64,000 nucleotides of DNA from Sulfobacillus thermosulfidooxidans (GTDB lineage Bacteria; Bacillota; Sulfobacillia; Sulfobacillales; Sulfobacillaceae): assembly GCF_001280565.1 (NCBI RefSeq), contig NZ_LGRO01000001.1:248001-312000 (forward strand), given 5' to 3'. The translations under genes and the position numbers were made by a program. This document shows, in pieces, positions 1-64,000 of the stretch (position 1 is the first letter of the stretch; every line of letters begins with the position of its first letter). Below the pieces are notes generated by a model that searched no databases, had not been told where the DNA came from, and saw only the letters and a list, made by a program, of their open reading frames with translations.

Positions 1-507
1 CTGTCCTGCCGCTAAATCTCCGGACAACGCCTTCACATATGCCCCAATGGCGGCCAGATAATTTTGGCGTGCGCTACGAATTTTTTCTTGTAGCGTGCGC
101 ATTTCTTCAACATCAGCTAATACAGTTTGAGACTGTCCGCGCTGTGGGGATGACATAGAAGTCGAAGTCTTTTGGGGAGGATGACTCGACCGTGATGATG
201 CGTGACTGGGTAGAGAGGACGCTTGACTTGGTCGATTTGACGAAGGCACCGTGCCTTGCCCGTGCGAGGAGGGCGTCGAAGACCGGGAGGCATCGTGAGA
301 CGGTGTCGATGAATCCTGACTTCCGGGTACTCCGGATGGGCTCGAAGACGGCATGTTCGTATGGCTCGGCATGGTTGACGCCGTCTGGGAAGGCACATCA
401 GAAGACGTGTGAGTCGGGCGATTTCCGGAACTATGACCCGCGGCCATGGCTGGTACGGTGGCGATGAGCGATACCGCCAAGGCCGCGGCTAATGGAGTTA
501 TTTTCAT
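1..507 (-). CDS. Secreted Ser/Thr/Pro-rich protein, C-terminus cut by window edge
   Basis: The reading frame is open from an ATG at 507 down to base 1, so only the first 169 residues are present. A GAGGTGA ribosome binding site lies 7 bases before the ATG. The N-terminus (MKITPLAAALAVSLIATVPA) is a clear signal peptide ending near Ala-Met-Ala-Ala. About residues 25-120 are a low-complexity Ser/Thr/Pro/His-rich linker. The last part visible (EEMRTLQEKIRSARQNYL) is helical and coiled-coil-like. It follows the lipoprotein gene by 15 bases, probably as one operon. The function is unknown; an exported wall- or envelope-associated protein is likely. Confidence 0.75.
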   Translation of the reverse strand, partial: MKITPLAAALAVSLIATVPAMAAGHSSGNRPTHTSSDVPSQTASTMPSHTNMPSSSPSGVPGSQDSSTPSHDASRSSTPSSHGQGTVPSSNRPSQASSLPSHASSRSSHPPQKTSTSMSSPQRGQSQTVLADVEEMRTLQEKIRSARQNYLAAIGAYVKALSGDLAAGQ

Positions 508-522
508 AAATCTCACCTCAAT

Positions 523-831
523 TTATGGATTTTGTAACTGCTCAAGCAACTGGTTGAGTTGATTCACAGCACTCTGTAATTTTTGAGATTCGATTGGGGA
601 CACGGCATGAGATGTCGAAAGCCGTACGGTTACACGACCTTGCGTCTTTTGTAGCACAATATGTACCGCTTGCGGGTCACCAGATACCGGGGAGGAACGT
701 ACTGGAGGGGCCTGTGTGGCTGGAGGGGTCTGTGTGGCCGGATGCGCCGGGCTGCTGAAAGGGGAACCACATCCACTCAAGATTAGGGACAACCCCACCA
801 CGCCGCCGCCAAACCTCGTAAATCGCACCAT
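523..831 (-). CDS. Small lipoprotein
   Basis: This 102-residue protein has a lipoprotein signal peptide (positively charged start, hydrophobic stretch, lipobox LSGC with Cys near residue 20). A Pro/Thr/Gln-rich spacer follows, then a C-terminal domain of about 60 residues with amphipathic helices (QKLQSAVNQLNQLLEQLQNP). The start at 831 is chosen because the signal peptide begins there and the sequence CGAGGAG lies 8 bases upstream. That CGAGGAG is the end of the neighbouring IS110 element, so the insertion has replaced the natural upstream region of this gene. It sits directly upstream of the secreted protein at the left edge. The function is unknown. Confidence 0.7.
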   Translation of the reverse strand: MVRFTRFGGGVVGLSLILSGCGSPFSSPAHPATQTPPATQAPPVRSSPVSGDPQAVHIVLQKTQGRVTVRLSTSHAVSPIESQKLQSAVNQLNQLLEQLQNP

Positions 832-897
832 ATGTCTATCTCCTCGTATAAAGATATTGGGCTTGGACCTGCTTCTTAGGAAGCACGGCCCATGGGA

Positions 898-1262
898 TTC
901 GGTGGAGTCCCTGGCCAGGGACTCCACCGAAACTCGAGCCCGATCTGGAAATATTTGTCTTGCTCCACAAGACCCGGTCGATGATCCTGGATTGGATCCG
1001 GACGACTGCCGCGAGTTTCTCCTGCCTCGAGGGACACCCGAAAGGGTGCAGAAGGCCTTGAAAGACTGCGAGGTCGACCGACGGATGGGAAGCTAACACG
1101 CGGGTTGCCGCCCTCCACCGAGAGTACCGTTGGCACCGGTACCGTCGCACAACTCGGAGGAGCGTGACGGCTAATGACGAGGTGGCATAGCCCATCCGTG
1201 GGCGTCGACCGGTTCCCTTTCCGGATCGCGACGAAAACGTTGCAACCCATTCTCGAAAGGAG
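898..1262 (+). ncRNA. Candidate bridge RNA region of IS110 copy A
   Basis: The non-coding left end holds a perfect 34-base palindrome at 898-931 (arm TTCGGTGGAGTCCCTGG) and a hairpin with a GAAA tetraloop at 1035-1048 (CACCC/GGGTG). IS110-group elements are known to encode a bridge RNA in the end upstream of the transposase. The position, length and folding potential here fit that, but the exact RNA ends and loops cannot be defined by eye. The same structures are present in copy B. Confidence 0.4.
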
Positions 1263-2516
1263 GTGTCTCGCATGTTTTCTACCTTGTTTGTTGGCGTCGA
1301 TGTGAGCCAAGCAGAACACGTCGTGTGTGCCATGACCGCTGAGGGTCAAGTCTGGGCACGCGTCCGCGTGCCCAATGACCGACCGGGCATTGAGCAGCTG
1401 ATCCAGTGGATGAAGACGCAGGCCGCTGAATTCGATCGGCTCGCCGTGGGCTTGGAATCCACGTCGGTCTATCACTGGCCGCTGTTTGAGGCGTTGACCC
1501 AGGCCGAAGGGTTGCACCGATGGCAGCCCCAATGGTTTCTCATGAATCCCAGTATTGTGCAGGGATTTCGCAAAACGTACGTCGACCGAGCGAAAACCGA
1601 TCCCGGCGATGCGTTTTTGATTGCGGATACCATCCGGTTTGGACGCCTGCGCCCGGCGCCGGCCCCCGATCCTCGCTACACGGCGTTGCGGGTTGTCACG
1701 CGCCATCGTTTTCACCTGGCGCAGACTGTCTCGCGCGAAAAAAGCCGCGCGTTGAATGAACTGTTCTGTCTGTGGGGGGGATATCGGGCGACCGCCAAAG
1801 ATCGCGATCAAGCCTTTTTTTCCGATGTCTTTAGTCGCGCATCGGAACACGTGTTGACCCCATAGACCCCCGATCGCTTGGCCACCACGCCCTTGGCCAC
1901 CCTGGCCGAAGAAATTGCCCAAATCGGCGGCGCGGCGCTGAAAGCGCCGAACGACATCGCCCAGACACTGCAACGGTTGGCCCACAAGGCCTTTCGTCTG
2001 CGGCCCAAAGAATCGGAAGCCCGTCAGTTCAGTCTGGTCATGCACTTGGATACCATTCGCCTGTTGGAAAGCCAAATGCGCCAACTGGACAAAGCGATCG
2101 CCCGCGATTTGGCCGCCATCCCTCAAACCGTCACTTCGATCGACGGCATCGGTCCGGTATTTGGAGCGGGCATCGTGGCCGAAATTGGGCCCATAAGCCG
2201 GTTCCCTTCCGACGATGCGGTCGCCAAATATGCGGGTCTGACGTGGCGTGCTCATCAATCGGGCACGTTCGACGCGGATGATCGACCGCTGACGCGGTCG
2301 GGTAATGCCTACTTGCGGTATTACCTGATCGAGGCGGCCGACCGGGTTCGTGTGCGCGACCCGGAATTCGAAGCCTTTTACATCCGCAAATATCGCGGCG
2401 CTACCCACCACCCCCACAAGCGGGCGTTGGTGCTGACCGCACGCAAGCTGACCGGCGTGATCTACGGGCTGCTGACCCGAGGTCAACTTTATGATGGAAG
2501 GAGATTTGGTTCGTAA
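1263..2516 (+). pseudogene. IS110 transposase interrupted by an in-frame amber codon (copy A)
   Basis: The gene would encode about 417 residues but has TAG at codon 201 (1863-1865), with no frameshift on either side. The N-terminal half carries the RuvC-like DEDD residues (Asp in VGVDVSQ, Glu in GLESTS, Asp/Asp in KTDPGDAF). The C-terminal half is the Tnp_IS116/IS110 domain (GIGPVFGAGIVAEIGP, then RSGNAYLRYYL). An AAAGGAGG-type site precedes the ATG at 1263. No ribosome binding site precedes the second half, whose first possible start is TTG at 1878. The same TAG is in the second copy, so the element may still move by readthrough, as two polypeptides, or in trans. Confidence 0.8.
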
Positions 2517-2738
2517 CACCGTGGCCCCATAGATCATTGCCAGTTCCTCCCTGCCATTTACTGGTTCGTTAGAACCGGTTAATGGAATGATGCCTTTTTT
2601 CGCCCTGCGAGTGAAAAAATAATGCTTGACTTTTTACCGCGGGTCTCATTATCTATGTGAAGCGTCTTTCTGATACGTGCTTATACGTGGCTAAATTCGA
2701 CAGCATTATCTACTCTCCTTGTTTTTAGGACTAGTTTT

Positions 2739-3191
2739 TTGACGCCTGAGTGGACCGGGGCTATCAAGACGCCGGAAGATAAAGGGGATACTACTCTTCT
2801 AACCGTAGGAATATCTCGCTGTCCTGCGTGGCGTGAAGCCTATTTTGCGAACATGGGTTGCAACCCTTTTGTTTATGTCCACGAATTAGTGTCCAATACA
2901 ATGTTGAGCTATGCCGACCTTGCGCGTGACCATTTGCAAGGGGGTGTGGTGGAACGTAACGGGTCGCCGAGATCACTTCGGACGGACATAGCGCAAGGTG
3001 GAAAATGCTATACCGTGATCGGGATATTGTGCCAGATGATGGCAGCGTTTTTGCGTAGAATCGAGTTAGGTATGGTTACGCTCATAACGTTGGAGTTGTT
3101 CATCGCTATGGGCCGTAGGGATATACCACACGATTTCGTTTTGAATTTGCTGGCTTGGTACGAAGATCGTATCACAAATAAGATAATATGA
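2739..3191 (+). CDS. Hypothetical protein, doubtful
   Basis: This is an open frame of 150 codons starting at TTG with only a weak AGGA upstream. The composition is protein-like, with a hydrophobic helix near residues 110-125 and a terminal acidic/basic helix. No family is recognised. It lies between the IS110 and IS1634 elements in a region with no other plausible gene. It may be a genuine small gene or a chance frame. Confidence 0.3.
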   Translation: MTPEWTGAIKTPEDKGDTTLLTVGISRCPAWREAYFANMGCNPFVYVHELVSNTMLSYADLARDHLQGGVVERNGSPRSLRTDIAQGGKCYTVIGILCQMMAAFLRRIELGMVTLITLELFIAMGRRDIPHDFVLNLLAWYEDRITNKII

Positions 3192-3688
3192 CCGTGGCCA
3201 TCGGGATAAGTAATATCTGGCCGGAATAAACATTCTAAGACCTCGGATTCGGTAATTGTTGTTTCATTCGTTGCCGAGCATAATACGTATACTCTACGAG
3301 ATTATCGATATTGTGTAACCTTTATCCTACAAGATTTTGCACATTTTGCCAGCGCGCATCCGCTTAGGCCGGCGCTCAACCAAAAAAAGACCCACCGATT
3401 GTGGGACAGTTTCAAAGCGGCAGCCGGATTCCACTTATCAAGAATCCAATCGAGGGCGGGCGGCACCGTCTCGTCATCGGACATCTGGGACCGGGGTGGA
3501 GCGATTTCGCGGACGGGTTCTTTCTCGGCAATGGTATCCGTACAGCCTCCATGGCCAGGAGGGAGACGACGGCACGTCCCATAACATCTACGCGACGAAT
3601 TCCCAATTCATCAGCCATGTTGTCAACGAAAAGCACGACCACGGATGTTGACCGAAGTCGTGCCTTTTGCGGTAAAAGACGCTTTTAA
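3192..3688. other. Gap with a possible decayed minus-strand gene
   Basis: No intact gene is seen. On the minus strand two frames in succession look protein-like. One begins near 3660 with SVVVLFVDNMADELGIRR and resembles a ribbon-helix-helix protein. The other, near 3300-3480, contains SDDETVPPALDWILDKW. Together they could be one small gene broken by a frameshift and truncated by the IS1634 insertion. The family is not identifiable. Confidence 0.3.
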
Positions 3689-5493
3689 CTCCTCTTCCGC
3701 ACGTGATGGGTGAAAGCCGTGGAATTTATCCCGAGGGTCTAGGGGGCACCTGCGTGTAAATCGTGTCCGTAAAACCCCATGCGGCCAAAATGGCCGCCAC
3801 CGACTGGGTATGAACCGCCGGGACAAAGAGTTGACGGGTCTGGGCATCCAGCGGCACGACAATCAGTCCGCGCAGATGATGTAACACCTCCTGCCCGGTG
3901 GGCCGCGCCAACAGACCGCGAGTCGGCGTGGGAAGGGGCGGGGCCTGCCGGGCCCGACGTTCGATGAGACTGAGCACCAACGCGGCGAGCAAGAGCACAT
4001 AACCTAAGGCTTCCACCCGTTCCGGCTTGTGCACATAGAGCGCATCCACAAAGGCCGGGTCTTTTACAAAGCGAAAACGGTGTTCGATGACCGTCTGGCC
4101 TTTGTATTCTTCGAGCAATCGGCGGGCATCAAAGGAGGAGGCCGGCAGATTGGTGATGAAGACAAACGTCGCCGCCCGGTCCTGTGCCGCCTGCACGCGT
4201 TGCGCATCGACTGCCCCAATGGTGGGATGGACCCGGTATACCGTGGTGGTAGCCGGTTCGGGGGCATCGTGGCGGGGACGCCCGCGGGTCGTGCGTTTGG
4301 GGACCTGCGTTTCCGCGACAACCGTCGCCTCGACATGATGCCATTGGGCGGTGGCCCGCCAAGCGGCCACGGCCGCTTCGGCATCATGAGCACAGGCAAA
4401 CACGGTCTCCGCGAGGCGAGTCGCCGCCCGGGTTAACTGGTTATGGGCCCGTTCGACCTGGCGGGCAATGGTGTGAGCTTTCCGCTCAGCTAGATGATCG
4501 GACCGATAAACCACGAGCCGATAGGATCGGCCCTCAATTTCGCCGGTCTGTTCTGCGGCCGCGTAGGTGGCCGCATCGGCCCGCTCCCCGATTTTGCCGA
4601 GGGGAACCCAGGCGTTGGCCGCCAAGGCGGCCGTCTTCGCATCGTGCGCGGCCCGAAATGTTTCCGGACAACGCGAGAGAAAGCGGAGCGAACGGTCAGC
4701 CATTGCCTTTAAGTTAGGACCTGTGATGAGAGCGGAATCGGCCACGTAGACCAGTTGTTGCAGTTGCTGAGGCGAAAAGTAATCGTCTAAGGCCGCAATC
4801 ATCTCGGCATTGAGGGTTTTATCACTCCGATTCCCGTCTTGCACCGTGCCTACCACCGGAATGCCTTCTCGGGTCCCCAACAGCGTCAGGAGAATTTGAC
4901 GCAGATCGGGACGATGATCCTTGGAATGGCCATAGGTGGGATGCACTCCGGTCTCGGATCCGGTGTCCGGATACGTGCCATAGACCGAGCGGGTCGTACT
5001 ATCCCAGTGGACAAACACCGGACTATCGGGCGTCCACACGTGGTCGTGCAAGAGTGCTCGCGTTGCAACGGCACTGAAGACGGTGGCGCCACCGGCGGCG
5101 GCGACTTTATCCAGAGCCCGTCCGAGGGCATCATCCGTAAAATCGTCCGCGGTGCGGCCGGAACCAAACAACAAGGGCACATCGGTTAACTGAAATTGCT
5201 CGTGGACGCGATACAGAGGTCGACGAGCGGTGAGCAAATTGACGACGAGCGCGAAAATCCGTTCGCCGGGCGACAGGTGGCAACGCTGCGAATCCCACGC
5301 AACGGTCTGATTTATGGCCTCGACGAATCCAATTTCCTCACAGAGGGCTCGGATGACCGGTCCAGCCCCCACAACAACGGGTGTCGGCATGGGTGTGTTC
5401 ATAAGAGATTACTTCGCCATGCGATACACAATCTCCTTTGCGATCAGCCCAAAAAAAATAATTTTTTTGTTCCCGCCACGTGCGGAAAGTAAG
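3689..5493 (-). mobile_element. IS1634-family insertion sequence with 6-bp target duplication
   Basis: Imperfect terminal inverted repeats of 22 bases are at 3689-3710 and 5472-5493 (16 of 22 matching, including an uninterrupted TTCCGCACGTG). The element is flanked by TTTTAA at 3683-3688 and again at 5494-5499, a 6-bp target duplication. It inserted at the very 3' end of the PIN toxin gene, and the duplicated TTTTAA contains that gene's stop codon. It carries one transposase gene. Confidence 0.85.
3726..5402 (-). CDS. IS1634-family transposase (DUF4277 N-terminal domain)
   Basis: This 558-residue DDE transposase has an N-terminal DUF4277-like domain (GAGPVIRALCEEIGFVEAIN) typical of IS1634. 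The first catalytic Asp is probably in VHWDSTTRSVYG and the second near QLVYVADSALIT. The C-terminal catalytic Glu lies in the region YKGQTVIEHRFRFVKDP, the usual signature for this family. The length is normal and the frame is intact, so it may be active. Confidence 0.9.
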   Translation of the reverse strand: MNTPMPTPVVVGAGPVIRALCEEIGFVEAINQTVAWDSQRCHLSPGERIFALVVNLLTARRPLYRVHEQFQLTDVPLLFGSGRTADDFTDDALGRALDKVAAAGGATVFSAVATRALLHDHVWTPDSPVFVHWDSTTRSVYGTYPDTGSETGVHPTYGHSKDHRPDLRQILLTLLGTREGIPVVGTVQDGNRSDKTLNAEMIAALDDYFSPQQLQQLVYVADSALITGPNLKAMADRSLRFLSRCPETFRAAHDAKTAALAANAWVPLGKIGERADAATYAAAEQTGEIEGRSYRLVVYRSDHLAERKAHTIARQVERAHNQLTRAATRLAETVFACAHDAEAAVAAWRATAQWHHVEATVVAETQVPKRTTRGRPRHDAPEPATTTVYRVHPTIGAVDAQRVQAAQDRAATFVFITNLPASSFDARRLLEEYKGQTVIEHRFRFVKDPAFVDALYVHKPERVEALGYVLLLAALVLSLIERRARQAPPLPTPTRGLLARPTGQEVLHHLRGLIVVPLDAQTRQLFVPAVHTQSVAAILAAWGFTDTIYTQVPPRPSG

Positions 5494-5495
5494 TT

Positions 5496-6075
5496 TTAAG
5501 GACAATAGTCAGGTAACATGTCTTTCGCTTGCAACGCAAAATGGGGCACCGTTTTTTGGAGCGAGTTCAAGATGGCAGGCACCGAATTCATGGGTGCATG
5601 CCGTTCTGCTGCCAAATTCCGAAGGGCATTAAAAAATTCGCGCGGGGCAAGCTCTAACTGATGACGAAGAAACGGGTCTGGGTGCTGAATGTCTACCTGG
5701 CAAAATCCGGGAGGCACAGCAAAGTCTTTGAGGTTTGCCGTGACTAAGATATCGGCGCCACTGGCAATGGCGGCAGCCAACACATGACGATCTTTTGTGT
5801 CGTTCGGCATGACATCAATGAAATGCTCATACGGTGCGCTCTACCATGGCTTCGGGAAAAGCGGCCTCCATCACACGCCGGAGATACTGTGCTCCGGAAT
5901 TGGCGGCGGCAGGGTCTTGGACCTTCGCTCTTTTGACGACGTTTCGTTGCATTTCGTCCAGTACATCGGGACTCCAGCGGATTTGGCAGATACCGATTTC
6001 AGCAACAGTAAGAATGACATCTCGGAGATTTGGAGGAAAGAGGACGCACGCGTCTAAGAACGCAACAAAAGCCAC
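5496..6075 (-). pseudogene. PIN-domain toxin, frameshifted
   Basis: Two overlapping frames together match the intact paralogue at 44332-44913 over its whole length (about 190 residues). The N-terminal part (FLDACVLFPPNLRDV) is in one frame and the C-terminal part (DRHVLAAAIASGADILVTAN) in another. Compared with the paralogue, two bases are missing near 5833-5838, which breaks the frame. The catalytic acidic residues of the PIN fold (Asp in FLDAC, Glu in VLDEMQ, Asp in TKDRH and SGADIL) are still encoded but split. It follows the antitoxin gene by 2 bases. The IS1634 element has inserted at its stop codon without changing the protein end. Confidence 0.8.
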
Positions 6076-6077
6076 GC

Positions 6078-6545
6078 TTACGACTCCCGTTCGACGAAGT
6101 CATCCGACTCATATAAGCCCATGTTCTCCGACACGCGCACCATCTCGTTGACGTAGTCCTTACGCAGACGATCCCGGTGCCGCTTGTACTCCATGAGATC
6201 CGTCATACGGATGCGGCGATGCGAGCCCACGTAGTGATACGGAATATGAGCCGCTTCGAGCAGCTTAATCAAAAACGGACGGGAGACCTGCAACAGATCC
6301 GCAGCCTGTTGCGTCGTCAGCTCTTCGTCGTCATGCAAAATCGCAACGGAATGCCCTTGGGCCAATTGTCTAGCGGCCTCCATTAACACGTGAACCAGCG
6401 GTGTGGGGAGCGCCACCGCGTCATGCTGGGTGTCATCCATCAGAACCAGCTGACGGAGGTTTGGGTACGCCGCGAGGTCTCTTGCCACGCGTTTAATCGG
6501 TTCGATGTCTCGTTTTTCCGGTGCGATCAGCACGTATTCTGGCAT
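6078..6545 (-). CDS. Excisionase-type HTH antitoxin of PIN module, copy 1
   Basis: This 155-residue protein has a central helix-turn-helix of the excisionase/MerR-like type (TTQQAADLLQVSRPFLIKLL, followed by IPYHYVGSHRRIRMTDLMEY). That architecture is typical of antitoxins paired with PIN-domain (VapC-like) toxins. It precedes and nearly abuts the toxin pseudogene. A paralogue at 44916-45383 is paired with an intact toxin. With its own toxin broken, this antitoxin could act as an orphan and may neutralise the second toxin. Confidence 0.75.
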   Translation of the reverse strand: MPEYVLIAPEKRDIEPIKRVARDLAAYPNLRQLVLMDDTQHDAVALPTPLVHVLMEAARQLAQGHSVAILHDDEELTTQQAADLLQVSRPFLIKLLEAAHIPYHYVGSHRRIRMTDLMEYKRHRDRLRKDYVNEMVRVSENMGLYESDDFVERES

Positions 6546-6599
6546 ATCGATCTCTCCTCTTGTCTCGGTTTTCCTCTACGATCCCCGGTCATTAACCGT

Positions 6600-6628
6600 A
6601 TTATACGCAATAACCGAAACAAACGCAA
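6600..6628 (-). promoter_or_regulatory. Promoter of antitoxin copy 1
   Basis: On the minus strand TTGCGT and TATAAT are separated by 17 bases, about 50 bases upstream of the antitoxin ATG. The same boxes, spacer length and spacer start (TTGTTTCGGTTATT) are kept upstream of the paralogue at 45438-45466, which supports a real promoter. Confidence 0.7.
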
Positions 6629-7076
6629 AGTGCGGGAGGCCTTGACCCGTACCGTGCGCGGGCCTGTCGGGGAAGACTGCCCCCCAGTGTTTTGCAAACC
6701 CATCCGAACGTAACGGTGATTACCGACGCGGAGGCAGGGAAACATCTGCTCACCCCAGAACAGTTCATGGACTGAATGCACAAGGAGGCCCGCGCACCGT
6801 TTCCCTTCCAGTCCCCTGATGTGAGGACGATTAACTATGGCCTCGATCGGGGTTCGGCCGTGAACACCGGTCACAGGGTGTGGCGGACGGGGCGGACTTT
6901 CGCCACTGATGCCAGGTTTTCCACCACGCGAGCAGATCACCGCGACAGGCCGCCGCCACCAACTGCTCCAAGGGGCAGCGGGGACAGCGTGTTGCATCCG
7001 GATGGGACACCTTGCGTGCCTCCCTTGGCTGTTTTGACCAGGGTATGGCGATGGCATCCCCGAAGTGTCTGGGAAT
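6629..7076. other. Gap with possible transposase debris
   Basis: No convincing gene is seen. On the minus strand around 6900-7010 a short segment encodes RCPRCPLEQLVAAACRGD followed by a Trp-rich stretch. It resembles a zinc-ribbon-bearing fragment of a phage or transposase protein but has no start and is broken. The rest carries no supported feature. Confidence 0.3.
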
Positions 7077-7804
7077 CTATGGGGATACGTTAGCGCGCGG
7101 AGTTCCCGGGGATCGGTGTTGAGCTGACGCTTCGTCCTGTAACAGTTGGGGAACCGTGAGAAAGCGGTATCCGTCGCGCCTGAGATCCGGAATAATCTGA
7201 GCCACGGTATCCACCGTGGCTTGGGAACCGTTCGGCCCGTCGTGAAAGATGATTATGGCACCGGGATGAATCTGGGTTGCGATCCGATGAACCATTTGGG
7301 CCGCGCTATACCGGTGTTGCCAATCGCGGGGATCGATGCTCCAGCCAATGACGCGATAACCCATTTGCCCCAACGCCTGCAATGCGATAGGATCTGCTGC
7401 CCCCCCGGCAGGCGGTACAACGTGGGATGAGGGACGCCCAAGGATTTCAGGATGTGTGCGTTATACTCGACTTCTTGACGAACCTCCGCCGCCGTCCGAT
7501 GACGGAGAATGAGGTGCTGGTGTCCATGACTTTCCACGTCCATCCCCGCTCGCTGTTCTTCGCGGACTAAGGCAGGATGGCGCAACGCATGAGAGCCAAT
7601 GATAAAGAACGTTGCATGGACGTGATCTTTATTCAACACAGCCAAGACTTTGGGCGTCCAACGGGGGCTCGGACCATCATCAAAGGTGAGTGCGACCACC
7701 TTATGGGGCGTCATCGCCTGGCGAATAATGGGCGCAGCGGTCGCGGGAGCGGAATGGGGTCTGGCGGCAATCTCGGCGGCCGCCGCCCCGAACCCGATCA
7801 TCAT
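7077..7804 (-). pseudogene. Polysaccharide deacetylase (NodB-type), frameshifted in a G run
   Basis: The N-terminal part, from ATG 7804 with GGAGGG 8 bases upstream, has a putative export signal. It then has the NodB motifs TFDDGPS (catalytic Asp and metal Asp), SHGHQH (metal His residues) and RLPGG. The C-terminal part (GYRVIGWSIDPRDWQ, then IIIFHDGPN) is in another frame. The switch falls in a run of seven G on the coding strand (about 7401-7407); eight would restore a single frame of about 243 residues. It is either a real mutation, a phase-variable tract or a sequencing error. If intact it would be an exported peptidoglycan or chitooligosaccharide deacetylase. Confidence 0.8.
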
Positions 7805-8056
7805 GGCAATGCCCTCCTTTTTTCTCTAGCATGTGGATCAGCGGACCGGATTATGCATCCCGATTCCCCGTATTGGGCCCGGACGTTGGTGATGGTGTGG
7901 GTTGCATTCGACATCGCCGGATCGCATTTGGTGTCCGTACGGTCATCATAGGTGTGCAAATCTAAGGAGCGTGCACGGTGAAGTTCGCCACACGGAATAC
8001 CAAATTCGTAGGGGATGTCGCATGACCTAATATCCCGTTGGCGCACCGTCACGGGG

Positions 8057-9370
8057 TTAGTTACCGACTACCCATGCGTTCAAGGACCCGGCAGTCAATG
8101 TGCCTGTTCCAGCAGCTTGTACCGCCACCGTATAGGTTTGTCCTTTGGTGACAGAAAACGATCCGACCGGTGTCACACTCGTATATCCCCCACTGATGGG
8201 GATGTCATTAATAAACTCCTGAAAGGATTGGCCACTGCCGTTGGCGGCGGGAAGACCGTGGCCATTGACTACCAACCATCCCTGAAGAGCGTCACCGACT
8301 GCCCCACTATCGGTTAAGGAACTCTCCATCATGAGCGTACCCGAGAACTGTGGCGTGATCGTGACCGACATGACCGTTGTGCCTGATGTCCCGAGTGGCA
8401 CCGTATTGGTTAATCGTGTAGCGGCTCCTGTCGTGGGGCCTGGCGGTCCGGCAGGGCCTTGCGGACCGGTTGGTCCCTCGGGTCCTTCGGGGCCACTGGG
8501 TCCCTGGGGTCCTTGCGGGCCCGACGGGCCAACTAATGTGGTTCCTTGAGCAGGCCAGCCCTGAGATGTCTTCGGGCCATAAAGCGTTTCGTTCGCTGTG
8601 TCAAGATAGAAGTCACCGACAACACCTAAGGTATTCTGGGGAAGGGTACTTCCGCTTAAGATTGAGGTGCCATTTCGTCCGGCAGGGCCTTGCGGAAGGC
8701 TGACCGCAACCTGAAGCGGTGAACTAAAGACGGCACCGGCTATGGTGCCCGGTGCGGCTGGTGATTTGGCATAGGCAATGATTTTATATGTCCCAACATC
8801 CCGCGGTACTAGGATGAATGTATTTGCTGGACTGTAATGTTGTCCCAAGCGCCATTGTCCTTTCGGACTCCAATACCAAAATTGATAGACTGGATGATAA
8901 ATATGCTGTGCAGATGCGTGAATGGTTATGGGCTGATCGACCCAAGATGATAATGTCGAAGTCGAGAGGGTAATGGCACTGTGAACAAATACGCTGGCGA
9001 TTGGCGAGGAGCGCACAAGGGACCACTGATGCGCTTGAACTTGGGTGGCGGTTAAAACATCGGCCAGAACCAGGTAATTACCCCGCTGAACCGGGCCTAA
9101 CGTGAAGGTGGGGTGCTGACTATAGTTTTGTGCGGCGATCCATGTTCCGTTCGGTTCTTCAACCCAAAATTGGTATAAGGGATGAGCGATGCCCTGTGCC
9201 CTGGCACGAAAAGTCACGGTCGTGCCTGATTGAACGATCCTGCGTTGCGGAGTTAAGGTTACGAATGGCATTGTAGGGGTGTCGTAGGCAGTTACTGCTG
9301 TTTTCTGTAACAAGCCCAGGCTCGTCACGATTATTCCCAAGGTGCTGATTTCTACGATCCGACGAATCAT
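8057..9370 (-). CDS. Secreted collagen-like repeat surface protein
   Basis: This 437-residue protein has a signal peptide (residues about 1-28). Two related beta-type repeats follow (HPLYQFWVEEPNGTW and HPVYQFWYWSPKGQW), each about 90 residues. Next is a linker typical of bacterial collagen-like proteins (GDFYLDTANETLYGPK) and about 11 Gly-X-Y triplets at residues about 285-315. A C-terminal domain of about 120 residues resembles the BclA-type trimerisation domain. It is probably a trimeric, cell-surface or spore-surface fibre. No anchor motif is seen. Confidence 0.8.
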   Translation of the reverse strand: MIRRIVEISTLGIIVTSLGLLQKTAVTAYDTPTMPFVTLTPQRRIVQSGTTVTFRARAQGIAHPLYQFWVEEPNGTWIAAQNYSQHPTFTLGPVQRGNYLVLADVLTATQVQAHQWSLVRSSPIASVFVHSAITLSTSTLSSWVDQPITIHASAQHIYHPVYQFWYWSPKGQWRLGQHYSPANTFILVPRDVGTYKIIAYAKSPAAPGTIAGAVFSSPLQVAVSLPQGPAGRNGTSILSGSTLPQNTLGVVGDFYLDTANETLYGPKTSQGWPAQGTTLVGPSGPQGPQGPSGPEGPEGPTGPQGPAGPPGPTTGAATRLTNTVPLGTSGTTVMSVTITPQFSGTLMMESSLTDSGAVGDALQGWLVVNGHGLPAANGSGQSFQEFINDIPISGGYTSVTPVGSFSVTKGQTYTVAVQAAGTGTLTAGSLNAWVVGN

Positions 9371-9610
9371 CTAAATGGTTTCCTCCTACATGACTCACAA
9401 AATTATCGGGTGTGCCCGCTACACGTCATGAATTCTTTAGGCCGACCGTTGTCCCAATGTCGCAAAAGAATCTGGGGTGCCGACGGTTATGAATAAGACG
9501 TGGCAGATTGTTCAAGGGAGGTCGATCTTGCTGTGTCCGTATTTAACTTCTGACTGCAGCGGTTTGTACGAGGATAGACCCGCGAAACGAGGCACACTCC
9601 CCTCATAGTC

Positions 9611-10324
9611 TTATTTTTTGAACATCCGTGAAGCATCTTGCCATGAGGCGGCAGGTTGAGGTTTTCCCATGGCATAACCTTGGATGGCGTCAACTCCTTC
9701 AGCGGCTAACGTTGATAGCCATGCTCGATCTTCCATCCCTTCGGCTACGACCGTCGCACCCATAGCATGGGCTGCACGAATCCACAATTGGAGCGGTTGG
9801 ACATGTCCGCGGTGCCATTGATGCACCATGTTAAGGCTTAGCTTCACCACTTGGGGTTGCAAAGCATACAGTTGGTGGGGTGTGGCATAACCTGTCCCCG
9901 CATCGTCCAAGGCAAAGGCATACCCACGGTTTTTTAGTCGCCCGACGGTGGCGGCGCCGTCAGGTGTCAAGGGATCGGTTTCCGTCACTTCCCAGATGAT
10001 GCGAGCCGGGTCGGTGCCATGCTCCCACTGCATGATCCACGCTAAGTACAGGGCGCCAATATTGAGAAACAGTTTTCCCGGAAGCGTCTGGGCATCTTGA
10101 ACTGCGGCAGTAAGCGCCACCGCGTCCAATTGTTCGACGAGCCCTTGGTCCTCGGCCAACGCCCACACCCGGTCTGGCGGACTGCCGTTAGGAAATCGCG
10201 TTAACGCCTCAAATCCCATAAGTGTCCCGTCGATGGTCCAAACGGGTTGAAAAACGGGCTGAATCTGTCTCTCTTCAATGGCCGCGATGAGCGCGTCGCG
10301 CCATTTGACGAGTTCGCTTGTCAT
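9611..10324 (-). CDS. EAL-domain c-di-GMP phosphodiesterase
   Basis: This 237-residue stand-alone EAL domain keeps the residues needed for catalysis: Glu in EALTRF, Asn in LFLNIG, Glu in WEVTET, the Asp pair in LDDAGTGY, Lys in VVKLS, Glu in VAEGME and Gln in IQGYAMGKP. There is no membrane segment or sensory domain, so it is probably cytosolic. It is transcribed divergently from the response-regulator operon starting at 10575, which ends in an HD-GYP-like gene. This suggests one c-di-GMP control cassette. The upstream spacer of about 250 bases probably holds divergent promoters. Confidence 0.85.
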   Translation of the reverse strand: MTSELVKWRDALIAAIEERQIQPVFQPVWTIDGTLMGFEALTRFPNGSPPDRVWALAEDQGLVEQLDAVALTAAVQDAQTLPGKLFLNIGALYLAWIMQWEHGTDPARIIWEVTETDPLTPDGAATVGRLKNRGYAFALDDAGTGYATPHQLYALQPQVVKLSLNMVHQWHRGHVQPLQLWIRAAHAMGATVVAEGMEDRAWLSTLAAEGVDAIQGYAMGKPQPAASWQDASRMFKK

Positions 10325-10574
10325 GGTTCCCTCCGTGGAACGAGATTTCTTCCTTGAAGCGTCATTTTAGGCATTCGCGATGATTTGACAAAACCCTTTT
10401 TTCCGTTCAACATTTCGACACTGACCTTCGACAAAAAATACGGGTGAAAAAAAGGAATTGCGGTCAGCATGCCGAATTTCTGATATCAGGAGATGATGAG
10501 CCCACCGGTTTGTACGAAACGGTGGAGACATGTCATTGATCAACCCGGAACATACGCTTAAGGGAGGAGTCGGT

Positions 10575-11033
10575 ATGGACCGTAATGACCGATCAAATCC
10601 TGGGGGGCCCCGCGTCCTTATCGTGGATGACACTCCGGAAACCCGCGACATTTTACGCCATATGGTTAGTATGGCAGGAGGAGTGGTCGTCGCTACGCTG
10701 GATGCTGGATGTCAAGCCCCCGCTGTTATTCAGCAGACTCCCGTCGACATAGTGTTTTTGGATTATCAAATGACGGGGTGGTCGGGTCTCGTTACTGCGC
10801 AGCATTTGCATGTCCAATGGCCGACTCTTCCTCTCGTGATGATTACAGTGATGGCCGATCCGGCGACCCGTCAAGCCGCGTTGGATGCGGGAATCCGTCA
10901 CTTTCTCGGGAAACCTGTCACGGTGGACGAGATTCGGATGATTTTGCGAACGGTCGGGGAACCGTTGGCGCGTGGTACGCCGGAGGACTGGGCGGCGTGG
11001 GTGCGCCCGTTCGAAGGAGAGGACATGCCATGA
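10575..11033 (+). CDS. Response regulator, receiver domain only
   Basis: This 152-residue receiver domain has the acidic pair in VLIVDDTPE, the phosphoacceptor Asp63 in VFLDYQMTG and Lys113 in FLGKPVT. There is no output domain, only a tail of about 25 residues. The start at 10575 is chosen because GGGAGGAGT precedes it; an ATG 45 bases further up lacks a site. The stop overlaps the next start (ATGA). The likely partner is the histidine kinase three genes downstream. Confidence 0.85.
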   Translation: MDRNDRSNPGGPRVLIVDDTPETRDILRHMVSMAGGVVVATLDAGCQAPAVIQQTPVDIVFLDYQMTGWSGLVTAQHLHVQWPTLPLVMITVMADPATRQAALDAGIRHFLGKPVTVDEIRMILRTVGEPLARGTPEDWAAWVRPFEGEDMP

Positions 11034-12826
11034 GTGGGGCGGCGTGGCGCACGGTCTGGACATGGATTCAGGAACTCCCCCGCAAAACGCGGCGCGCGAC
11101 ACCTCACGCAGAACCGTCCCTTTTGGCCCCGGCGGCGGATCCGGGAATGGTGTGGATTGATGCGCAGGGTCTTATTCGCGTGAAAAATCCCGGGCCGCAG
11201 GGAAAAACCTATGCCGTTTTGGAGGTTCCTGAGGATTCTCCGATTACGGTGTGGGTCAACGATCAAGCCGTGAAAGGATTACAGGTTGTGACCGAACAAG
11301 ATGCTATTCGGTATACCTTGCATGAACAACCTCCCGTTCACGATTGGACGATCGAAGTGGATGAATCGGGCTTAACGGCCGACGTGGTGGTTCACTATGC
11401 CCCGGGGTGGAGGGCTCGTCTGCGACCCTGTTCGCCCTGCTCCCATCTGGTCCTGCACCCCGAACAGATTCCGTGGGAACCGGAAGACATTCCGGTAGCG
11501 GCTATTGAGACCGAGCTAAACCAGCGTCACATTGTGGAGGGTCGACTACCAGAGTCCGAGCTCATAGCCTTCCTGCAGCAACGGCAATCCGGACGCCTGC
11601 CGGTCGCGCGCGGTATTCCGCCGCAACCGGGTGAACCGGCGCCGATTGCGTGGACCGTGGGAACCGGATCCGTGGACGACTCGCCCGTGCGCGTGGCAGC
11701 AGGCACCGTCTTGGGCCGTCTCTTACCCGCTCAACCGGGAAAATTGGGCCGGACAGTATTTGGCACATCCATTACCCCACCAGAGCGGCTTCCTTCGGTG
11801 CCGGAATGGGGTCCTGGGGTGTTGCGCACCGAGACCGGGGATCTCGTCGCCCAGTATGCAGGACGGGTGCGCCGCACCCCGACGGTTCTCGATGTGATCC
11901 CTGAAACGGTGCTAACGCCCTCGACGGATGCTCCGGGTGTCGTGGTAGTTAACGGAGATGCCGCTCTGGTGGGAACCTGGCGCCATGCGACGATTCTCGC
12001 CACGGGAAGGGTGCGTAGTACTGAACCGGTTGACCATTGTGTCATTCGGGCGCAGGAGGGGCTAGATCTCACGGGTCCCGTTACGCATACCCAATTGTTT
12101 GTCGGTCCTGGTGTCTTGGAGGACCATTTTCGCGGGCTCATGGAACAAATTCTTCAGGATGTGGCGAGTCTGGAGCGCACGATGCAGGCCCTTCAGGCAC
12201 ATGCTCCCGTGACGGTGCGGCTGCATTATGGTGCACTGCTCGTGCAGGTGCTCCACGACAAATTCCCCACGGTGCCTTCGGCACTGGACGTGGCTCAAAG
12301 ACTCCTTACGGTGGTCGACGTGCCCGTGATGATCCGCGATACGCTCGCGACATTGACCCGCTTAACCTCGGAAGCCGCTTTACGGCAGTACACGGAGTTT
12401 ACGGAACTCCGGGCCTGTCAGGCCCGGATGGACGAGGCATTGGCGCTCTGGACGCCGACTTCGTGTGCGAATGCCGTGCCGCCTTCGGAATTGGGTCGTT
12501 TACGCGATTGTATTGTGCGGGGAGCGGGAACGCTCGAAATGATAGCTGCAGAGGCTTGTGAAATCGACGGAGTGGATGTCTTGCGTGTTCGCGACAGCAT
12601 TGTGGGAGGCTTTTGTCGGGTGCTCCACCGCGTGCAGGCGCATCAACTGGGGAATCCGCGGGGAACCGAAACCGTGGTGCAAACGCTGGAGTCGACGGGG
12701 ATCGTCGAAGTTGATCATCTCTATCCCGGCACGGTCATTGTGGTTGGGTCCCAGCGCCACTTTATTCGCAGCGTCTTACAACATGTCGTGGTGGACGGCG
12801 ATCCCGAACAGGTTGAAATGTTGTAG
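11030..12826 (+). CDS. FapA-like (DUF342) protein
   Basis: This protein of about 598 residues has the DUF342/FapA beta-helix pattern: an N-terminal domain, a Gly/Pro-rich region with PGEPAPIAW and LPAQPGKLGRTVFG, a polymer-like beta region (residues about 300-370) and a helical coiled segment (about 375-470). A C-terminal beta domain follows. Family members are found with flagellar or chemosensory genes and with two-component systems, but the biochemical role is poorly known. The start overlaps the response regulator stop, so the two are translationally coupled. The stop is TAG. Confidence 0.75.
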   Translation: MSGAAWRTVWTWIQELPRKTRRATPHAEPSLLAPAADPGMVWIDAQGLIRVKNPGPQGKTYAVLEVPEDSPITVWVNDQAVKGLQVVTEQDAIRYTLHEQPPVHDWTIEVDESGLTADVVVHYAPGWRARLRPCSPCSHLVLHPEQIPWEPEDIPVAAIETELNQRHIVEGRLPESELIAFLQQRQSGRLPVARGIPPQPGEPAPIAWTVGTGSVDDSPVRVAAGTVLGRLLPAQPGKLGRTVFGTSITPPERLPSVPEWGPGVLRTETGDLVAQYAGRVRRTPTVLDVIPETVLTPSTDAPGVVVVNGDAALVGTWRHATILATGRVRSTEPVDHCVIRAQEGLDLTGPVTHTQLFVGPGVLEDHFRGLMEQILQDVASLERTMQALQAHAPVTVRLHYGALLVQVLHDKFPTVPSALDVAQRLLTVVDVPVMIRDTLATLTRLTSEAALRQYTEFTELRACQARMDEALALWTPTSCANAVPPSELGRLRDCIVRGAGTLEMIAAEACEIDGVDVLRVRDSIVGGFCRVLHRVQAHQLGNPRGTETVVQTLESTGIVEVDHLYPGTVIVVGSQRHFIRSVLQHVVVDGDPEQVEML

Positions 12827-12888
12827 CGGAGCGAAGACTCTCCTGCATCAAACGTCGTTAAACTTTGTTAATGAAGGGGAGGTTTTCT

Positions 12889-13101
12889 ATGCGTATTTGG
12901 GGTTGGGCCATTATGGCGGCGATGATTTTTGGCAGTACCGTGCCCACGTATGCCGACGTGGTGCGCAGCGGGTCAGCGACCACGGGTAAACCGGTGTACG
13001 CGCAATCTAATCCGGGGAGTCCCCAAGGGCAAACCCACCGGTCATCCACGGGGACAACCAATAAATTCACGCACGATGGCCGCGTGTATGTGTGGGATTA
13101 A
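12889..13101 (+). CDS. Small secreted protein
   Basis: This 70-residue protein has a signal peptide (MRIWGWAIMAAMIFGSTVPT, cleavage near TYADV). A short Ser/Gly/Thr/Gln-rich mature part ends in VYVWD. A GGGGAGG site lies 6 bases before the ATG. It lies between the FapA-like gene and the kinase gene, with only 3 bases to the kinase ATG, so it is co-transcribed. It could be an exported signal or sensor partner, but nothing in the sequence proves this. Confidence 0.6.
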   Translation: MRIWGWAIMAAMIFGSTVPTYADVVRSGSATTGKPVYAQSNPGSPQGQTHRSSTGTTNKFTHDGRVYVWD

Positions 13102-13104
13102 CGT

Positions 13105-13800
13105 ATGACCTTGTATGGGGCTGGCCGATCTCCGTCGACGGGCGACGGGGATCGGGGCCCGTCCTCGACCGTGTTAACGCTGATCGAACAGGAACGGCAG
13201 CGTTTGGCCCGTGACTTGCACGATGGCCCCGTGCAATTACTCACTAACCTGAGCATGCGGCTTAGTATGATGAACCGCTTATTGGCTGTGGATCCCGCAT
13301 TAGCCCATGAGGAATGGGAACGATTGAACGACCGCCTGCGGGAGGCCATCAATTTATTGCGGCAAGTGTTGTATGATTTGCAACCCATTGTGTTGGATGA
13401 GGCCGGATTGGCTGGCGGGGTAGACCTGCTGGTCCGTCGCTGGACTGAGGAGACGGGTATCGCCTGCACGTTGAACTGGCCGATTCCGGAAGCTGCCTGG
13501 CCGCTGTCCGCGGATGATAAGGTGGGGGTCTTTCGAATTTTACAAGAAGCGTTGGCCAATATTCACAAGCATGCTCAGGCGACCCATGTCACTCTGAGTG
13601 CCGAATTAACGTCCGAAGGCCTTGTCATCATGCTTCGAGACAATGGCCGAGGGTTTGATCCAGCCGTTATGCATCCGGGGCATTATGGCTTGCATACGAT
13701 GGCGCAGCGTGCAGCGTTGGTCGGGGCTTCGTGGCAGCTGGACACGGCCCCGGGGAAGGGCACGATCTGCCGTCTGCTGTGGGACCGGGCAGCGCTATGA
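13105..13800 (+). CDS. Cytosolic NarL-type sensor histidine kinase
   Basis: This 231-residue protein has a HisKA_3 dimerisation/phosphoacceptor domain (RLARDLHDGPVQLLTNL, His39). An HATPase_c domain follows, with an N-box around ILQEALANIHKHA, a G1 box DNGRGFD and a G2 box LHTMAQRAALVGA. It has no transmembrane or PAS-like sensor segment, so it senses an intracellular cue or works through a partner. The receiver protein at 10575 lacks the LuxR output usual for this kinase class. The stop overlaps the next start (ATGA). Confidence 0.85.
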   Translation: MTLYGAGRSPSTGDGDRGPSSTVLTLIEQERQRLARDLHDGPVQLLTNLSMRLSMMNRLLAVDPALAHEEWERLNDRLREAINLLRQVLYDLQPIVLDEAGLAGGVDLLVRRWTEETGIACTLNWPIPEAAWPLSADDKVGVFRILQEALANIHKHAQATHVTLSAELTSEGLVIMLRDNGRGFDPAVMHPGHYGLHTMAQRAALVGASWQLDTAPGKGTICRLLWDRAAL

Positions 13801-15239
13801 CTGTGGATGAGGCCCTAGCCCGCGGTGACCAATGGTTTACGCATGGCTGGCTGGATGCGGCCCGCGAATGTTGGCAGCAGGTGGTGGCGATGGAGGGGGG
13901 AGCATTCCAACAGGCCGTAGCGTGGGATAATCTCGGCAAGGTCGCGGCTCGCCGCGGCCGGTGGGAGGATGCCGCCGATGCGTTTCGACGAGCATTGATC
14001 ATCCTTCCCGGAGACGACACCGAAGGACGCATGCGCATTGCCATGCACCAGGCATTGGTTTGGGGACAAACGGGCCAAACCGATCTCGCGTATCGCCAAT
14101 TATGGCAGCTCACGCACGAGGCGACGGCCGTATCTCCCCGCCTTCATACGCTGTTGGGACTCAATCTTGCGGCGGTCCAAATTGATTATGATTATCCGCA
14201 TCAAGCCATCGCCACGCTGCACGCGGTGGCGCAACACTGGGCCCCAGAGGATGAGCAACGTTACGGGTATTTCTGGCATACCAATTTGGGCGTTTGCTAT
14301 GTGGCCTTGCACCAATGGGATGATGCGAACCGCCACTTGGAGGCGGCTTTGTCCTGTGCTCCCAGTCGTGATCGTCAAGGACCGGTATTGGTCGAACGTG
14401 CGTTGGCAGCTTTTTACCGCGGAGATGTTTTGGCTAGTCTTGCGGATGCTCAACGGGCTCTGCAAATCATGTGGGATCACTGGCTAACATGGGAGGCTGA
14501 TGAATGGGCCCGGCTGAGTGTCGTCTTCGCACGGGCCGCCGATACTCTGGGCGAGTCCACGTTGGCACGGCGGTTTGAAGATGTGGCGCAAACGCTGTAT
14601 GGACAATTGGGGCAGTGGCAGGCCTGGCGACGCGTGCGCTCCGACATCACGCCGCACGGAGCCGTGATGGCGATCGATCACACGGCGTTAGTGGCGGAAT
14701 TGCGGCGTGCCGTGCAGTGGATGGAAACCTTGTTTGCCTTAGATATTGTATGGCCTCAAGCGAGCTACATCGCCGAAGTGCGGAATCATGCGGCGCAAGC
14801 TGTGGCGGAGCATGCCCAGTGGTCTGACGCCCAGCGGGGGGCTTTAGCGACTGCCTGTCGTCTGGCGGACTTTGGCCTCACCGCAATTGATCCCCTCGCC
14901 CGGGACAATCCGCATCGGTCGCCGGGGGCTTGGCAGCAATATCGGCAGCACCCGTGGCTCAGTTGTCAATTATTAGCGCCTTTAGGGCTGAATCACGATG
15001 TGTTGGACACGATTGCTTATCACCACGAGCAGCCGGACGGTAAAGGGTTTCCAGCAGGACGGACGGCTTCGGAAATTCCCGAGGCGGCTGCGATTTATGC
15101 TGTGGCCGACGCGTATGCCCAAGGCACCCTGACGGCCGGGCATACTTCTACCTGGAAGCAGCTTCAATCGCTTGCAGGTACGCAATTAGATGCGCGTTGG
15201 GTTTCGGTGTTGGAACGTATTTTTGCGACAATCGCGTAG
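13797..15239 (+). CDS. TPR protein with degenerate HD-GYP-like C-terminal domain
   Basis: This 480-residue protein has an N-terminal half (residues about 1-270) made of TPR-type helical repeats. The C-terminal third resembles HD-GYP phosphodiesterases: HHEQPDGKGFP matches the HHE...DGxGYP signature. The HD pair is replaced by Ala-Asp in LADFG, so one metal ligand is missing and activity is doubtful. It is the last gene of the two-component/FapA operon. It may bind rather than degrade c-di-GMP, or act as a scaffold. The stop is TAG. Confidence 0.75.
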   Translation: MTVDEALARGDQWFTHGWLDAARECWQQVVAMEGGAFQQAVAWDNLGKVAARRGRWEDAADAFRRALIILPGDDTEGRMRIAMHQALVWGQTGQTDLAYRQLWQLTHEATAVSPRLHTLLGLNLAAVQIDYDYPHQAIATLHAVAQHWAPEDEQRYGYFWHTNLGVCYVALHQWDDANRHLEAALSCAPSRDRQGPVLVERALAAFYRGDVLASLADAQRALQIMWDHWLTWEADEWARLSVVFARAADTLGESTLARRFEDVAQTLYGQLGQWQAWRRVRSDITPHGAVMAIDHTALVAELRRAVQWMETLFALDIVWPQASYIAEVRNHAAQAVAEHAQWSDAQRGALATACRLADFGLTAIDPLARDNPHRSPGAWQQYRQHPWLSCQLLAPLGLNHDVLDTIAYHHEQPDGKGFPAGRTASEIPEAAAIYAVADAYAQGTLTAGHTSTWKQLQSLAGTQLDARWVSVLERIFATIA

Positions 15240-15561
15240 GATCCCGCCGCGGTTGGCCGAATCCGATGGATTTCGCAGCATTCGTTATCGTAAAGTTTCG
15301 GAGCGGGATATCTTGGCCAAGGGACCGAGAAATGCATCATGAGAGGGCGCGCTATGGAGACACAACGCCTCCCGATAGGCAATAAGTGGGTAAACCTGAC
15401 ACAGGTTCAAATCCCAGCAAGAGAATGCGCCACAGATTGCTGTGCCGCAGTGGTCTATCGATCCAAAAATCCACTAAAAAAAGTGAGAAGGCGCGGCTCC
15501 TCTTAGGGGTGAAAGCCGGGATGTCTACGGCCCAAAAATTGATTGAAGGAATGAGGAGTCT
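15240..15561 (+). other. Leader region upstream of sigma factor gene, with hairpins
   Basis: There is no gene in this 320-base stretch. A stem can form from AACCTG at about 15394-15399 with CAGGTT at about 15403-15408, inside flanking GTGGG/CCCAG segments. GC-rich pairs also occur around 15490-15530 (GGCGCGGCTCC, AAGCCGGGATG). This could be a structured 5' leader of the sigma gene, but it does not match any riboswitch consensus I can recognise. Confidence 0.3.
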
Positions 15562-16236
15562 TTGACAAGTCAAACGTACCGGGGGCAACCAGATACGGTG
15601 CGACCTCCCCATCAAAGTCTAATACGCCCCATGGACGATGGCATCTGGCTGGACTGGGTGACGCGGGCCCAAGCGGGGGATCAAACGGTGTGGCAACAGA
15701 TTTTTGATGGCACGATGCCGCTTTTACGAGTTCTTTTGCGACCGTACTATGGCCCATCAGGGAGCCATGACCGGCAGGATCTCTGGCAAATCGCGCGGAT
15801 TGGGGTATGGCAAGCGGTAATGCAATATCATCCGGAGCGACACGTGCCGCTGGAAGCGTGGTTGCGACTCGTGATTCGTCGGCGTCTAGATGACATGGTA
15901 CGGCAAGCTCATCGCCAGAAACGTTTAATGGACGGCCGCCTGCTGCGGTGGGATGCGCCGGACGGGACGGAGGGTCGTCGACACCCCGTGGGCTTCGCGG
16001 GGGAGGGGACTGATCTCGATCCCTTACAGGTTGTCGAGCGCCATCAAATGCGAACGGATCTTTACGCGGCCCTTCACGATCTCACCCTCTTAGAGTGGCG
16101 GGTAGTGTGGGATATTGCGGCAGGATACTCGTATGAGGAGGTCGCACGGCACTGGGGATGCTCGCGGAAGGCGGTCGACAACGCATTGCAGCGTGCGCGG
16201 CGCAAATTGCGCGAAAAGGGGATGACGGCCCGGTAA
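15562..16236 (+). CDS. RNA polymerase sigma-70-family factor
   Basis: This 224-residue sigma factor begins at TTG 15562, with GAGGAG 6 bases upstream. Region 2 is at residues about 30-115 (DLWQIARIGVWQAVMQYHPE is the region 2.2-type core, then LEAWLRLVIRRRLDDMVRQAHR). Region 4 is at about 170-220 with a helix-turn-helix (YSYEEVARHWGCSRKAVDNA). The size and lack of regions 1 and 3 put it near the SigH/ECF-like group. No adjacent anti-sigma gene is seen. Confidence 0.85.
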   Translation: MTSQTYRGQPDTVRPPHQSLIRPMDDGIWLDWVTRAQAGDQTVWQQIFDGTMPLLRVLLRPYYGPSGSHDRQDLWQIARIGVWQAVMQYHPERHVPLEAWLRLVIRRRLDDMVRQAHRQKRLMDGRLLRWDAPDGTEGRRHPVGFAGEGTDLDPLQVVERHQMRTDLYAALHDLTLLEWRVVWDIAAGYSYEEVARHWGCSRKAVDNALQRARRKLREKGMTAR

Positions 16237-16810
16237 TGTCGGCCCCACGCACCGAGGATGGAAAGCCCCTTCTGCATATCGTAACGGGTTGTTTATCGTA
16301 AGAGCTAAATTCTCGAACAGATTACGAGCATCGTTGACACTCCCCATGCCTTTAGCCGTGGGGAGGATGTCAAACCATGCGGTGTTAAAGAAAAATGCTT
16401 TATGCTTGCGCGGATATTCAAAGTGCTTATAAATAAGGAAGAAAAATGCAAAATGAGTTATCTCCGAGACTCATAGTTAGAAAAATCGCTTTGATGATGT
16501 CATGTTGCGGGGTTATTAGCGTCAAAGCAAGATAGCTTTGACACTCCTCAGGCCTCAAGGCAGGGTTTTACGGCGCGCTTGATAATGCGTAGCGCTTTGA
16601 TCAAGGGGTAACACCTCTAGGCGAAATCTCGATCATTCGATAAGATAGACATAGATACGCGAATTGTGGCTTAAATAGGCCTCCTCTCGATATTGCCGGT
16701 TCGGCGTAGCGGGTCGAGAGAGGAGGAAATCGGAGTGTTTCCTGTACTCATTGTGATTACGCCATCGTCGGTCGTCAAACACGTGATACGCGCTCTTATT
16801 AAGCCGACAA

Positions 16811-16844
16811 AAAAGAAGTAGCGCTATCAAACGCTACTTCTTTT
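16811..16844. terminator. Bidirectional terminator hairpin
   Basis: Perfect 13-base arms (AAAAGAAGTAGCG and CGCTACTTCTTTT) surround an 8-base loop, giving a U tract in either direction. Confidence 0.7.
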
Positions 16845-16932
16845 AAGATGATATTGGGATGTTCAGGCACTAAAGGTTCGCGGCCCGAAAGCCTGAAAAT
16901 TTAACATCCCCGATTCGTAAAGCTGAACCGGT

Positions 16933-16966
16933 CCCGCTCTCGTTGCTTTGACAAGAGCGGGGTTTT
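16933..16966 (+). terminator. Terminator hairpin
   Basis: CCCGCTCT pairs with AGAGCGGG across a 13-base loop, followed by TTTT. It is oriented to stop rightward transcription towards the integrase gene. Confidence 0.6.
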
Positions 16967-17046
16967 GCTTCTGTTATAAGTATAGACGATTTGTTGACTT
17001 TTATCCATTATAGTAGTGAGTGTATGATAGTGTGTTTCACATTTGA

Positions 17047-17616
17047 TCACAAATTCAACCCCAAATACACGGCATCCCGATCCTCCCGGCGAATCCCGAT
17101 ATAGGCAAGCGTCGTCCCCGGACTGCTGTGGTTCAAAATCTGCTGAATAATGGCTAAATCGACTCCCGATTGATAGGCCCAGTACCCAAACGTTTTGCGC
17201 AGCGTGTGGGTGCCAATCGCGTCCGTGACACCCGCCATTTGGGCGGCGTCATGCAGAATCTGCCAGGCTTGTCCGCGTTTGAGCGGGCGTCCGTGTTTTC
17301 GGGAGGGAAACAACGGATCATCGGGCTGTGCATCCGGGCGGGTGGCCAGATACGCCGCCAGGGCTTTTTTGGCTGACGCGCTGAGCGGAAAATCTTTCGT
17401 TTTACCGGTTTTCTGTTCCGTGATCTGAATTCGCTCCCGCCATTTGGTGGGGGTCAGGCGCACATCCCCAACGCGTAACGCTAAGAGGTCGCTAATACGG
17501 AGTCCGCTGTTAATCCCCAGCGTAAACCAGGCCGCATCGCGGAGATTTTGGGCGGCCAGAATTTTTTTGATCGCCTCAATCTGGCGTTTATCGCGCAGGG
17601 GTTCTACTGTCTTCAC
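17047..17616 (-). CDS. Tyrosine recombinase/integrase, catalytic-domain form
   Basis: This 189-residue protein consists of little more than the tyrosine recombinase catalytic domain. Conserved residues are Arg in GLRISDLL, Lys in KTGKTKDF, HTLRK, His in LNHSS and the nucleophile Tyr in TLAYIGI. The N-terminal core-binding domain is missing, but several small phage-type integrases have this form. It starts at GTG with AGGAAGGATG-like pairing upstream. It sits at the left boundary of the accessory region and may be its integrase. No flanking att duplication was identified. Confidence 0.8.
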   Translation of the reverse strand: MKTVEPLRDKRQIEAIKKILAAQNLRDAAWFTLGINSGLRISDLLALRVGDVRLTPTKWRERIQITEQKTGKTKDFPLSASAKKALAAYLATRPDAQPDDPLFPSRKHGRPLKRGQAWQILHDAAQMAGVTDAIGTHTLRKTFGYWAYQSGVDLAIIQQILNHSSPGTTLAYIGIRREDRDAVYLGLNL

Positions 17617-17799
17617 GGCTATCCATCCTTCCCTACGGAATCTGATAACCGGATACGGTATCAGGCATATCCGCGGTATCTCCTGTATTATAACCGATTC
17701 GCCGCGTCCTGTCGTGTAGGAGCGCGTCTCCGGGCCTTTTCGGCGGACCGTGAAGGGCAGAGCCTATGCGCGTTCGCGGGCGTGGGGCGGGCTTCAGAC

Positions 17800-17830
17800 G
17801 AATCGGACAGAATGGCCTTCTGTCCGATTC
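17800..17830. repeat. Perfect inverted repeat
   Basis: The 13-base arms GAATCGGACAGAA and TTCTGTCCGATTC are separated by 5 bases. It lies between the integrase gene and the divergent AbrB-like gene, so it could be an operator, an attachment-site arm or a terminator. Confidence 0.6.
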
Positions 17831-17944
17831 CGTATTCTCTTCACTAATACGGTGCATAGGGTATAGAAACCGTCAGAGGTCGTATAGATACGGTATCGTG
17901 ATGGATTACAAGGTTTGATATCATTAACGCGTGACAGTCACGGG

Positions 17945-18541
17945 ATGATGCCGTATGATAGAGACAACGAGGACAGAAAGAAGGGACATGCCATCGCGTT
18001 GACGAATTTACAAAAACGGGGCACGATTACCGTGCCGCAAGCCGATCGCCACCAGTTAGGGTGGACGGACGGCCAGTTGCTATTAACGACCGTCACCGCT
18101 CCGGGTCAGCTCTGTCTGCGGGCCATTCCCGATGCGGAGACGTTATGGGCGCAATATGGGGACGCCTTTGTTCCGCTGCCTGAGACGGCTGTGGTCCCAC
18201 CCCCACGCGGTCTGTGGATTCCCCCGGACGCGCTGTGGGCCGCGCAAGCCGATCCGCAGCATCCGTGGCGGGCGGTGTGGCAGGCGATCAGTCAGGGGCA
18301 GCGGACGATGCGCTGGGATCCGGCCCTGTGGACGGTGATTGCGGAGCAATTGCCGGAACGGTTCCCGTCGTTATCCCGATCCGATTGGGCGTGGTATGGA
18401 CAAGTCGTGTGTGCGTGGCCGGGGGTGGAGATGGCGGATCGATCGTTGTGGCTGAGGGTCTGGGAAGTCTGGGGTCAGCAAGACATTTCGTGGAGTACGG
18501 CAGTGTGGCAGGTCCGCAATGCGGAAACCGAGGAGGAATAA
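17945..18541 (+). CDS. AbrB/SpoVT-like DNA-binding domain protein
   Basis: An N-terminal swapped-hairpin AbrB-type domain (TNLQKRGTITVPQADRHQLG) is followed by a Trp-rich C-terminal domain of about 140 residues that I do not recognise. The start is uncertain: ATG 17945 has no clear ribosome site, and TTG 17999, just before the domain, has AAGGGA 12 bases upstream. It heads a plus-strand cluster running to 19975 and probably regulates it. Confidence 0.6.
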   Translation: MMPYDRDNEDRKKGHAIALTNLQKRGTITVPQADRHQLGWTDGQLLLTTVTAPGQLCLRAIPDAETLWAQYGDAFVPLPETAVVPPPRGLWIPPDALWAAQADPQHPWRAVWQAISQGQRTMRWDPALWTVIAEQLPERFPSLSRSDWAWYGQVVCAWPGVEMADRSLWLRVWEVWGQQDISWSTAVWQVRNAETEEE

Positions 18542-18545
18542 GCCC

Positions 18546-18743
18546 ATGGCACAAGAAATTCCGGTGTACTTACGCATCGAAGATGTGGACGACTTGTTGC
18601 GGTGGTGTGAAGCGCAATGGGAGTCTCCCGTGCAGCCGTCTCATTGGCTGTGGTGGCGGATTCAGCAAGCGTGTACGCACGCCTTAATCACGGCGGCGGA
18701 TCGACCGAGGAGACGGCATGGCATGGATCGGGCAACGCATTAA
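18546..18743 (+). CDS. Small hypothetical protein
   Basis: This 65-residue protein has GAGGAA upstream and lies 4 bases after the AbrB-like gene. It is rich in Trp and acidic residues (YLRIEDVDDLLRWCEAQWES) and ends in a basic tail. Its end overlaps the next gene by 26 bases. The function is unknown. Confidence 0.55.
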   Translation: MAQEIPVYLRIEDVDDLLRWCEAQWESPVQPSHWLWWRIQQACTHALITAADRPRRRHGMDRATH

Positions 18744-18954
18744 CCCGGCGCGGCATCAATGGCGTTGGTATCGGATTGACGTGCAACCGACGTTATGGGG
18801 CGATTGGCGGTGTCTGGTCGCCTGGGGCCGGATCGGTCAAGCGGCGCGCGGTCAGCGCATTTTAGGTGAAGGCCCGGTGGAGGCGATGCACCGATTAGCG
18901 GAACAGCAGCAACACCGTAAACGACAGCGGGGCTATGTGTTTCGGATCGAATAA
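18718..18954 (+). CDS. WGR-domain protein
   Basis: This 78-residue protein consists of one WGR domain: RWYRIDVQPTLWGDWR, then VAWGRIGQAARGQ, ending GYVFRIE. WGR domains occur in PARP-like and DNA-repair proteins and bind nucleic acid. It is in a tight plus-strand cluster with an AbrB-like protein and a predicted exonuclease, consistent with a DNA-transaction module of the mobile region. Confidence 0.7.
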   Translation: MAWIGQRINPARHQWRWYRIDVQPTLWGDWRCLVAWGRIGQAARGQRILGEGPVEAMHRLAEQQQHRKRQRGYVFRIE

Positions 18955-18965
18955 GGAGGCGCACA

Positions 18966-19199
18966 ATGATGGCAGAAAACAACACCCCGCCGGTCAACGC
19001 GGAGGAATCGCCACGGCGGTGGACATGGCGGGATTGGGTCGGACAACGCGTGGAAATTGAAACGCTGGTGCCGGATTATCCCCCGGTTCAAGGGCGGTTG
19101 CTGGACGTCAAGCAATATGAGCTGGTCGTCCAAGTCGGCCGACAGACGGTGGCGTTCTTTAAGCATGGCGTGTTGTCGGTGCGGCCTTTGGAGGAATAA
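18966..19199 (+). CDS. Small hypothetical protein, Sm/Hfq-like pattern
   Basis: This 77-residue protein has an AAGGAGG site before the ATG. The second half has a beta-strand pattern (GQRVEIETLVPDY, GRLLDVKQYELVVQVG, VAFFKHGVLSVRP) like an Sm/Hfq or short SH3-type barrel, with KHGVLSV similar to the Sm2 region. It may be a small RNA- or DNA-binding protein, but this rests only on a pattern. Confidence 0.55.
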   Translation: MMAENNTPPVNAEESPRRWTWRDWVGQRVEIETLVPDYPPVQGRLLDVKQYELVVQVGRQTVAFFKHGVLSVRPLEE

Positions 19200-19231
19200 G
19201 ACGAATTTTGGGGAATGAAAAGAGGGAGACC

Positions 19232-19975
19232 ATGACGATTTTGGTGTTTGATTGCGAAACCATTCCCGATCCACGTTGTGGCGCGACAGAGACCGACACC
19301 AGCGGATTGAAACCGGGGTGTCAACAGATTGTCGCGTTGGCGGCGGCCTGGATTGATGAGGGAGGGAGCTTGCAACGGTTGGCTGCGTTGGGCACGGTCG
19401 AGAGTCCGGAAGCAGAGCTGGTCCAGCAATTTTTTCAGATTGTCGAAACCTATCATCCCCGATTGGTCGGATGGAATTCCAGTGGGTTTGATTTGCCCGT
19501 ACTGGTGTATCGGGCGATGGTGCATCATGTGGTTGCGCCGAAGTTTTATACCTGGGGTGCGCCGTATCAAGGTTATCGCAAACGGTTTGATGAGGACAGC
19601 CATCTGGATTTAATGGATGTGCTGAGCTTTTATGGGGCTAGCACGCGCATGAAATTGGACGAAATGGCCCGGATTTTGGGGATTCCCGGTAAACAAGAAT
19701 TGGATGGGTCGCAGGTGGCCTATGCGGAGGCGGCCGGCCAACGGGCGGCGATTCGGCAGTATTGCGTCAGCGACGTGTTAACCACGGCGTTGATTTATGG
19801 GCGGTATGCGGCCCATCGGGGGTGGTGGACCGCGGACCAATATCACGGCTTTGTGGCCTCGGTGGACACCTGGCTGGCTCAGCAACCGGAGGCGTATTGG
19901 CAGCGCTATGCGCAAACTTGGGCGGATCGGGCGCAGAATGTAGACGATGGAATGCGGTTTTCTAGTCACGGTTAA
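19232..19975 (+). CDS. Predicted 3'-5' exonuclease (PolB-like DEDD)
   Basis: This 247-residue protein has a DnaQ/PolB-type exonuclease fold: motif I FDCETIP, motif II GWNSSGFDLPVL, and a third motif around YCVSDVLTTALIY. It also has DLMDVLSFYG and MKLDEMARILGIPGK, as in the DNA_pol_B_exo2 family. It lies last in the AbrB/WGR cluster. Its role is probably DNA processing by the mobile element. It starts at ATG 19232 with GAGGGAG upstream. Confidence 0.8.
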   Translation: MTILVFDCETIPDPRCGATETDTSGLKPGCQQIVALAAAWIDEGGSLQRLAALGTVESPEAELVQQFFQIVETYHPRLVGWNSSGFDLPVLVYRAMVHHVVAPKFYTWGAPYQGYRKRFDEDSHLDLMDVLSFYGASTRMKLDEMARILGIPGKQELDGSQVAYAEAAGQRAAIRQYCVSDVLTTALIYGRYAAHRGWWTADQYHGFVASVDTWLAQQPEAYWQRYAQTWADRAQNVDDGMRFSSHG

Positions 19976-20247
19976 TGGGCTCTAGAGTTGAGGAAGGATT
20001 TTTTGATACGGAGAGTTATCAGGTTTTTATCGATGGCCGTATGCATAACCGACGATATGTTATTGTCCTTGATCCATTGGGGGACTAGCTGTACTAAGTA
20101 TCGGAATACTTTCTCGTCCGGCGTAGCATAGCCAATACCATCCCAGGGAATAAAGTCATTGAGAAGGGAATCCGCCCACTCCCAGGCTTCAATGTCAGAA
20201 TTAAATATATGGTTGCCTTCAGGATAGCGGTCGTTTATCCACTCCAA
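19972..20247 (-). CDS. Hypothetical protein
   Basis: This 91-residue acidic protein starts with TTG, with AAGGAT upstream. It is Trp-rich (EWINDRYPEG, EAWEWADSLL, FIPWDGIGYATPDEK). It converges on the exonuclease gene, with its stop overlapping that gene's end. No family is recognised. Confidence 0.5.
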   Translation of the reverse strand: MEWINDRYPEGNHIFNSDIEAWEWADSLLNDFIPWDGIGYATPDEKVFRYLVQLVPQWIKDNNISSVMHTAIDKNLITLRIKKSFLNSRAH

Positions 20248-20356
20248 GACGGATGATCCTTTCTGTGGTGAAATAAAACGTCATCAAATCGGCATTTTCA
20301 ACGGGTAACGATGTGCCCCCTTGTCGTTACCATTTTGATACGGAACCATGGAATTG

Positions 20357-20386
20357 GCCCCGAATCCTTCTAGGGATCCGGGGCCT
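20357..20386 (-). terminator. Hairpin downstream of repeat protein gene
   Basis: GGCCCCG and CGGGGCC pair around an inner ATCC/GGAT stem. It lies 3' of the minus-strand gene at 20462. There is no strong U tract. Confidence 0.4.
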
Positions 20387-20461
20387 CATGATGACATTCT
20401 GCCTTTAGCGTTGTGATAGAAGTTTTCTGCTTGGAGAGAAGGGGAATTCTGGGATTATCGT

Positions 20462-20899
20462 TCATGTTTGTGGTCGGAGGCGTGCGTAGATGGTGTTCCG
20501 TAGGGTGTCATTGGCGTGGGGATGAGCAGCAATGGCATGGAGCGTCGAATTGTCTGTGATGTGCGGATTCTCGACAAGCTGTGCCAGGGCTGATCGCGGT
20601 GTTCGGGGATTAATGCTGAGGGCTGCGAGAACATGGTGATCGGCATCCTGGCTGAGAATATTGGCTAAGGTCTTATTTAAGTGCGGAGAGGCAGCAATGG
20701 CTTCGCGTATGGCGAGGTGCCCGTGTTGAGCCAAAGCAGGTAATAAAGCATCGGGCACGAAGAGGGGCCAAAGGGAGTCGCTGCGAATTTGTGACAGCGT
20801 GTCGCGATCAAAGAGGTTGTGGGTGAGTGTTTGCCACAGATCTACAAGGACGGTATCAGGAATGAGTGCCGTCCACAGCGAAATCTTGCTCAGGGACAA
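20462..20899 (-). CDS. LRV/HEAT-like helical repeat protein
   Basis: This 145-residue protein has several repeats of about 24 residues with the pattern LAQHGHLAIREAIAASPHLN, LSQDADHHVLAALSINPRTP and LVENPHITDNSTLHAIAAHP, typical of leucine-rich variant or HEAT-like repeats. It starts with TTG and a GAAAGGAGT site. It is a probable binding scaffold; the partner is unknown. Confidence 0.6.
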   Translation of the reverse strand: MSLSKISLWTALIPDTVLVDLWQTLTHNLFDRDTLSQIRSDSLWPLFVPDALLPALAQHGHLAIREAIAASPHLNKTLANILSQDADHHVLAALSINPRTPRSALAQLVENPHITDNSTLHAIAAHPHANDTLRNTIYARLRPQT

Positions 20900-21046
20900 G
20901 AGGATTGACTCCTTTCGGGATAAGATGGGTTTAATGATGCGTTGGGTTCCGTAGCTTTACCGGAAACCGTTTCCGATGCTGGTTTGGCAGATTATCCCGG
21001 ATGCTATCACGCCATGACATGATCGCCTTTTGGGAATGGCGTTAAC

Positions 21047-21544
21047 TTATAACGACGGATGCATGAGGGTTTCGGGATACCTCGTGGTGAGCCAGGCCCG
21101 CCAGGCAATTTGGTCTTCATCGGTGCGTAAGACGTGGCGAATCCGGCGGAGCCGTGCGGTATCGGATCGTTTTGCGCGATGGGGATATTCGCGGCGCCAT
21201 TGGGCATAAGCCAGATTACAGGTGGTGTGGGCGAGACGTAGGCTGAGCAAGCGTTCGAGGGAAAACATGGTGTCCCATACGGGACTGGCGAGGGGGATCA
21301 CATGTTCGAGGGTGGTGTCGTTTAATGGGAGGGGGGCATGGCACCAGATACAGCGCCGGGTTTGAATCGTGCGTAAAGCGTTTTTGACGAGGCGGGGAAT
21401 GTGGTCACGGGTATATGCCGGTTCCTGCTGGATGATGCGAATCCAGTCGAGTTCGCCGTGGGCACAGCGTTCGTGCAGGAATTGATTCCAGGTCCTGGTA
21501 GTGGCGGTCCACTGGGCCCATTGATGGTCAAAGGTGATCAGCAT
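21047..21544 (-). CDS. HNH endonuclease-like protein
   Basis: This 165-residue protein has an HNH zinc-finger nuclease motif: CIWCHAPLP, then TTLEHVIPLAS, then LAHTTCNLAY (second Cys-Asn). The Cys-X2-Cys, His and Asn pattern is complete. Its stop region and start abut neighbouring minus-strand genes of the phage-like cluster. It may be a homing-type or phage-packaging HNH nuclease. Confidence 0.7.
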   Translation of the reverse strand: MLITFDHQWAQWTATTRTWNQFLHERCAHGELDWIRIIQQEPAYTRDHIPRLVKNALRTIQTRRCIWCHAPLPLNDTTLEHVIPLASPVWDTMFSLERLLSLRLAHTTCNLAYAQWRREYPHRAKRSDTARLRRIRHVLRTDEDQIAWRAWLTTRYPETLMHPSL

Positions 21545-21822
21545 CAGGCACTCACCTTCTCGATGCGGGAATCTCTAGGCCGTGTTTGTGTGTCATCGGC
21601 ATGGAGCAGGTCTTGGGCTTTTTGTATCCAAGCGGCATGGATAGCCGCTTGGGTGGCGCGATGATAGGAGCTGCGAATGGAGTCCAGGTCCAGATCGCAA
21701 GGAATGGTCTTTGAGCCATAGATGAAAAAAGCGGCGTAAATCTGGGTGTCATCGGCGATAATGGTGAGACCCTGATCGGTAAAAGTGACAGTGCGGGTGA
21801 TGGGATCAACGGTGGTGGTCAT
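21544..21822 (-). CDS. Hypothetical protein
   Basis: This 92-residue protein overlaps the HNH gene start by one base. Predicted beta strands (VDPITRTVTFTDQGLTIIAD) are followed by a helix (YHRATQAAIHAAWIQKAQDL). A GGAGCC site lies upstream. No family is recognised; it is probably co-transcribed with the HNH gene. Confidence 0.5.
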   Translation of the reverse strand: MTTTVDPITRTVTFTDQGLTIIADDTQIYAAFFIYGSKTIPCDLDLDSIRSSYHRATQAAIHAAWIQKAQDLLHADDTQTRPRDSRIEKVSA

Positions 21823-21863
21823 GGGACATCGGCTCCTTGGGTGGGGGAATGGAAACGGGAATT

Positions 21864-21889
21864 AGCCCCGGTCTGTTGGGACCGGGGCT
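21864..21889 (-). terminator. Hairpin downstream of ERF gene
   Basis: AGCCCCGGTC pairs with GACCGGGGCT, 4 bases after the stop of the ERF gene. It forms a strong GC-rich stem of 10 pairs with a 6-base loop but a poor U tract. Confidence 0.55.
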
Positions 21890-21893
21890 AGGG

Positions 21894-22748
21894 TTATGAC
21901 GCAGCGGAATCGGGCAGGGCTTCTAAGACCGCGAGGACAAGCGGAATTTGCTCGGTCGTTAAATCGCGGGGGGTTTTCACGGTGCAGTGCAAATGTTGCC
22001 GGATGAGATCGAGCAATTGGGTGACGGCGATGCCTTTGGCTTTCATTTTTTGCGCAATCTGCGCAAGATCGGCATTGGTGGGTGCTGAGGAGGCGGTGGG
22101 GGATGCCGAATCGGATGCGGATGAAGGTGCTGAGTTCGTGTGGGATGGAGTGTCTGGTGTTTTGGGATTCTCCGGTTGGGGTGCGGGGGCTTTGGATGCT
22201 GCGGGGGAAGTCGCTTTGGGAGCCGCTGGTGGAGCTTTGGGAGAGCTCTTCACAGCGGACGGCGGCATTTTGCCAGCGGCTAGCGCGTCGGTTAAGGTAT
22301 CGCCCTCGGCGTCTTCGCCGGTGGCAATGAGGAAATTGGTTTTGAGAAAATATTTGACGCATGCGGTAATGGCTTTGGGCAGTCCTTTATCGGTGGCATC
22401 GGCGCCTTCGCCTTGAAACTGGCTGATCAGGGATTCGCCTGAGTCGCCATCGAGGAGGGTAAAGGTCATGGTCACGGTGGTTTTAATTTGCGGCGTTTTG
22501 CTGGTTTCGAGCACCGTTTGCTGGACCTGATCAATGGAGCTCAAAATAAAGAGATTTTCCTCTGCGAGATATTTGCGGACGGCATCGAGAATATCGGATT
22601 CGGTGGCGTATTCATAATTGTGGAACGTATTTTTGCCGCGTTTGGGGACGCGGTGAATTTGGCCGAGGACGCGGGCCAGTTTGGCGATGAGTGAGGGCGC
22701 GGGATTTTTGGACAAGGGAATGACGTGATTATCCGCGATAGGGGTCAT
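21894..22748 (-). CDS. ERF-family single-strand annealing protein
   Basis: This 284-residue protein has an N-terminal ERF domain (LIAKLARVLGQIHRVPKRGK, TFHNYEYATESDILDAVRKY, then GLPKAITACVKYFLKTNFLI). A long Pro/Ala/Ser-rich linker (about residues 160-235) leads to a C-terminal helical domain. ERF proteins anneal single strands in phage recombination. It starts at ATG 22748 with AAGGAGGA upstream. It follows the RecB/Cas4-like nuclease gene, the usual partner pair. Confidence 0.8.
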   Translation of the reverse strand: MTPIADNHVIPLSKNPAPSLIAKLARVLGQIHRVPKRGKNTFHNYEYATESDILDAVRKYLAEENLFILSSIDQVQQTVLETSKTPQIKTTVTMTFTLLDGDSGESLISQFQGEGADATDKGLPKAITACVKYFLKTNFLIATGEDAEGDTLTDALAAGKMPPSAVKSSPKAPPAAPKATSPAASKAPAPQPENPKTPDTPSHTNSAPSSASDSASPTASSAPTNADLAQIAQKMKAKGIAVTQLLDLIRQHLHCTVKTPRDLTTEQIPLVLAVLEALPDSAAS

Positions 22749-22780
22749 GGATGGTTCCTCCTTATGATTGGTTAATCCAG

Positions 22781-23890
22781 TTAGGAAGCTCGCCGGGATC
22801 GCCGGCGGGCTTTTTGAGCTGACGTATCGGGCGGGGAATCGGATGCGGCCTGGGGTTCCGCGACAGCGGGGTGCCAGGTCCAACTCACGCCATTGGCCCG
22901 CCATTTTTGGTAAGGCGCGAGCTGATCGGCGGTGAGCACGCCGTCTTTTAAGGCCGCCTTGACATCATAGGTGAGCGAGGGTTTCTTTTCGGTGCAGGTT
23001 AAGAAGCCCTCAGCGGTGGCGAGGCCTTGGGCGTGGGTGCTGGCCAGCCAGGCTTGTAAGGCATCTTCCAGATCTTTTTTGCGTTGTTCTAAGGGTTTCA
23101 GAATCGCTTTATAGTCGGCAATATGCTGAGAGAGCTCTTGCCATTCGGTCAGAACGGGGAGCCATTCGGCGGGCGCGGGCACGATGGATTCCTCCTCGTC
23201 GGGGAGGGGACGATCCGCTTGCCAGCAGAGCCGCCAATACCCGCAATGGGCCCAACTCCCGTCTTTTTTGCGCCAGCTGCAAGGAAATTGGGCGGGATGA
23301 TAGCCATCAGGAATCGGGAGCGGCGTCTGGTCGAAGGTGACGGCGACTTGAATAGCTTGTAACGTCTCGATTAAGGGGGGAATGCGGTCCGGATCGTAGG
23401 TCACGGGAAACGTCAGAATATTACCGGTTTCTTTGATGACGTAGGCGATTTCGGCGGTGGCTTGCTGGGCATTGCCCCAGAAATGGAGATAGAGGTTGAC
23501 TTGATCGAGGTGTTCTTCTAACGGAAGATGGGCGACGTTACTGGCAGTCGTGGTTTTGCATTCGACAAGATGATGGATGGGTTCAATCCATAAGTCGATA
23601 TGACCGGTGCCATAGGGGGTGTCGACGGTGACTTGGCGGTTGACGCCGCCAGGGAATTGCTGTTCCCAGAGGCTGGCCAGATAATCTTCCCAGTAGTGGC
23701 CAGCATGAAAGATGCTCAGTTGTTCGGGCGTTTCGGGGTCATGGGGAAAATCGAGAATGCGCAAGGTTTGCTGGCGGGGACAGCCGCCGGTGGCGGACAA
23801 GCGGATTTCATGAGGGTCAAAGGGATTGGCGGCGCGTTCCGCTTCGAGAAAGGCACGGTGTAATTGATCAGTGGTGGGACGTTCGCTCAT
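22781..23890 (-). CDS. RecB/Cas4-like PD-(D/E)XK nuclease
   Basis: This 369-residue protein has the PD-(D/E)XK core GHIDLWIEP...HLVECKTT (Asp, Glu, Lys). Cysteines in GGCPRQQ, FPCSWRKKD, AHCGYWRLCW suggest an iron-sulfur cluster as in Cas4/AddB-type nucleases. A coiled segment and a basic tail follow. The start is ATG 23890 with AAGGAGG upstream. The ERF neighbour indicates a phage-type recombination exonuclease and not CRISPR adaptation, although the CRISPR locus nearby lacks cas4. Confidence 0.75.
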   Translation of the reverse strand: MSERPTTDQLHRAFLEAERAANPFDPHEIRLSATGGCPRQQTLRILDFPHDPETPEQLSIFHAGHYWEDYLASLWEQQFPGGVNRQVTVDTPYGTGHIDLWIEPIHHLVECKTTTASNVAHLPLEEHLDQVNLYLHFWGNAQQATAEIAYVIKETGNILTFPVTYDPDRIPPLIETLQAIQVAVTFDQTPLPIPDGYHPAQFPCSWRKKDGSWAHCGYWRLCWQADRPLPDEEESIVPAPAEWLPVLTEWQELSQHIADYKAILKPLEQRKKDLEDALQAWLASTHAQGLATAEGFLTCTEKKPSLTYDVKAALKDGVLTADQLAPYQKWRANGVSWTWHPAVAEPQAASDSPPDTSAQKARRRSRRAS

Positions 23891-24084
23891 GATTCGGGCC
23901 TCCTTGTTGAAGACATGGGAGTTGAGGATGCCGGGTGTCGGGAATGGGGTATTCGACGGCGGGCTTGCCAGCGGGCGAGAGCGTGGAGCCATGCCCAGCG
24001 GGAGCGGATATAAAAGGTGCGGGAACCCCAGTGGATCAGGGCATGGGGCAGATAGACGAGACGGGAAGATTTAGATGAGGGCAA
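23887..24084 (-). CDS. Small basic protein, probable
   Basis: This 65-codon frame starts at TTG 24084, with AAGGAG 10 bases upstream. It overlaps the preceding gene by 14 bases and the nuclease start by ATGA. The product is Arg/Trp-rich (SRWAWLHALARWQARRRIPH). The ATGA coupling and the lack of another gene in this interval favour a real product, but there is no family support. Confidence 0.4.
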   Translation of the reverse strand: MPSSKSSRLVYLPHALIHWGSRTFYIRSRWAWLHALARWQARRRIPHSRHPASSTPMSSTRRPES

Positions 24085-24418
24085 GGGTGTCACGCTCCTT
24101 CTCGCCGAGATGGGCGAAAAAGGCTTGTTGCCAGCGGGGTGGAATGGTTTTCCATGACACGCGGCGGTAGCCGATATCGTGTAATGCGATGAGTGTGGGA
24201 CATTCGGTGTGAAATAATTGATCGGGATTGCCGGGGACGGCACTTTGTAAGATGACGTAATAGCGTTTGCCACGAGCGGTGTTTTCGCGGGGATAGACCA
24301 TGAGATAGTCATCATAGCGCCCATTGATGGCTTCGGGACGGAGTAGGAGACCGGCAAGGGTTTGGGCCGATTCATGATCGGTCCAATAGGGACAAGCGCG
24401 GCGATAAAAACGCAGCAT
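24071..24418 (-). CDS. Hypothetical protein
   Basis: This 115-residue protein starts at ATG 24418 with AAAGGAGCC upstream. Visible features are aromatic-rich strands (RYDDYLMVYPRENTARGKRY, YVILQSAVPGNP) and a C-terminal helix (PPRWQQAFFAHLGEKERDTL). It is part of the minus-strand phage-like operon. No family is recognised. Confidence 0.5.
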   Translation of the reverse strand: MLRFYRRACPYWTDHESAQTLAGLLLRPEAINGRYDDYLMVYPRENTARGKRYYVILQSAVPGNPDQLFHTECPTLIALHDIGYRRVSWKTIPPRWQQAFFAHLGEKERDTLALI

Positions 24419-24452
24419 GGGGAATAGGCTCCTTTCGTTGTGAGAATGGCAT

Positions 24453-24488
24453 AAAAAAAGCCCGGCGGACGAAATCGTCCGGCGGGCT
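24453..24488 (-). terminator. Rho-independent terminator
   Basis: On the minus strand a GCCCGCCGGACG/CGTCCGCCGGGC stem is followed by TTTTTTT. It lies 6 bases after the stop of the gene at 24495. Confidence 0.75.
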
Positions 24489-24494
24489 AAAGGG

Positions 24495-25076
24495 CTAGGA
24501 GATTTGTCGGCGTTTGGCCGGTCGTTTATCCGCATGAAGGGGTTGATGTTGAAGTCGGGTGAGCAGTTTCTGGCGTTGGAGAATGGCGTCGGGCAGGGTG
24601 TGTTTCGTGGCTCCAACGGATTGCCAGAGGGTGCGGCGGATGGTCGGGATTTCGTCGCGGGTGATGGTGCGGCGCTGGAGAGCGCGGCGGATGCGTTCTC
24701 GGATGGTATGACGGATGAGTAAAAACCACAGGCGGTTGGCATCGGGTTGCCACGCTAGCCAGAACTGGGAGGCTTGGGCCATTTGGTCGACGGGTAGGGC
24801 TTTGAGTTCGGGGATGTCGAATTGGTGAAATAATGCGTGATAGCCGGCACTCAAAATGGTGGGACGAATCGGGACAAAATCGGGGTATTGGTCGAGCCAT
24901 TCATCGACGCGCTGGACGAGACAGGCACGCAAAGATTTGACTGCGGGTGTGCCGACAATGGGCCATTGTTTTTTGAGATGGGTTAGTTGGGTCGCAATGG
25001 TGTCGCATTGTGTGCGCAGGGCGCGGTTTTGTGTTTCTAAATCTTGAATGGCGGTGATGATTGATGTGATATCCAT
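24495..25076 (-). CDS. Hypothetical protein with N-terminal coiled coil
   Basis: This 193-residue protein starts at ATG 25076 with AAAGGAGCC upstream. Residues about 5-40 form a coiled coil (AIQDLETQNRALRTQCDTIA). The C-terminal half is helical and strongly basic (RERIRRALQRRTITRDEIP, ending DKRPAKRRQIS). It may bind nucleic acid. The stop is TAG, followed at once by a terminator, so TAG works as a true stop here. Confidence 0.5.
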   Translation of the reverse strand: MDITSIITAIQDLETQNRALRTQCDTIATQLTHLKKQWPIVGTPAVKSLRACLVQRVDEWLDQYPDFVPIRPTILSAGYHALFHQFDIPELKALPVDQMAQASQFWLAWQPDANRLWFLLIRHTIRERIRRALQRRTITRDEIPTIRRTLWQSVGATKHTLPDAILQRQKLLTRLQHQPLHADKRPAKRRQIS

Positions 25077-25109
25077 AGATGTTTGGGGCTCCTTTCGTTG
25101 TAGAAGATG

Positions 25110-25128
25110 ACCGGAAACGGTTTCCGGT
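25110..25128. repeat. Palindrome of a dispersed GACCGGAAAC family
   Basis: This perfect palindrome, ACCGGAAAC-G-GTTTCCGGT, lies between two minus-strand genes. Related palindromes are at 20961-20975, 52782-52802 and 53140-53166, all intergenic. Confidence 0.6.
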
Positions 25129-25146
25129 TGCGGGGCACGGTAAAAA

Positions 25147-25380
25147 CTAGCAGACGGCGCTGGTGGCAAAAGACGCGATGTGGGTGGGGTCGGGTGCGGC
25201 GAGAAATGTGTTGAGGATCGTGGTGGCTGCGTCATACGAGGTGAAGCGGCGGAGTGTGCGGGTGACCGGGTCAATGAGCCAGTAGCGGTGCCAGCCGTCA
25301 GCTTCGCGGCGTTCGATTTGGATGAGCCAATGATGATCGCGGGACGCGAGCCAGCATTTACCGATATAGGTGTCAGGCAT
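25147..25380 (-). CDS. Small hypothetical protein
   Basis: This 77-residue protein has an AAAGGAGCG site. Its pattern is beta-rich (GKCWLASRDHHWLIQIERRE, YWLIDPVTRTLRRF), similar in style to small phage proteins. The stop is TAG. No family is recognised. Confidence 0.5.
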   Translation of the reverse strand: MPDTYIGKCWLASRDHHWLIQIERREADGWHRYWLIDPVTRTLRRFTSYDAATTILNTFLAAPDPTHIASFATSAVC

Positions 25381-25452
25381 GGGCGGTACGCTCCTTTGAC
25401 AGGATGTGACAAACAGGATACTTGTATCCCGCCGGATACGGCGGGAATCGGG

Positions 25453-25932
25453 TTATTCGGGCAAGAAACCGGGGAGATTGAGGAACATTATCGGTTGTTC
25501 CGGACGAGCAGCGGCGAGTTCTTGGCGCATGCCGGGACTGGGGATGACGGGTAATGTTATGAGACAGAGTGCTTGGTGGAGTTGGCGTAAGCCCCAGGTC
25601 AGGCCATCGGTGCGTTCATCGGGTTGTTTGTCATCCAAAAATTGGGGAGCATACAGATGCGGAGCATAGGGCCAAAAGCCGTGGTCGTAAGCGAAACGCG
25701 CTAAGGACCGGGTCCAGCGGGGATGCTATTCTTGTTGATCGGGATTTGGCGCGGCGAAGGGGAGCAGATATACGTCTGGGGACGATGACCGACTGGACGA
25801 GGTGTGAGGGCCAAAAGACTGTGGGAGAGACACTAGCTGACAGGCTCCATCAAAGCGGTGGGCGGACCCAGGACGCGGAGCAATTGGCTGAAATGCCCAA
25901 GAGGCTCTGACACGATAGGCAGGTGTTAACAT
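25453..25932 (-). pseudogene. DUF4406-like (nucleoside deoxyribosyltransferase-fold) protein, degenerate
   Basis: The clear part is residues SLARFAYDHGFWPYAPHLYA, then PQFLDDKQPDERTDGLTWGL, and PSPGMRQELAAARP. These match the usual pattern of this small family, where a Gly residue and Met-X2-Glu contact the nucleotide. Upstream the same frame reads VYLLPFAAPNPDQQE, then an in-frame TAG at about 25731, then HPRWTRSL. The expected residue at the stop is unknown. No credible start is seen near the first strand, so the N-terminus is also doubtful. Confidence 0.5.
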
Positions 25933-25968
25933 CCGCTTTGATGCAGCCCATGGAGGATTGTTGTTCGG

Positions 25969-26292
25969 CTCGTCAGCCCTCTTCCCATAACACCGTCAGG
26001 GTGCTTTCATCCGCGCGCAATAAATGGGTCGGAGCTCGGTCTGCGGTGCGTAAATTACCCAGGTTTGGCGTGCCCATTCTTGCTCCAGCCGATAGAGGGG
26101 CAGATGTTCGGTGAATTTTTGGTGGAGCGTGAACGCCAGAAGAGACGCCAACGCGAGACTGACGGGATAGACTGGTTTGGGTATGGGTGCCGTTTTGATT
26201 GGAGTCGTGAGCGTCTCGCGCTCACCGTGCCGACAAGCGTTAACCTGTTGGACCTGTGCGATCACTGTGACTGGTGCCGCGATGACTGACAA
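25969..26292 (-). pseudogene. IS66-family transposase fragment
   Basis: The frame at 25996-26292 encodes PVYPVSLALASLLAFTLHQK followed by FTEHLPLYRLEQEWARQ. This is a conserved stretch of the IS66 TnpC transposase. Beyond an internal deletion and a frame change, the segment ADESTLTVLWEEG (also typical of IS66, around the first catalytic Asp) is encoded just before 25969. No start, end or inverted repeats remain. Confidence 0.7.
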
Positions 26293-26572
26293 TTCCCGGC
26301 GGATTTCTGTGCTCAGTCACACACCCGCTCGGCATCGGGAAAGGCATAGGCCAATGGGTGGCACCGTTACGCCATGGGCTGCGGCCCATAGTGGCCGCGA
26401 TGGACCCCTTGCCTGAAAATCCGCCACCTGCTCAGCTCAAATCTGTTATAGTGTTCTTCATGTGTCATGGCCTATCCCCTCACCATTTTTGGGGCGGTTA
26501 TCAATGACGGGCCCAAAACCGATAGGGGGGTAGAAGTTGAAGCTTACTCATCTTTGACGAACTTGATGAACT
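26293..26572. other. Spacer between IS66 remnant and CRISPR array
   Basis: No gene or recognisable signal is seen in these 280 bases. An inverted GGGCGGTTATC/CGATAGGGGGG-like pairing is weak. Confidence 0.3.
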
Positions 26573-26680
26573 ATATTGAAGTCTCATAGGCATCCTAGAA
26601 ACGACGCATAATGGTTTTACCATAACTACTGTTCAGCAATTTTGAAGCCTTATAGGCACTCTAGAAACGATGTCGGCAGA
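26573..26680 (-). CRISPR. Leader-distal end of CRISPR array
   Basis: A degenerate 30-base repeat at 26573-26602 has five differences from the consensus (positions 3, 10, 13, 21 and 22). A 36-base spacer and a perfect repeat at 26639-26668 follow, then the first 12 bases of a spacer that is cut by IS110 copy B at 26681. Repeat degeneracy marks the leader-distal end, so the array reads on the minus strand. Confidence 0.9.
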
Positions 26681-26810
26681 AGACCCGCGGTAAAAAGTCA
26701 AGCATTATTTTTTCACTCGCAGGGCGAAAAAAGGCATCATTCCATTAACCGGTTCTAATGAACCAGTAAATGGCAGGGAGGAACTGGCAATGACCTATGG
26801 GGCCACGGTG

Positions 26811-28064
26811 TTACGAACCAAATCTCCTTCCATCATAAAGTTGACCTCGGGTCAGCAGCCCGTAGATCACGCCGGTCAGCTTGCGTGCGGTCAGCACCAA
26901 CGCCCGCTTGTGAGGGTGGTGGGTAGCGCCGCGATATTTGCGGATGTAAAAGGCTTCGAATTCCGGGTCGCGCACACGAACCCGGTCGGCCGCCTCGATC
27001 AGGTAATACCGCAAGTAGGCATTACCCGACCGCGTCAGCGGTCGATCATCCGCGTCGAACGTGCCCGATTGATGAGCACGCCACGTCAGACCCGCATATT
27101 TGGCGACCGCATCGTCGGAAGGGAACCGGCTTATGGGCCCAATTTCGGCCACGATGCCCGCTCCAAATACCGGACCGATGCCGTCGATCGCAGTGACGGT
27201 TTGAGGGATGGCGGCCAAATCGCGGGCGATCGCTTTGTCCAGTTGGCGCATTTGGCTTTCCAACAGGCGAATGGTATCCCAGTGCATGACCAGACTGAAC
27301 TGGCGGGCTTCCGATTCTTTGGGCCGCAGACGAAAGGCCTTGTGGGCCAACCGTTGCAGTGTCTGGGCGATGTCGTCCGGCGCTTTCAGCGCCGCGCCGC
27401 CGATTTGGGCAATTTCTTCGGCCAGGGTGGCCAAGGGCGTGGTGGCCAAGCGATCGGGGGTCTATGGGGTCAACACATATTCCGATGCGCGACCAAAGAC
27501 ATCGGAAAAAAAGGCTTGATCGCGATCTTTGGCGGTCGCCCGATATCCCCCCCACAGACAGAACAGTTCATTCAACGCGCGGCTTTTTTCGCGCGAGACG
27601 GTCTGCGCCAGGTGAAAACGATGGCGCGTGACAACCCGCAACGCCGTGTAGCGAGGATCGGGGGCCGGCGCCGGGCGCAGGCGTCCAAACCGGATGGTAT
27701 CCGCAATCAAAAACGCATCGCCGGGATCGGTTTTCGCTCGGTCGACGTATGTTTTGCGAAATCCCTGCACAATACTGGGATTCATGAGAAACCATTGGGG
27801 CTGCCATCGGTGCAACCCTTCGGCCTGGGTCAACGCCTCAAACAGCGGCCAGTGATAGACCGACGTGGATTCCAAACCCACGGCGAGCCGATCGAATTCA
27901 GCGGCCTGCGTCTTCATCCACTGGATCAGCTGCTCAATGCCCGGTCGGTCATTGGGCACGCGGACGCGTGCCCAGACTTGACCCTCAGCGGTCATGGCAC
28001 ACACGACGTGTTCTGCTTGGCTCACATCGACGCCAACAAACAGGGTAGAAAACATGCGAGACAC
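26811..28064 (-). pseudogene. IS110 transposase interrupted by an in-frame amber codon (copy B)
   Basis: It has the same layout as copy A: DEDD domain at 27465-28064, TAG at 27462-27464, then the Tnp domain to 26811. Amino-acid differences from copy A include Ser to Gly and His to Tyr just before the stop (FGRASEYVLTP). The two copies have thus diverged while both keep the stop and otherwise open frames. Confidence 0.8.
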
Positions 28065-28065
28065 C

Positions 28066-28429
28066 TCCTTTCGAGAATGGGTTGCGACGTTTTCGTCGCG
28101 ATCCGGAAAGGGAACCGGTCGATGCCCACGGATGGGCTATGCCACCTCGTCATTAGCCGTCACGCTCCTCCGAGTTGTGCGACGGTACCGGTGCCAGCGG
28201 TACTCTCGGTGGAGGGCGGCAACCCGCGCGTTAGCTTCCCATCCGTCGGTCGACCCCGCAGTCTTTCAAAGCCTTCTGCACCCTTTCGGGTGTCCCTCGA
28301 GGCAGGAGGAACTCGCGGCAGTCGTCCGGATCCAATCCAGGATCATCGACCGGGTCTTGCGGAGCAAGACAAATATTTCCAGATCGGGCTCGAGTTTCGG
28401 TGGAGTCCCTGGCCAGGGACTCCACCGAA
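28066..28429 (-). ncRNA. Candidate bridge RNA region of IS110 copy B
   Basis: This is the counterpart of 898-1262. The 34-base palindrome is at 28396-28429, and the CACCC-GAAA-GGGTG hairpin is kept on the minus strand. Both are conserved despite substitutions elsewhere. Confidence 0.4.
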
Positions 28430-28487
28430 TCCCATGGGCCGTGCTTCCTAAGAAGCAGGTCCAAGCCCAATATCTTTATACGAGGAG

Positions 28488-29658
28488 GGACACGCATGGA
28501 AACCGAATTTTGAAGCCTTATAGGCACTCTAGAAACCGAAGGAGCGAATACCATGAAAAAAATTATCGACGGATTTTGAAGCCTTATAGGCACTCTAGAA
28601 ACACCATCGGGTATCGGATAGACGGCTGGTTTACGTATTTTGAAGCCTTATAGGCACTCTAGAAACTCCCCGGACGGCACCGCAGGGCTCCACGTTTGTC
28701 CATTTTGAAGCCTTATAGGCACTCTAGAAACGAATAATCGCGGCATCCCGTTCGACGTGATATTCATTTTGAAGCCTTATAGGCACTCTAGAAACGAAAC
28801 TGTATGGAAAATCCTTGGTTTACATGTTCAGATTTTGAAGCCTTATAGGCACTCTAGAAACCTGAATGCACCAAGTCAGTATGATTACGATTTGTATATT
28901 TTGAAGCCTTATAGGCACTCTAGAAACGATTTTCACGGATCATCCACCACAAGACCGCGGTCTCATTTTGAAGCCTTATAGGCACTCTAGAAACGCCAAG
29001 GCAACGCTTTTTAACCGAAGCCATGAACGAATTTTGAAGCCTTATAGGCACTCTAGAAACCCGCCGACGACCCACGATAATTGGAGGTTTGCTGGATTTT
29101 GAAGCCTTATAGGCACTCTAGAAACGTAATAAAAAGTCATTAAAATCGCTGGATAAATGAAATATTTTGAAGCCTTATAGGCACTCTAGAAACCCCAGCT
29201 AATCCGCTCAGGACATCCGGCAAATGCGTTTTATTTTGAAGCCTTATAGGCACTCTAGAAACCGCCAGACACTTCTCGCATAGCCGGTTTTTCTCGATTT
29301 TGAAGCCTTATAGGCACTCTAGAAACCGTGAGCACGTCGTCAGGCCGCTTTAGCCGTTGGGGATTTTGAAGCCTTATAGGCACTCTAGAAACCACATAAT
29401 GCGGGCGCTGCCCTTCGTTGCTCCCGTACTATTTTGAAGCCTTATAGGCACTCTAGAAACCTTTTGGGCAGTGGGGCAACCTCCCTGTCATACGAATTTT
29501 GAAGCCTTATAGGCACTCTAGAAACCTTGCCCGTGACACTAGGAGGGACAGCACCATGAGCATTTTGAAGCCTTATAGGCACTCTAGAAACCGATGAGAT
29601 GATGGCCTTTCGCGAGAACGGGATGCACATTTTGAAGCCTTATAGGCACTCTAGAAAC
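28488..29658 (-). CRISPR. Main CRISPR array, type I-B repeat
   Basis: There are eighteen 30-base repeats, starting at 28507, 28573, 28637, 28702, 28766, 28832, 28898, 28965, 29031, 29096, 29164, 29233, 29297, 29363, 29431, 29496, 29562 and 29629. They are essentially identical, and spacers are 34-39 bases. On the minus strand the repeat begins GTTTCTAGAGTGCC and ends GGCTTCAAAAT, with a CCTATAAGG core resembling clostridial I-B repeats. The first bases (28488-28506) are the right part of the spacer split by IS110. Several spacers contain what look like gene starts, for example AGGAGGGACAGCACCATG. No spacer match inside this window was noticed. Confidence 0.97.
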
Positions 29659-29887
29659 CCATTTACACTTTAAATTATATGACCTATATATTGTACAGTA
29701 AATGGAAATTATTGGCGATGATAATGAGTCGCACTGAGAAAGCGAGAATTCATCAGGGTTTCCCGGTTTTTGGGTGTGTCGTCGATCCTCCGGTATTTTT
29801 GCGCGATTGCCGATCGACGACACATAAGGATGACGAAGTGGAAAATACCCCGCCGTAAGGCGGGGTAATCCCCAAGAAGTCACAGAT
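29659..29887 (-). promoter_or_regulatory. CRISPR leader
   Basis: This lies between cas3 and the first repeat. The repeat-proximal 60 bases are AT-rich (TTTACACTTTAAATTATATG). It contains a perfect 13-base inverted repeat, TGTGTCGTCGATC at 29775-29787 and GATCGACGACACA at 29812-29824. The hairpin ending cas3 transcription is at its far end. Transcription of the array would run leftward from here. Confidence 0.65.
29846..29867 (-). terminator. Hairpin after cas3
   Basis: TACCCCGCC pairs perfectly with GGCGGGGTA around a 4-base loop, followed on the minus strand by TTTTCC. It separates the cas operon from the array. Confidence 0.65.
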
Positions 29888-32320
29888 TTACCAAATGATG
29901 GTCTCTCCTTGATCCAGTAAGACCTGTGCTAACCCCAGTTCTTGGGTATATGTGGGTCGTGTGCATTCGGGTGACAGATAATAGAGCGGCAGGATAGGGT
30001 CAATGTATTGGGCGCCAAGGGTTTTGTGATGGGCGAATGGGATATTCACGATCCATTGCCAGAAATCTGGAGCATGGTGCTGAGTTTGCCATTGTTGCCA
30101 GACGTGATCGGCTTCAGTATTCCATGCAACAAACAGCGGCACACGATAATGGGATGGGGATTCTTGAATAATTTGTAAGGTGTTGAGATAGTCGAAATGC
30201 CAGGAACGCATGGCCTCTTGCCAATTGTCTGCGGATTGGGTGCCATTGATGGCTAAATAGCGATAATACTGGTCTAAAAGTTGCGGATATTCTTTTTCGG
30301 TCCACGGGCCTTGATGGTGTTGAAGAATGTTTTGCGTAGCGGCCATCGCGACGGGGCCATAAATGATGGCGCCCCAATGGTGACGTTGGTTGATAATCAG
30401 GGGCATGACGTGAACAGGACCCGGTGGCGTGTCTGTGGTTTGTCCATGCCGTTGACACCGGCCTGCGGCTTGGATGAGTGCGTCCCACGGGGCCAGTTCG
30501 CGGAATACGCGATGAAAGCTCACGTCCACACCGGCTTCGATGACTTGGGTGGCCACTACGATGAGAGGATGTTGATCTGGATGAGGTGTTTGTAAATGAG
30601 CTTTGATATCGCGAAGCCGGGCGCGGCGAATTTGTGGCGGAATCAGCGTGCTCAAATACCGCACTGTCACGTTGCGTGGAGACTGCGCGGCCAAACGCTG
30701 GGTGAGGGCTTGAAAGACTTGGGCGGAGGCGCTCAGCGTATTGACAATAATGAGGGTATGGGGATAACGATTCAAGTCTTGTAAAGCCTGTTGAGCTAAG
30801 TCATCGGGTGTCCACGGCGTATCGTGATAAATCATGTGGGTACGGGCAGGTACTGTGGATGGCAGCGGTTGACCAAAGAGTTCGTAGGGTTTCTGTGTAT
30901 CCGTGTCCGAAAAAATGTGGGGTTGTGTGGCACTCATGAGTAGAAAACGAGCGGGTAAGGTTTGGGACCAGGTGATAAAGGATTGCCGGAAAATGGGCCA
31001 ATGTTCGGCGGGCAGCGATTGAACTTCGTCGGCAATAATAATCGCTTGATGCAGTCGCACTAAGCGGCGAATCCCGCGATTTTGGGGACTCATTAACGTT
31101 TGCATGAGTTTAACGAATGTTGTGACGATAATGGGACTGTGCCATCGAGGCAGCCATTGATGGTAGCGTTCGACCGTTAATGTTTCGTGATCATTGGGTG
31201 TGTTGTGTCGTGATGACGGAGCCAGATAATCATCACGAAGAATCCACGGGGTTGGGTCGAAATGGGCGTTGTCATTGGGGTGATAGCATGTTTGCAGCCA
31301 GCGTTGTAGTTGCGCGGTAATATCTTCGGTTAACGTGACAAATGGCACGGCATAGATAATGGGTCCCTGCCATTGGAGGTGTTCTCGTAAAATCAGTGCG
31401 GCTTCTAAGGCGGTCAATGTTTTGCCGCTGCCTGTTGGAGCGGTGAGGGTATAAAGAGGGTGGTCGGGGTGTTGGCGTAATCGGGTTAAGACGGTCTCGC
31501 GCACGGTTTGACGAAAGGGCGCAAGACGGTCGTTTTGATGGGATGCGATTAACGCGGTATGCGCGGTCTGCCATTGGGCATACGAAGGCAGAGGCTGCGG
31601 ATCGGGGAGCCGTTCCCGACTGGATACGCGTTTATCGGTATCGAGTAAAATGGCAAACAAACGGAACACATCTGGCCATGCAAGATGGTTGTCTGTGCTT
31701 AATTGATAGCTTTGGCGGCGTAAGGTTTTCATGAGCGGACTTTGTGTCGGATGTTGCCAGAGTTGGGCAAATTTCGGCCAATCATTGTCCCAGGTGAGAT
31801 GCCAGCGTGCAGCTTCCGAAAGACATTGCTGGGTTTCCGGTGCGATAGTGGGCCAAGATTGTGAGATGCCGGCTATCTGTGCAGCCAGGGTGGGTAAGAG
31901 TGTGGAATGGGCGAGATGATGGAGATCCTCTTCAGGATTGTGAAGATTGCCATGGTGGCGGCGAATGACGGTAAAAATCGCATAGGGCCACGGGTCGGGT
32001 AAATGATTGGCCAGGGCCTGATAGGCTCCCCAAAAAGCACTAAGTAATGCATGTTGCGTGGCGTCGGAGGCTTGGCGTGTGTTGTGAATATAGTCTTGAA
32101 AGGCGGGGGTATATTTGCCAAAGTCGTGGCAGGCGCCGGCAATCCAGGCCGCCGCCACCAGATGCGGACTGAGCGTTTGCGCGAGGTGGGCGACGTCATG
32201 GGCGACTTGGATGAGATGCACGATGAGCGGATCGGCGGGATGCCCGTGGCCTTGAGCATCATATTCGGGTGAATGGGCCCAATATTGGGGACTATCCTGC
32301 ACTTTCTGGAAAAATAACAC
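29888..32320 (-). CDS. cas3: CRISPR-associated helicase/nuclease Cas3
   Basis: This 810-residue protein has an N-terminal HD nuclease domain (GACHDFGKYTPAF, His-Asp at 65-66). A superfamily 2 helicase follows: Walker A TAPTGSGKT, DEVQ box IIADEVQSL, motif III LMSATQP, and a motif VI region around DALIQAAGRCQRHG. It degrades DNA recruited by Cascade. It starts at GTG 32320 with AGGAGGT upstream and overlaps cas5 by 29 bases. All key motifs are present, so it should be active. Confidence 0.95.
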   Translation of the reverse strand: MLFFQKVQDSPQYWAHSPEYDAQGHGHPADPLIVHLIQVAHDVAHLAQTLSPHLVAAAWIAGACHDFGKYTPAFQDYIHNTRQASDATQHALLSAFWGAYQALANHLPDPWPYAIFTVIRRHHGNLHNPEEDLHHLAHSTLLPTLAAQIAGISQSWPTIAPETQQCLSEAARWHLTWDNDWPKFAQLWQHPTQSPLMKTLRRQSYQLSTDNHLAWPDVFRLFAILLDTDKRVSSRERLPDPQPLPSYAQWQTAHTALIASHQNDRLAPFRQTVRETVLTRLRQHPDHPLYTLTAPTGSGKTLTALEAALILREHLQWQGPIIYAVPFVTLTEDITAQLQRWLQTCYHPNDNAHFDPTPWILRDDYLAPSSRHNTPNDHETLTVERYHQWLPRWHSPIIVTTFVKLMQTLMSPQNRGIRRLVRLHQAIIIADEVQSLPAEHWPIFRQSFITWSQTLPARFLLMSATQPHIFSDTDTQKPYELFGQPLPSTVPARTHMIYHDTPWTPDDLAQQALQDLNRYPHTLIIVNTLSASAQVFQALTQRLAAQSPRNVTVRYLSTLIPPQIRRARLRDIKAHLQTPHPDQHPLIVVATQVIEAGVDVSFHRVFRELAPWDALIQAAGRCQRHGQTTDTPPGPVHVMPLIINQRHHWGAIIYGPVAMAATQNILQHHQGPWTEKEYPQLLDQYYRYLAINGTQSADNWQEAMRSWHFDYLNTLQIIQESPSHYRVPLFVAWNTEADHVWQQWQTQHHAPDFWQWIVNIPFAHHKTLGAQYIDPILPLYYLSPECTRPTYTQELGLAQVLLDQGETIIW

Positions 32321-33045
32321 AGCGGCTTACCTCCTCGTGATGGAGCACGGCGGATAATTGGATTCGGGGTACGGTATATGCGGCATCGATCGCGTGTCCA
32401 TAGACATCGTAGAGAAAGCGTTTGTTTGTGCCCTCGCGTTGGGCTGTAAAGTGATAGGGAAGGGTTAAGGTGATGAGCGAGGGCGTAAGTTTTAAGCTAC
32501 CGGGTTGAATGGTGTCCACGGGAACGAGGCCCCAAACGGGTCCGGCGTCTTGTGTGATGTGAGCCGTGGCATACACCGCGTCATGAAGAGTGGCGAGACA
32601 ATAGGCAGGACCTAAACTAATCGGATAGACCGGTTGATGGTGGTGAATGCGGTTCAGCAATTTGTGAGCGATAGTGCGATCACGCAGACCAATCCAGAAG
32701 CGGTAGCGTAACGTGTCGGTATCGGGTCGAAGAAATTGCTCGGTGACAAAATTGATCGGCGCGTCGGGGTTATTTTGAAAGCGTTGCACTTTTTGCACGA
32801 CCGTATGATAAGGCGTTAAGCATTCTGTGTGAACCCAGCACTTCGTTGGGGACAAGATATCGTCGTAATAGCTATTGCGGTCATAGCCTAAAATGGCGGC
32901 GAGAATCCCCAACACCGTTGGACGCGGGGGAAGGGGAAATGTGCGGGCGACGGCATTGGTGTCGGGTTCACGAAATTGAGCCATGGACCCCGAGACGTCG
33001 AAGACGATAAACGTCTCGGGGAGGGGGAGCGATGAAGAAAACATA
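32292..33045 (-). CDS. cas5: CRISPR-associated protein Cas5 (I-B)
   Basis: This 250-residue protein has the Cas5 N-terminus FIVFDVSGSMAQFREPDTNA followed by the glycine-containing TFPLPPRPTVLGILAAILG. It forms the foot of Cascade and holds the crRNA 5' end. The start at ATG 33045 has GGAGGT 11 bases upstream; longer frames lack such a site. It lies 25 bases after cas7. The stop is TAG. Confidence 0.9.
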
Positions 33046-33070
33046 ATGCGCCAGACCTCCTGATCACAAA

Positions 33071-34315
33071 TTATTTGGATGCGGTCATGGATCGCACTGG
33101 GGGATTCAGGAATGTATTGCGCAAGTGGTTCATGTCTAAGGGCTGACACAACGGATGCGCGTGCAGCGCTTGCTGGGATGCAGCATCTAACGGGGTTTGG
33201 ATGGGATCGTGCCAATACCAGACGTGTTCAATAGCCTCGGCATGGTCGGTGATCCAATCCATCAAAGGCATGAGATCCATTTGCACATCGGCTAAGCGCG
33301 TCGGTTCATTCGTGGAGATGACAGGGTGGATGCGTTCGCGTAAATCGCCGGCTGTGGTAAACCGATCGCGATATTCAATGCGGAGATAAAAGCGCGAGGC
33401 TAAGCCGATTTTGCTACGACTCGGAACGAGAGCAAACCCGTGAATGAGGCTAAAGTCGAATAAATCGACATCCAACGGGGTGAGAAGCGTTTGTTGCGCG
33501 CGAGCGACGTTAATGACGCCGCTGGAGGCCATAAAGGCATAGCGCAGGCGGTGATCGTTGCCAAAGGTGCCTTGATTTTTATTGTCGGTTGAAGCAAATG
33601 TTGACGTTAAGGTATGCGATAAGAGTTCAACGGGATGCAAAGATGTCGCCCAGGTGATTTGGATGGGACCGATTCTGACGATGGCATCGCCTTTGTCAGA
33701 ACGTGATGGAGAATCTGAGGGGATATCAATGGCGGGGCTGTCCACATCATTGGGAGCAGGGTTATCAGCAGGTGATTCTGTTGCGGAATTTTGACCAGAA
33801 AGGTCTTCCATTTTTATTTGGGAAACTTCTGGATTTTGCTTAGCATTCTGGGCGTTGTTTTTAGACGGTGAGTCTTTTTTAGAGTTTTTTGTGTTGGTAT
33901 TCTTGTTGTCTTTGCCCTTTAAAGGAATCAGAACGCCGAACCATCGAATGTCGATATAGCGATGGAGTAATGCGGCGATTTTATCTTCTAACGGGGCTCT
34001 AGCCAGGTGATTCTCTTTCAGAAATTGTTCAAAGCGTTTTTGCGCGGTGACGACTTCGCTAAAGGCTTGGCGATTGACAAAGATGTCATAGCCCTGAGCG
34101 TGTTGGGCATCAGACATCCATTGTTGAATGACTTGGCGTACGAATTGTTTTTGGCGCACATCGGAACTGAGCGCAATGGGGCCTTGCGGTTGCCAGTCAA
34201 TACGGGGCTGATTGTCCGCGTCGGGATTGCCATTCGGATTAGTGTGGGTGCCATCAAATAAAAAGAGCCAATCGCTATTGTGGGTAATGGGCGTGTTGAA
34301 ATCCGTGTTAGTCAT
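33071..34315 (-). CDS. cas7: CRISPR-associated protein Cas7 (Csh2-type) with a disordered insertion
   Basis: This 414-residue protein starts at ATG 34315 with AGGAGG upstream, overlapping cas8b by 8 bases. The N-terminus FLFDGTHTNPNGNPDADNQP is the Csh2 signature, and later IGPIQITWATSLHPVEL fits the family. Residues about 133-210 form a Lys/Asn- then Ser/Asp/Pro-rich low-complexity insert absent from the usual 290-330-residue form. It is the backbone subunit of Cascade. Confidence 0.9.
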   Translation of the reverse strand: MTNTDFNTPITHNSDWLFLFDGTHTNPNGNPDADNQPRIDWQPQGPIALSSDVRQKQFVRQVIQQWMSDAQHAQGYDIFVNRQAFSEVVTAQKRFEQFLKENHLARAPLEDKIAALLHRYIDIRWFGVLIPLKGKDNKNTNTKNSKKDSPSKNNAQNAKQNPEVSQIKMEDLSGQNSATESPADNPAPNDVDSPAIDIPSDSPSRSDKGDAIVRIGPIQITWATSLHPVELLSHTLTSTFASTDNKNQGTFGNDHRLRYAFMASSGVINVARAQQTLLTPLDVDLFDFSLIHGFALVPSRSKIGLASRFYLRIEYRDRFTTAGDLRERIHPVISTNEPTRLADVQMDLMPLMDWITDHAEAIEHVWYWHDPIQTPLDAASQQALHAHPLCQPLDMNHLRNTFLNPPVRSMTASK

Positions 34316-36326
34316 TGGGGGTGTCCTCCTCGTGTTCAGTTTGAGCAGATTGAGCAGGTTGCTTGTGTAGACGGTAGTGGGCATAGCCTAAAAGCGGGAA
34401 CAGTACATTTTCCCAAGGATTGGTCTGTTGCCGTGGATTGGGTGGTTGGTCGAGCCACAGCTGTTGAAAAATCGACCAAAAATATTGGGCCGTGGTATGG
34501 AAGCAGTCATAATCCCGACATTTGCCGATAAGAAGGGTGGCCAATTGGGTGATTTGGGTGTTTTTCATTCCTTGGACGTTAATCGCCCGGAGAATGGGCG
34601 TGCTTTTTAATTCGCGATATTGTTGAGCGCTGATGATGCCCATAATTTCTCCGAGGGCGAAAAGGCCGATTTGGGTCGGGGTGAAATGGCTTTGTTGCAT
34701 TAGCTCGATAAAATATTTCACGCTTTCGGGTAATTGGTCGGGCGGAAGGGGCGCATAGGTTTGTTGCAAAATCTGAGGAATGTCGATAGGACTTGGCATA
34801 GGGGAAAACACCTCCAAAGCGTAATGAAAAAGATACGTAAGCGTCACAAGGGATAACAGACGCAATATGCGATAGGGATCGGACACGGTGTTGTCCAACC
34901 AGAGTTTGGCTATGTGGTGAACTGTGGCTTCAGTAAAGTGTTGAAAAAACGATTGTGGAGAGTGGGCTTGCAGAGAAATATCAGGTAATAAATAGCGGCT
35001 CCATGTAGTAAACATGAGATCGGGATGATGAGATCCTAAACAGATGACAGGCAGAGATTCCCAAGTGATTTGATGGATAGGGATTTGATGGGTCCGCGTC
35101 CATAATTGCGTGACATGATAGAAAATCGTGTCAAGGTGTTCGGGCCGTGCCGGATCGATGGGCGATATCGCATGAAAAAATTTTAAGTCGGTGCTATTAC
35201 GCATAGGCGTTTCGAGAATCATGCCATCGAGCGCCAGTAATGGGACTTGATCGGACCATTGCATGAGTTTTTGCGTAAGTTGACTGGGTGTGGCGTCGCG
35301 TGGGGTAAATGTGACGATGCTGCGAGGAAGTGGCGACGCCTGGGATGACAGGACCGATGGCAGAAGGCGAGGCACCATGACCAAATCATAACGGGTTTTG
35401 TTGGACTTATTGTAATAGAGTGCGATAGTCCAATCGTGTAAGAGGTATTGCTCGCCGAGTTTGGCATACGCATAGCAGTCATCGCAGAGAGGTCGCGTTT
35501 TATTTAAATTGTCAAGATATCCGTTGTAGGCTAAATGACTGCGGGGATCGGATGTTGAGAAGAATTTGAGTCGAAAGCGAATATTACTGATAGAACAGAG
35601 TTTATTTTGGTGACAGTTCCAGCAGGTGGTCTGAAAGTATGTTGTGTCATGAGAAGGATGGGTCATAAAATCGAAGGCGTATTGGCGATAGAGAGGAGAT
35701 TGAGCGAGGAGGGTGCCGTCGATTTTTAAGGCCCAATAATCGGGTTTTTGATTGTTAAATTGTTGTTTAAAAATTTCGTCCATCAAAGAGGTCAGAAATG
35801 TGTTAACATTTCGATCTTTGGGTATCAGTGTTTGAATAGCATCACAGCTTAGCGAGCTTTGAGCTACCAGTGGGAAGATGTTGAGAAGATTGACAGATTT
35901 TTTGGATGATGTGAGCGGTAAGGGTTTTTCCCATTGACTTAAAAAATCTTTTAAGACTATGGAATGGCGGTTTAGCGTAGTGCGCCAGGCGTGCCATTGG
36001 GGATCATCAGGCTGGTGAGCACGATGTGCATTGAAAATTTTGGGCAGGCTGATGAGTAACCCATAGAGATTTTGGGGTTTGACAATCGCATTGATTTGTT
36101 GATTTTCGTGATTTTCAAAATCCATCCAAAACCAATCCCGTTCGGCATGCGGATGATTGTGCCATTCGCTGATTTCCAAGGTTATCGTGCCGTTGGCTTG
36201 AATATGCAAGATGCCAACGGTTTGGGGTTCCTTTAATGTGAGGGGTTGGGTGATATAATTGGTTAATTGGTCGGGCGGAAGAGATGCCGCGAGGACTTGT
36301 CCGAGTTGAATGAATTGATCAATCAT
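34308..36326 (-). CDS. cas8b: CRISPR-associated protein Cas8b (Csh1-like)
   Basis: This 672-residue large subunit starts at ATG 36326, inside the end of cas6, with GGGAGG upstream. Its zinc-binding pattern TTCWNCHQNKLC and RPLCDDCYAYAK is about midway, typical of Csh1/Cas8b proteins. The N-terminus is weakly conserved and the C-terminal third is helical. It probably recognises the PAM and recruits Cas3. The Cas8 type together with gene order cas6-cas8-cas7-cas5-cas3 defines subtype I-B. Confidence 0.85.
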   Translation of the reverse strand: MIDQFIQLGQVLAASLPPDQLTNYITQPLTLKEPQTVGILHIQANGTITLEISEWHNHPHAERDWFWMDFENHENQQINAIVKPQNLYGLLISLPKIFNAHRAHQPDDPQWHAWRTTLNRHSIVLKDFLSQWEKPLPLTSSKKSVNLLNIFPLVAQSSLSCDAIQTLIPKDRNVNTFLTSLMDEIFKQQFNNQKPDYWALKIDGTLLAQSPLYRQYAFDFMTHPSHDTTYFQTTCWNCHQNKLCSISNIRFRLKFFSTSDPRSHLAYNGYLDNLNKTRPLCDDCYAYAKLGEQYLLHDWTIALYYNKSNKTRYDLVMVPRLLPSVLSSQASPLPRSIVTFTPRDATPSQLTQKLMQWSDQVPLLALDGMILETPMRNSTDLKFFHAISPIDPARPEHLDTIFYHVTQLWTRTHQIPIHQITWESLPVICLGSHHPDLMFTTWSRYLLPDISLQAHSPQSFFQHFTEATVHHIAKLWLDNTVSDPYRILRLLSLVTLTYLFHYALEVFSPMPSPIDIPQILQQTYAPLPPDQLPESVKYFIELMQQSHFTPTQIGLFALGEIMGIISAQQYRELKSTPILRAINVQGMKNTQITQLATLLIGKCRDYDCFHTTAQYFWSIFQQLWLDQPPNPRQQTNPWENVLFPLLGYAHYRLHKQPAQSAQTEHEEDTPND

Positions 36327-37038
36327 GCCAGCGTGCCTCCCACAAGCCAAATCCGGCAGATCCTAACGGTCCGAGACCTGTCTGCCACAATAAGGTCAAA
36401 TCGCGGGGATGACCGGAGAGCATAAAGGTGCCGTGCCAGCCGGAGATGGCGGCGTGTTTGTAATGAATTACGTGATGAGTTAGTTGTAACGGATGCCAGT
36501 GCAGAGGTTCCAGGGGATCGCGATGGAGCAATTGCTGGCATTTGGTGGTGAGATTGCGATAAAGCAAGGTTGCAAACTGGGGGTCATGGGGCCCCACATA
36601 GATTTTTTGAGACTGGCCGGGAGGAGTGTAATAGGTTGTGATAGGGGATAAGGATAAGCCCAGGACGGTGGAGGTCGGGGCGTCATAGGTTTCCACACGT
36701 ACCGTGTCAATGAGAATAGGTTGATTGGCCAAGGTGCGAGAAGGTTGTGTGGTGAATGTGTGGAGCCAATGCTGGGCTAATGTCTCATCGGCGGTGGAAA
36801 TGGCGATGATGAGCGGTTGATCGAAATGAAGCTGGTGAGGCGTCATGGTTGTAAACGGCGTGAGGATTCGGGAAAAGCTAAAGGGGTGAATACGGTGCAC
36901 GCCGTGATCGGTGCGGTGCCAAAAGGCTTGAACGTCTGGGGGGAGAGCTTGGTAGAAAAACGCGGCAAGCAGATGGTTATAAGCCGTGGAGAGGGAAAAA
37001 GGCTGAGTTTGAGGAACGATTTTTAGCCACAATCGCAT
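36319..37038 (-). CDS. cas6: CRISPR RNA endonuclease Cas6
   Basis: This 239-residue protein has two RAMP-type ferredoxin-like halves and the C-terminal glycine-rich loop GLGPLGSAGFGLWEARW. Histidines in LTHHVIHYKHAAISG may be catalytic. It processes the repeat RNA. It is the first gene of the operon, with its start at 37038 after CCTCC-complementary GGAGG. It overlaps cas8b by 8 bases. Confidence 0.9.
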   Translation of the reverse strand: MRLWLKIVPQTQPFSLSTAYNHLLAAFFYQALPPDVQAFWHRTDHGVHRIHPFSFSRILTPFTTMTPHQLHFDQPLIIAISTADETLAQHWLHTFTTQPSRTLANQPILIDTVRVETYDAPTSTVLGLSLSPITTYYTPPGQSQKIYVGPHDPQFATLLYRNLTTKCQQLLHRDPLEPLHWHPLQLTHHVIHYKHAAISGWHGTFMLSGHPRDLTLLWQTGLGPLGSAGFGLWEARWHD

Positions 37039-37104
37039 AAGACCATGGGGCCTCCTTAATGTATCGTAGAAAAATCATGCGAGCGAGAGTCAACCAGTGT
37101 TATC

Positions 37105-37256
37105 ACACGGATTGTATTGCTGACAAAGGTTCTGATGGCGTTGTAATCTGTTGCTGTTTCTGCACCCAGTTTAGGGGAATGAGCAGACGTTGGCCGATTT
37201 GGATGGTCGGAATCGTGCGATTTTTGATTTCTGGGTGAGGGGTGTTATTTGACGAG
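37105..37256 (-). pseudogene. Excisionase-like HTH fragment
   Basis: The minus-strand frame encodes EIKNRTIPTIQIGQRLLIPL followed by NWVQKQQQI. It resembles the end of an excisionase-type DNA-binding domain, in which a Thr-Ile-Pro wing is followed by Ile-Pro. A well-placed AAGGAGG and GTG (MARQITP) lie just upstream but in another frame, so the first half of the domain is missing. It lies between cas6 and the iteron array. Confidence 0.4.
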
Positions 37257-37443
37257 CCACAATCAATCCTCCTTAAGAAAATGGAGTATTTCCTCGATGG
37301 GAATGAGAAATTGATGGAACGAATACAGAAAGAGAACAGTTGTTCTTGTGAAGATTATTCTAAAAAATTTCGCCCTGCATGTCAACCTAAAACCCTTGAT
37401 TTCATTAGTGATTTCCCGTATCATTTAATATTTTATCATTGCG

Positions 37444-37483
37444 TTTAGTATTGTTTAGTATTGTTTAGTATTGTTTGGTATTG
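37444..37483. repeat. Four tandem 10-base repeats
   Basis: TTTAGTATTG occurs three times exactly and once as TTTGGTATTG, head to tail, with a period close to one helical turn. The surroundings are AT-rich. It is interrupted on the right by the IS4 element. Confidence 0.8.
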
Positions 37484-37491
37484 TTATGTGG

Positions 37492-39065
37492 CTCAACTTT
37501 CGCAGGAGAAAAGTGTCCGAAAACATTGTCAAGGAAACGATTTTTGGCGTTTTCCTGACCGTTTGACAACAAAAAACGCCTCGTTTCTGGTATAATTTAG
37601 GTGTCCAACAAAAATTAACCAGAAAGAGGCAAGATAATGATACCACAAAATCATCCGGAGTCAACACTTTCTCAGTTCCTCTCGACGATCGGCTTCGCCC
37701 GCATTCTCCATGCGGCAGGCATCCATAAAGCTGCGGTGGGGATCGCTCCCCGTATCGTGGTACCGTGTCTCCTCGGCCTGATCTTCACCCAGCGGAATTT
37801 CTGGCGGTGGTTGGAAACCCGCCAATCCGACGCCGTGCCATTCGGCAAAGACGTGATCTACCGTTTCCTCAATGACCCCCGCTGGAATTGGCGCCGCGTT
37901 TTAAGTCACGTGGCGCGAGAGGTCTATCGGCATGTGCGGCCCTTATCTCAGCACGTCGCGGTCTTCGCCTTGGATGATAGCCTGTATGATCGCTCCCGGA
38001 GCCAGGGAGTCGAACTGATGGGACCTCTCTTTGACCATGCCGCTCAGCGCATGCGCCGGGGATTTCGGTGGCTGGTGCTGGTCTGGACCGATGGCCAGAC
38101 GATTATTCCGTCCGATTTTGCCTTATTGACCACGCAAAAAGTCGACCAGCGTCAACCGGCCCACGCTGGGATTCCGTCGCGGAGTCCCGGCGCCGCACGG
38201 CGCCGAGAAGCGCTGTTGCCCGCCCCCACGGTAGCTGTGGGGCTGATCCAGCAGGCTCTGAAGAACGGATTGCATGCCGCGTATGTCGTCTGTGATCGCT
38301 GGTTTACCACGCCCACTTTAATCCGTCGCATTGTGGACGAGACCGGGTGTGAGGTTATTGGCATGCTCAAAAATAGCTCCCTGCGCTATGTCTGGCAGGG
38401 ACGGCTCCTCACCTTGTCGCAGATCTATCGGGCCTTGCGCCGCTCGTGGAGTCGTCATGAACTGCAAGGATCAGTCGTGGTGCATCTCCCCACTCCGGGG
38501 GGACTCCTGCCGGTCAAACTCGTGTTTATCCGCGATCGGCGCGGTCATTCGCGGGAATGGCTGGCATTGCTGTGCACCGAGATCCGTCTGCCCGACGACG
38601 AAATCGTCCGGCTGTATGGGAAACGATGGGACATTGAAACATTCTTCAAAGTCAGCAAATCCTTGTTGGGACTGGCCCGGGAATTTCAGAGTCGATCCTA
38701 TGATGCCTTGATTGCACACACGACTTTAGTCTGTTGGCGTTATCTCTTTTTGACCGAGGAAACGCGCACGGAACAGGATTTGCGCTCCATCGGGTCCTTG
38801 TTTTTTGTCATGGTGGATGAGCTGGTCGATTTAACCTGGGCCATCGTCTGGGATCAGATCATGGCCGCCTTCGAGGCGGCGCTGCGCGACACGCTCGATT
38901 TGACACCCGACCAAGTGGAGGCGCTCTATCAAGCGTTTCTGCAAAGGCTCCCGGCCCCACTCCGCGACCGGATCGACGGCCTCCAGAAGTCCAGCTCCGA
39001 TCAAAAAGCCCGCAAAGCGGCATAGCTCAAGGCAAAAGGCTCAGTCTTTACCTGAGAAAGTTGAG
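37492..39065 (+). mobile_element. IS4-family insertion sequence
   Basis: The terminal inverted repeats begin CTCAACTTTCGCAGG (left, 37492) and CTCAACTTTCTCAGG (right, complement ending at 39065). ATGTGG occurs directly outside both ends (37486-37491 and 39066-39071), a probable 6-bp target duplication. It contains one intact transposase gene. Confidence 0.8.
37637..39025 (+). CDS. IS4-family DDE transposase
   Basis: This 462-residue transposase has the first Asp in VFALDDSLYDRS, a second in AYVVCDRWFTTP, and the C-terminal Tyr-Arg-Glu-Lys-type signature YGKRWDIETFFKVSKS. The frame is intact. A C-run or frameshift is not needed, so it may be active. The stop is TAG. Confidence 0.85.
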   Translation: MIPQNHPESTLSQFLSTIGFARILHAAGIHKAAVGIAPRIVVPCLLGLIFTQRNFWRWLETRQSDAVPFGKDVIYRFLNDPRWNWRRVLSHVAREVYRHVRPLSQHVAVFALDDSLYDRSRSQGVELMGPLFDHAAQRMRRGFRWLVLVWTDGQTIIPSDFALLTTQKVDQRQPAHAGIPSRSPGAARRREALLPAPTVAVGLIQQALKNGLHAAYVVCDRWFTTPTLIRRIVDETGCEVIGMLKNSSLRYVWQGRLLTLSQIYRALRRSWSRHELQGSVVVHLPTPGGLLPVKLVFIRDRRGHSREWLALLCTEIRLPDDEIVRLYGKRWDIETFFKVSKSLLGLAREFQSRSYDALIAHTTLVCWRYLFLTEETRTEQDLRSIGSLFFVMVDELVDLTWAIVWDQIMAAFEAALRDTLDLTPDQVEALYQAFLQRLPAPLRDRIDGLQKSSSDQKARKAA

Positions 39066-39260
39066 ATGTGGGAAAAAACCTCAAAAAATTTTTTATCCCG
39101 CCATCTTGAGGCTACGGGATGAGTCTTTGTTAATCGATGAGGGAACTCATGGTCATTGCGATGGAGAGGACACAGATTGCTTGGAGATGATAGGGAATCT
39201 CATCGCGAACGGGTTGAGTGATAAATTTCTCGCAAACCCTAGCCAAACCGTCAGGGTTGG

Positions 39261-39662
39261 CTAAACCGAAGAGGGGTGATGAGAGATTGGCTGGTGGGGA
39301 TGCGGTTTAGTCACATACATTGCACGATAGAGGGGAACGACCGGGAGAGAACCGGGTTGGATCGGATGCCGTGTGAGAATGACACTGATCACGGCGAGGG
39401 CATAACCAGGTGGCGTATGCTGCCGGATGATTTGCATGATGATGAGCGTCTGATCCGTTGGGCGTAGGGCATGCGTGAGATGAAGAGCCACCGTGGTGTT
39501 CGCCATACTGAGGCTTATGATGAGAGGAATTCGTCCGGCTAAGGGATGCATGACATGGCCAGCGAGACTCACACTGATAGGGCTGAGCCTAGAAAAGATT
39601 ATCTTGTAGGTTAAACTACCCAGAATGACAACGAAGAGGACGACGAATGACAGCGATGACAA
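39261..39662 (-). CDS. Putative membrane protein
   Basis: This 133-residue frame starts with TTG and has no clear ribosome site. Hydrophobic segments are near residues 3-20 (LSFVVLFVVILGSLTYKIIF) and weaker ones near 45-60 and 80-100. It overlaps the preceding membrane-protein gene by 47 bases. The function is unknown. Confidence 0.4.
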   Translation of the reverse strand: MSSLSFVVLFVVILGSLTYKIIFSRLSPISVSLAGHVMHPLAGRIPLIISLSMANTTVALHLTHALRPTDQTLIIMQIIRQHTPPGYALAVISVILTRHPIQPGSLPVVPLYRAMYVTKPHPHQPISHHPSSV

Positions 39663-39951
39663 AAAAGAGAATGAGGACGGTCATCAAGCTATAAACGATC
39701 AGCAGGAGAAGCGTTCCGACAAGGAGAAGTTTGCCAATGATATTGCCCCAGAACCGGATCCGTTCTCGCCACGGTTTGCGCGGTGTGGGGAAATGGCGGA
39801 GGACGTCGATGGTGCTCAACAACAGTACGGCGCCGGGCGGGATGAATGAGAGCCACGAGAGCGACGAGAGGATGAGGGCCGAGTAAACCAGAACCTGATG
39901 GAGCAGGGAGAGCGTCCAAAGGACCCATCCGATAGGGCCGGCGTAGACCAA
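39616..39951 (-). CDS. Putative membrane protein
   Basis: This frame of about 111 codons starts with TTG or an internal ATG. It has three hydrophobic segments: near residues 8-30, near 33-48, and LLLVGTLLLLIVYSLMTVLI near the C-terminus. It is in a small membrane/DnaJ gene cluster. The function is unknown. Confidence 0.45.
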   Translation of the reverse strand: MVYAGPIGWVLWTLSLLHQVLVYSALILSSLSWLSFIPPGAVLLLSTIDVLRHFPTPRKPWRERIRFWGNIIGKLLLVGTLLLLIVYSLMTVLILFFVIAVIRRPLRCHSG

Positions 39952-40043
39952 TGATAGACACGCTGAACACCGGCGATTATAGCGCTTCTTTCGGTGGGCA
40001 TGCTGTTGGTGCGAGGATGTGGAGACTGGTGCGGAGACTGGTG

Positions 40044-40286
40044 TTAAGCTGTGTCAGCGGTTGTGGCACGATAGGTCGTGGTCTGCCGTAAGCTGTCGAG
40101 CAAGAGGTCCCGCGCAGTGCTGCATTGTTTGAGAATTTCCGTGGCGCGAATGCGCTCAGTCGGCGTCTTAAACCGGTCGGGATGGAATTGGATGGCAGCT
40201 TGGCGAAAGGCTTGATGGACGTCTTCGGCGGTATAGGGCTGGAGAAGGTCTAATCCGAGCATTTGGTAGGCTTTAGTGTGATCCAT
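40044..40286 (-). CDS. J-domain protein
   Basis: This 80-residue protein is a short J domain: YQMLGLDLLQPYTAEDVHQA, then FRQAAIQFHPDRFKTPTERI with the HPD motif. It lacks the Gly/Phe and zinc domains of DnaJ. It may recruit DnaK to an element-encoded process. It overlaps the upstream membrane-protein gene by 14 bases. Confidence 0.75.
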   Translation of the reverse strand: MDHTKAYQMLGLDLLQPYTAEDVHQAFRQAAIQFHPDRFKTPTERIRATEILKQCSTARDLLLDSLRQTTTYRATTADTA

Positions 40287-40521
40287 GATCGGGCCTCCGG
40301 GCGGTGTTCAGAAATTTAAAGAGACGGGTGACGATACATGCGGCTAGGCACCCGCCTAACAGCACGCCGATGGCAAAGAGGCGCACGGGGTGGAGCGTAA
40401 GGCGCAACAGACCGGTATGGTGGTAAAGCGTCGTATAAACCATGGCCGTGGCAAAGAAAAAGCTCGCGCTTAAGGCGGCAAAAAGCCATCCATGGCGGGT
40501 CCGATAGGCTGATGGCCACAT
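40273..40521 (-). CDS. Small membrane protein
   Basis: This 82-residue protein has two hydrophobic segments (WLFAALSASFFFATAMVYTT and LFAIGVLLGGCLAACIVTRL). It starts at ATG 40521 with AAAGAGA upstream. It is coupled to the J-domain gene, suggesting a membrane-tethered pair. Confidence 0.55.
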   Translation of the reverse strand: MWPSAYRTRHGWLFAALSASFFFATAMVYTTLYHHTGLLRLTLHPVRLFAIGVLLGGCLAACIVTRLFKFLNTARRPDHGSH

Positions 40522-40615
40522 TATCGTTGTCTCTTTTCGTTGGATGTCCAAAATGGCGTGGATGCGGATGATGTCGAACTGAAAGAGCTTGATACAGTCT
40601 ATTATAGCAAATGCG

Positions 40616-41432
40616 TTAGGACTGGGCCGCACTGCGTAATAACGCATAGAGGTCGGGGTGTTGCCGGAGACGGGTGAGGCCCTCGTGGACGATTTGTTGA
40701 ATGCGTTGGGATGAGAGGTGTTCTTGGCGGGCAATCGCGGCAAAGGTTTGGGGTTCGTGATCCGGCCAGCCGAGCCAAGCCATGACAATCCGGCGCTGGC
40801 GGGTGGGCAGCATCTGAAAGGCTTGGGTAATACGGGCTTGGTGGTCGCGGGCAATGACCACATCGTCCGGGGACGGGTCGCTGGCGGGAATAATCGCGGC
40901 TAAGGGATCGTCGCTGTCCGCCGTGCTGGCGGGTTCATCTAAGGATTGCCAGGGGTGGTCGGCGGCCAGCATGGCGCGTTGTAGGTCGTTGAGCGAATGG
41001 GATTCGTCCTCGCTGTCGCGCAATGCGGTCAGCTGTTGCACGGCGTGGACGGGTAAGCGAATGAGCCGGCTTTCGTTGTCCATCGCGCGTTGGATAGCTT
41101 GGCGAATCCAGAAGGCAGCATACGTGCTTAAGGCGGTCTGTTGGGTGACATCAAATTTGTCAATGGCGTGGATGAGGCCGATGACGCCCTATTGAAAGAG
41201 GTCGTCCCACGGCAAGCCACGGTCCCGGTATTTTTGGGCAATATGGGCGACCAGGCGCAAGTTGTGACGGATGAGGAGAGCGCGAGCGTGTTGGTCGCCG
41301 TGGGCCGCAGCTTCCAGATATTGGCGCGTGGTGGCGGCGTCTAACGGAGGAATGGTGGTGAGGGCGTTCAGCCCGTCGTCACAGGTTGGATCATCAAATT
41401 GGATCATCAAACGAAGAAAATGGGGTCGTCAT
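40616..41432 (-). pseudogene. RNA polymerase sigma-70 factor with two lesions
   Basis: Region 2 (LLIRHNLRLVAHIAQKYRDR, GLPWDDLFQ, stop, GVIGLIHAIDKFD, then STYAAFWIRQAIQRAMD) and region 4 (RQEHLSSQRIQQIVHEGLTR) are present. An in-frame TAG at about 41191-41193 falls in the highly conserved core where Glu or Gln is expected. At the N-terminus a 13-base tandem duplication (TTGGATCATCAAA at 41386-41398 and 41399-41411) throws the original ATG at 41432 out of frame. Re-initiation at 41083 or 41410 is conceivable but would give partial proteins. Confidence 0.75.
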
Positions 41433-41464
41433 ACGGATAACCTCGCATAAGGGAGAGACATCTG

Positions 41465-42298
41465 TCAAGAGATGAGAGCCGAAGCAGGAGTTTGTTGAGC
41501 GGCGTGAATCCATGAGGTCAGGCAATCGATCCGGTGCTGAATGATATCAAGTAACTGCCAAAGTCGGTCGGGTTGTGCGTGTGACCAGCCGGCGAGGTAG
41601 GCCGCGCTATAAACGGCGGTGTCTAATCCGAGGGATTGCGCAATGAGGTAGGCCGTGGATTCGGCGGCGCATTCTTCCCAGGACCGGTCCCAGGTTTCGT
41701 CATGAGATTCATTGAGACCGGCGTAGTGGGCCCATTCATGGAGCAGGGTTTTAAGTTGCTGATCGGGAGCTAAATCTTGGCGAATCTGAATGGATTGCGT
41801 TGCGCGAATATAGGCGCCGTTGGCTCCGGTCGGTAAGATTTCGGGGGACACGAACTGGACGGGAATGGGACTGTGTTCGATGAGCGCTGTAAGGGTGTCG
41901 GTGAACGTGGCAGTAGTGAGAAGTGGCGGATCGAGAGGGAGTAAAGGATTGCCTTCGGTTTGACTGATATCGAACACGGTGACCCAGCGAAAGCCTTTCA
42001 ATTGAGGGAGGGCGGCATCGGGGTTCTCGGGTTCGGAGGGATCGGGAGTTTTGACAATGATGGGCGCCAGAATTTTGAGGCCGTGCTGGCCTTTTTTCAC
42101 GAAACGTCCAAGGGCTTTCCAGGTGTGAAAGCCGGCGACGCGGGTCGCCTGAGGCATTTGTGCCCAAATTAACAGGCGATTGGCCAAGGAATAGTGCCAA
42201 AATTTTTGGGCGGTACGTAGAAAATCGGTCCAGGCATCTTGCTCGGTGAGGGCGGTTAGATGCTGGCGAATGAGGTCTTCGCGTTCTTGACGAGTCAT
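41465..42298 (-). CDS. ArdC-like antirestriction protein
   Basis: This 277-residue protein has an N-terminal single-strand-DNA-binding ArdC domain (WHYSLANRLLIWAQMPQATR, then GFHTWKALGRFVKKGQHGLK). A C-terminal zincin metallopeptidase-type domain follows, with LLHEWAHYAG (HExxH) and EECAAESTAYLIAQSLG supplying the third ligand. It is typical of conjugative plasmids and ICEs, protecting incoming DNA. It starts at ATG 42298 with AAAGGAGC upstream. Confidence 0.8.
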   Translation of the reverse strand: MTRQEREDLIRQHLTALTEQDAWTDFLRTAQKFWHYSLANRLLIWAQMPQATRVAGFHTWKALGRFVKKGQHGLKILAPIIVKTPDPSEPENPDAALPQLKGFRWVTVFDISQTEGNPLLPLDPPLLTTATFTDTLTALIEHSPIPVQFVSPEILPTGANGAYIRATQSIQIRQDLAPDQQLKTLLHEWAHYAGLNESHDETWDRSWEECAAESTAYLIAQSLGLDTAVYSAAYLAGWSHAQPDRLWQLLDIIQHRIDCLTSWIHAAQQTPASALIS

Positions 42299-42451
42299 CG
42301 TGTGCTCCTTTCGGGATAAGATGGGGGAGGGTTGATTGAGAGGGCGAAGAATTTTATGATGAAAGAGGACATTCGACATCCCCTTTGTGTGAGAGAGGCG
42401 GCTACAGGATGCTGTAGCCGCCTCGTCGTTTTTTGTTGTCGCTTTGGACAG

Positions 42452-42480
42452 AAAAAAAGCCCGGCGGATTCGCCGGGCTT
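42452..42480 (-). terminator. Rho-independent terminator
   Basis: AAGCCCGGCG-GATT-CGCCGGGCTT is followed by TTTTTTT on the minus strand. It lies directly after the stop of the interrupted gene at 42491. Confidence 0.75.
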
Positions 42481-42743
42481 AAGGGATTGGTTACCACCAC
42501 AGGTAGAGGCCGCCGCCCTGGTCGGCTAAGCGTTGGAACCATTGCGTCAGCCCGACAATGGTGGGGAACGGAATGGGAGAATCGGAATTTTGGAAATCCA
42601 TCCAATCGGTATCAGGATGTTCGTCGATCCATTCTTGCAGGGCATCGGCCATGTCGATGATGTCGTTATTGCTTAATAGAGTTTTATTGAGAGGACTACC
42701 CGTTATTTGTCCAATCATGTTAGCGAGTCGGCTGCCGTCAACT

Positions 42744-44077
42744 GCTCCCATCTATAGAGATGGGAGCTTGTATCTCCCCGGAAGTGCGAACGACTTTCGT
42801 CTCCTTCCTTGACTTAGGGATACATCGTGGGGTGGTTGACAACACCCCGGCCACACAGGTCATGCCTGCGCGGCCACTGCCACCCGGTACTCGATTCCCT
42901 TTCGGTGCAGATTCATAGCGCCAATGCGATCATCATGGGACCGATAATGGCAGTTCTGACACGCAAACCGATGGTGTTTCTTATTGCGATTGCCTTTCTC
43001 GGTGTGACCACATTTCGGACACGTTTGCGATGTATAATGCGGATCCACCGCAATCACTTTCAATTGTGCTTTGGCTGCCTTGTACTCGATCATCTGCCGC
43101 AGTTGATAATACGCCCACGATACGGATTCATAGCGATTCCGTTTCCGCACCTTTTCTGTGGCGGTGCGTATTCCCGTCAAATCTTCCAAGACAAACACTG
43201 TGTTCTTGCCATACCGTTCAACGAGTGCCTTACTGACCTGATGATTGACATCGGTCATCCAACGGGTTTCTCGTTGCCCGATCTTCTTGAGTCGCCGCCT
43301 TGCTGACGGCGTTTGGCGTTGTTGCAAATGCCGTCTCAGCTGCTTGTAGTGCCCACGGCGATCTTTTATCGGGCGACCTTTGATAAACCACGTCTGACCA
43401 TGGGAATCATAAACGATGAGAAAATTCAAGCCCCTATCCACGCCGACAATTTCTTTGAGTTGTTCCCATTCTGTCTCTTCGATGCATTGGGTCATGGGGA
43501 TGTGCAAAAAGAACTTCCCGTGTTTATAAACCACTTTTGCCGTGCCGAACTTCCACGTTCCGTCGAAGAAGTGTTTCATCCCTTGGGATTCGAACGGCAC
43601 TTGGATTCTTTCTTCCAGGGTGTTGACGGAAAACACGCCTTGTGCCAGCGAATAGTCACGATTCCAGACCCAATCCAGTTCGGGCTTTTTGAATTCTACT
43701 TTCGTCCAGTCGTGGCTGTTTTCCATCGTGCTTTTGTATCGGGCGATCACTGTCTTGGTAACCGATTGCGCCATTTGCGAACGAAGACCAAACTCTTTGC
43801 GCAACGGATGGTAAGTGAGGGTATGCAAACTGGCTTGAACCAGCTTTTTTGATGTGTAAATCACACACCCGACACATCATTACAGCCTTTACGATATGCC
43901 TGTAATGTTTGCTGTCACATCGTTTGTTGTGCGTCAGTCGGCAAAATCTTAACTTTTGCAGTTAACACAAGCTCCACACGATCACCGCCTTTCAAAAACG
44001 ATATCACATCTTTGGTGATACTTTGAAAGGAAAAAGTCTGTGGCAATTCCTCCCCCACTTTAGAAGTGGGAGTATCC
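42744..44077 (-). mobile_element. IS605-type element with tnpB only
   Basis: Subterminal hairpins are at the ends: GCTCCCATC/GATGGGAGC at 42747-42770 and CTCCCCCACTT/AAGTGGGAG at about 44050-44072. No tnpA is present. Insertion occurred inside a small gene. Bounds are approximate because IS200/IS605 elements make no target duplication. The stretch from the tnpB stop to the 42747 hairpin, read leftward, would contain its guide (omega) RNA scaffold. Confidence 0.7.
42860..43977 (-). pseudogene. tnpB: TnpB nuclease, N-terminus broken
   Basis: The main frame (to 43864) has the RuvC residues GVDRGLNFLIV (Asp), FVLEDLTGI (Glu) and SHDDRIGAMNL (Asp), and a zinc finger CPKCGH...CQNC. The expected first 40 residues (LTAKVKILPTDAQQTM, LQAYRKGCNDVS) lie upstream in a different frame and carry a TGA at 43923-43925. 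The N-terminal wedge domain is therefore lost unless another start is used. Confidence 0.75.
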
Positions 44078-44331
44078 TTGCCACATTGCCATGACAGCCG
44101 GTGGCGTGGGGATGAAAGAGGTCGGGGGTAAAGACGGCACAAGGTCAGCGAACCACTTAGCGGGGGCATCTGTGATTTTGATGGCATAACAATCTAAGCT
44201 CATAAAGTCAAAACTCCTTTCACACAAATTTATAGGTCGGATAATAAGAAACGGAAAAACAGAAACCGAAAACGTGGCAATGTGTACCTCTGCATAAGAT
44301 TGGGCCGTATCTTTTGCATAAGAAGAAGTCT

Positions 44332-44913
44332 TTAACGACAGTAGTCAGATAGCATGTCTTTTGCTTGCAACGCAAAATCGGGCACCGTTTTTTGGAGTGA
44401 TTTCAAGATAGCAGGCACCGAATCCATGGGTGCACACCGTTCTGCTGCTAATTCTTGGAGTGCATTAAAAAATTCTTGTGGGGCAAGCTCTAGCTGATGG
44501 CGAAGAAACGGGTCCGGGTGCTGAATGTTCACCCGGCAGAATCCGGAAGGCACAACAAAATCTTTGAGGTTCGCCGTGACTAAGATATCGGCGTCACTGG
44601 CAATGGCGGCAGCTAACACATGACGATCTTTTGGGTCATTCGGCATGACGTTAATGAAATGTTGATACAGGTTGCGCTCTACCATGGCTTCGGGAAAAGC
44701 GTCCTCCATCACACGCCGAAGGTCCTGTGCTTTGGATTGGGCTACGGCAGGATCTTCGACTTTCGCGCGTTTGACAATGTTTCGTTGCATCTCATCCAAG
44801 ACATCGGGACTCCAGCGGATTTGACAGATACCGGTTTCAGCCACGGTGAGAATGACATCCCGGAGATTCGGAGGAAACAGGACGCACGCGTCTAAGAATG
44901 CGACAAAAGCCAC
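44332..44913 (-). CDS. PIN-domain toxin (VapC-like)
   Basis: This 193-residue protein has PIN acidic residues Asp in FLDACVLFP, Glu in VLDEMQRN, Asp in PKDRHVLAAA and Asp in ASDADILVTA. It is a predicted ribonuclease. It lies 2 bases after its antitoxin gene and is an intact paralogue of the frameshifted copy at 5496-6075. Confidence 0.8.
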   Translation of the reverse strand: MAFVAFLDACVLFPPNLRDVILTVAETGICQIRWSPDVLDEMQRNIVKRAKVEDPAVAQSKAQDLRRVMEDAFPEAMVERNLYQHFINVMPNDPKDRHVLAAAIASDADILVTANLKDFVVPSGFCRVNIQHPDPFLRHQLELAPQEFFNALQELAAERCAPMDSVPAILKSLQKTVPDFALQAKDMLSDYCR

Positions 44914-44915
44914 GT

Positions 44916-45383
44916 TTACGGCTCCCGTTCAACGAAATCATCCGATTCATACAATCCTATGCTCTCCGATACGCGCACTATCTGATGGATGCGGTCCTTA
45001 CGCAAACGATTCCGGTTCTGCTTGTACTCCATGAGGTCCCTCAAAAGGATACGACGATGCGATCCCACGGTGTGATATGGGATATGGCCCGTTTCGAGCA
45101 GCTTAATCAAAAACGGACGGGAAACCTGCAACAGATCCGCAGCCTGTTGCGTCGTCAACTCCTCTTCGTAGTGCAAAATTGCGACGGAATGCCCTTGGGC
45201 TAACTGTTGGATGGCTGCTATCAACACGCGAACCAGCGGTGTGGGGAGATCCACGGCGTCATGCTGAGCGTCATCCATCAGAACCAGCCGATGAGAGTTC
45301 GGACGCGCTGCGAGGTCTTCTGCCACACGCTTAATCGGTTCGATATCTTGCTTTTTCGGCGTGATTAGCACGTTGTCTGACAT
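44916..45383 (-). CDS. Excisionase-type HTH antitoxin of PIN module, copy 2
   Basis: This 155-residue protein has the helix-turn-helix TTQQAADLLQVSRPFLIKLL followed by GSHRRILLRDLMEYKQNRN. It starts at ATG 45383 (GGAGAAA upstream) in place of the longer frame. It is strongly similar to 6078-6545. It probably autoregulates through the shared promoter region. Confidence 0.75.
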   Translation of the reverse strand: MSDNVLITPKKQDIEPIKRVAEDLAARPNSHRLVLMDDAQHDAVDLPTPLVRVLIAAIQQLAQGHSVAILHYEEELTTQQAADLLQVSRPFLIKLLETGHIPYHTVGSHRRILLRDLMEYKQNRNRLRKDRIHQIVRVSESIGLYESDDFVEREP

Positions 45384-45437
45384 ATTTATCGTTTCTCCTG
45401 TCTCTGTTTCCCTCAACGATCCTATCATATCAATCGT

Positions 45438-45466
45438 ATTATATGAAATAACCGAAACAAACGCAA
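45438..45466 (-). promoter_or_regulatory. Promoter of antitoxin copy 2
   Basis: TTGCGT and TATAAT lie 17 bases apart on the minus strand, sharing TTGTTTCGGTTATT in the spacer with the copy at 6600-6628. Confidence 0.7.
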
Positions 45467-45469
45467 TTC

Positions 45470-45667
45470 CTAGGGTTTTGCGGTCGTGGAGCGTTTGGCG
45501 GATTTAGCGGAACGGGTGGTTGCCGTAGAAGGCCCAATCGCGTCTAACGTTAAGGTGAGCAGCACGCCGTCAGCGGGATAGACGTCCAAGAGTTCGGCGA
45601 TACCCCGGAGCAAATTGGCGGCATCATTACAGGTTAAGGCTTTGTCATGTAATGGTAATAAGGGCAT
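45470..45667 (-). CDS. Small hypothetical protein
   Basis: This 65-residue protein starts at ATG 45667, with AAGGAGG 15 bases upstream. The helical part (ALTCNDAANLLRGIAELLDV) and hydrophobic strand GVLLTLTLDAIG are followed by a basic Ser/Thr/Lys tail. No family is recognised. Another short frame just upstream (RLIFHEDRQNLTGNVSVYIS) lacks a start. Confidence 0.45.
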   Translation of the reverse strand: MPLLPLHDKALTCNDAANLLRGIAELLDVYPADGVLLTLTLDAIGPSTATTRSAKSAKRSTTAKP

Positions 45668-45952
45668 GGTCAATATCAGTCGCCTCCTTGGGAGACGGCT
45701 AATGCGGCCCGTGAGGGACGCAATCCGGGACGTGATGAGGACCGAAGATAGAGAATTGTTGGTAGCTTTATCAAGTCGCAACCGGGGTAGAATCGGGTGG
45801 TACAACATGGGCAGTTGATGATCAATCCGCTGCATCCAGAGCATCGAATAATCCATGAGGTGTGTTGGGGCATGGGGCCGAAATATAGACGGAAACATTA
45901 CCGGTGAGATTTTGGCGATCCTCATGAAAAATCAGCCGGGCGTCAGAGGGTG

Positions 45953-46357
45953 TCAGGCGTTGCTGCCCTTCCCTGGGCCGTTTTCGGAAGCATGACGAGA
46001 GACGTCCACCGCGGGTTCTTGACTTATCGTTTGCAACATGGCGATGACCGCATCTTTCAGGGGTGGCAAGTCATGCTGTACAACTTCCCACACAAGTTCC
46101 AAGTCGAGGCCAAGATAGTGATGAGCTAAACGGTCTCTCATGCGCGCAATGGCGGACCAGGGAATGTTCGGATGCGAGGCCAACAACTCCGCTGGAAGCT
46201 GCTTGACGGATGCTCCGATGAGTTCGAGATTATGCACAATACCATCTTGGAGGAGCGGGGACTCGAAAAATGCTCGGGAACCTTCTGCACTATATGACGC
46301 GATGCGATCAAGACTCTGAAGAATCTGCGTCAGATAAGCGGGGGCTCGCGCCGTCAT
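45953..46357 (-). CDS. hepT: HepT-like toxin (DUF86)
   Basis: This 134-residue helical protein has the HepT signature RMRDRLAHHYLGLD (Arg-X4-His region). It starts at ATG 46357, overlapping the MNT stop by ATGA. HepT acts as an RNase-like toxin controlled by adenylylation by its MNT partner. The C-terminus is somewhat longer than usual. Confidence 0.8.
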   Translation of the reverse strand: MTARAPAYLTQILQSLDRIASYSAEGSRAFFESPLLQDGIVHNLELIGASVKQLPAELLASHPNIPWSAIARMRDRLAHHYLGLDLELVWEVVQHDLPPLKDAVIAMLQTISQEPAVDVSRHASENGPGKGSNA

Positions 46358-46641
46358 AATGGAATGCAATCCCGTCGAATGGCTGCATCAATGGCCGGGG
46401 GTAGTCCCCGGTCGGACACCACGTCCACAGGGCAACCGAGCAATGCCTCAACCGCGCCCTCGAAACTCAGGAGATCCAGCAAACTGTGTCCGGGGCTTAC
46501 GTGGACTAACAAATCGACGTCGCTACGCGAAGATGCGGTGCCACGTGCCTGTGACCCAAACACCCGGATATTCGTCAGGCCAAACCGGTTAGCCAATTCC
46601 AGGATTTCCGTGCGCCGGTTAGAAAGATCTTGTAAAAGCAT
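46354..46641 (-). CDS. mntA: MNT-type nucleotidyltransferase antitoxin
   Basis: This 95-residue protein has the minimal nucleotidyltransferase motif GSQARGTASSRSDVDLLV (GS and Asp-X-Asp). A third acidic residue is in PVDVVSD. It starts at ATG 46641 with GGAGGTAA upstream. It forms a type VII module with the HepT gene that follows. Confidence 0.85.
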   Translation of the reverse strand: MLLQDLSNRRTEILELANRFGLTNIRVFGSQARGTASSRSDVDLLVHVSPGHSLLDLLSFEGAVEALLGCPVDVVSDRGLPPAIDAAIRRDCIPL

Positions 46642-46794
46642 CCTGACGTTACCTCCTCTGTCTCTTAGTATATTCCAGGGAGGCAGAGGATAATCAATGG
46701 GCAAATTAATCTGTCGTTTGACCCAAATAAGGGGAAAACGACCGTGCGTCGCCTTGTTTCAGATTTTGTGAGTCGTGAATCGGTCGCAAGAGCG

Positions 46795-48021
46795 TTATCG
46801 ATCGCTCACGGCGACGAGATGCTGATGGACAAAATAGACGGTGGCGGTCGGATAGACCCAAGCGATTTGGGATTGGCCGTGATAGGTGGTCGGATAGGTG
46901 CGTTCCGGTGGACCCCAGAGATGTCGGACGGTGGTCATAGAGGCGCCATCCGGGAGCCAGGGCCGGGATGACGCGGGGGAAGCCGAAGCGGTGGCGGTCC
47001 ACGGCGTGGCCTGATGCCAATTGTGTTGAAACCAGGCCGCGAGGTGTTGGCGATCGGTGCCGGACACGATAAGGCCCATTTCCCGATTGTCTTGGAGGGA
47101 GACGGCCGAGAGGTTTTGGGAGCCGAGAAAGGCTTGGGTGGGCGTAATCAGGGTTTTGGCGTGGACGTAAGGCGTATTCAGGGTCCGAATGTGGACGCCG
47201 GCGGCGGCTAAGGTCGCCAGACGCGCTGCGGCGGCAGCATCGGCGGGGGGAGGACACAGTAGGGACAAACGCGGTCCGTCCGCCGCCATTTGGGCGAGAA
47301 TGGTGGGGTCATCGCCAATTTCTTCGGTCATCATCGCAATGGAGCCGGGGGACTGGAGCAAGTGTAACCAGGTCGTTGTCGCGCCCGGAGAAAGGACTAA
47401 GGTGCGACGCGGAGCGGCTCCGGCCGGTTGCCGGGTCCAGTCGGCTTGAAAGACCTGGGCGGCGGCGTTGGCCGTAGGGCCTGTGACTTGCGCGGCGACT
47501 TCGAGATTCGTCCCATCAAAGGCACTGGCGGTGAAATTAGGCGATCCGATAATGGCGGTTGCACCGATGGTGCCCGGATTGATGACGAGGTATTTGGCAT
47601 GGTCGAAGGCATAGGCTTGATCGAAGCGAGGCGGAGCCCATCGGACGGTGCAATTGGGAATCGTGTGGAGCATGTGTTCTTCTTGCGTCACGGCGGCTGT
47701 GTCATGGTACGGATTGGGGGCTAGTAGCACGTGAATGGGGATGCCGCGTTGGCCCGCTTGGCGTAATGCGGTGAGGATAGCGGAATCATCAATGAGATAG
47801 ACATTGAGGTCAATGCCAGTGCGGGCGTGGTCAATGGCGGTGATCCAGGGCGTCACACCATCAGCGGGTTCTATAATGACAGACGGAGCCATTGTCGGGG
47901 AAGCGGACGGAGCGGGGGCGATGAAAGATGGTGGGGTATTGGACAGGGGGACGGATAGCGTTCCACATCCGGCAAGCCAGGGAATGAGTCCGAGAAGGGA
48001 AATCTTGTCATAGAATTTCAA
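46795..48021 (-). CDS. Phospholipase D-family lipoprotein
   Basis: This protein of about 408 residues starts at TTG 48021, with GGAGATGA upstream and a signal with lipobox WLAGC. Two PLD active-site motifs are present: FDHAKYLVI...GSPNFTASAF and VHAKTLITP...GSQNLSAVSL (His-X-Lys, Asn; the Asp is shifted as in many PLD-like proteins). It is probably a surface-exposed nuclease or phospholipase. A C-terminal domain of about 60 residues (WGPPERTYPTTYHGQSQIAW) follows. Confidence 0.8.
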   Translation of the reverse strand: MKFYDKISLLGLIPWLAGCGTLSVPLSNTPPSFIAPAPSASPTMAPSVIIEPADGVTPWITAIDHARTGIDLNVYLIDDSAILTALRQAGQRGIPIHVLLAPNPYHDTAAVTQEEHMLHTIPNCTVRWAPPRFDQAYAFDHAKYLVINPGTIGATAIIGSPNFTASAFDGTNLEVAAQVTGPTANAAAQVFQADWTRQPAGAAPRRTLVLSPGATTTWLHLLQSPGSIAMMTEEIGDDPTILAQMAADGPRLSLLCPPPADAAAAARLATLAAAGVHIRTLNTPYVHAKTLITPTQAFLGSQNLSAVSLQDNREMGLIVSGTDRQHLAAWFQHNWHQATPWTATASASPASSRPWLPDGASMTTVRHLWGPPERTYPTTYHGQSQIAWVYPTATVYFVHQHLVAVSDR

Positions 48022-48350
48022 AGAATCATCTCCCATCGGGATAATGGAAAATTGTTTGGTAGAAAGCCTATCCGTGACGATAGGCGTTTTCGGTAAAGTG
48101 GGCAAAATGGTCAAGATTTTTCGAAATGGTTGGCATGGGCTGATGCCAATCATAATTGGCTGAAAGCGATAAAATGCCAACTATTATGGTCTTAGGACAT
48201 CGTAGATTTTTTAGAATAAATCACAAACGAGTGTTATTGATGGACAACAGGATTCAGCGGGGCGTATGATCGCGATGGTAGAATAATCCTCTGATACCCG
48301 TTGGAATTTGCGGGGATGCAACGCGGATATGCACAAACAATCTCGGCATC

Positions 48351-48527
48351 TCACTCACCTTCTCGTAATGCTTGGATTTCAGCCATGATGTCCTCGTCGG
48401 ATAAATGGACTTCCTGAATCTTCAAAGCCAGATGCGCCCGTGCGATTTGATACCGGTGTTCCCGTAGGGCTGCGGATTCTTTACCCGTGACAACTTTTAG
48501 ACGGGTGACAGGATTCAGAAACTTCAC
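48351..48527 (-). CDS. Small hypothetical protein
   Basis: This 58-residue protein starts at GTG 48527, with AAAGGGGGT 8 bases upstream. It is helical and charged (ALREHRYQIARAHLALKIQE, then DIMAEIQALREGE). It could be an antitoxin-like small protein. It stands alone. Confidence 0.45.
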   Translation of the reverse strand: MKFLNPVTRLKVVTGKESAALREHRYQIARAHLALKIQEVHLSDEDIMAEIQALREGE

Positions 48528-48730
48528 TGTAATGACCCCCTTTATTGACTCATTGTCGTTGATTGATTTTGGAAAATAATATTGGTACACGTGTTTTAGC
48601 GGATGTTTTAGATCATTTTAGAACAGAATGGAACGGTGTTGCTTGTGTCGTGCGAGTGTGATGCATAGAAGAGAAAAGATCAGGCATCATAGGATAAAAC
48701 GACTCACATAGTTGGGAATGTGGGGGAAGT

Positions 48731-49105
48731 TCAGCGCGGATATAATCGCTGATATACATTGTCAGGCAGCCAACGATGACCGAATCCGCGCACGCGAATG
48801 GTCTGTCCGGTGTCTTGATAGACAATGCGCAGATCGGCAGGATGCTTACGGGTGTGTTGACTTTGGAAGTGATACGATTTCCATCCGCTGAGATGGTCCC
48901 GAAGATTTTGCCCGATATCGCGCCGCTGCACGATGAATACGAGGGCTTCCTCGACATGGATCATGGCCGTATGCCAGCGTTTTTCTTCGGGAAAAGCCAT
49001 CGCCATGAGGACCACATCATCTACCAGGGCGTTCGGATCCATTTCAATGCCGGGGATGGCGGCAATGCGTTGAATCCATGCGGCTAGCGCGGCATTACTG
49101 ATCAT
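48731..49105 (-). CDS. RelE/ParE-like toxin
   Basis: This 124-residue protein has a C-terminal pattern HPADLRIVYQDTGQTIRVRG followed by FGHRWLPDNVYQRL, typical of the RelE/HigB fold. An N-terminal helical extension is present. It overlaps the upstream antitoxin-like gene by 11 bases, as in type II modules. Confidence 0.6.
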   Translation of the reverse strand: MISNAALAAWIQRIAAIPGIEMDPNALVDDVVLMAMAFPEEKRWHTAMIHVEEALVFIVQRRDIGQNLRDHLSGWKSYHFQSQHTRKHPADLRIVYQDTGQTIRVRGFGHRWLPDNVYQRLYPR

Positions 49106-49466
49106 GGTTGTCTAAGACGTTGCGGAGATGATCATGGCGTTTTGTGAAGCTTGCTAATGCCTGCTGGGCTAAATCGTCACCGGAGGCCCAGTGTTGTAAA
49201 GCGTCTCGTTGGGCAAACAAGGCGTCTACACGGGCTTGTTCCAATTCTTCTTCAAGTTGGTCCAAATAGGTTTTTATAGCTTGATAGACTTCGGGTTTCA
49301 GGAGAATCGCTGTGGTTTGATTCCGATCCAAAACTTCTAAAACAGAGAATTTATTGAGATCGGCCCGCCATTGCGTGGAACGACCTAACTGCGTCACGCT
49401 AACACGACTGTGTAAATCGAATCCGCGTCGAACAGCTTCAAGGTGTTCAAACAGGTTTTGTTTCAT
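49095..49466 (-). CDS. Phd/YefM-like antitoxin
   Basis: This 123-residue protein has the central segment TQLGRSTQWRADLNKFSVLE, then TTAILLKPEVYQAIKTYLDQ, as in Phd/YefM antitoxins. A long acidic coiled C-terminus would wrap the toxin. It starts at ATG 49466 with AAGGACA upstream and is paired with the RelE-like gene. Confidence 0.6.
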   Translation of the reverse strand: MKQNLFEHLEAVRRGFDLHSRVSVTQLGRSTQWRADLNKFSVLEVLDRNQTTAILLKPEVYQAIKTYLDQLEEELEQARVDALFAQRDALQHWASGDDLAQQALASFTKRHDHLRNVLDNHDQ

Positions 49467-49714
49467 GGCGTGATGTCCTTCTTTCGCTTTCTATAGGATG
49501 TAAAGACTCGTGAATTATTATATCAGAATGTGTAATAAACGACGCATTATGATGTGGAATACAATACACATACGGAAAAATCCTGGAGCGGTCTAGGTGA
49601 GGCCGAGCGCTCATCCTAGGGTGTTGAGGAATAGATAGGGTAGGAAAGAGGTCAGGGGCCATCTCTCGTGTTGAAGGGATGAAACGAACATAATGGGGGG
49701 CGCGAACGCTTGGG

Positions 49715-50035
49715 TTATGGGCGGCGATCTATCCATCGTTCGCGCCAATACCAATAATCCTGGTCGGACGCGAAGGCTCCGCCAAAGGGACCGTCTGGCT
49801 CATTATCGTGGTCGAAAAAGGGACAGAAGGTGTGACAATCGGTTAATTGGTGCCATCGGTAGCATTGTTCGTTGCGCGCGTCTTCGAGAGAGGTAAAAAT
49901 GACGTCGTCGGGACGATCAGACCCGTGGAGGTATTGGGTGCGCACCAGATAGTGCGACGCATCGATTTGGAAAATGGAGAGAATAAAAGGTTCGTCATCT
50001 TCGCGGGTGTCACGGTATTGGTTAATCAGGATCAT
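49715..50035 (-). CDS. Hypothetical protein
   Basis: This 106-residue protein starts at ATG 50035 with GGAGG upstream. It is acidic and aromatic (DASHYLVRTQYLHGSDRPDD, ASDQDYWYWRERWIDRR), with Cys in NEQCYRW and DCHTFCPFF. No family is recognised. Confidence 0.5.
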   Translation of the reverse strand: MILINQYRDTREDDEPFILSIFQIDASHYLVRTQYLHGSDRPDDVIFTSLEDARNEQCYRWHQLTDCHTFCPFFDHDNEPDGPFGGAFASDQDYWYWRERWIDRRP

Positions 50036-50135
50036 GGGCACGCCCTCCGGGATCAGGATTTCGGTGGCCTTGACAGACAGCTCGCCGGATAGGGCGGGCT
50101 ACAGCTCATGAGAACATGTTAGGGGTCGAATAGAA

Positions 50136-50393
50136 TCAAGATAATACCCGCAGAATTTCTTCTTGCACAATGCGCTGAATGGTTTGGGCCATCTCGGCAT
50201 AAGACCGTTTCCCGTCATCGTCTCCGAATTCGATGGGATCGTAAAGAATATCGGCTTCGCAGGGGCCCAGACGGTCCGCGACGCGTTGGCCGATGGTTGC
50301 GGCGGCATTGTGAACAGTGTGCCAAAGGGGACACGGCGTGGTAGTTTGCGGACATACGGGAGAGGGAACCGAAGGGTTTGCAGAATGGCTCAT
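50136..50393 (-). CDS. Small hypothetical protein
   Basis: This 85-residue protein starts at ATG 50393 with AAGGAGT upstream, overlapping the MazG-like gene end by 4 codons or less. It has a helical C-terminus (SYAEMAQTIQRIVQEEILRV). No family is recognised. Confidence 0.5.
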   Translation of the reverse strand: MSHSANPSVPSPVCPQTTTPCPLWHTVHNAAATIGQRVADRLGPCEADILYDPIEFGDDDGKRSYAEMAQTIQRIVQEEILRVLS

Positions 50394-50398
50394 GAGAT

Positions 50399-51079
50399 TC
50401 ACTCCTTATCATTATTTAAGGCGGTATGGCGGGGCGCGCGCCCCATATTTTTGTGATGGACGTCGTGAAATCGTTGGGCGATTTCTGTGGGAGTCCAGCC
50501 GCAATGTACGGCGGTGCCGATCCATAAATAGAGGAGATCGGTCAGTTCTTCGGTCAAGTGGTCCCAATCGGTTTGAGTAAACCCGGTGTGATCGGTGCCC
50601 CGAGGGGCCTTGGTCACAACCGAGGCAATTTCACCCAATTCTTCTTGCATGAGGGCTAGGCGGAGCAGGAGATCGTGGCGGGTGCCGGTGGTGATGGGAA
50701 ACCCGTTTTGGGCATGGAAGGTTTCTACCGCGTGGTAGGCATCGGTGATAGTCATGTTGGGATGTGCAGACGATAAAGCAAAGCGCACAATCAGATGGTC
50801 TAGCGATAGGGGGAACGTGTGATGGCACGCAGGACAGATGACGGACTTGTCGATTTCAGGAGCGGAACAGGGAGATGGGTGAGAGCAAAACGGACAGAGG
50901 ATGCGAAAATGTTGCAGGACGAGACCGTCATCGGATAGGTGAACCATGGCTTCAAAGACTTCCTGGACAGGGCGATTAACAATCCGAGCGATCATATTGG
51001 GTGTTATCTGACAGGCTGCTTGCGGTTCTGAAAGGTCTTGTAGCAGGGCGAGGATTTGTGTTTTGAGAGGGTCTGCCAT
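50399..51079 (-). CDS. MazG-like NTP pyrophosphohydrolase with N-terminal winged helix
   Basis: This 226-residue protein has an N-terminal wHTH-like domain (residues about 1-60) and a zinc ribbon (CPFCSHPSPC...CPACHHTFP, residues about 62-95). A MazG-like all-alpha domain follows, with LALMQEELGEIASVV and HLTEELTDLLYLWIGTAVHC (the Glu-X2-Glu and Glu-X2-Asp metal ligands). It may clean nucleotide pools or regulate phage-like functions. This fusion is unusual. Confidence 0.7.
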   Translation of the reverse strand: MADPLKTQILALLQDLSEPQAACQITPNMIARIVNRPVQEVFEAMVHLSDDGLVLQHFRILCPFCSHPSPCSAPEIDKSVICPACHHTFPLSLDHLIVRFALSSAHPNMTITDAYHAVETFHAQNGFPITTGTRHDLLLRLALMQEELGEIASVVTKAPRGTDHTGFTQTDWDHLTEELTDLLYLWIGTAVHCGWTPTEIAQRFHDVHHKNMGRAPRHTALNNDKE

Positions 51080-51115
51080 TGAGAGGGCACGGTCCTTTCT
51101 CAAAGAATGACGAAA

Positions 51116-51142
51116 TGGCGAACGGATTGAGCCCGTTCGCCA
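51116..51142 (-). terminator. Hairpin after gene at 51177
   Basis: TGGCGAACGG pairs with CCGTTCGCCA around a 7-base loop, followed on the minus strand by TTTCG. It is a moderately strong terminator between two minus-strand genes. Confidence 0.55.
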
Positions 51143-51176
51143 TGCAATAGGGTGGTGATCGTCTCTGGATAATAAT

Positions 51177-51857
51177 TTACAGGCTTTCCGTGTCTTTGTC
51201 ATGCCGCATCCACTCCGGGTGGCGAGAGTACACCCAGCCGGGCGATTGGTGGCCCTCATCATCCTCGAAGATACTCCAGCCGTTTTCGGTGGGATTGTAC
51301 ACATCGAGTTCTTCAAGGTCATAGCCGCCGGGATGTATGGTGATGCCGAGAATGATGAGGGCGTTTTCGTCGTCGTGGGGATCTTCCCAGCGGTGCGCGA
51401 CTTGCAGGGCATATTCGGGATTCGGTGTGAGGTAGAAATTTTGGATAACGCCGCCGGAATAATCGAGGACTTCGTAAAGCCAGGGAATAGCGTCCTCGAC
51501 GTCGGAGTCATCGGATGACGGGAAACCGGAAACGTTTTGCGGTGGAGCCGTGACGTGTGGCTGGAGCACCAAACCGATCAGGGAGGGCGGGATGGGATCA
51601 CCTTCGATGATAGCTAACAGGGTGGCCGTCATGGTGCGACCGGTATAGGCGGCGTGTTCGGCTTGGCGCTGAATGGCTCGGGGCGTGGTCATGGTGGGCA
51701 CCGGAATGTCTTCGGGACGGATTTCGATACCGGTGAGCGTTTGGCCCACGGTAAACCCATAGGGATAATCGGCACGGGGGAGAAAGAGGGTGGAGATGGG
51801 CCGGCGCGAGAATTGTTCAAACAGTTGAGGAGACAGGATCAGACGATCGGTCGGCAT
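51177..51857 (-). CDS. Hypothetical protein
   Basis: This 226-residue acidic protein has an AAAGGAGTG site. Its N-terminus resembles a beta domain (YPYGFTVGQTLTGIEIRPED). The middle is DDSDVEDAIPWLYEVLDYSG, and the C-terminus ends SGWVYSRHPEW-like. No family is recognised. Confidence 0.5.
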   Translation of the reverse strand: MPTDRLILSPQLFEQFSRRPISTLFLPRADYPYGFTVGQTLTGIEIRPEDIPVPTMTTPRAIQRQAEHAAYTGRTMTATLLAIIEGDPIPPSLIGLVLQPHVTAPPQNVSGFPSSDDSDVEDAIPWLYEVLDYSGGVIQNFYLTPNPEYALQVAHRWEDPHDDENALIILGITIHPGGYDLEELDVYNPTENGWSIFEDDEGHQSPGWVYSRHPEWMRHDKDTESL

Positions 51858-51872
51858 GGTGACACTCCTTTC

Positions 51873-52460
51873 CTAATGGGGCGAGGATAACGCCAAGAAG
51901 GCGTGTAAGATTTCGCGAATCGTGTGTTGTTGAGCGGCGTTCACGCGACGATACATGTGGAGGAGATCGTGTTCATCGGTATGCAGGACATCCGTCTCGT
52001 CGAAGGGGTTTCCGGTGGCCCAGTGATAGTACGTGACGGGATCGTCCGATTGGGCGGTATAGGTGCGAATCATGAGAGCCTGTTGAACGGGATGCCATTC
52101 CACGCTGGCTGCGAGTTGTCCGTTAATGGCAATATCGTAGCCGGGATACTCGTCATGTGGAGCGCCGATGACGGTAAGAGTACCGCCAGGAGTCGAAATG
52201 GTGGCAGGCACATTGGGTTCTAATTGAAAGCTCAGAAGCGCAAAACCGGGATAAAGCTCAGGATTGCGGGTAACGTCTGTGATACGAACTCGACAGAATT
52301 GGCCGGTTCGGCCCACGTTCGGCTGGTATTCATAAAACGTGATGTGATCACCAACAGAAAACGGGGTGTCTTGAGATTCGGAGCGAATATTGGCCGTGCA
52401 TTGTTGACGGGTGATGGCATAAAAATCATCGGGATCAATGGAAAAAGCATAGGAACGCAT
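51873..52460 (-). CDS. DUF3850-like (ASCH/PUA fold) protein
   Basis: This 195-residue protein has an N-terminal segment FYAITRQQCTANIRSESQDT, then FSVGDHITFYEYQPNVGRTG, matching the DUF3850 pattern (residue Arg after the Lys/Cys position, GD, and a Glu-Tyr pair). Such small ASCH-like domains may bind RNA. The rest is unrecognised. It starts at ATG 52460 with GGAGGA upstream. Confidence 0.6.
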   Translation of the reverse strand: MRSYAFSIDPDDFYAITRQQCTANIRSESQDTPFSVGDHITFYEYQPNVGRTGQFCRVRITDVTRNPELYPGFALLSFQLEPNVPATISTPGGTLTVIGAPHDEYPGYDIAINGQLAASVEWHPVQQALMIRTYTAQSDDPVTYYHWATGNPFDETDVLHTDEHDLLHMYRRVNAAQQHTIREILHAFLALSSPH

Positions 52461-52461
52461 A

Positions 52462-52722
52462 TTAATCATCCTCCGTGATAAGGGCTTCCGCCTCTTGTTG
52501 GGGGATACACGTCATTTGTTGGGTTTCCCGGTCATAAACATACCAATGGGTGCTGGAGGATTCCTCATCGCGGGTGATCGAGAGGGCGCGAGCGACGGCT
52601 TCTTGTGGAGAATGAGCTTCGTGCGCTGAACAGGTGACGATAAACGACACGACATAGCGTTCTGAGGCGAATGCATAGGAGCTATCGAGTTCGTGGAGCA
52701 TGAAGGGCAAAGACGGGGGCAT
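52462..52722 (-). CDS. Small hypothetical protein
   Basis: This 86-residue protein has an AAGGAGGT site. It is beta-like then helical (YVVSFIVTCSAHEAHSPQEA, ALSITRDEESSSTHWYVYDR) and ends acidic. It abuts the DUF3850-like gene. The function is unknown. Confidence 0.5.
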   Translation of the reverse strand: MPPSLPFMLHELDSSYAFASERYVVSFIVTCSAHEAHSPQEAVARALSITRDEESSSTHWYVYDRETQQMTCIPQQEAEALITEDD

Positions 52723-52781
52723 ACGGTACGACCTCCTTGACTGGCATGATGACAGCGTGACAGGAACGGGAAGAATCTCGC

Positions 52782-52802
52782 GACCGGAAATGGGTTCCGG
52801 TC
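52782..52802. repeat. Palindrome of dispersed GACCGGAAAC family
   Basis: GACCGGAA and TTCCGGTC arms flank a 5-base centre, intergenic. Confidence 0.55.
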
Positions 52803-52935
52803 ACAACATTTTGAGAGGTTTTCTGGTGAGAGAGAGGGATAAAAAACTGTGGGCTCTGCAAGGTGTCAGGCGACTTTAACGAATTCTTTAGCCGACCGCG
52901 CTTCAGCGAGAACTCTTTCAATGGGTTTTGATCCA

Positions 52936-53097
52936 TTATGATTGCGGTTTTTCTTTTTCGCGGGCCACGTTGTACAGAATCTCGCCGAGGTCTTGCATAA
53001 CTCGTTGCATGTTCGTCAAGAGATTGTTGACGGTGTTGATCTCATTGCGGAGGGTTCGGATAACGTTTTTCAGGGTATCGAGGTTCTCAGCGTTCAT
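52936..53097 (-). CDS. Small coiled-coil protein
   Basis: This 53-residue protein has GGAGG upstream of ATG 53097. Nearly all of it is predicted coiled coil with Asn/Leu heptads (NLDTLKNVIRTLRNEINTVN). It may be an oligomerisation peptide or antitoxin-like factor. Confidence 0.5.
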   Translation of the reverse strand: MNAENLDTLKNVIRTLRNEINTVNNLLTNMQRVMQDLGEILYNVAREKEKPQS

Positions 53098-53139
53098 GAC
53101 GTAGCCTCCTATAAAAATTGATGACCGGAGCGGGACATA

Positions 53140-53166
53140 AGCGACCGGAACCCGTTTCCGGTCGCT
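53140..53166. repeat. Palindrome of dispersed GACCGGAAAC family
   Basis: The 11-base arms AGCGACCGGAA and TTCCGGTCGCT are separated by 5 bases. It is upstream of the coiled-coil gene. Confidence 0.6.
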
Positions 53167-53699
53167 AGGGGTTTGCATTGCCACAGAGAGGAGGAAGAAT
53201 CTTAGAGTGTGTGACCATCATCACAGCGGTAGGAGATAGGGACATCCACCCCATCGAGAATGAATGCGCCGGCTTGTAGCTGTTGGTCGGCACACCGTAG
53301 CGTTGGGGCGATAAGGCTCATCGAAGATAAAAAGGTTTTGGGGACTTAGGTATGCTCCTTGTCGGAATGAGAGAACATTGTGAGTTACAGACGAATACGG
53401 TGACGGTTCCTCGCCCGGGACTCGGTTAACAGGTGCTGACGTATACACCAAAAGTGTCAGCTGGTGAAAATAGCGATTTTGGTTGTGCCATCTATAATGA
53501 ACCATAAGAAACCGAAAAGAGAGACGATGTAATTATAGAATAGAAAATTCCAAGTGCCTTTTCGTTCAGGAACAAATAGTGTTGCCAGCGATCATGGTGA
53601 TAGTGGAGCAAGGGCACGATAAAGCACATCTCGGGGTGGTAGCAGTGATGATCGCCATTGCATCACCACCAGAGGGTTCGTAGAGGCATTGGTCTCATC
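53167..53699. other. Spacer with no supported gene
   Basis: A minus-strand frame at 53221-53505 (94 codons) has no ribosome site and a composition unlike its neighbours. No repeats or RNA genes were recognised. Confidence 0.3.
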
Positions 53700-53950
53700 A
53701 ATTCAATCGGTTTGAGGATTCTCGCCAATCCGGGGGTCTAAGGCATCGGGCATTTCTGTGACAGCATTGTTACTGAGAATTGGAGCGTATGCGTTGCAAT
53801 CGGTGAGGCGTTCAATGAAGACGCTAAAGGCTAGACTATGAAAGCCATTGGCATTGAGGCTAAAAACGCCGTAGGGTAAGGCAGTTTAGACATTCTGAAA
53901 CTATTCGGCTAGGGCATCTTGAAGTTGAATGGCGTAACAATCGATTTCCA
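53700..53950 (-). pseudogene. Decayed paralogue of the gene at 42491-44203
   Basis: From ATG 53950 the frame encodes MEIDCYAIQLQDALAE, then a TAG where the paralogue has Trp. A TAA follows, then VFSLNANGFHS, LSNNAVTEMPDALDPRIGEN and PQTD, with a TGA again where the paralogue has Trp (PDTDW). Matching order and spacing show it is the same family, inactivated by at least three stops. Confidence 0.6.
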
Positions 53951-54057
53951 TATGTTGACTATCCCTCCTGAAAGAAGCAAAATACGTAAACAAACCGGCC
54001 GATTGAAGTCGGCTACTTTACGGTATGCTTGTTTATGAGGTGTGGGCATGGTAATTT

Positions 54058-55005
54058 TTAGATTTGCTCTATGTCATGCTCTACGTCAATCCGACGAATC
54101 GTATCGTTCATCTGAATCCAGTGCTCCCTACATTGCATCAGAATCTGAAGCGCGGGAGTTGGTTTACCCAAAGCTGCCATGCTAATTCCCACGTTTTGCA
54201 GAGCTAGCCAGTACATGGGTGAATTCATAGTCTGATAAAGCGTACTCGCCCTTTGGGCATACTGCTGCGCCTGCTCCCATTCATTTAAGTAACCATAAAC
54301 TGCAGATAATCCATGTGTCACCCATGCCTCCGCGACCAAACGCTGTGATGTGCCGTTAAGTCGATTTAAGACATCAGTGTATTGGTATTCTGACTGCTTG
54401 ACATCGCCTTGCCTCAAAAGCGCAGATCCTGTGGCAATTCCTATACGAAGGCGTAAATCTAAGGGTACCGACATTTCCAAAAGAGCCTTGCCCCAACGAA
54501 TAGTGTCGCCCCATTTTTGTTGTCTGAACAATGTCCGTTGAATGTGATAACCCAATTGAATGGCCCGTTCCTGATCTCCTTCGTTGAGAAACCACATGAC
54601 CATAGCATTCGGCCAAGACAGGTCCTTCTGGGAGCAAACTTCGAGAATGCGTTGTACACGACGGTAGATTTCGTGAATGGTCCGTTTGTCATGGACGTGG
54701 ATGGCATCCCACCATAAGTGTTCCAAATATTCATAGGCTACCATAATTTGACCTTTGTTCATCAAGTCATCAAGATAGAGCAGCTGTGAGCGAGTTTGGG
54801 TAGAGAAGTCTTGGGTTCCTAATAGCTCCCCGATTGGTATTTGAACACGTTGGCTCAATTGGACCAACAGATCTGTCGGTGGTGAGACCTTATCTTGTTC
54901 CAGGAGACTAATGTACGAACGGTCACAAAGACCTTGTGCAACTTGCTCCTGGGTTAATCGCGCAGCCTTACGCGCCATTCGAAATCGCGATCCGATGGTG
55001 CTGAT
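54058..55005 (-). CDS. RRNPP/Rgg-like quorum-sensing regulator
   Basis: An N-terminal XRE helix-turn-helix (ARKAARLTQEQVAQGL, CDRSYISLLEQDKV) is followed by about 240 residues of TPR-like helices ending near RRIDVEHDIEQI. This architecture binds exported-and-reimported peptides in the Rgg/PlcR/NprR families. The ATG at 54978 would leave out the natural first helix. The same frame runs upstream as ISTIGSRFRM, and an ATC at 55005 has GGAGG 7 bases upstream, so a rare start is proposed. It is transcribed divergently from the peptide gene. Confidence 0.75.
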   Translation of the reverse strand: MSTIGSRFRMARKAARLTQEQVAQGLCDRSYISLLEQDKVSPPTDLLVQLSQRVQIPIGELLGTQDFSTQTRSQLLYLDDLMNKGQIMVAYEYLEHLWWDAIHVHDKRTIHEIYRRVQRILEVCSQKDLSWPNAMVMWFLNEGDQERAIQLGYHIQRTLFRQQKWGDTIRWGKALLEMSVPLDLRLRIGIATGSALLRQGDVKQSEYQYTDVLNRLNGTSQRLVAEAWVTHGLSAVYGYLNEWEQAQQYAQRASTLYQTMNSPMYWLALQNVGISMAALGKPTPALQILMQCREHWIQMNDTIRRIDVEHDIEQI

Positions 55006-55027
55006 GTGAATCCCTCCATTAGCTTGC

Positions 55028-55079
55028 TGTGAATCTTCACACCGTGAACTCTAGATGGCTGTTAGATTGATATTAACAG
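55028..55079. promoter_or_regulatory. Two palindromes in the divergent regulator/peptide promoter region
   Basis: TGTGAA-TC-TTCACA lies at 55028-55041. CTGTTA at 55059-55064 and TAACAG at 55074-55079 are separated by 9 bases. Both are candidate operators for the regulator. Confidence 0.5.
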
Positions 55080-55115
55080 AAAATTACGGCCATAGCATTT
55101 ATGGAGGGAACAGAT

Positions 55116-55280
55116 ATGAGACACACTCTGCGGTCTGCATTAGTCGCATTGATCTTGTTAACTGTTATCTTATCTACTGCTTCAGTCGCACTCGATGCAT
55201 CCCAATCTTTTATGCACGTTACTCAATTGGCGGCTGGGTCAGTTTTGCCTAATGGCCTAACCGACCCGGGTGCTCCTTAA
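55116..55280 (+). CDS. Exported signalling peptide precursor (candidate)
   Basis: This 54-residue product starts at ATG 55116, with GGAGGG 8 bases upstream. A basic start (MRHTLRS) leads to a hydrophobic segment ALVALILLTVILSTASVALD, then a short C-terminus ending GSVLPNGLTDPGAP. The size, charge and position, divergent from an Rgg-like gene, fit an exported pheromone precursor. The mature peptide is unknown. Confidence 0.65.
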   Translation: MRHTLRSALVALILLTVILSTASVALDASQSFMHVTQLAAGSVLPNGLTDPGAP

Positions 55281-55335
55281 CGCATGTACAATGTATTCAC
55301 GTACCGTTCTGGATAAGGGAGGTTATTTTTTTGAG

Positions 55336-56679
55336 ATGGAACGTACCAAGTGCACTGATACCGATCACTTAGTGAACTGGTCCCGCTATAACGTCATTGT
55401 GCCGTCAGGTGAGATGCGTTGGCTACTTTATAATACCGCTACTGCCCGTTTGCTCGCATTCAAAGCTGATCCCCAACCGATTCAAGCGTATTATGAAGAG
55501 GGTAACGAATTGTTTGCTGGACATGAGAAGCTCTACAATCTAGGATTTCTGGTCGACCAGTCCATCAATGAACTATCAGTTGTACGCAACGAATTCGACC
55601 GTCTGAAGGACCCGCGTTCGCAATCCCTACTGATTTTACCAACGGAGCAATGCAACTTCCGGTGTGTCTATTGTTATGAAGAGTTTATCAAGCCAAAAAT
55701 GGCTCCAGACATACGGCAAGGGCTCATTACGTGGGTCCGGAATCATGCCCCACAGTGGAACGATTTTAGCGTAGCATGGTTTGGAGGCGAACCTCTAGTT
55801 GCGTATGATGTTGTGCACGAGCTTTCTGAGGCCTTTATAGACATCTGTTCTTCCACCAGGTGTCATTACAGGGCTTCGATGACCACCAACGGCTATTTGC
55901 TAAAATTTGATCGGGTTCAGCAGTTGCATGAGCTTGGAGTCCATCGCTACCAAATCACCTTGGATGGCGTTGAGGACAAACACGACATCAAACGTCATCT
56001 TATTAGCGGTAAGGGAACGTATGACACTATCATGCAGAATCTTATGGACATTCATCATTCGGAGTTGGACGTGTCAATTACCATTCGCATGAACATTGAT
56101 CAGAATAATGGACCACATCTTTACCGCCTAATCGAAGTTCTAGCGGAGAAGCTGGAAGGTGATTCGCGGTTTCAATTTAGTATACACCTTATTGGCAAGT
56201 GGGGAGGTAGGAACGATAACAATCTTTCGGTGTATGAACAAAATGACGGCGTTTGTACATTGACAAAAGTGACCCAGTATGGAATAGAAAAGGGACTCAA
56301 CACCGGATTCTTCGAGCAAATGCTTCCTCACACCCCCTGCTATGCTGCGATGCCCAATTCGCTCGTTATTGGATCGGATGGCATCGTTTATAAGTGCACG
56401 GTTGCCTTCGACAATCCGATTAACCACGTCGGGAAGTTGTACCCTGATGGGCGTTTGGACATTAACGAGCAATATTTCGCGCAATGGGTGGTTGACGGCG
56501 CTACCGACTCTTCCTGCCAGTCTTGCCAAGTTCATCCAATGTGTCATGGAGCTAGCTGCCCTGTCATTCGAATTGAAGAAAACACCCGTCCCTGTCCCAC
56601 TGTGCGAAAAGATTTGCCCGCCTTTATTAGACTACTTGACATTAATATGCAGATGACGCAAATGAAGAACCGGGCATAA
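55336..56679 (+). CDS. Radical SAM/SPASM peptide-modifying enzyme
   Basis: This 447-residue protein has the CX3CX2C cluster TEQCNFRCVYCYEE (Cys106, 110, 113), the GGEP motif in WFGGEPLV, and a SAM-binding strand region (SMTTNGYLL, YQITLDGVED). The C-terminal SPASM domain has Cys in HTPCYAAM, YKCTVAF, SCQSCQVHPMCHGASC and RPCP. An N-terminal domain of about 90 residues may be a peptide-binding RRE-like fold. The nearest ribosome site (GGGAGG) is 13 bases before ATG 55336. It probably installs a C-C or thioether link on the small peptide downstream. Confidence 0.85.
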   Translation: MERTKCTDTDHLVNWSRYNVIVPSGEMRWLLYNTATARLLAFKADPQPIQAYYEEGNELFAGHEKLYNLGFLVDQSINELSVVRNEFDRLKDPRSQSLLILPTEQCNFRCVYCYEEFIKPKMAPDIRQGLITWVRNHAPQWNDFSVAWFGGEPLVAYDVVHELSEAFIDICSSTRCHYRASMTTNGYLLKFDRVQQLHELGVHRYQITLDGVEDKHDIKRHLISGKGTYDTIMQNLMDIHHSELDVSITIRMNIDQNNGPHLYRLIEVLAEKLEGDSRFQFSIHLIGKWGGRNDNNLSVYEQNDGVCTLTKVTQYGIEKGLNTGFFEQMLPHTPCYAAMPNSLVIGSDGIVYKCTVAFDNPINHVGKLYPDGRLDINEQYFAQWVVDGATDSSCQSCQVHPMCHGASCPVIRIEENTRPCPTVRKDLPAFIRLLDINMQMTQMKNRA

Positions 56680-56757
56680 AGTTTAGGGGACAATCTGTCC
56701 GGTGTGTGTCCCCTATTTACAGTGTCACACCGGATGGCTCTGAAAGGGGGTGAGTTT

Positions 56758-56859
56758 ATGAAGACCTTAACGATTGACTTTGAAGAAGTCATCGTCTCCG
56801 TGGACTTGGAGAAGAAGATTCGCGAGTTTGCGGTTTCGGGTAATAACTGCCCTTGTTAA
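56758..56859 (+). CDS. RiPP precursor peptide (candidate), 33 residues
   Basis: ATG 56758 has AAAGGGGGTG upstream. The N-terminal leader is MKTLTIDFEEVIVSVDLEKK, rich in acidic and branched residues. The C-terminus is short and ends SGNNCPC, two Cys separated by Pro. It directly follows the radical SAM/SPASM gene and precedes a hairpin and the transporter, the usual order for such clusters. No such peptide family is known to me. Confidence 0.65.
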   Translation: MKTLTIDFEEVIVSVDLEKKIREFAVSGNNCPC

Positions 56860-56873
56860 TAACCCTGCAGTAG

Positions 56874-56905
56874 CAACAGAGGGGTCTTCGAGACCCTCTC
56901 TGTTG
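56874..56905 (+). terminator. Attenuator-type hairpin between precursor and transporter
   Basis: CAACAGAG and GGGTCT pair with AGACCC and CTCTGTTG (one bulged base). There is no U tract after it (TCATAAAT). It could stabilise the short precursor mRNA or cause partial termination, lowering transporter expression. Confidence 0.5.
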
Positions 56906-56934
56906 TCATAAATAGCCGAAAGAAGGGATGCTGT

Positions 56935-58176
56935 ATTTTAGGCCCGCAGCGGTCATCAGCCAATACTAAATATCTTTTATTATTTTGGCTAGGTCGTACC
57001 TTCTTAGGTCTAAGTTTTAATACATTCGGCTTTATGGTTTATTGGTTGGTTGAACAACAGACGCACAAGGTTCAGGCGTTATTAGTTCTCGGGTTTCTTT
57101 CCATGGGAGCCCATTGGTTTAGCGGATTAGGTGGTGTATGGGCCGACCAATATGAAACGACGTCGTTGCTTAAAGGATTTGCGGGGATCACCGCCTTGAT
57201 GTTAGGGATTACGTCCGTCTGGACGCGTCAAACGCATCAGATATCTGTTATGATATTAATGATCATCTACGGCTTAATCGTGAGTCTACAAAATGCTTCG
57301 GCCTCACTTTTTCGTACAGCGCCTCTGCAATGGGTGCCAAAATCCCAATGGCCATCTCTTAATGCACTGAATGGTATTGTTGGGCGTCTTGCTGTGATGG
57401 CCAGCGGCCTACTCGACCTTCTTATTTTTCATTTTTCGATGTCCATGGTTTGGCGATTCGCTTTTCCCGCGGGCGCAGCCGTATTCGCGGGATTGTTATG
57501 GATGCCGTTGGGGCGAGCCACCATTGTGACAGAGATGAAACGACAAGTTAATGACCACCATTTTGAATCTAAGTTGAATCGGCACACCTTAGCCGAAATC
57601 TGGCAGCTTTCAGCGTTTCGTAATCTGACTTTACTACTGGCACTTGCAAATGTTTTTGCCATGCCCTTTTTGCATCTGTTACCTGCATGGTCAGGGCAAA
57701 TCTTACATACTGGCAACCAAGGGTATTTTTCTTTTAAGGTTAGCGATGCTGTAGGTCTCTTGGCCGGCTATGGTATCTCGTACTGGCTATCTAAGAAGGC
57801 GGTCACGCCGATGAAGGGCGTTCGTATCGGGCTCTTATTGCAGCTTGTTATTTTCTCATTTCCATGGTTACGAGGCTTGTGGCTGCCGCTGGCTGCAGTG
57901 ACATTAATGGGGATCAGTGACGGCATACAGGACACATACATTATTTCGTTGTTACAACGGTACGTTCCTGATGACATGCAGGGACGGATGTTTGGAATTT
58001 TAACCTTAATTGTTGGAGGCATTGCCGGGCCTGTGGGATTGGCGATTGTTATGGGACTTAGCTTAGAGCTATCCCTAGAAGCCATCTTTATCGTATCTTC
58101 GATTGGAATTGGATTGGTGACGTTGGTTCTGCTTCGGTACTCTTTAGTCCCACTCCATAAGCCAGGCGTGAAATAA
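56935..58176 (+). CDS. MFS transporter
   Basis: This protein of about 413 residues has about 12 transmembrane segments, so it is a major facilitator. It contains GGVWADQYETTSLLKGF (a motif A-like loop) and a later motif near YVPDDMQGRMFG. A shorter frame from ATG 57034 would remove the first helix. In the full frame LLLFWLGRTFLGLSFNTFGF forms that helix, and an ATT at 56935 follows GAAGGGATG. It probably exports the modified peptide or its fragment. Confidence 0.8.
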   Translation: MLGPQRSSANTKYLLLFWLGRTFLGLSFNTFGFMVYWLVEQQTHKVQALLVLGFLSMGAHWFSGLGGVWADQYETTSLLKGFAGITALMLGITSVWTRQTHQISVMILMIIYGLIVSLQNASASLFRTAPLQWVPKSQWPSLNALNGIVGRLAVMASGLLDLLIFHFSMSMVWRFAFPAGAAVFAGLLWMPLGRATIVTEMKRQVNDHHFESKLNRHTLAEIWQLSAFRNLTLLLALANVFAMPFLHLLPAWSGQILHTGNQGYFSFKVSDAVGLLAGYGISYWLSKKAVTPMKGVRIGLLLQLVIFSFPWLRGLWLPLAAVTLMGISDGIQDTYIISLLQRYVPDDMQGRMFGILTLIVGGIAGPVGLAIVMGLSLELSLEAIFIVSSIGIGLVTLVLLRYSLVPLHKPGVK

Positions 58177-58598
58177 CAAAGTCGATCGACAGATGTGATC
58201 TAACTTATTAAGAGAGGATATATCTGCAAGTAATGCGCTGGATTTCATATAAAAGGCCTCTCATTCTTTAATTGACTCGTTAGCACGTAATCGATTATGG
58301 AGTCGTCTGGACTTAAAGGCGGTCTACCTTAATGTCTAACAAAAGGTAGCTAGGTTGCACGAATACAGTTGCGTCGACCTTACATTCCCATGCAAAGTGT
58401 AATCTCTTGCCAGTAATTGGAGTGCTTATGAAGATGTCACAAGGTTATGGCATTTCGTTGATTTTTAATGACATCAATGATCGCGTTGACACTATTGTCA
58501 TTACATTTGACAAATTGTTTTGACAGATTTAGCACGATTTTTAAGGGTGATCGAGTTCGCTCCCAACATATGTGGAGACGTAGAGGAGTGGATTTTTT
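58177..58598. other. Spacer without a gene
   Basis: No coding frame is convincing. Around 58490-58530 several TTGACA-like boxes (GTTGACACTATTGTCATTAC, TTTTGACAG) could be promoters, but no gene follows in either direction. Confidence 0.3.
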
Positions 58599-58883
58599 TT
58601 AACGATGCGCCAGCACAAAACGCCAGATAATGCGGTTGTTGCCGGTAAGGTTGTGGATAGTCATGTGTTGACGTAATACATCACGGTTCTGGGTATCCCA
58701 CAATTTCCCAAAACATTCATCCATAAACGCACTGGTCATGACCTCGACGCTGGAAAAGTCGCAATGAATCGTCTGCCCGACTTGGAGCAAATGTTCGAGA
58801 TGTTGTCGCAAAGGCCGGGCTTGAGCGCGCTGGCCCAAGGTGTCGGTGCCGCAGAATGCGGCGAGATTAAGATGGATTGTCAT
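58599..58883 (-). CDS. STAS-like (DUF4325) protein
   Basis: This 94-residue protein has the pattern VGQTIHCDFSSVEVMTSAFMDECFGKLWD of the STAS-like DUF4325 family, with its Asp-Phe-Ser-Ser-Val core and the Ser-Ala-Phe helix. It may be an anti-anti-sigma-like switch. It stands alone, with about 50 bases to the HicB gene. Confidence 0.6.
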   Translation of the reverse strand: MTIHLNLAAFCGTDTLGQRAQARPLRQHLEHLLQVGQTIHCDFSSVEVMTSAFMDECFGKLWDTQNRDVLRQHMTIHNLTGNNRIIWRFVLAHR

Positions 58884-58934
58884 GCGAAATCCCTGCCTTT
58901 TCGTGTGAGTCGGCTGAATAGGTTTGTCGAGTCA

Positions 58935-59378
58935 TTATTCATGATGATTGGATTTGTGCAGGGAACGACTGTGCGAGGACGATGGTCCTTGGCTTTGCCG
59001 AGGTACACCATTGTGGTGAAGACTTTGCGTCAATCGGTAGACGATGAGATGATTAAGACTTACGCCTTCTTTTTGAGCTTCTTGGGCTAGTGCCTGATGC
59101 AGGGATTTAGGCATGCGAACATTGAGCTTTCCTGAATAGACTGAAGACGATACGGAGTGCGTGCTGGGCATAGGAATGTCTATTGACTGTTCCAGCGCAA
59201 TAAGAATCCATGCGGTTTTTGCATCGGTGATCCGTTGGAGCGTTTCTTCCGGGGTTTCTCCCTGCGTGATACAACCGGGCAAATCGGGAATGGTGGCGAC
59301 ATATCCGCCTTCTTCAGCCGGATAGATCTCGATTCGGTAGGGACGCTGTATCAATTGTTCGAAATCCTGACTATTCAT
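58935..59378 (-). CDS. hicB: HicB antitoxin
   Basis: This 147-residue protein has an N-terminal partially degraded RNase-like domain (EGGYVATIPDLPGCITQGET) and a C-terminal ribbon-helix-helix (KLNVRMPKSLHQALAQEAQK). A longer Ser-rich tail follows. It neutralises HicA and overlaps hicA by 4 bases. Confidence 0.9.
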   Translation of the reverse strand: MNSQDFEQLIQRPYRIEIYPAEEGGYVATIPDLPGCITQGETPEETLQRITDAKTAWILIALEQSIDIPMPSTHSVSSSVYSGKLNVRMPKSLHQALAQEAQKEGVSLNHLIVYRLTQSLHHNGVPRQSQGPSSSHSRSLHKSNHHE

Positions 59379-59623
59379 GGCTCCTCGTCTTCCTCTTCAT
59401 GAAGGATTTTCAGGGCTTCTTTAACATAGCGTTCCTTAACATAAGGACTGTGCTTCGGAACGGTTAATAGGCGATGGCCTTTGATGTAAACATCATGGCG
59501 CGATCCCCTGCGGGGTTGTCGACGGACATAACCCGCACGTTGCAATAATTTATCTAAGTCGTTAAAGGTTACCGTTTTGGGGTTGTTGTGTATTTTGGCT
59601 AAAAGCTTTTCCCATTGGCTCAT
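59375..59623 (-). CDS. hicA: HicA toxin
   Basis: This 82-residue protein has a dsRNA-binding-like fold (VTFNDLDKLLQRAGYVRRQP, then GSRHDVYIKGHRLLTVPKHS) with the catalytic His in GSRHD. It starts at ATG 59623 with AGGAG upstream. It is an mRNA interferase, paired with hicB. Confidence 0.9.
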   Translation of the reverse strand: MSQWEKLLAKIHNNPKTVTFNDLDKLLQRAGYVRRQPRRGSRHDVYIKGHRLLTVPKHSPYVKERYVKEALKILHEEEDEEP

Positions 59624-59705
59624 GGCACAACTCCTAAAAAGAATAGTACCATATGTAGTGGCAATTAACAATGTATTAAAGAGGTCCATCCCTATTTCAG
59701 AATAA

Positions 59706-59728
59706 AGAGGCCGCTTTCAGCGGCCTCT
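59706..59728 (-). terminator. Terminator hairpin
   Basis: AGAGGCCGCT-TTC-AGCGGCCTCT lies between hicA upstream sequence and the end of the gene at 59727. On the minus strand it is followed by TTTATTC. Confidence 0.6.
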
Positions 59729-60095
59729 ACGCTTTCTCAGAATCCGCTTGAAGGGTAGCAAGAAAGACCTGTTGCAGCGTATAGGCTAAATGGTCTCCGC
59801 GGGCACTATAGCATTTGCGTACGTTGTGTTGGAAAACCATGAGGGGTATGTGATAGCGATCCGGTTCCCAGTTTTCTCGTTCGATATCCCATGCGCCGCC
59901 GGGTTGATTGCACCAGGCGTCGACGGCGGCGAGAAGGATATCCAGCCGATCAAAGTTTTTGGGTTGAGTCCCCATACGCCATGCGGAATGGCGGTCAGGA
60001 TGGTCTAGAGGACAGGGTTCAGCCGGGTCCCAGGCGAAGGGGCTGAGTCCGGTCTGGTCTAAAGCTTTTGCGAGACGATGAAACAGCGTATTCAT
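59727..60095 (-). CDS. Hypothetical protein downstream of IS605
   Basis: This 122-residue protein is Trp- and Pro-rich (FAWDPAEPCPLDHPDRHSAW, RENWEPDRYHIPLMVFQHNV). The ATG at 60095 is only about 13 bases from the IS605 right end (GGGAGAG), so its promoter and probably its ribosome site were replaced or supplied by the element. No family is recognised. Confidence 0.45.
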   Translation of the reverse strand: MNTLFHRLAKALDQTGLSPFAWDPAEPCPLDHPDRHSAWRMGTQPKNFDRLDILLAAVDAWCNQPGGAWDIERENWEPDRYHIPLMVFQHNVRKCYSARGDHLAYTLQQVFLATLQADSEKA

Positions 60096-60119
60096 CTGGC
60101 GAATGAACTCTCCCGCCGC

Positions 60120-61584
60120 CTAACCCTCGCGGGTTAAGGCGGGGGTTTCCGGGATCGCTCCCGGAAGTTTCTGGCTCATGGATCGCTGCGCCGGGGCCGT
60201 TGGCCCCAGACGTCTTACGCTGATCTCCCCAGGCGTGACTTCGGACCGTTCCGGCCCTAGTGGACGAAAAAACCGCGTCCGCTTGCGCGGCCGCGTGAGC
60301 GGTTCTCCCGCCAAGAGTTTTTGGATGCCCCGCTTTGCGATGACCACCGCCGCGTTGTGATCGGCGTTGTCGGCATGTCCGCAGCGTTGACAGACGAACT
60401 CGGCCTGACTCGGCCGATTGTCCGGAGAAGTGAATGTGCACACCGCACATTCCTGCGAACTGTGTTGGGGCGCGACCGTGATGACTAACTTTCCCTGACG
60501 GAGGGCTTTGTAACGAGTAAATGCCACCACATTTCCCCAAGCAGAAGAAAGAATGGCCCGATTCAGCTCGGCCTTGGCGCGACGACCGTTGCGAACCCAG
60601 TGGCCCTGGGCATCACGCTTCGCTTTTGGACGTTTGGTCATGTGGGAAATTTTAAGATCCTCGAAGACATAGAGATTATAGGCCGCATTCGCGACCAGAC
60701 GGTGACTGGTCTGATGGGCATAATCCTGACGGACGTTCTTTTCGTACTGCTGATAGCGCGCCACTTTACGATAGGCTTTTTTCTGATTCTTTGACCCCTT
60801 TTTTCGTCGAGCGGCTTGGCGTTGCCACCGTTTGGCGGCTTTGCGATGCTTTTGGATGCGCGTTTTTTGCACGGGCTGCAGATCGTGCACCTGCCCGTTC
60901 GAAGTCGTTAAGGGTTTCGCGATGCCGCGGTCTCCGCCGAGCGTGCGCTCAGTCAGTTGTTCTCGCGAAAGATGCCGGAGATCTTCGGCGATCCGCTCGG
61001 TGGTCGCATCGGCATCGGACTCCGGCAGGGTGATGTTGAAATCCTCAGCCGCAAAGGACAGCCACCAATGCCCCCCCCTCGACGGCAATATGAATTGAAG
61101 AGGGCACCGCATGGGACCGATGCGCAACATACGGGATCCTGCCCACGGGAAAGTTATCTGTCCCTACGTACAACGCATACCCCGATACGGCATCTGGCGT
61201 AACCTCTTCGATCGGGATGAACGCAAAGAGTTCGGACGTGAGCCACACACTTTGCCGTCCCGATTTCTTTTTGAGCTTCGGACGCCCGCCGAGCTTCTGA
61301 AAAAACCGCTGATAGGCTTGGCGGAAGCGAACGGCCCCGTTGCGGAGCACCTGCGACGGCACCTCGCGAAGAAAGGGGGTACGCTCGGTCACAAATTGGT
61401 GATATCGCTGATCGACCGGGATGGGCATCCCCGCTGTGCCCACCATGTGCCTGGCAAAGCGACGAAAGTACCGATCTTCCTGGACCTTGGCGTTGTAGAT
61501 GAGGCGCTGACACCCGATCCACCGAAGCAAAATCTGTTCCTGTTCCGGCGTTGGATATAAACGAAAGCGATACCCGTTCAGCAT
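60120..61584 (-). pseudogene. tnpB: TnpB nuclease, frameshifted in a G run
   Basis: The N-terminal frame (61045-61584, MLNGYRFRLYPTPEQEQILL) and the C-terminal frame (from about 61075) join in a run of eight G on the coding strand (61071-61078). Seven would fuse them. RuvC residues are GGDRGIAKPL (Asp), YVFEDLKIS (Glu) and ADNADHNAAVV (Asp); a zinc finger CAVC...CQRCG is present. After it comes an unusual tail of about 70 residues. The end overlaps the presumed guide RNA scaffold. Confidence 0.75.
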
Positions 61585-61629
61585 ATCATCACTCTCTGGC
61601 TCAATCCATAATTTTCATTATATCATTCC

Positions 61630-62010
61630 GTGACTATGAGTGAAATAGGAATGATGTCAGCCTCTCATGCAGTCTGGGCTCTTCGGCTACATATCGTCTT
61701 TGTGACCAAATACCGACGGAAGACCCTGACGCCGGAGATTCTCGATGCCTTGCAGGAAGCATTCGCGGAGATTCTGGCAGATTGGCGCTGCACGCTGGTC
61801 GAATGCGGCGGGGAAGCGGATCATGTCCATCGGCTGATCGGCATCCATCCGGCGTTGAATATCGCCCCCGTGATCAACCACCTCAAATCGGCCCGTTCGC
61901 GTCGGATGCGGAACCGCTTTGCGGACCCCTGACGAAAGTTCTATGGGCAACCCTACTTTTGGGGCACCGCGCCGATTACGTCGGGAGTGTCGGCGGAGCA
62001 TCCTGAGAAA
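61630..62010 (+). pseudogene. tnpA: Y1 transposase TnpA (IS200 type), broken
   Basis: HIVFVTKYRRKTLTPEILDA and the HUH motif GEADHVHRLIGI are intact. A TGA at 61930-61932 interrupts the frame, which then resumes as RKFYGQPYFWGTAP. The part expected to hold the catalytic Tyr (DYVGSVGGAS) lies in another frame and stops early. The enzyme is therefore inactive. Confidence 0.75.
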
Positions 62011-62242
62011 CGGTAAAACGCTCTGTCGAGGCTCAAGGGACGAAAGAGAACCCCCGCCAGGCGGCCAAGAGGCCGCCCGCCCGCTTGACCCCCTCCCGGC
62101 TTCGCCCGGGAAGGGGAATGCGCGGGTATTATGTTCACTCCGGGTTAAGAGAATGGAAATGGGGAGCATTATGAGGATGAGCGGCATCAAGGGGTCTCAA
62201 AGGGAACACGGACGATGAGAAACCCTGTCATCACGAGAACAT

Positions 62243-62461
62243 TTACGAGGGTGTTGAAGGTTTTGTCGGTAACAACGTGTCGCTGTCCAAGGGCCAAGCC
62301 TGAGGAGGCAATCCACGAGTTTGGCGGATGGCATCGGCGATGCGTTGCAAGTGCAATAGAATCCGTAGTTTCTCTTCATAAGGCAGTGCAGCCAGAGCCT
62401 GCCGGCGGGCTTCTTTGGCCGCAAAAAGGGATGTCATTTCATGGGGATATGGGGTATTCAT
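62243..62461 (-). CDS. Small hypothetical protein of a toxin-antitoxin-like cluster
   Basis: This 72-residue protein has ATGA overlap with the upstream toxin pseudogene. Helical signature ALAALPYEEKLRILLHLQRI, ADAIRQTRG, ending in a Pro-rich tail. Similar short proteins (EEKL...LR.Q....R) are often found next to RelE-type toxins. The role is unknown. Confidence 0.55.
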   Translation of the reverse strand: MNTPYPHEMTSLFAAKEARRQALAALPYEEKLRILLHLQRIADAIRQTRGLPPQAWPLDSDTLLPTKPSTPS

Positions 62462-62789
62462 GCGTTGTGTTCCTCCTTCGGAAGAACCAAATGATAGCGA
62501 CGGCAGATTTCGGTTAAAAGGTTAAGGTCAGGTTGGCCTTCTTTGAGGAAGAAGGCGGACGCGATCGTGATCTTTGGCACGGCCTGTTTGAAGAGCAATA
62601 GCAATGAGGTGCACAACCCGGAAAACTCTCGTGCGTAAGATATTGATTTTGTAACGGCTTCCCGATTTCATCCGCGCAGGTTTCAAGGCGGGTTAAAACG
62701 TTATCAACAACCGTAGCCAAGGCATTGTCCAGTTGTTGATATTCCTTAAGCGCGTCGTTATCAAAACGTACCTCAAAGCGCGGGCTCAT
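62458..62789 (-). pseudogene. RelE/ParE-like toxin, frameshifted
   Basis: The first part FEVRFDNDALKEYQQLDNAL, then LTRLETCADEIGKPLQ, is in frame from ATG 62789. The continuation (RVFRVVHLIAIALQTGRAKD, then FFLKEGQPDLNLLTEICRRY) is spread over two other frames. At least two small indels therefore disrupt it. Its stop overlaps the next gene by ATGA. Confidence 0.6.
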
Positions 62790-63090
62790 GATCGTCGGGA
62801 GTTCGCTTGACCTGGCGCCAAGGCGTTGTCCTGTGAGGATTCTTTTCTATGCGATTGATACGAAATTCGATGAGACTTGCTTCATAACGTTGTTCGAGTT
62901 CTGAAAGCCGCTGATACAATTTTTTGTATTGATCATAGTCTAAGAGCACGGTATCGCTCTGATTATGGTCTGTAATCAGAACAGGGTGTTTTCTAGCTGA
63001 TTGGCGAAGGGTATCAAAATGTTTCACAGTGTCTTCAGAGCGGACAATTTGATGCCCTGCAAATCGTGGTTTGGTGAACATGTCCTCCAT
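62773..63090 (-). CDS. Phd/YefM-like antitoxin
   Basis: This 105-residue protein has the segment SEDTVKHFDTLRQSARKHPV, then ITDHNQSDTVLLDYDQYKKL, matching Phd/YefM antitoxins. A coiled C-terminus follows. It precedes the decayed RelE-like gene, overlapping it by 17 bases, and is now probably an orphan. Confidence 0.6.
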   Translation of the reverse strand: MEDMFTKPRFAGHQIVRSEDTVKHFDTLRQSARKHPVLITDHNQSDTVLLDYDQYKKLYQRLSELEQRYEASLIEFRINRIEKNPHRTTPWRQVKRTPDDHEPAL

Positions 63091-63193
63091 GGCTCTTCTG
63101 TCCTTTCTTACAGAATAGGGGATTTTTATCGATTATACCCGTTATGCTTTACAAGGTGGTGACGACGTAGTGAATGATGGAGGACTCTCTTTA

Positions 63194-63505
63194 TCACACA
63201 ATAACCGAATGTGGAACAATTTGAAGCGGCTGACGGGTAAGGGCCCGGCGAAACGCGCGACAGGATGCCAGCGGGATATGGGTCAGATGCAAGCGGCTGA
63301 CCAGATCAATGCGTTCGGCCCACGACAGGGATGCGCAGACGGCTTGCCAAAAAGCGGGCGGCCATAGGCTGTCGTTGCCCATCAGGGTCATGGGAAACGG
63401 TGTGGTCAACGCGGTGCGAATCCACGCGGCTAAAGCGTGGCCGGCGCATTGCGGATGCTGTGTGGGCAAACAATCGGGATCGGGCGTCCAGATGTTTTGT
63501 GGCAT
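63194..63505 (-). CDS. Hypothetical protein
   Basis: This 103-residue protein has GGGAGATGACATGCT upstream of ATG 63505. It is Trp- and Leu-rich with helical segments (HALAAWIRTALTTPFPM, PPAFWQAVCASLSWAERI). No family is recognised. Confidence 0.45.
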   Translation of the reverse strand: MPQNIWTPDPDCLPTQHPQCAGHALAAWIRTALTTPFPMTLMGNDSLWPPAFWQAVCASLSWAERIDLVSRLHLTHIPLASCRAFRRALTRQPLQIVPHSVIV

Positions 63506-63571
63506 AGCATGTCATCTCCCTTGGTGACAAAGATGTGAGATGGGAGATAGGTCCAGCCGCCAGCAAGGCGG

Positions 63572-63979
63572 CTAAGGCGGACACGGTGGGTCATCAGACA
63601 CCGATGACCGGAAACCGAAAACGGTAGCGGGAGCCGGGATGACAAACACGGGAATCCCGGCTTGCCGGGCGATGGTCATCATGTGGTCGGTGCCCGGACT
63701 GTGACCGGGTAATCGGAACGCGATAACCATATCGACGCCGGTGGCAAGCATCTGCCGATTGCGCCGGGGTCCAGCCGATCGGCCCCAACGGGCCCAGTCA
63801 GCGGGATACACTTCCACGGATAAGCCGCGTTGTTGAGCGGCTTGCCGGGCTAAGGTATCGGCACCCGGCGCTCCGCCGGTAATGAGGGTGGCATCGGGCG
63901 GCAGACGTTGAATCATCGCGACGATGGGCCGGGTATCGGTCCAATGGCGGCTGCCACAAATCACAATGCGTAAGGGCAT
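63572..63979 (-). CDS. DUF2493/SLOG-family protein (YspA-like)
   Basis: This 135-residue protein has an N-terminal Rossmann-like SLOG domain: MPLRIVICGSRHWTDT (Gly-Ser-Arg), GGAPGADTLARQAAQQRG and ARWGRSAGPRRNRQML. It probably binds a nucleotide-derived ligand. It starts at ATG 63979 with GGAGG upstream. The C-terminal tail contains a GACCGGAAAC-type palindrome half. It is common on mobile elements. Confidence 0.7.
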   Translation of the reverse strand: MPLRIVICGSRHWTDTRPIVAMIQRLPPDATLITGGAPGADTLARQAAQQRGLSVEVYPADWARWGRSAGPRRNRQMLATGVDMVIAFRLPGHSPGTDHMMTIARQAGIPVFVIPAPATVFGFRSSVSDDPPCPP

Positions 63980-64000
63980 GGTCGGCCTCCTTCCTTTTCA

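Follow-up and report, generated by a model that had tools for sequence, protein, structure and literature searches.

The window, that is, the whole stretch of 64,000 nucleotides analysed herein, was drawn from the 3.8 Mb genome of Sulfobacillus thermosulfidooxidans, and between positions 54058 and 58176 it carries the genes of an HTH-TPR regulator, a 54-aa peptide, a radical SAM/SPASM enzyme, a 33-aa peptide and an MFS transporter (Table 1). The five genes and their order, as proposed in the initial annotation, were borne out, since each gene can be read in the sequence and the larger three have Pfam matches.

Table 1. Features of the locus, with positions counted from the first nucleotide of the window.
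Feature	Position	Strand	Evidence
RRNPP-type HTH-TPR regulator, predicted pheromone receptor	54058..55005	-	HTH_3, TPR_12, AF2 fold, start alignment
54-aa secreted-type pheromone propeptide, putative, divergent from the regulator	55116..55280	+	SD GGAGGG, conserved end
Predicted mature signal region GLTDPGAP	55254..55277	+	Conserved G-[LIV]-T-[DN]-P-G-x-P ends; N-terminal cleavage point only approximate
Predicted radical SAM/SPASM RiPP maturase of 447 aa with a putative RRE-like region at the N terminus	55336..56679	+	PF04055, E 5e-17
33-aa precursor, predicted core end S-G-N29-N30-C31-P32-C33	56758..56859	+	SD, position, shared N-x2,3-C-stop end
RNA hairpin between the precursor and exporter genes, immediately 3' of the former	56873..56906	+	-23.5 kcal/mol, z -4.2
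MFS transporter, which probably exports the product	56935..58176	+	PF07690, E 7e-14; probable ATT start

The regulator was annotated as an ORF at 54058-54978 on the minus strand with an ATG start, and its homology start was set by alignment with the homologues at L032 and L033, two loci of the same taxonomic family: the frame stays open for 9 codons further upstream, to the ATC at 55005, the very position of the ATG in the L033 homologue. With a length of 306-315 aa, and with an HTH (HTH_3, E 8e-7) besides the TPRs (TPR_12, 33.1 bits against a cut-off of 30.1), the protein lies within the 250-500 aa given for TPR-bearing RRNPP receptors (PMC10075063). Its AF2 model (pLDDT 91.6) has PlcR-PapR (2qfc) as the top Foldseek match in the PDB, at full length and with E 9.5e-7; NprR and Rap proteins are also among the structure matches, alongside many generic TPR proteins. 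Generic TPR proteins score higher in VIA-align of the same model, so that the RRNPP assignment rests on the HTH and TPRs taken together with the gene context. The initial name of an RRNPP/Rgg-like regulator thus holds for its first half, while Rgg as the closest receptor was rejected because Foldseek ranked PlcR first. Most receptors of the HTH-5TPR type are reported to be associated with biosynthetic clusters (PMC12700828). Between the regulator and the divergent peptide gene, the intergenic sequence shows no conspicuous long palindrome.

That 54-aa peptide begins MRHTLRSALVALILLTVILS and ends VLPNGLTDPGAP, and its ATG (55116) lies shortly downstream of GGAGGG. By eye, it has a basic N-terminal start and a hydrophobic stretch; it adjoins a receptor and is within the 10-100 aa given for RRNPP propeptides (PMC10075063), and it looks like an RRNPP pheromone precursor. 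The exported peptide at L033 has in common with that of the window only the final eight residues, GLTDPGAP, for which five of the eight codons differ between the two loci, all silently. Among 34 genomes of the family, TDPGAP followed by a stop occurs at the window and L033 loci only, and the end [ILV]T[DN][PG]G is found in none of 1245 other small ORFs in the sampled family loci. Moreover, a divergent exported peptide of 41-57 aa accompanies nearly all homologues of the regulator in the family, most such peptides having a related end (SGITNPGVPA, SVTDPGSPS, SGVTDPGYP.., SGTTDPGYP.., SDVTNPGVS, SDVTSPGVV and QGITDGGPA); beside the homologues at L149 and L032 we found no exported peptide with a signal-type end. 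That L032, a locus of the same genus, has no motif pheromone and a precursor ending in NCLCR was counted against the main reading of the cluster given below. The DPG motif has been reported for the signals of AimR and of Paenibacillaceae subfamily 08 (PMC12700828), so this type of signal has precedent, and the open RRNPP literature that we searched makes no mention of Sulfobacillus.

For the radical SAM/SPASM enzyme, the best start is the ATG at 55336, which gives the 447 aa, with a long SD spacing. The complete CX3CX2C site described earlier is CNFRCVYC, and its cysteines, together with seven more in the SPASM region, are invariant in four relatives and also in 30. The best NCBIfam match is TIGR04463, which covers most of the enzyme with 213 bits (E 5.5e-63), below the equivalog cut-off of 525 bits; no named NCBIfam maturase has a cut-off that the enzyme comes near, so that the bond type is not readable from family membership. 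An AF2 model from 30 sequences (pLDDT 91.9) has CteB (5why) as the nearest solved structure (Z 27.0, rmsd 4.3, 383 residues, 17% identity), tied with anSME (Z 26.5) and followed by ChlB, TigE, SuiB and SkfB. Of these matches, CteB and TigE alone extend over the N-terminal region as well; residues 12-74 of the model form strands and helices, and the CteB alignment spans residues 16-436. The best NCBIfam matches mix sacti-, ranthi- and other maturases, all six structures match the fold, and a large sister clade of the enzyme adjoins Cys-free peptides, from which it follows that the bond is not dictated by the fold. The same cluster could therefore perform another chemistry at the NCPC end, such as an alpha-thioether (sactionine), an epimer or some other link. 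We regard this as rather unlikely in view of the precursors.

The 33-residue peptide ending in NNCPC was found as first described; it reads MKTLTIDFEEVIVSVDLEKKIREFAVSGNNCPC, with GGGGGTG upstream. None of the seven precursors tried is covered by an NCBIfam model. The CPC end, which the initial annotation could not place, fits the N-x-x-C motif common to the family and to the streptococcal NxxC ranthipeptide (PMC8326336, PMC13361665). What is conserved is an Asn followed, 3 or 4 positions later, by a Cys that is usually the last residue. The ends are NSNCLCR at L032, DDNCVC at L031 and KNAVCGGGC at L033 within the family; TNNCNC in Halobacillus hunanensis, TNTNCGGC in Geobacillus jurassicus, NDNCNGC and variants in several Paenibacillus, NNCNC in up to three copies in Tumebacillus avium, T. 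lacus and T. permanentifrigoris, and KNVFCGAGC in Saliterribacillus; DNCNC/DNCDC with a follower in the three copies of Nonomuraea; NNNVIC in T. flagellatus, INIFC in Paenibacillus NAIST15-1, LNVVAC and INIIAC in the two copies of Longirhabdus, and DSNCHNC in G452, a genome from the phylum search. At L033 and L104 the first Cys, not the last, stands at N-x-x-C, and L085 has a follower, which was counted against the main reading. Both CPC as the motif and NCxC as the mark of the family were rejected, since the residue between the two Cys is variable and only one Cys is present in three of the clusters with a decarboxylase.

Among small ORFs (18-75 aa, SD score of at least 5.5) in 17 loci, N-x2,3-C ends occur in 11 of the 36 that lie near the radical SAM or decarboxylase (HFCD) gene on its strand, as against 3 of the 123 elsewhere, all three being tandem precursor copies of L128 (Fisher p 5e-6); this comparison is between places within the same loci, some of which were chosen after a Cys-ended peptide had been seen there. 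In the Paenibacillus precursor copies the last eight residues are invariant, with silent codon changes along the gene. Against another chemistry at the NCPC end, it weighs that Asn is kept 3 or 4 residues before the terminal Cys across unlike peptides, also in the single-Cys precursors of L067, L068 and L110.

Besides the precursors themselves, the RNA that follows them is a recurrent feature. Of 15 regions examined in the family, 14 have a stable fold 3' of the precursor gene. In nearly all relatives the 100 bases that follow the precursor fold better than their shuffles (z -2.3 to -5.4), and these stretches are unrelated in sequence; the exception is the short spacer between the L130 copies. 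A plausible role for the hairpin is to favour the precursor over the exporter, as an attenuator or as a stabiliser of the RNA.

The MFS exporter stands as a gene, and MFS genes near most of the related clusters are the usual arrangement in the family, but not with its annotated start: the PF07690 match begins upstream of the ATG at 57034 and no ATG, GTG or TTG precedes, so the start is probably the ATT at 56935, after AAGAAGGG. The cluster of the window has no dedicated leader protease gene, which was counted against the main reading; in those of the relatives there are peptidase genes of the TldD/PmbA-like, M16 or S9 kind. That the regulator and the exporter apparently need ATC and ATT starts, with weak expression or decay possible, was also counted against the main reading. 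If the cluster were decaying in the genome of the window, the regulator and the exporter would have lost their ATG starts, which agrees with the ATC where L033 has ATG and with the lack of a canonical start before the MFS gene, and the decarboxylase, which three members of the clade have, would be missing for the same reason. We consider decay improbable, however, as all reading frames are intact and the core motif, the SD and the pheromone end are conserved. Moreover, ATT and ATC start codons exist in bacteria.

Relatives beyond the three family loci were added by an alignment-based scan of 84,980 species followed by scripted locus searches; a single-sequence scan of genome contigs had given no relatives, while the alignment-based one did retrieve them. 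Counterparts of the 33-aa peptide lie beside related radical SAM/SPASM genes in about 15 clusters (in Halobacillus, Geobacillus, Paenibacillus, Tumebacillus and relatives within the family), most of which have a peptide ending in Asn-x(2,3)-Cys-stop, a hairpin after it and an MFS gene nearby. Within the taxonomic family, three loci have a similar layout, and their radical SAM enzymes are about 45% (L032), 48% (L031) and 35% (L033) identical to that of the window. Close relatives of the cluster occur in 4 of the 34 family genomes, and such a patchy distribution fits horizontal transfer. On the tree of the radical SAM enzymes, the window, L031, L032 and Halobacillus L055 form one clade (support 100/99), and the peptide and HFCD labels are clustered, none of 200 shuffles being as low.

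The divergent regulator adjoins the radical SAM gene in the window, at L032, at L033 and at L097 (Bacillus suaedaesalsae), and at L031 as remnant TPR ORFs; at L097 a regulator of the window kind and a peptide ending in DEEDPGAAN are divergent from the radical SAM cluster. Homologues of the regulator, paired with a pheromone of this type, also occur at loci that lack a radical SAM gene, and one may suppose that the RRNPP pair controls something else and merely neighbours an independent operon of enzyme, peptide and transporter. Such a chance arrangement seems very improbable to us, since the regulator is found by the enzyme at all these loci despite only 35-48% identity of the enzymes to that of the window. 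The proposed conservation of both small peptides beside homologous enzymes and regulators was looked for in other genomes and found, which supports the claim that the five genes form one system. On the whole, the genes, their order, motifs, conservation and predicted folds make it fairly probable that the locus is a quorum-sensing-controlled radical SAM RiPP cluster with an Asn30-Cys33 link.

An EpiD/MrsD-like cysteine decarboxylase (HFCD) is present in three of the four clusters of the window's radical SAM clade (L031, L032 and L055) and, outside it, at L066-L069, L110 and L166. It is a flavoprotein with the invariant His and PASANT/PNM-like motifs, and for a profile of eight HFCDs from the clusters the matches to MrsD (E 3e-50) and EpiD (E 9e-46) rank above that to CoaC/HAL3 of the pantothenate pathway. 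EpiD-type enzymes require a C-terminal Cys; tracking this need, the precursors in HFCD clusters end exactly in Cys except at L032, although the Cys end is partly a selection effect, as Cys-ended ORFs were searched for, while the position of Asn was not selected for. At L097, the HFCD-free sister of L067, the precursor ends in INIACFA. In the genome of the window no EpiD/LanD-type decarboxylase was found: the sole match, of 25% identity, lies in a 402-aa frame and is CoaBC-like by its length, so a decarboxylase elsewhere in this genome was rejected. With only CoaBC there, an Asn30-Cys33 thioether is predicted for the window. Loss of HFCD in its lineage is a parsimonious reading of the tree, in which the fork between the window and L032 is weakly supported (93/18).

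As for the relatives, the radical SAM enzyme would join the C-terminal Cys to the beta-carbon of the Asn three or four residues earlier, and the EpiD-like enzyme would oxidatively decarboxylate that Cys to give an aminovinyl thioether on Asn; the ring of epidermin has the same i to i+3 spacing. We tentatively propose, as a possibility somewhat short of even, that the family makes AviCys-like rings by radical chemistry, with an Asn-Cys link and EpiD-like decarboxylation and no dehydratase, the window being a decarboxylase-free offshoot under its own pheromone. Searches of the open literature, outside of which most subscription journals lie, gave nothing relevant on the pairing of a radical SAM enzyme with a cysteine decarboxylase, which is weak evidence of novelty; nor was anything relevant found there on radical SAM RiPPs in Sulfobacillus or on TIGR04463.

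For the window we may picture the following course, in which the processing and length of the signal, the promoter and DNA targets, the bond type, export, activity and biological role are all putative. The propeptide would be secreted, trimmed to a C-terminal signal (about GLTDPGAP) and re-imported, and the divergent regulator would bind this signal and then drive the operon of radical SAM enzyme, precursor and MFS protein. The enzyme would recognise the leader of the precursor via its RRE-like region and tie the beta-carbon of Asn30 to Cys33 in the i to i+3 spacing of NxxC; the resulting ring, N-C-P-C, would have four residues, with Cys31 either free or taking part. The leader would be removed by a host protease and the product exported by the MFS protein; in the relatives of the clade the C-terminal Cys would be decarboxylated by the EpiD-like enzyme, which the lineage of the window may have lost or never gained. 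The beta-thioether is predicted by analogy with NxxcA, in which NxxcB joins Cys23 to the beta-carbon of Asn20 (PMC8326336).

The logic of the streptococcal Rgg-Shp radical SAM RiPP clusters, invoked at the outset, holds for quorum sensing and the radical SAM RiPP but not for the identity of the Rgg/SHP pair. Like the Rgg/SHP NxxC RaS-RiPPs (NxxcA/NxxcB), the cluster has a radical SAM/SPASM enzyme, a tiny precursor, peptide quorum sensing and the Asn-x-x-Cys spacing, here N30-C31-P32-C33 in the core, a likeness by precursor motif. Unlike them, it has a secretory-type propeptide ending in GLTDPGAP instead of a short hydrophobic peptide (SHP), a PlcR-like receptor and the motif at the very C terminus, and its relatives carry a cysteine decarboxylase. 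The TIGR04463 (rSAM_vs_C_rich) maturases are its best NCBIfam match, but the precursor of the window is not Cys-rich; the SCIFF/PapB ranthipeptide maturases such as CteB share the overall fold of N-terminal region, radical SAM and SPASM domains, yet at the low identity given above and with six Cys where the window precursor has one NxxC. The likeness to the lantibiotic decarboxylases EpiD/MrsD, by profile match and Cys-ended precursors, is confined to the relatives of the window, where the partner is a radical SAM enzyme and not a dehydratase. As in the RRNPP(A) pairs, AimR and Paenibacillaceae subfamily 08 (PMC12700828), a small secreted-type propeptide lies by an HTH-TPR receptor and has DPG in its signal, whereas the receptor of the window is of the short, PlcR-like size.

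Altogether, the analysis links radical SAM maturases that had no assignment to a precursor family that can be checked, with substrates of 21-49 residues that are easily expressed, and it names a concrete candidate pheromone for switching on such a cluster. The pairing of the radical SAM enzyme with an EpiD-like decarboxylase in the relatives is the newest element, and its confirmation would mean that aminovinyl-cysteine-like rings can be made along a route without a dehydratase.

In a large sister clade of the radical SAM enzymes of the window type, for the most part from Bacillales, a conserved Cys-free peptide of 26-30 residues is encoded immediately 3' of the radical SAM gene, as seen at the loci L057, L058, L060, L063, L082, L087, L093, L102, L103, L106, L119 and L126. 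Its approximate consensus is MRILRPATSPVAASNSGRLSKSVPGNLK-stop, and no name was found for this precursor family. Cys-rich precursors were also observed beside distant radical SAM relatives of the same phylum, namely at L167, L168 and L169 (genomes G453, G494 and G204, respectively), and in G204 the precursor, MQMLVEGTELEHDTECFINC..., is present in several copies.

Within the family genomes, paralogous pairs of RRNPP receptor and propeptide occur at L140, L141, L143, L144, L146, L148, L150, L152 and L154, where the propeptides end approximately in G-[LIV]-T-[DN]-P-G-x-P and the radical SAM gene is absent within the stretch read. The apparent start codons and downstream neighbours of the window cluster are listed below, together with the genes adjoining related clusters.

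Features in and beside the window cluster and its relatives
Feature	Location	Strand	Remark
Regulator gene, apparent ATC start	window 55003-55005	-	
MFS gene, apparent ATT start	window 56935-56937	+	
Downstream neighbours	window 58599-58883; 58935-59689; 60120-61584	-	
STAS-like DUF4325 protein	within window 58599-61584	-	among these neighbours
HicB antitoxin	within window 58599-61584	-	among these neighbours; adjoins HicA-like ORF
Split ORF resembling TnpB-type protein	within window 58599-61584	-	among these neighbours; by eye
B12-binding radical SAM protein	L055:3170-5377		adjoins Halobacillus radical SAM-HFCD cluster
Protein similar-looking to the L055 one	L068:1-1226		adjoins Tumebacillus flagellatus radical SAM-HFCD cluster
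Family-5 solute-binding-like protein	L130:7386-8942; L128:7159-8628; L031:4179-5504		adjoins each cluster

No obvious permease for the solute-binding-like protein lies beside any of its three clusters. As for the Halobacillus and Tumebacillus flagellatus clusters, both of which carry HFCD, the EpiD/MrsD-like cysteine decarboxylase gene, the adjoining B12-binding radical SAM protein and its look-alike suggest an additional step there, for example methylation.
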